In this document: positions 1 through 12,194 of the stretch, piece after piece
How positions within the stretch are numbered: the first letter of the stretch is position 1
Layout of the letters: the number at the start of each line of letters is the position of its first letter
NCBI GenBank assembly: GCA_022704885.1
Contig: JAKJFO010000121.1
Coordinates: 1 to 12,194 of the forward strand
Length of the DNA: 12,194 nucleotides
Source: Candidatus Rifleibacteriota bacterium
GTDB lineage: Bacteria > Riflebacteria > Ozemobacteria > Ozemobacterales > Ozemobacteraceae
Reading direction: 5' to 3'
The notes under the pieces: model-generated
What the model was told of the DNA's origin: nothing
What the model saw: the letters and a program-made list of their open reading frames with translations, nothing else
Database searches by the model: none
Position numbers and translations under genes: made by a program

Positions 1-9
1 AAAAAAATT

Positions 10-28
10 CCCGGTAGTATATCCCGGG
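10..28 (-). terminator. weak terminator-like hairpin at window edge
   Basis: A 5-bp stem (CCCGG at 10-14 with CCGGG at 24-28, 9-base loop) is flanked on the left by seven A residues. Read on the minus strand, this is a short GC stem followed by AA and a T-run. No minus-strand gene lies just to its right, so any role would be to stop stray antisense transcription, or it belongs to a gene outside the window. The stem is short and the call is weak. Confidence 0.25.
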
Positions 29-147
29 CTTAATCAAATCAAAGTAACCCTGCGATTGTCTCAGCTCAACCTGAAGGAACGGCCCAACCGATCAGAATCT
101 CATGCATTGGCGAGTGCCGACAGCCTGATAGAGCGGGTACAGCCAAT

Positions 148-176
148 TTGACATTTTCGTCAGGGAGTGCCATAAT
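148..176 (+). promoter_or_regulatory. sigma70-type promoter of ahcY
   Basis: A perfect -35 TTGACA (148-153) and a 17-base spacer precede CATAAT (171-176, five of six matches to TATAAT). This predicts a transcript start near 182-184 and a leader of about 47 bases before the ATG at 230. Such a near-consensus promoter fits a constitutive, well-expressed housekeeping gene. The leader is too short for a large riboswitch. Confidence 0.75.
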
Positions 177-229
177 TGAGGCCTGTTATTCAGATGTTCT
201 ATTTCAAGAACGTATTTAAGGAGCTTCAA

Positions 230-1672
230 ATGAATCAGACCGCCATGGAGAAAGAAACCATGAACAAAACCAGCCGCCTTCCCTACAAGGTTAAAGACAT
301 CGAACAGTGGCAGCATGGCCGCAAGGAAATCGAAATCGCCGAACACGAAATGCCCGGCCTGATGGCGCTTCGTGAAAAATACGGCAAACAGAAACCTCTG
401 CGCGGCGCTCGCATCATGGGTTCTCTGCACATGACGGTTCAGACCGCAGTTCTCATCGAAACTCTCGCTGAACTCGGCGCCGATGTCAGATGGGCAAGCT
501 GCAACATTTTTTCGACCCAGGATCACGCAGCGGCAGCTATTGCCAAGCGTGGCATTCCGGTATTTGCCTGGAAGGGCGAAACCCTCAAGGAATACTGGTG
601 GTGCACCAATGAAGCCATTACCTGGCCGGACGGACAAGGACCTGATCTCATCGTCGACGACGGTGGAGATGCTACCCTGATGGTTCACCTTGGCGTCGAA
701 GCCGAAAAGAACGCGAAGTCTCTCAACCGCGAAACCCACGGCGAAGACGAAGCTCAGCTCGTTGCCTTTTTGAAAGAAACTCTCAAATCCCATCCCAACA
801 AATGGACAGAAATGGCTAAGAGAATCAAAGGCGTCAGCGAAGAAACCACGACCGGTGTTCATCGCCTTTACAAGATGATGGAAAACAAGAGCCTGCTCTT
901 CCCCGCCATCAACGTTAACGATTCAGTCACCAAATCAAAATTCGACAACCTTTATGGCTGCCGCGAAAGCCTGGCCGATGGTATCAAGCGCGCCACCGAC
1001 GTCATGGTCGCCGGCAAGGTAGCCGTTGTTTGTGGATACGGCGATGTCGGCAAGGGCTGCGCTCAGAGCATGCGCAATTTTGGTGCCCGCGTCATCGTTA
1101 CCGAAATCGACCCGATCTGCGCTCTGCAGGCCGCCATGGAAGGTTTCGAAGTCAAAACCGTTGAAGACACCCTCGGCACCGGCGACATTTACATTACCAC
1201 CACCGGTAATCGCGACATCATCACCGCTGAACACTGTTCCAAAATGAAGGATCAGGCCATTGTCTGCAATATCGGTCATTTCGACAATGAGATTCAGATG
1301 GCGAAAATCGAATCATGGCCCGGCATCAAGAAAACCAATATCAAGCCACAGGTCGATCGCTATGCTTACAAAGATGGCAAAATGATCTACATTCTGGCTG
1401 AAGGCCGCCTGGTTAACCTTGGCTGTGCCACTGGCCATCCCAGCTTCGTCATGAGTAACTCATTCACCAACCAGACCCTCGCTCAGCTCGACCTGTGGAC
1501 CAGCAAGCGCCAGATTGGTGTTTACACCCTCTCGAAGAAACTCGACGAAGAAGTCGCCAGACTTCACCTCGAAAAGATCGGCGTCAAGCTGACCAAACTT
1601 ACCAAGCAGCAGGCTGATTACATCGGCGTACCGGTAGAAGGCCCCTACAAACCCGATCATTATCGCTACTGA
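230..1672 (+). CDS. ahcY: adenosylhomocysteinase (S-adenosyl-L-homocysteine hydrolase)
   Basis: A 480-residue cytosolic, NAD-dependent enzyme that splits S-adenosylhomocysteine into adenosine and homocysteine. It removes the inhibitory product of methyltransferases and feeds the activated methyl cycle. The N-terminal substrate domain has the family's HMTVQTAVL and [13 protein letters not shown] signatures. The [13 protein letters not shown] segment precedes the Rossmann domain, whose GYGDVGKG loop is at residues 269-276. The protein ends in the typical KPDHYRY tail that completes the neighbouring subunit's cofactor site. The roughly 40-residue insertion before [10 protein letters not shown] is the form common in proteobacteria and many other bacteria; archaeal enzymes lack it. 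The ATG at 230 is chosen because AAGGAG (218-223) lies 6 bases upstream. An in-frame TTG at 176 sits inside the promoter and can be excluded. It is monocistronic, with its own promoter and terminator. Confidence 0.98.
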
Positions 1673-1688
1673 GCTCATAACCAGAAAC

Positions 1689-1720
1689 CCGCCGGGGCCT
1701 AAGGCCCCGGCGGTTTTTTT
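1689..1720 (+). terminator. strong intrinsic terminator after ahcY
   Basis: An 11-bp perfect GC-rich stem (1689-1699 with 1703-1713) with a TAA loop is followed by seven T (1714-1720), 17 bases past the ahcY stop. On the opposite strand the stem is followed by a short T-run (1685-1687 as AAA), so it may also partly stop the convergent unit ending at 1767. Confidence 0.92.
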
Positions 1721-1766
1721 AACGCTGTCTTTGCTTCTCAACAGATTATCAGACCTTATCTGCATC

Positions 1767-4700
1767 TCAGACCGAAAAGAGTTTTTTGACTCGCTCGTAG
1801 TCTTCTTCGGCTCGACGACGATTTTCGCCGGTAATACGGTTGAGTCGGTCTGTATATTCAGCACTTCTGGCGAGCAGCTGATTAATCGAACCTTCCAGCC
1901 AGGATTTATCGACATCATCAGGTAACGCGCAAAATTTCCAGTTACAGGCCCTGGCAAAAGAACTTACTTTGGGATCATAAGCGAGGCCAATCCAGGGAAT
2001 CCCGGCAAGAGTGGCAAGAATGCAGCCATGCAGACGCATTGAAACAACAAGCTCTGCCCCGGCAAGCAATTTTTCGGGCTCGTCAGAGCAAAAAACCCTG
2101 CCCATCCAATTGGCGCGCTGCCACAGACTATCATCTTCGCCAGGCTGCAGTGCTGCCGGGAAAAGATCGAAATTTTCGAACTCTTCGTGCATGTTGACCA
2201 GTTCTTCGGCCAGACGATCTGCGCCCGAGGCGCTTCCACGCAGAATAGCATAGACTTTGGGCAGTTCAATGGTGCTGAGCTTGCCACGGTGGGATATCTC
2301 GCTCAAAAAAGCTAGATCAGAGGTTACCGGAGCGTTCCTGATTCCGGCGATTTCTTCGAGAACGGTGGCCGACTCGATATCGCGCAGACTGACATATTCT
2401 GCCTGCCGCAATTCAGAGGCAAGCCACCGATTTACCGCTTCAGCGACTCTGCCACCTTTCCTGAAAGGCCCAAGTCCCTGTGCAGGGAGAATGACGCGGG
2501 CACCAGCCAGACGAGCCAGTGTCAGCAGTGTCAGGTAATAGACCAGACTGAGCTGACTGGTCGAAGACTGCAGCAGTCCACCACCCGGAATGACTACCGC
2601 TTCGCAGGTCATGATTTCTTCGAGCAATCCGAACAATGCCCGCCGCCGAACAATGGCCATACGTTCGCCAACCGGCAAAGGCGCACGACCACTGTGCAGC
2701 AGAACAACGCGGTGCCCGACAAAATCTTCAAGAAAACGGCGACAGAATGTACGCCAGAGCAGTTCGTCGCCAAGATTGCCATAACCGAAATAACCGATCA
2801 GCAGAACTTTTTTCTGCTTGTCGGAGCCGGCCAGAGACAACAGCCTGAGCACTGCCACCAGAAAAACTACAACAAGCCCGATGAGAATTCCCAGCCAGAT
2901 GCCATTGAAATTGCGCAGCAGGCTCAGCTGCAGAGGTGTATGGAAATGACACATCGAATTGACGGCAGAAACCTGACCCATTTGCATGAAAATCGCCAGC
3001 AACGGCAAAATAGTAAAGTTCTGGCGCAGATAAAAGAAAATAAACAGAAGAGCTGCCGGATATCCGACGAGAAATTCCTTATTACGTGGCCTTGCTACCA
3101 GCGTATTTTCTAGAAAAGTTCGAAACATGTCTTCAAATTCGGAAGGCTTGAGAAAAGTGACGTTGCCGGAACGCAGCAGATAGAGAATCGTGCCGGCGGC
3201 CAGAGCCGAAAGCATGAATACTCCTATCGGATTTACCGGCCGGTGCAGCAGCGTAAAAATTCCTCGTCCATAGGCTCGCAATGACCATAAGCCAGTAATA
3301 ATCAGAGGCAGAATGAATGCCAGTTTGATTCCGCGAAACTGCTCGAACCGCAGCAGGTATTCGACTTCGGAGTAAATGCCGGCAATCAGCACACCGCCCA
3401 GCAGCGAAGGCAGCACCTGGCGTAAGACAAATCCCGGAAGAATCTGCCAGAAAGAACGATTCTCGCAGTTACGCAGACTTTGCATGGCCCAGATAATACC
3501 AATACACGAACTGGCAACAGCCCCAACCAGACCCGACATGGCAATAAAAAGCCGGGTTGTCAGCAATGCATAACCCGACACGGCAACCACAAAAACAACG
3601 AAACACCAGCGCTCATCGAGCTCTGAAAAAAAACTGAGGCGCAACAGTATCAACAGACTGAGCAACAATGAAAGACCGATGGCAACTATTTCAAAAGGAC
3701 TCATGCGCCCGACCATATGGCGGGGGTCATGCATTCGCTGACTTTCATTGCGGGCGATACTGTAACCAGCACCTTCAAGGGCCTGCGCCGTCTGATAAAT
3801 GTAATCGAGATTGAATCTGACAAGGTTTTCGATGAACCTTTTGTCGTCCTGAAAAAAGCATCGAATATAAAGCATTTTCATGCTTCTGTCTTTGACCGCA
3901 CGCACCCAGCGAGCGACCGAGCGACGAACATTGTAGACCTGATCGACTTCTTTTCGAGTAATGCTGTGAACCCGCACGAAAGGCCGACTGGCCGCCAGGC
4001 CTTTGAGATAGGCTTCGATACCGTCCTGAATGTTGAATTCAACCCAGCCAATCCGGTAAGAACGGTTACGAAACTGCTCGATGATCGGCTTCAGTTCGCC
4101 ACGCACACCAAGCATTTCTTCTTCGGCGAACAGCAGAGCGGAAACTGAGGCCGGCGACGGGATCGAGTTGATAATGCTGGCCGCCGCCTCGACGGTCAGA
4201 CCAGGATAATTGAAAACGCGCACGACCAGACCAAGCCCGGCATCGTGCGCCATCTGAAAATATTCAGAAGAAAAACCAAGCCCGACTCTCTCGCGAAAGC
4301 CCTGACTGGATTTGTTGATGACGAGAAGGTTGCGATGAATACGCATGAGCCGGTCGGAGGTGAGTTTCCACGAAAGATTTTGCGCGATTCGATCGAGCAG
4401 CGCGGTATCTTCGGAATGCACCCATAGCGCACCAGGTGAACGGGCGCCGGCCGGCAGATCCTGTTCAAGGCCCTCATCAAGTGAAAGCGTTCGGATCTCT
4501 TTGCTGTTCATAACTGTGATGCGGCCTTCTGATTCGAGAGAAGAAAGCGTATCTTCAGAAACGGCTACCGAACTGGCGCCATTGGCGCGCAGGGCAGCAA
4601 AAAGCTCGCGCAGTATCCAGCCCTCTTCGCGCGCCAGCTGGCGAATTTCTTCAAAATCGACCACAGTTTCGACATAAACATTCTGTTGCTCAGCAACGTT

Positions 4701-4796
4701 GCGAAACAGGCAACGCCAGACCGCCACCAGCATGCCCGGAATGAACAAAGGCAGCAGAATCAGCCAGAAAGCCGGAATCTTCTTGAAAAGCTTCAT
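1767..4796 (-). CDS. csaB: DUF5693-like membrane module fused to CsaB-type polysaccharide pyruvyl transferase
   Basis: A 1009-residue membrane protein. Residues about 8-30 form a membrane anchor. Residues 35-360 look like the extracytoplasmic part of the DUF5693 family (the VVDFEEIRQLA and SVAVSEDTL stretches fit). Residues 365-655 are a polytopic membrane region. The C-terminal third is a pyruvyl transferase of the CsaB family: GYFGYGNLGDE at 668-678, a GGG loop at 738-740, PAQGLGP at 771-777, MRLHG at 920-924 with the family-conserved His923, and YDPKV at 940-944. CsaB transfers a ketal pyruvate from phosphoenolpyruvate to a wall polysaccharide, creating the ligand for SLH-domain proteins. 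In Firmicutes I recall the two parts as separate neighbouring genes, so the fusion is unusual. The ATG at 4796 lies 3 bases after the stop of the upstream gene and has only a weak Shine-Dalgarno, so translational coupling is likely. The pyruvyl transferase call is firm; the DUF5693 call is from memory of the family. Confidence 0.88.
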   Translation of the reverse strand: MKLFKKIPAFWLILLPLFIPGMLVAVWRCLFRNVAEQQNVYVETVVDFEEIRQLAREEGWILRELFAALRANGASSVAVSEDTLSSLESEGRITVMNSKEIRTLSLDEGLEQDLPAGARSPGALWVHSEDTALLDRIAQNLSWKLTSDRLMRIHRNLLVINKSSQGFRERVGLGFSSEYFQMAHDAGLGLVVRVFNYPGLTVEAAASIINSIPSPASVSALLFAEEEMLGVRGELKPIIEQFRNRSYRIGWVEFNIQDGIEAYLKGLAASRPFVRVHSITRKEVDQVYNVRRSVARWVRAVKDRSMKMLYIRCFFQDDKRFIENLVRFNLDYIYQTAQALEGAGYSIARNESQRMHDPRHMVGRMSPFEIVAIGLSLLLSLLILLRLSFFSELDERWCFVVFVVAVSGYALLTTRLFIAMSGLVGAVASSCIGIIWAMQSLRNCENRSFWQILPGFVLRQVLPSLLGGVLIAGIYSEVEYLLRFEQFRGIKLAFILPLIITGLWSLRAYGRGIFTLLHRPVNPIGVFMLSALAAGTILYLLRSGNVTFLKPSEFEDMFRTFLENTLVARPRNKEFLVGYPAALLFIFFYLRQNFTILPLLAIFMQMGQVSAVNSMCHFHTPLQLSLLRNFNGIWLGILIGLVVVFLVAVLRLLSLAGSDKQKKVLLIGYFGYGNLGDELLWRTFCRRFLEDFVGHRVVLLHSGRAPLPVGERMAIVRRRALFGLLEEIMTCEAVVIPGGGLLQSSTSQLSLVYYLTLLTLARLAGARVILPAQGLGPFRKGGRVAEAVNRWLASELRQAEYVSLRDIESATVLEEIAGIRNAPVTSDLAFLSEISHRGKLSTIELPKVYAILRGSASGADRLAEELVNMHEEFENFDLFPAALQPGEDDSLWQRANWMGRVFCSDEPEKLLAGAELVVSMRLHGCILATLAGIPWIGLAYDPKVSSFARACNWKFCALPDDVDKSWLEGSINQLLARSAEYTDRLNRITGENRRRAEEDYERVKKLFSV

Positions 4797-4799
4797 CGA

Positions 4800-5198
4800 T
4801 CAGGGAGTTGTCTCTTCGCTAAGATGCGAAGCAAGCAGCATGGTCGTCTTACGCGCCTTCAGCACGTAATCGCCAGATTCTGGCACAATGATCAGGTGGT
4901 TATGCGGCAGATCGTTGCCGCCGGCAATTTCACGACCGGCAGTCAGGTCAATGACCGCTTTGCCTTTCGCAGCTTCAAGTCTGAGCTGACCTGAGCGTAC
5001 GATCAGCATGCTGCCAGGCTGCGGGCTGATAGACGAGTCTGCCGGCAGCATTATCGAGCGAAACTTGAGAAAATGATCGACAAAGCTCTTTGAGACCAGC
5101 GGATCAGCAACCGTACCCGGGCTCTGAGCAATAGCGACGTGAACTGCGATCAGTGCCGCAATCAGTGCCAGCAGAATTCGCATTGAATTGTTATGCAT
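4800..5198 (-). CDS. small secreted protein co-transcribed with the pyruvyl transferase
   Basis: A 132-residue predicted exported protein with no named domain that I can assign. An N-terminal Sec signal (Arg7 followed by a hydrophobic run to about residue 24) probably ends at an AIA-Q site near residue 24/25. The mature part is short and apparently beta-rich. The pattern at 62-120 (PGSMLIVRSG, VIDLTAGREI, NHLIIVPESGDYVLKA) resembles a compact beta domain I have seen in hypothetical envelope proteins of Clostridia, but this is a resemblance only. The ATG at 5198 is preceded 7 bases upstream by AGGGAG. The later ATG at 5183 would be too far from it. The gene opens an operon with the fusion enzyme, so a role in the same wall polymer or its attached proteins is inferred. 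Confidence 0.75.
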   Translation of the reverse strand: MHNNSMRILLALIAALIAVHVAIAQSPGTVADPLVSKSFVDHFLKFRSIMLPADSSISPQPGSMLIVRSGQLRLEAAKGKAVIDLTAGREIAGGNDLPHNHLIIVPESGDYVLKARKTTMLLASHLSEETTP

Positions 5199-5226
5199 GC
5201 AACCACTCCCTGTCTGATATCGCCCA

Positions 5227-5255
5227 ACTGTACCATAGCCACCAGCAAATGTAAA
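5227..5255 (-). promoter_or_regulatory. promoter of the secreted-protein/CsaB operon
   Basis: On the minus strand, TTTACA (plus-strand 5250-5255, five of six matches) is followed after 17 bases by TACAGT (5227-5232, four of six), with an extended TGG just upstream of the -10. This predicts a start near 5220 and a leader of about 20 bases to the ATG at 5198. Confidence 0.5.
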
Positions 5256-5275
5256 ATCGGGAGGAGCCAAAAATA

Positions 5276-5304
5276 TTGTATTGTCAGGCGGGCTGAATTA
5301 AAAT
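5276..5304 (+). promoter_or_regulatory. candidate promoter of the orphan gene at 5337
   Basis: TAAAAT (5299-5304, five of six) is preceded 17 bases upstream by TTGTAT (5276-5281, three of six). A competing reading is TTGTCA (5281-5286) with TACAAC (5304-5309), also 17 bases apart. Either would start transcription 20-30 bases before the GGAGGA site at 5325-5330. The divergent operon promoter lies about 20 bases to the left. Confidence 0.35.
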
Positions 5305-5336
5305 ACAACTTCAACCGCACAACTGGAGGAATAAAT

Positions 5337-6065
5337 ATGCTGATCAACGAAATCGAAATCACTGGCTCGTCAATCTCGCTCAAATGCTGGGGAACCAGAT
5401 TCGAAGACGTTGCTGCGACCTTCAATCAGATTATGCAACGCGGCGACCAGTTCGATCTTGACAGCGAAATACCAGGATTTCATGACTGCGACTGCGAAAG
5501 CGAAGTAATTCGCGGTTTCTACTCAGTTGTCGTGCCTTTTGAAATAGAGCATCTCGTTGATGGAATCACCACCAAAACGCTTTTTAAACGCATTGAAAGT
5601 TGCGAATTCATCATCAACGAAAGAGGGATGTACTCATTTGGAAAATCCGGTCCCCAGAAACTGCTTGGCGCTGCTCTCGCAGCTGCAACCGGCGTGCATG
5701 TCGACCTCATCGAGTTTGAATTCAACCATCTAAGCATGCTGCAGGAGCGGATGACGAGAATCAAGACAATCGTCGTCACCAATCCGAAGGAAAAGGAAGT
5801 CAGACGCGCCCGTCTGGCTGGCCACATGGAAAGTTATACTGAATATAACATTGTCGACCCACGCAACCATGGCATAGAATCAGTTGCAGGCCTGGTCGAT
5901 ACGCCACTCGGGCCACTCACGATAAATGTCGGCAAAAAAGGCAGCATCAGGCTGAATGTAAAAAAAGGACTGATCATGACCCTCGAATGTCTCGACTGGA
6001 TCATGTCGCTGATCATGGACGAAAAGCGCCCCGACCCGGTTAAAGCACCCCAGTCAGCGTTCTAA
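5337..6065 (+). CDS. orphan protein of unknown function
   Basis: I do not recognise this 242-residue protein. It has no signal peptide or membrane segment and is probably cytoplasmic. The first half (1-105) alternates short strands and charged turns and includes a CDC pair (Cys51, Cys53) plus Cys17 and Cys89. A hydrophobic helix (LLGAALAAATG, 109-119) leads into a second half with a basic stretch (KEKEVRRAR, 151-159) and a glycine-rich TPLGPLTINVGKKG segment (189-202). The tail after about 228 is polar and proline-containing. The start is well supported: ATG at 5337 with GGAGGA six bases upstream; in-frame codons to the left lie in the promoter region. It is transcribed alone, divergent from the secreted-protein/CsaB operon, and its stop is only 9 bases from the stop of the convergent FHA gene. 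Coding is supported by length, ribosome site and codon use like its neighbours. Confidence 0.8.
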   Translation: MLINEIEITGSSISLKCWGTRFEDVAATFNQIMQRGDQFDLDSEIPGFHDCDCESEVIRGFYSVVVPFEIEHLVDGITTKTLFKRIESCEFIINERGMYSFGKSGPQKLLGAALAAATGVHVDLIEFEFNHLSMLQERMTRIKTIVVTNPKEKEVRRARLAGHMESYTEYNIVDPRNHGIESVAGLVDTPLGPLTINVGKKGSIRLNVKKGLIMTLECLDWIMSLIMDEKRPDPVKAPQSAF

Positions 6066-6074
6066 GCAACGAAC

Positions 6075-6947
6075 TCAGGCCACCGCTTCCGGCAGCACAT
6101 CGCGCGACCTTGCCAACCGCGAATGGTAGACGAAAACCCGGTCACCAACGGTAATGATATCTCCATCGACCAGCACCCGATAACGCAGAGCCGTGCGATT
6201 AACCTTTATTACGTGCTCGTCTTCGAGAGCCTCGACCACATGCATGCCATCTTTTTCGCTGATTGCGAAAAGGTGAGGCGGCCCTTCAGCCAGCGTCAGA
6301 TCGCATTCATCGGCTGATCCGGCAAGAAATTCATGTGCGTCGATATAATAGCGAAAAACGATCAACCGGCTTCTTTCTTCGTCGAGCCAGCTTTCCTTGA
6401 GGAGTTCCCAGGCGAGAGCGAAACCAAAACCGATCATGGCGCCCAGAAACAGGAAAGACAGCAGCAGATGGTTGTGAATGAACCGGTCGATCGATGACCC
6501 GGCAATAACAAAAGCCGGGGTCAGCCCCATCATGGTGCGGCACATAATTTTGAGGCTGTTGTGCAGCACACCGAAACTGGCTGCCAGACACAACGAAAGA
6601 AACAACCACCAGAAAAACCGCATGACTCCAGAAGGCAGCACAACCCAGGCCCCGGCGAAATCAGCTATTATTGCAAATATGACGGCGCCAAGCATGGTGA
6701 TCGACAGGCCAATCGATGTCGCCGAAATCCAGTATGCTCCTGCCTTGGCAAATTTTCGCTCCATAAAAATGACTGGCAGCGAAGACACCAGACCGCTGAA
6801 TAAGCCGCAAAACACGCCGGTTACCAGCAACCCGGTCTGAAAATTTTCGATCAGGTTCCAGGGGTTGGTATCAGGCGCAATCAGCCAGGCTCCAAAACCT
6901 GTAAGCAGGCCGGAAAAACAGACGGTAAAAAAGAAAAGCCAGTTCAA
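6075..6947 (-). CDS. polytopic membrane protein with degenerate C-terminal FHA domain
   Basis: A 290-residue inner-membrane protein. I see about six hydrophobic segments (near 3-24, 38-61, 72-100, 107-128, 139-152, 158-182), then a cytoplasmic domain at about 205-276 with the FHA layout: a first strand ending in AGSADECDL, His225, a VNRTAL turn with Asn250, then LVDGDIITVGDRVFVYH. FHA domains usually bind phosphothreonine. Here the usual Gly-Arg is Gly-Ser (210-211) and the Ser before the conserved His is Pro (PPH, 223-225), so canonical phosphopeptide binding is doubtful. No ATG is available before residue 63. I use TTG at 6947, with a GGAAG-like site upstream and an in-frame stop (TAA) six codons earlier. 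The ATPase gene on the same strand ends 81 bases upstream, with an intrinsic terminator between them. The 3' end has no terminator. Confidence 0.82.
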   Translation of the reverse strand: MNWLFFFTVCFSGLLTGFGAWLIAPDTNPWNLIENFQTGLLVTGVFCGLFSGLVSSLPVIFMERKFAKAGAYWISATSIGLSITMLGAVIFAIIADFAGAWVVLPSGVMRFFWWLFLSLCLAASFGVLHNSLKIMCRTMMGLTPAFVIAGSSIDRFIHNHLLLSFLFLGAMIGFGFALAWELLKESWLDEERSRLIVFRYYIDAHEFLAGSADECDLTLAEGPPHLFAISEKDGMHVVEALEDEHVIKVNRTALRYRVLVDGDIITVGDRVFVYHSRLARSRDVLPEAVA

Positions 6948-6977
6948 TAGAGCAGCTTCCAGTTACTATAAATTTAT

Positions 6978-7015
6978 AAAAAGGCGGCAGGAAAGCCTTG
7001 CGCCAACCTGCCGCC
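6978..7015 (-). terminator. intrinsic terminator after the AAA+ ATPase gene
   Basis: On the minus strand, a 9-bp perfect stem (GGCGGCAGG with CCTGCCGCC, plus-strand 7007-7015 with 6983-6991, 15-base loop) is followed by a run of five T (6982-6978) and more A/T. It lies 13 bases past the ATPase stop and 30 bases before the TTG of the FHA gene. It should end the ATPase transcript or attenuate read-through into the membrane-FHA gene. Confidence 0.85.
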
Positions 7016-7028
7016 GTGAAATTGTCAA

Positions 7029-8309
7029 TCAGTCTATTGTTTCTACCAGGGTCAGATCCCTGACGAAGTAGATTCCGTATGCTTCGACCACCTCTTCATG
7101 AGTGATCTCAACATTCGGATCTTCAAGATACCTTTTGCGGTCGCGAATGATGTTGAGGATATCACGCGGATGCACAGCCCGCAAGCCTCTCTTGTCGGCT
7201 TTGTAAAGGACGAGAATATCGTCGATGTTGGTCTGGCTGAACTTCAAGCCCAGCTTGGAAATCGTCGATTTCCAGATTTCGGTGTATTCTTCTATGGTCG
7301 GGTTACGAACGTTGATCTTGTATGGCAGACGGCGCAGAAACGCGTCATCGACGATTTTCATCGGATCGAGGTTGGTCGAGAACAGAACGATTTCGTCGGT
7401 CGGCACTTCCATGCGCTGGCCACCGAGAACCAGATAGTCAACCTTGTTTTCGAGCGGAATGATGAAACGGTTGAAAATTTCCTCGACACCGCAGCGCTGG
7501 CGACCAAGGTCGTCGATGAGCAGAACGCCACCAGTAGCTTTAACCTGCGGTGGCGCATCAAAGCAGCCAAACTTGGTATTGTATTTAACTTCGAGGTCTT
7601 CGAGAGTCAGTTCGCCGCCGGCGGTGATCAGTGGCGGGTTAACTGCCACCCATCTCTCATCGTAACCTTCGAGATCGATTCCTTCGATCGGCACATGACA
7701 GCTGGGGTCAAAGACTCTGACCAGCTGGTTACTGACTTCAACGGCGTAAGGCACGATCATCGGCGGCAGCAGCTTGACTACAGAGCTGCACAGAAAGGTT
7801 TTACCATTGCCGGGAAAACCGTAGACAAATGCCGGCTTGCGCGCACAGACGGCCTGACCGATCTGAAACAGCACATCTTTGTAACCGAGATGATGTGAGA
7901 ACTTCTCTTCCATCAGTTTGCGGTTGATCGCAAATCCCTGTTTACCCTCGCTGAGAACCTGACGGGTGATTCTGATATATTCATCAAAACTGACCGGAGC
8001 CGGGCCAATATACTTGTCGCGGTCGAGAATGTTGCGGGCACGTTCGGTGCCTTTCGGATAAAGACCATACTGATAATCGGTGCCCATACCTGAACCACCG
8101 ACCATCCCGACGATTTCGAGCTTTTTCAGTTCGCTGATCACAGCCTGAACGATTTCGGTATTGATCTTGAGATCTCTGGCCAGGCGGCGTGGCACCTGTT
8201 TGCCATGTACGAACAGTTCTTTGATAATCAGATCGGTAATGATTTCGGGGTCTATCTTGAGGTCATGAAGCGTTTTGGCTTCGGCCGGAATGATTTTTTT
8301 AAGATCCAC
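7029..8309 (-). CDS. winged-helix AAA+ ATPase
   Basis: A 426-residue soluble AAA+ ATPase. Residues about 15-95 look like a winged-helix domain (helices, then the turn GMVGGSGMGTDYQYGL). A linker IGPAPVSFDEYIR (101-113) leads to the ATPase core: Walker A GFPGNGKT (164-171), Walker B GVLLIDDLGRQ (261-271), sensor 1 FSTNLDP with Asn313, Arg326/Arg327 in DDAFLRRLPY as candidate arginine fingers, and GLRAVHPRDI with Arg382 in the sensor-2 region. The same arrangement occurs in a widespread family annotated only as ATP-binding protein in proteobacteria and Planctomycetes; I know of no settled function. The start is GTG at 8309, with AGGGAGG (plus-strand 8319-8325) nine bases upstream. It has its own promoter and terminator, so it is a single-gene unit and its substrate is not shown by context. 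Confidence 0.93.
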   Translation of the reverse strand: MDLKKIIPAEAKTLHDLKIDPEIITDLIIKELFVHGKQVPRRLARDLKINTEIVQAVISELKKLEIVGMVGGSGMGTDYQYGLYPKGTERARNILDRDKYIGPAPVSFDEYIRITRQVLSEGKQGFAINRKLMEEKFSHHLGYKDVLFQIGQAVCARKPAFVYGFPGNGKTFLCSSVVKLLPPMIVPYAVEVSNQLVRVFDPSCHVPIEGIDLEGYDERWVAVNPPLITAGGELTLEDLEVKYNTKFGCFDAPPQVKATGGVLLIDDLGRQRCGVEEIFNRFIIPLENKVDYLVLGGQRMEVPTDEIVLFSTNLDPMKIVDDAFLRRLPYKINVRNPTIEEYTEIWKSTISKLGLKFSQTNIDDILVLYKADKRGLRAVHPRDILNIIRDRKRYLEDPNVEITHEEVVEAYGIYFVRDLTLVETID

Positions 8310-8342
8310 TGTTAAAAGCCTCCCTGAAGCTGATATGTGTCA

Positions 8343-8371
8343 GATATAACAGTTTTGCCGGCGATAAGCAA
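8343..8371 (-). promoter_or_regulatory. candidate promoter of the AAA+ ATPase gene
   Basis: On the minus strand, TTGCTT (plus-strand 8366-8371, three of six) is followed after 17 bases by TATATC (8343-8348, four of six). This predicts a start near 8336 and a leader of about 27 bases containing the AGGGAGG ribosome site. It is modest in score but correctly placed. Confidence 0.4.
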
Positions 8372-8380
8372 TACGGAAAT

Positions 8381-8398
8381 CCGGTATGACTTTACCGG
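8381..8398. repeat. inverted repeat between divergent promoters, possible operator
   Basis: CCGGTA (8381-8386) and TACCGG (8393-8398) form a perfect 6-bp inverted repeat with a 6-base spacer. The right arm overlaps the -35 of the nucleotidyltransferase promoter. The left arm is 10 bases from the -35 of the divergent ATPase promoter. The position suits a regulator controlling one or both genes, but a chance match cannot be excluded. Confidence 0.35.
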
Positions 8399-8419
8399 CT
8401 GTCGATTAAGCTTTATAAT
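8391..8419 (+). promoter_or_regulatory. sigma70-type promoter of the nucleotidyltransferase gene
   Basis: TTTACC (8391-8396, four of six) is followed after a 17-base spacer by a perfect TATAAT (8414-8419). The expected start is near 8426, giving a leader of about 20 bases that holds the AAGGAG site at 8433-8438. Confidence 0.65.
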
Positions 8420-8445
8420 CTGCAATCAGTGGAAGGAGTCACGTG

Positions 8446-9054
8446 ATGCTCGATGCGCTGATATTACTGGCCGGTTATTCGAGCCGGATGGGGCAGCCGA
8501 AACAGCATACCAGCCTGGCAGGGAAAACTTTTCTCGAAACCATAACCAGCAAGCTGGTGGCATGCCGAAGCGAGTTTCGTCACCTGCTGTTTGTCGGCCA
8601 GCAAAGCGATTCAGCCGCCGAAAAACTTGTCATTGACCACGGCGGCACCTGGCTGATCAACCCGAACCCTGAACTTGGCCCGTTGAGTTCGATCAGAATC
8701 GCAATTCAGCACTGTTCTGACGATGTCGCCAAGATGCTGTGGCCGGTCGATCATCCGATGATAGCGGCCAGAACGATCAGCCAGCTGATCACCTTGTGGT
8801 CGAAAGAGACCAGCATGATCACGGTACCGTCAAATGGTGAGCGGCGAGGGCATCCGACGATTTTTCCCGACTGGTGCTGCCGCGAATTCTTTAACATAGA
8901 GCTCGACGCGGGAGCAAAAAAGCTGCTGCAGCTCTATCCCGATCGAATCAGATACCTGCTGACAGACGACATCTGGATCACCAGAAATCTTAACACTCCC
9001 CGGGCGCTGGCTGAAGCAGAGGCATGGCTGCAGACTAATCAGGCTCGACGATGA
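8446..9054 (+). CDS. MobA/MocA-like nucleotidyltransferase
   Basis: A 202-residue cytosolic protein of the MobA-like NTP-transferase fold, typical MocA length. The nucleotide-binding signature LLAGYSSRMGQPK is at 7-19, with Arg14 and Lys19 in the usual places. GPLSSIRIAI (78-87) and WPVDHPMI (99-106) follow, with Asp102 at the expected metal position. RRGHPTIF (133-140) and a GAKKLL helix (156-161) complete the family pattern. MocA proteins attach CMP to molybdopterin for xanthine-oxidase-type enzymes. No molybdenum-cofactor gene is nearby, so the acceptor may be different. The second Ala of the usual LAAG is shifted to LLAG, and the usual near-C-terminal DxDTP reads NLNTP (181-185). The start is ATG at 8446, with AAGGAG seven bases upstream; GTG at 8443 would leave only four. 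The last 20 bases overlap the 3' end of the convergent phosphatase gene. Confidence 0.85.
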   Translation: MLDALILLAGYSSRMGQPKQHTSLAGKTFLETITSKLVACRSEFRHLLFVGQQSDSAAEKLVIDHGGTWLINPNPELGPLSSIRIAIQHCSDDVAKMLWPVDHPMIAARTISQLITLWSKETSMITVPSNGERRGHPTIFPDWCCREFFNIELDAGAKKLLQLYPDRIRYLLTDDIWITRNLNTPRALAEAEAWLQTNQARR

Positions 9055-10297
9055 GCAGGGTGATATCGTCTGACGGGCTGGTATCTCCAAGCCAGTCTTT
9101 GAAGTCACCGATAATGCCCTGCACCGCCTGATCTACCGGCAGATCGCGGGTTTTCTGCAACAGCTGCAAAAACCTGTCATCACCAAAAAACTCTTTTGAG
9201 CCTTGGCGGCGGGCCTCTGTAATACCGTCAGAATAGAGAATCACACGATCTCCCGAGGACAACCGTAACGTGAATTCTTCGTAAATACAGTCATCGGTAA
9301 GCCCGACCGGAACATTGCCCTCGCGGCAGACAATGACCATACCGGCACGATCCTGCAGCAGCAGAGGGGTATGGCCAGCTCGACAATAGGTCAGGGTTCG
9401 CTTCTTCAGATCAATGATACCGTAGATCATGGTGAAATACTGAAAATTGTTCTTATCGAGCATGAACTCGGCATTGAGCTCGTTGGCGACCTCCGCCGGC
9501 GAGCGCGGTGTCCCGTCGGGAAGACGAAGTATGCTGTTTTCGCCTTCCCACGCAGACAGCATGCGATGAACGCTGACGGCAAGCATCGCTGACTGAATAC
9601 CATGCCCTGAAACATCGAGTATAAAAAGAGCAGCCATGCCGTTATCCAGTGGCATGATGTTGAGAAGGTCACCTCCGATATTTTCGCTGGTTTCGTAAAA
9701 CCACGAAAAATTAAGGCCGGGAATACTGATACGCTTATCTGGAAGCAGACTGCGCTGCATGTTGCCGGCAGCGGCCATGTCTTCTCGCAATTCTTCGAGA
9801 ACCTGGCTCAATCTCTGGTTTTTCTCTGCGAGTTCTTTCGCCAGCATTTCGAGTTCGGCCTCATGAAACTTACGATGATCGGTTTCTGACTTAAGCCGCA
9901 ACATCGATCTTATTCTGGCAACGAGCTCCAGTTCCTTGATCGGCTTGGTGACATAATCGACGGCACCAGCGTCAAAAGCTTCTACCAGGTCCTGGGTTTC
10001 CGAGCGGGCGCTGACCACGACTATCGGGATGTCCTGGTATTCAGGATGGTTTCGGATCTCGCGAATTGCCTGAATGCCCGAGATTTCCGGCATCATTATA
10101 TCCATGAGAACCATGTCGATCCTGGCATTTCGGGGTGACTCGACCAGACCGATGTATTCATAAGCCTCTCGGGCAGACGATGCCAGAAAAATGTTTTCGA
10201 AGCTTTCGCTCTCGAGAATGGCTTCGAGCAGCAGCAGATTATCAGGTGCGTCATCGACCACCAGAATGTTCATTTTGCCCTGAACATGTTTGCTCAT
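9035..10297 (-). CDS. response regulator with PP2C-type (RsbU/SpoIIE) phosphatase output
   Basis: A 420-residue cytoplasmic protein. The N-terminal receiver (9-135) has the acidic pair Asp15/Asp16, phosphoacceptor Asp66 (LMDIMMPE), the switch Ser96 and Lys118 in TKP. A coiled-coil linker (about 138-180) joins it to a PP2C-like serine/threonine phosphatase (181-420) with QRSLLP (181-186), GGD at 208-210, LDVSGHG (Asp228), RAGHTPLL (306-313), YSDGITEAR (Asp357) and SDDITLL (Asp410/Asp411). The metal-binding aspartates appear intact; the common second Asp of GGDxYD is Asn213. Proteins of this design usually dephosphorylate anti-sigma-factor antagonists when the receiver is phosphorylated, but no such partner is encoded here. 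The ATG at 10297 follows the kinase stop by 4 bases, with an AGAGAGG site inside the kinase end. Met9 is a weaker alternative start. The kinase immediately upstream is the likely phosphodonor. Confidence 0.94.
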   Translation of the reverse strand: MSKHVQGKMNILVVDDAPDNLLLLEAILESESFENIFLASSAREAYEYIGLVESPRNARIDMVLMDIMMPEISGIQAIREIRNHPEYQDIPIVVVSARSETQDLVEAFDAGAVDYVTKPIKELELVARIRSMLRLKSETDHRKFHEAELEMLAKELAEKNQRLSQVLEELREDMAAAGNMQRSLLPDKRISIPGLNFSWFYETSENIGGDLLNIMPLDNGMAALFILDVSGHGIQSAMLAVSVHRMLSAWEGENSILRLPDGTPRSPAEVANELNAEFMLDKNNFQYFTMIYGIIDLKKRTLTYCRAGHTPLLLQDRAGMVIVCREGNVPVGLTDDCIYEEFTLRLSSGDRVILYSDGITEARRQGSKEFFGDDRFLQLLQKTRDLPVDQAVQGIIGDFKDWLGDTSPSDDITLLIVEPD

Positions 10298-10301
10298 GCT
10301 G

Positions 10302-12062
10302 TTATACCTCTCTCTTTTTCAGATGCAGGCTGAAAGTAGACCCGCGCCCGAGCTCACTGGCAACCGAAATATCTATATCAAGCAGGTTGGCAAAAGACCT
10401 GGCGATGGCAAGCCCCAGTCCGGCGCCACCATAACGACGGGCAAGGCTGTTATCGCCCTGCTGAAACGCTTCAAAAATCACCTCGAGCTGATCATGTGCG
10501 ATACCAGGTCCTGAATCGGTAATCGACACTCGCTCAGGAAAATTCTGCTGATCTGTAGCCACTTCGATAAGAACTTTCGAGTGGTCGGAAAACTTGACCG
10601 CGTTATCGATAAGATTCTGTAAGATCTGGCGCAGCTTGACCTGATCTGACCTGATTTCACAACAGACCGGCGGAATTCTCAGCTCGATTTCGATACCCTT
10701 TTCTTCAATGAGAACCTGCATGAGATCTATGACCTCAGCGATCATGTCGCCGACATTGACGCTGGAAATATTTACTTCGGCAAAGCCTGATTCACTGCGT
10801 GAATAATCGAGAATGCTGTTGATCAGCTGCAATAATGCTTCGCCATTACGGCTGATACGTTCGAGAAACAGCATCTCTTTGGCGGTGAACTGCTCGGCAT
10901 GCCGCTGCAGATGCCGGGAAAACCCGATAATCGAATTAAGCGGAGTACGCAGTTCGTGATTCATCTTGGCAATAAACACGCTTTTAGCAGCGCTGGACTT
11001 CTCAGCTTCCAGCTTGGCATGCTGAAGCTCTTCAAGAATTCTGCGCTGTTCAGTTATATCGCGACTTACCCCGTAAACCGCCCGGTTCGCCCGATCTACC
11101 GAACTGTTCCACAGCATCCAGAGATATTCACCGTTCTTTTTGCGCAAACGCATGACACGTCCGACTACGTTGCGAACGCCGAGAATGTCGGTCAGAACCT
11201 GCCCTGATTCACCTAGATCGTCGGGGTGAATAAGAGTCGCCAGTTCACTGCCCTCGAGTTCGCCGACGGCGTATCCCATGACATCCTGCCACTGAGGGTT
11301 AACCCGCTTGAATCTGCCATCGAAACCAAGAATGCAGAAAAGGTCGAGAGACATCAGAAAAAAACTGTTGCGCTCACTTTCGAGCTTGCGCGACTCGGAA
11401 AGATCTCTGATAAAGCCGGTAAAAAGGCTGCCTGACTCGAGTCTGACTTCGCCAACTGCCAGATCGACCGGAAAAAGAGAGCCGTCACGACGTTGCGCAT
11501 CTACCTGCCGCCCAATGCCGATTATGTGCGGGATTCTGGTATTCAGATAACGCTGCATGTATTCATCGTGTCGGCTGCGATGAGGTTCTGGCGCCAACAT
11601 TGAAACGTTGTTTCCCAGAACTTCGCAGGCATAGTAGCCGAACATCTTTTCGGCAGCACGATTGAACCCCTGAATGACACCTTTCTGATCGATAATGACG
11701 ATTCCATCGACAGCAAGTTCGATAATGGTCGACAGCGTCTTTTCACTTACCATCAACGGTGTATCGCTGGCCGAAAATGAGTTGCCAGCCTCGCTCTCGC
11801 AAATCTCGCCGCTTACAGTAAGACAGGCGCGGCCGTTCAGCAACTTTCGCTCAACGCGAAAAAAGCCACAGCGACGGGTTCCCTGCCAGAAAAATGGCAT
11901 CTTCCTCTCAAGGGCTGTAAACTCAGAAGATATTATGCTGGCAAAAACATCTGTATCAGCCAGACAGGGAAAAACATCGGCCAGCTGATACCTATTTTCT
12001 GCATCTTCAGCCATATCGGTAGAATGCAGAGCCAGATTGTCGAGCCAGAAAACGAACAGCAA
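10302..12062 (-). CDS. PAS-PAS sensor histidine kinase with FixL-like haem-PAS signature
   Basis: A 586-residue cytoplasmic kinase without membrane segments. Residues 1-105 hold no clear domain, perhaps a worn PAS fold. PAS 1 (about 110-228) strongly resembles the oxygen-sensing PAS of FixL: His165, Arg171, His179, Ile180, Arg185, Leu201 and Val203 line up without gaps with BjFixL His200 (haem ligand), Arg206, His214, Ile215, Arg220, Leu236 and Ile238. PAS 2 (about 232-350) carries an HPDD motif and ends in SRDITEQ. The HisKA box MNHELRTPLN has phosphoacceptor His369. The ATPase domain has Asn487 (N box), DSGPG (516-520) and GGAGLGLA (545-552). There is no receiver on the kinase itself. I prefer TTG at 12062 because GGTGGAGGT lies 6 bases upstream; the ATG at 12104 has no ribosome site. 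The receiver-PP2C gene begins 4 bases after its stop. Kinase identity is certain; haem binding is inferred. Confidence 0.93.
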   Translation of the reverse strand: MLFVFWLDNLALHSTDMAEDAENRYQLADVFPCLADTDVFASIISSEFTALERKMPFFWQGTRRCGFFRVERKLLNGRACLTVSGEICESEAGNSFSASDTPLMVSEKTLSTIIELAVDGIVIIDQKGVIQGFNRAAEKMFGYYACEVLGNNVSMLAPEPHRSRHDEYMQRYLNTRIPHIIGIGRQVDAQRRDGSLFPVDLAVGEVRLESGSLFTGFIRDLSESRKLESERNSFFLMSLDLFCILGFDGRFKRVNPQWQDVMGYAVGELEGSELATLIHPDDLGESGQVLTDILGVRNVVGRVMRLRKKNGEYLWMLWNSSVDRANRAVYGVSRDITEQRRILEELQHAKLEAEKSSAAKSVFIAKMNHELRTPLNSIIGFSRHLQRHAEQFTAKEMLFLERISRNGEALLQLINSILDYSRSESGFAEVNISSVNVGDMIAEVIDLMQVLIEEKGIEIELRIPPVCCEIRSDQVKLRQILQNLIDNAVKFSDHSKVLIEVATDQQNFPERVSITDSGPGIAHDQLEVIFEAFQQGDNSLARRYGGAGLGLAIARSFANLLDIDISVASELGRGSTFSLHLKKREV

Positions 12063-12068
12063 ATTAGA

Positions 12069-12077
12069 ACCTCCACC
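12069..12077 (-). promoter_or_regulatory. strong ribosome binding site deciding a TTG start
   Basis: GGTGGAGGT on the minus strand is nearly full anti-16S complement and lies exactly 6 bases before TTG at 12062. It fixes the kinase start there instead of at the ATG 14 codons upstream, which has only A/T-rich sequence before it. Confidence 0.7.
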
Positions 12078-12081
12078 GGCA

Positions 12082-12110
12082 ATTGTAGTGTTCACGCCAA
12101 TCATTGAGTA
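12082..12110 (-). promoter_or_regulatory. weak candidate promoter of the kinase/phosphatase operon
   Basis: On the minus strand, TACTCA (12105-12110, three of six) is followed after 17 bases by TACAAT (12082-12087, five of six). The start would fall at about 12075, too close to the ribosome site, so a promoter further upstream or outside the window is equally likely. I see no other feature between 12111 and the window end. Confidence 0.2.
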
Positions 12111-12194
12111 TTAATGGCAGCAATTCTCGGTATACGTACTGAAGCAGGTTCTCACACATAGTTTGTTTGATTTGCATCTCTCAATGCTACTTTC

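Follow-up and report, generated by a model that had tools for sequence, protein, structure and literature searches.

We consider it rather likely that the window, the whole stretch of 12,194 nucleotides analysed here from a Candidatus Rifleibacteriota bacterium, encodes a haem-based gas sensor kinase with a receiver-phosphatase partner, and that the system obtains its haem by a sirohaem-dependent route and has a partner switch as its output. The sensor kinase may signal the presence of oxygen, or of some other small gas, to a stress-type response in a host that is probably anaerobic. This reading is built on the computed sequence and fold match, the conserved pocket, the gene pair, the kinase, receiver and phosphatase motifs and the haem-synthesis genes. 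FixL-type haem-PAS domains outside FixLJ are already known, and the available parts of two papers on Vibrio RsbR (PMC4976288; PMC9237108) establish that haem-based oxygen sensing can be joined to partner switching. The available parts of the literature on FixL and haem sensors, and on PP2C phosphatases and partner switching, contained no FixL-type kinase paired with a receiver-PP2C. If the reading is correct, it would extend FixL-type gas sensing to a partner-switching output, in hosts that apparently cannot respire oxygen and apparently dispense with ferrochelatase in making haem. It would also provide a natural series of haem sensor, His-less sensor and no sensor beside one phosphatase family, which serves the study of how signalling inputs are exchanged.

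The sensor kinase

The sensor histidine kinase is encoded on the minus strand by an open reading frame at 10302..12104, 600 codons counted from ATG. The likely true start is the TTG at 12062, which leaves 586 codons, since GGTGGAGG lies upstream of it and 8 of the other 11 proteins aligned with the kinase start at the same place. Residues are numbered here from the ATG; subtracting 14 gives the numbers used in a preliminary description of this DNA, which fit the TTG start. Pfam recognises PAS, PAS_3, HisKA and HATPase_c in the kinase. PAS1, the FixL-type haem-PAS, spans residues 117-241 (11382..11756, minus strand) and is followed by PAS2 (11040..11372, minus strand), where Pfam matches the PAS_3 family at residues 267-337 and the limits 245-355 are an estimate. 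HisKA (10785..10985, minus strand) contains the predicted phospho-acceptor His383 within MNHELRTPLN, a role assigned to this His by family, and HATPase_c (10311..10646, minus strand) contains what we take to be the N, G1, F and G2 motifs.

The N-terminal part of the protein (11775..12062, minus strand) is a fast-evolving domain with no Pfam match. Structure prediction gives it a PAS-like order of strands and helices, E-E-H-H-H-E-E-E, with pLDDT 82-93 in blocks 1-9 of ten (7 sequences only). In one related genome (G010, locus L182) the region matching this domain resembles a canonical PAS. Mean pairwise identity among nine non-redundant orthologues is 89.0% for PAS1, 75.4% for the HATPase domain and 41.2% for the N-terminal domain, and the conservation of PAS1 in this set equals that of HisKA.

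The haem pocket of PAS1

It had been proposed from the sequence that seven haem-pocket positions of Bradyrhizobium FixL (BjFixL) recur in this kinase at a constant offset of 35, six of them identical and one conservative. The positions are indeed found in a PAS domain of the 600-codon frame. The offset is reproduced by VIA-align against 1dp6 in the PDB's own numbering (model residues 29-141 paired with 1dp6 154-266, 113 residues per side), and the alignment to the PDB sequence has six identities and Val in place of Ile238. In ATG numbering the residues are H179, R185, H193, I194, R199, L215 and V217. His179 (His165 in the earlier numbering; 11568..11570, minus strand) pairs with BjFixL His200 on helix F-alpha in both the sequence and the structure alignment, and is the predicted proximal haem ligand. 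Alignment equates Arg185 (11550..11552) with Arg206 and His193-Ile194 (11523..11528) with His214-Ile215, both on the minus strand. We take BjFixL Arg220 to be the distal O2 contact and Leu236 to Ile238 to be the distal hydrophobic wall; Arg199 (11508..11510, minus strand) and Leu215 to Val217 (11454..11462, minus strand) are their predicted counterparts. At the sequence level PAS1 keeps R199 and has I197 where DosP has what we presume is its distal Met; FixL likewise has Ile there.

The seven positions are unequal in diagnostic value. None of them varies among the 12 aligned proteins, a count that includes the query and near-copies and leaves 9 proteins below 97% mutual identity. The seven are also kept in the orthologues from whole genomes (7 of 7), down to 57-62% PAS identity, where an orthologue has at least 59% identity in the genome search and the same neighbour genes; such kinases occur in 7 of 39 genomes of the phylum. 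When the best 120 of 6910 matches and the query are compared, the positions of His200, Arg220 and Leu236 are each kept in 121 of 121 proteins, that of Ile215 in 116, that of Arg206 in only 78 and that of His214 in only 24, and these counts lean upward because the set consists of the most similar proteins. S. meliloti FixL has Arg at the His214 position. His214 and Arg206 were discarded as haem markers because other residues occupy these positions in S. meliloti FixL and in many relatives that do have His200. The phylum yields 26 PAS matches at E 1e-10 or better; His occupies the ligand position in 19 of them and is missing from 7, and the full set is present in 7. Plasmid records include 709 with a PAS match, foremost from Sinorhizobium, Rhizobium and Agrobacterium, with some sites annotated fixL; none reaches 60% identity.

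The match between PAS1 and FixL is far beyond chance. In a search of PDB sequences PAS1 aligns with BjFixL at E 4.7e-35 over 122 residues without a gap, followed by S. meliloti FixL (1.5e-29), DosP (9.8e-16) and FG214 (10jx; 2.6e-11), with the first LOV sequences near 1e-4. A profile search gives E 1e-48 for FixL, 2.5e-29 for DosP, 1.6e-18 for FG214 and 1.8e-13 for the first LOV protein. FixL is also the top fold match, identity in the structural matches is 44-52%, and the nearest structural matches of this PAS fold lie inside the FixL/DosP cluster (cluster 3 of PMC10468136). The preliminary description had recommended profile alignment, structure prediction and phylogeny as checks. The first two place PAS1 nearest to the FixL haem domain by sequence, profile and fold and so support its suggestion of a haem-based sensor of oxygen or another diatomic gas, haem binding being predicted from sequence and model. 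Phylogeny gave a divided answer: the Riflebacteria form a clade (100/99), but the backbone is open and PAS1 is joined neither to FixL nor to the haem-less PAS domains.

The tree has 97 rows and 132 columns, with 91 of 96 candidate rows and six added; the five rows dropped are L001-L003, which repeat other rows, and two that are duplicate, short or stop-containing. At least 15 changes of the His state are needed on it, and with the open backbone this means that the tree cannot settle membership. In the part of PMC10468136 available, about 40% of the FixL/DosP PAS cluster is without the His, which indicates that ligands change within this family. The closest full-length proteins have 84-99% identity to PAS1, and those that are named belong to Candidatus Riflebacteria or Candidatus Rifleibacterium amylolyticum. 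Riflebacteria records also supply the three best genome loci. A literature search found nothing naming Rifleibacterium.

The receiver-PP2C neighbour

The output gene begins 4 nt past the kinase stop (9035..10297, minus strand) and encodes 420 aa. Pfam identifies a receiver domain with Asp66 at 9908-10267 and a SpoIIE-type PP2C phosphatase domain at 9044-9640, both on the minus strand. The GGD, DVSGHG, SDG and SDD motifs, which we take to be those of the PP2C metal site, are present. An output differing from the nitrogen-fixation cascade had been suggested earlier, and the suggestion is now specific, as the conserved neighbour is a receiver-PP2C phosphatase. It adjoins the kinase in all seven genomes with an orthologous kinase; in one of them (G028) the contig breaks off 157 aa into the receiver-PP2C, whose remainder is on another contig. 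The gene itself is present in eight of 39 genomes, 62-93% identical, and the haem-PAS kinase adjoins it in seven.

The order kinase, receiver-PP2C, MobA-like protein and ATPase is kept across the Riflebacteria loci wherever the contigs are long enough to show it. The ATPase-like protein (window 7029-8309) has no Pfam family above cut-off and is 81-95% identical across the Riflebacteria loci holding it whole, a higher conservation than that of the kinase. Two further conserved proteins of the block (5193-6065 and 6075-6947) have no Pfam match at E 1. A fusion of DUF5693 and a CsaB-like polysaccharide pyruvyl transferase is encoded at 1767-4796 as one 1009-aa protein.

Relatives vary in the sensor that accompanies the phosphatase. 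G027 (L211:6604-7917) retains the receiver-PP2C, at 73% identity, together with the syntenic block but has no matching kinase adjoining; the sensor gene seems to have been lost or moved. G012 and G015 have receiver-PP2C homologues of 46-51% identity beside kinases whose PAS is without the His. The G012 kinase (L183:2-1955) has one PAS with Ser at the haem-ligand position, and the adjoining homologue is cut by the contig end. In G015 the PAS aligns weakly (27%) and the kinase has a CHASE domain. These three genomes indicate that the receiver-PP2C output is not tied to haem sensing.

Loci with a related PAS were compared more widely, using the best 80 of at least 569 from a scan with two patterns, one of which, PHIIGIGR, itself holds three of the seven positions. 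Four of these best 80 match a PP2C profile built from Riflebacteria homologues, which may miss a distant PP2C, and short loci may end before the neighbour. Three of the four are Riflebacteria, adjoining the kinase, and one is Colwellia, about 6.5 kb off. Within the sampled loci, the best 80 of at least 569, an adjacent receiver-PP2C occurs only in Riflebacteria. In 47 of the 76 loci from this set that have a scored PAS, a receiver ORF no longer than 450 aa lies within 4 kb. Ten chosen receivers were scanned: six are REC-LuxR, and those are the six picked for FixJ-like size; three are receiver only, and one is REC-HATPase_c_2, two genes downstream. Haem-PAS may have been linked to partner switching independently in a SAR324 MAG (L004:9992-14366), where the genes after a FixL-like PAS kinase that has the His encode a receiver-kinase and a receiver-HATPase_c_2 protein.

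As for the remaining parts of a partner switch, no STAS or sigma gene and no switch kinase was recognised among the window ORFs scanned. STAS domains are present in 3 of 3 genomes examined (14, 15 and 17 matches), as is HATPase_c_2 (16, 17 and 18 matches, some below cut-off).

Haem supply and oxygen metabolism

Genome-wide searches were done on the genomes of relatives, and absences in those other than Ch46 may be gaps. For Ch46, the available part of PMC7509429 gives 98% completeness and 2% contamination and shows no cox, norB or other marker gene. None of 7 genomes gave a match to ferrochelatase or to haem-copper oxidase, and none of 3 gave one to CydA; among 14 control genomes, each of these models is positive in 8 to 10. 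Of 10 genomes searched, 9 have AhbB above its cut-off, among them all 7 with the kinase, and in each of these 7 a weaker family member lies nearby. hemB is present in 3 of 3 genomes searched. A cluster in CH46 (L178:9217-13544) brings together hemB, hemL and a radical SAM gene of the AhbD-like type with two genes of the AhbB family, namely ahbB (177.7 bits, cut-off 125) and one that is probably ahbA; hemA and an AhbC-like gene sit outside it (L178, L179). Both the AhbD-like gene (313 bits, cut-off 500) and the AhbC-like one (517, cut-off 650) score under the curated cut-offs. Judged by gene content, the kinase-bearing genomes likely encode a sirohaem-dependent haem route, with no ferrochelatase found. 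The sole AhbB miss among the 10 genomes is G012, a genome that may be incomplete and in whose kinase Ser takes the place of the ligand; this single case is suggestive of a link between loss of the His and haem supply. All 7 genomes examined have a cytochrome c assembly family, which makes further uses of haem probable.

Persulfide dioxygenase uses O2. A gene for this enzyme and anaerobic sulfite reductase genes are reported in Riflebacteria in the available part of PMC10811913, so O2 may be more to these organisms than a hazard. Riflebacteria are counted among fermentative heterotrophs in a metagenome study (PMC7509429, seen in part).

Proposed mechanism and alternatives

From these results we infer haem binding, the ligand, phosphotransfer, the direction of the switch and the STAS target, as follows. 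PAS1 would bind haem b through His179 in a five-coordinate FixL-type site, with haem supplied by the sirohaem-dependent route. A diatomic gas, most likely O2, would bind in the pocket formed by Ile194, Arg199, Leu215 and Val217 and change autophosphorylation at His383. Asp66 in the receiver encoded by the next gene would accept the phosphoryl group, and the phosphorylated receiver would alter the activity of the PP2C domain. The phosphatase may then dephosphorylate one or more STAS-type antagonists and shift a partner switch that acts on a sigma factor or another target. A likely use would be as an oxygen alarm, in organisms where no terminal oxidase was found. Chances seem about even for the fuller proposal that, in this oxidase-less branch, a FixL-type kinase loaded with haem from the sirohaem route acts as an oxygen alarm through an RsbU-like phosphatase and a partner switch, with an exchangeable input module. 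Exchange of the module is suggested by relatives that keep a homologous phosphatase with a His-less sensor, or none, adjoining.

What else could PAS1 be doing? It may hold haem and sense NO, CO, redox state or haem availability through the same receiver-PP2C pathway. We regard this as unlikely, though the strongest of the alternatives. The missing haem-copper oxidase (0/7) and CydA (0/3) make O2 probably no respiratory substrate, which favours another ligand, and haem PAS proteins that sense redox or haem level are reported in the available part of PMC13060918. Nevertheless, the pocket is of the FixL kind, with Ile at the DosP Met position and Arg220 kept, FixL is the model for O2 sensing, and sensing O2 would be useful to an anaerobe. 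It is less probable still that PAS1 keeps the FixL fold and residues and holds no haem in the cell, serving as a structural or dimerisation PAS or binding some other ligand. PAS domains do change ligands, the His is missing in 7 of 26 phylum matches, and the Ser-bearing G012 kinase adjoins a receiver-PP2C homologue. However, a haem-free PAS1 does not fit well with the conservation of all seven pocket positions even in orthologues of 57-62% PAS identity, nor with the encoded haem-synthesis genes, and the Ser-bearing G012 alone is without an AhbB match among 10 genomes.

That the kinase is an ordinary FixL orthologue of a FixLJ system is very improbable. The NCBIfam FixL model does match, with its best stretch on PAS1, but the full-length score is 180.9 against a cut-off of 850 (NF041777) and four other kinase models score higher. 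The neighbour is a receiver-PP2C and not a REC-LuxR protein, and a receiver-SpoIIE homologue is present in 7 of 7 genomes. NifH (PF00142) reaches at best 47.8 bits in 7 genomes, which is weak evidence as the model is positive in all 14 controls and no true NifH was scored alongside for comparison. The preferred reading remains a haem-based gas sensor with a receiver-phosphatase partner.

Comparison with known systems

FixL of the FixLJ systems of Bradyrhizobium and Sinorhizobium has the haem-PAS fold and pocket and the HisKA-HATPase output in common with the kinase described here. In the candidate phylum Riflebacteria, however, a further PAS lies between sensor and kinase, and a receiver-PP2C replaces the REC-LuxR neighbour. 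For S. meliloti FixL the available part of PMC10765370 places the Soret band near 418 nm in the oxy form, 434 nm in the deoxy form and 424 nm with CO. The proximal His and the Arg of DosP (EcDOS) align with PAS1 at 27-33% identity, but DosP has the distal Met where Ile is found here and is a c-di-GMP phosphodiesterase by record annotation. The DosP haem-PAS is in the same PAS cluster as FixL according to the available part of PMC10468136.

Haem-based O2 sensing also feeds partner switching in the Vibrio RsbR stressosome. As far as the available parts of PMC4976288 and PMC9237108 describe it, the sensor there is a globin in RsbR, within a stressosome of RsbR, RsbS, RsbT and RsbX, and no histidine kinase with a receiver-PP2C is involved. 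RsbP of Bacillus subtilis likewise couples PAS sensing to a partner-switching PP2C-type phosphatase; in the available part of PMC3183031, however, PAS and phosphatase are in one protein, with the RsbQ hydrolase and no two-component step. Regulators of the RssB kind (NCBIfam NF045505) share the architecture of receiver and SpoIIE phosphatase, but the score of 142.9 against a cut-off of 700 indicates that the protein is not the Pseudomonas equivalog, and here it adjoins a haem-PAS kinase. Treponema denticola is an anaerobe. Its Hpk2 is reported to be a PAS histidine kinase that binds haem and senses oxygen level, as cited in the available part of PMC10468136, and haem oxygen sensing by a PAS histidine kinase would be what it has in common with the Riflebacteria kinase.
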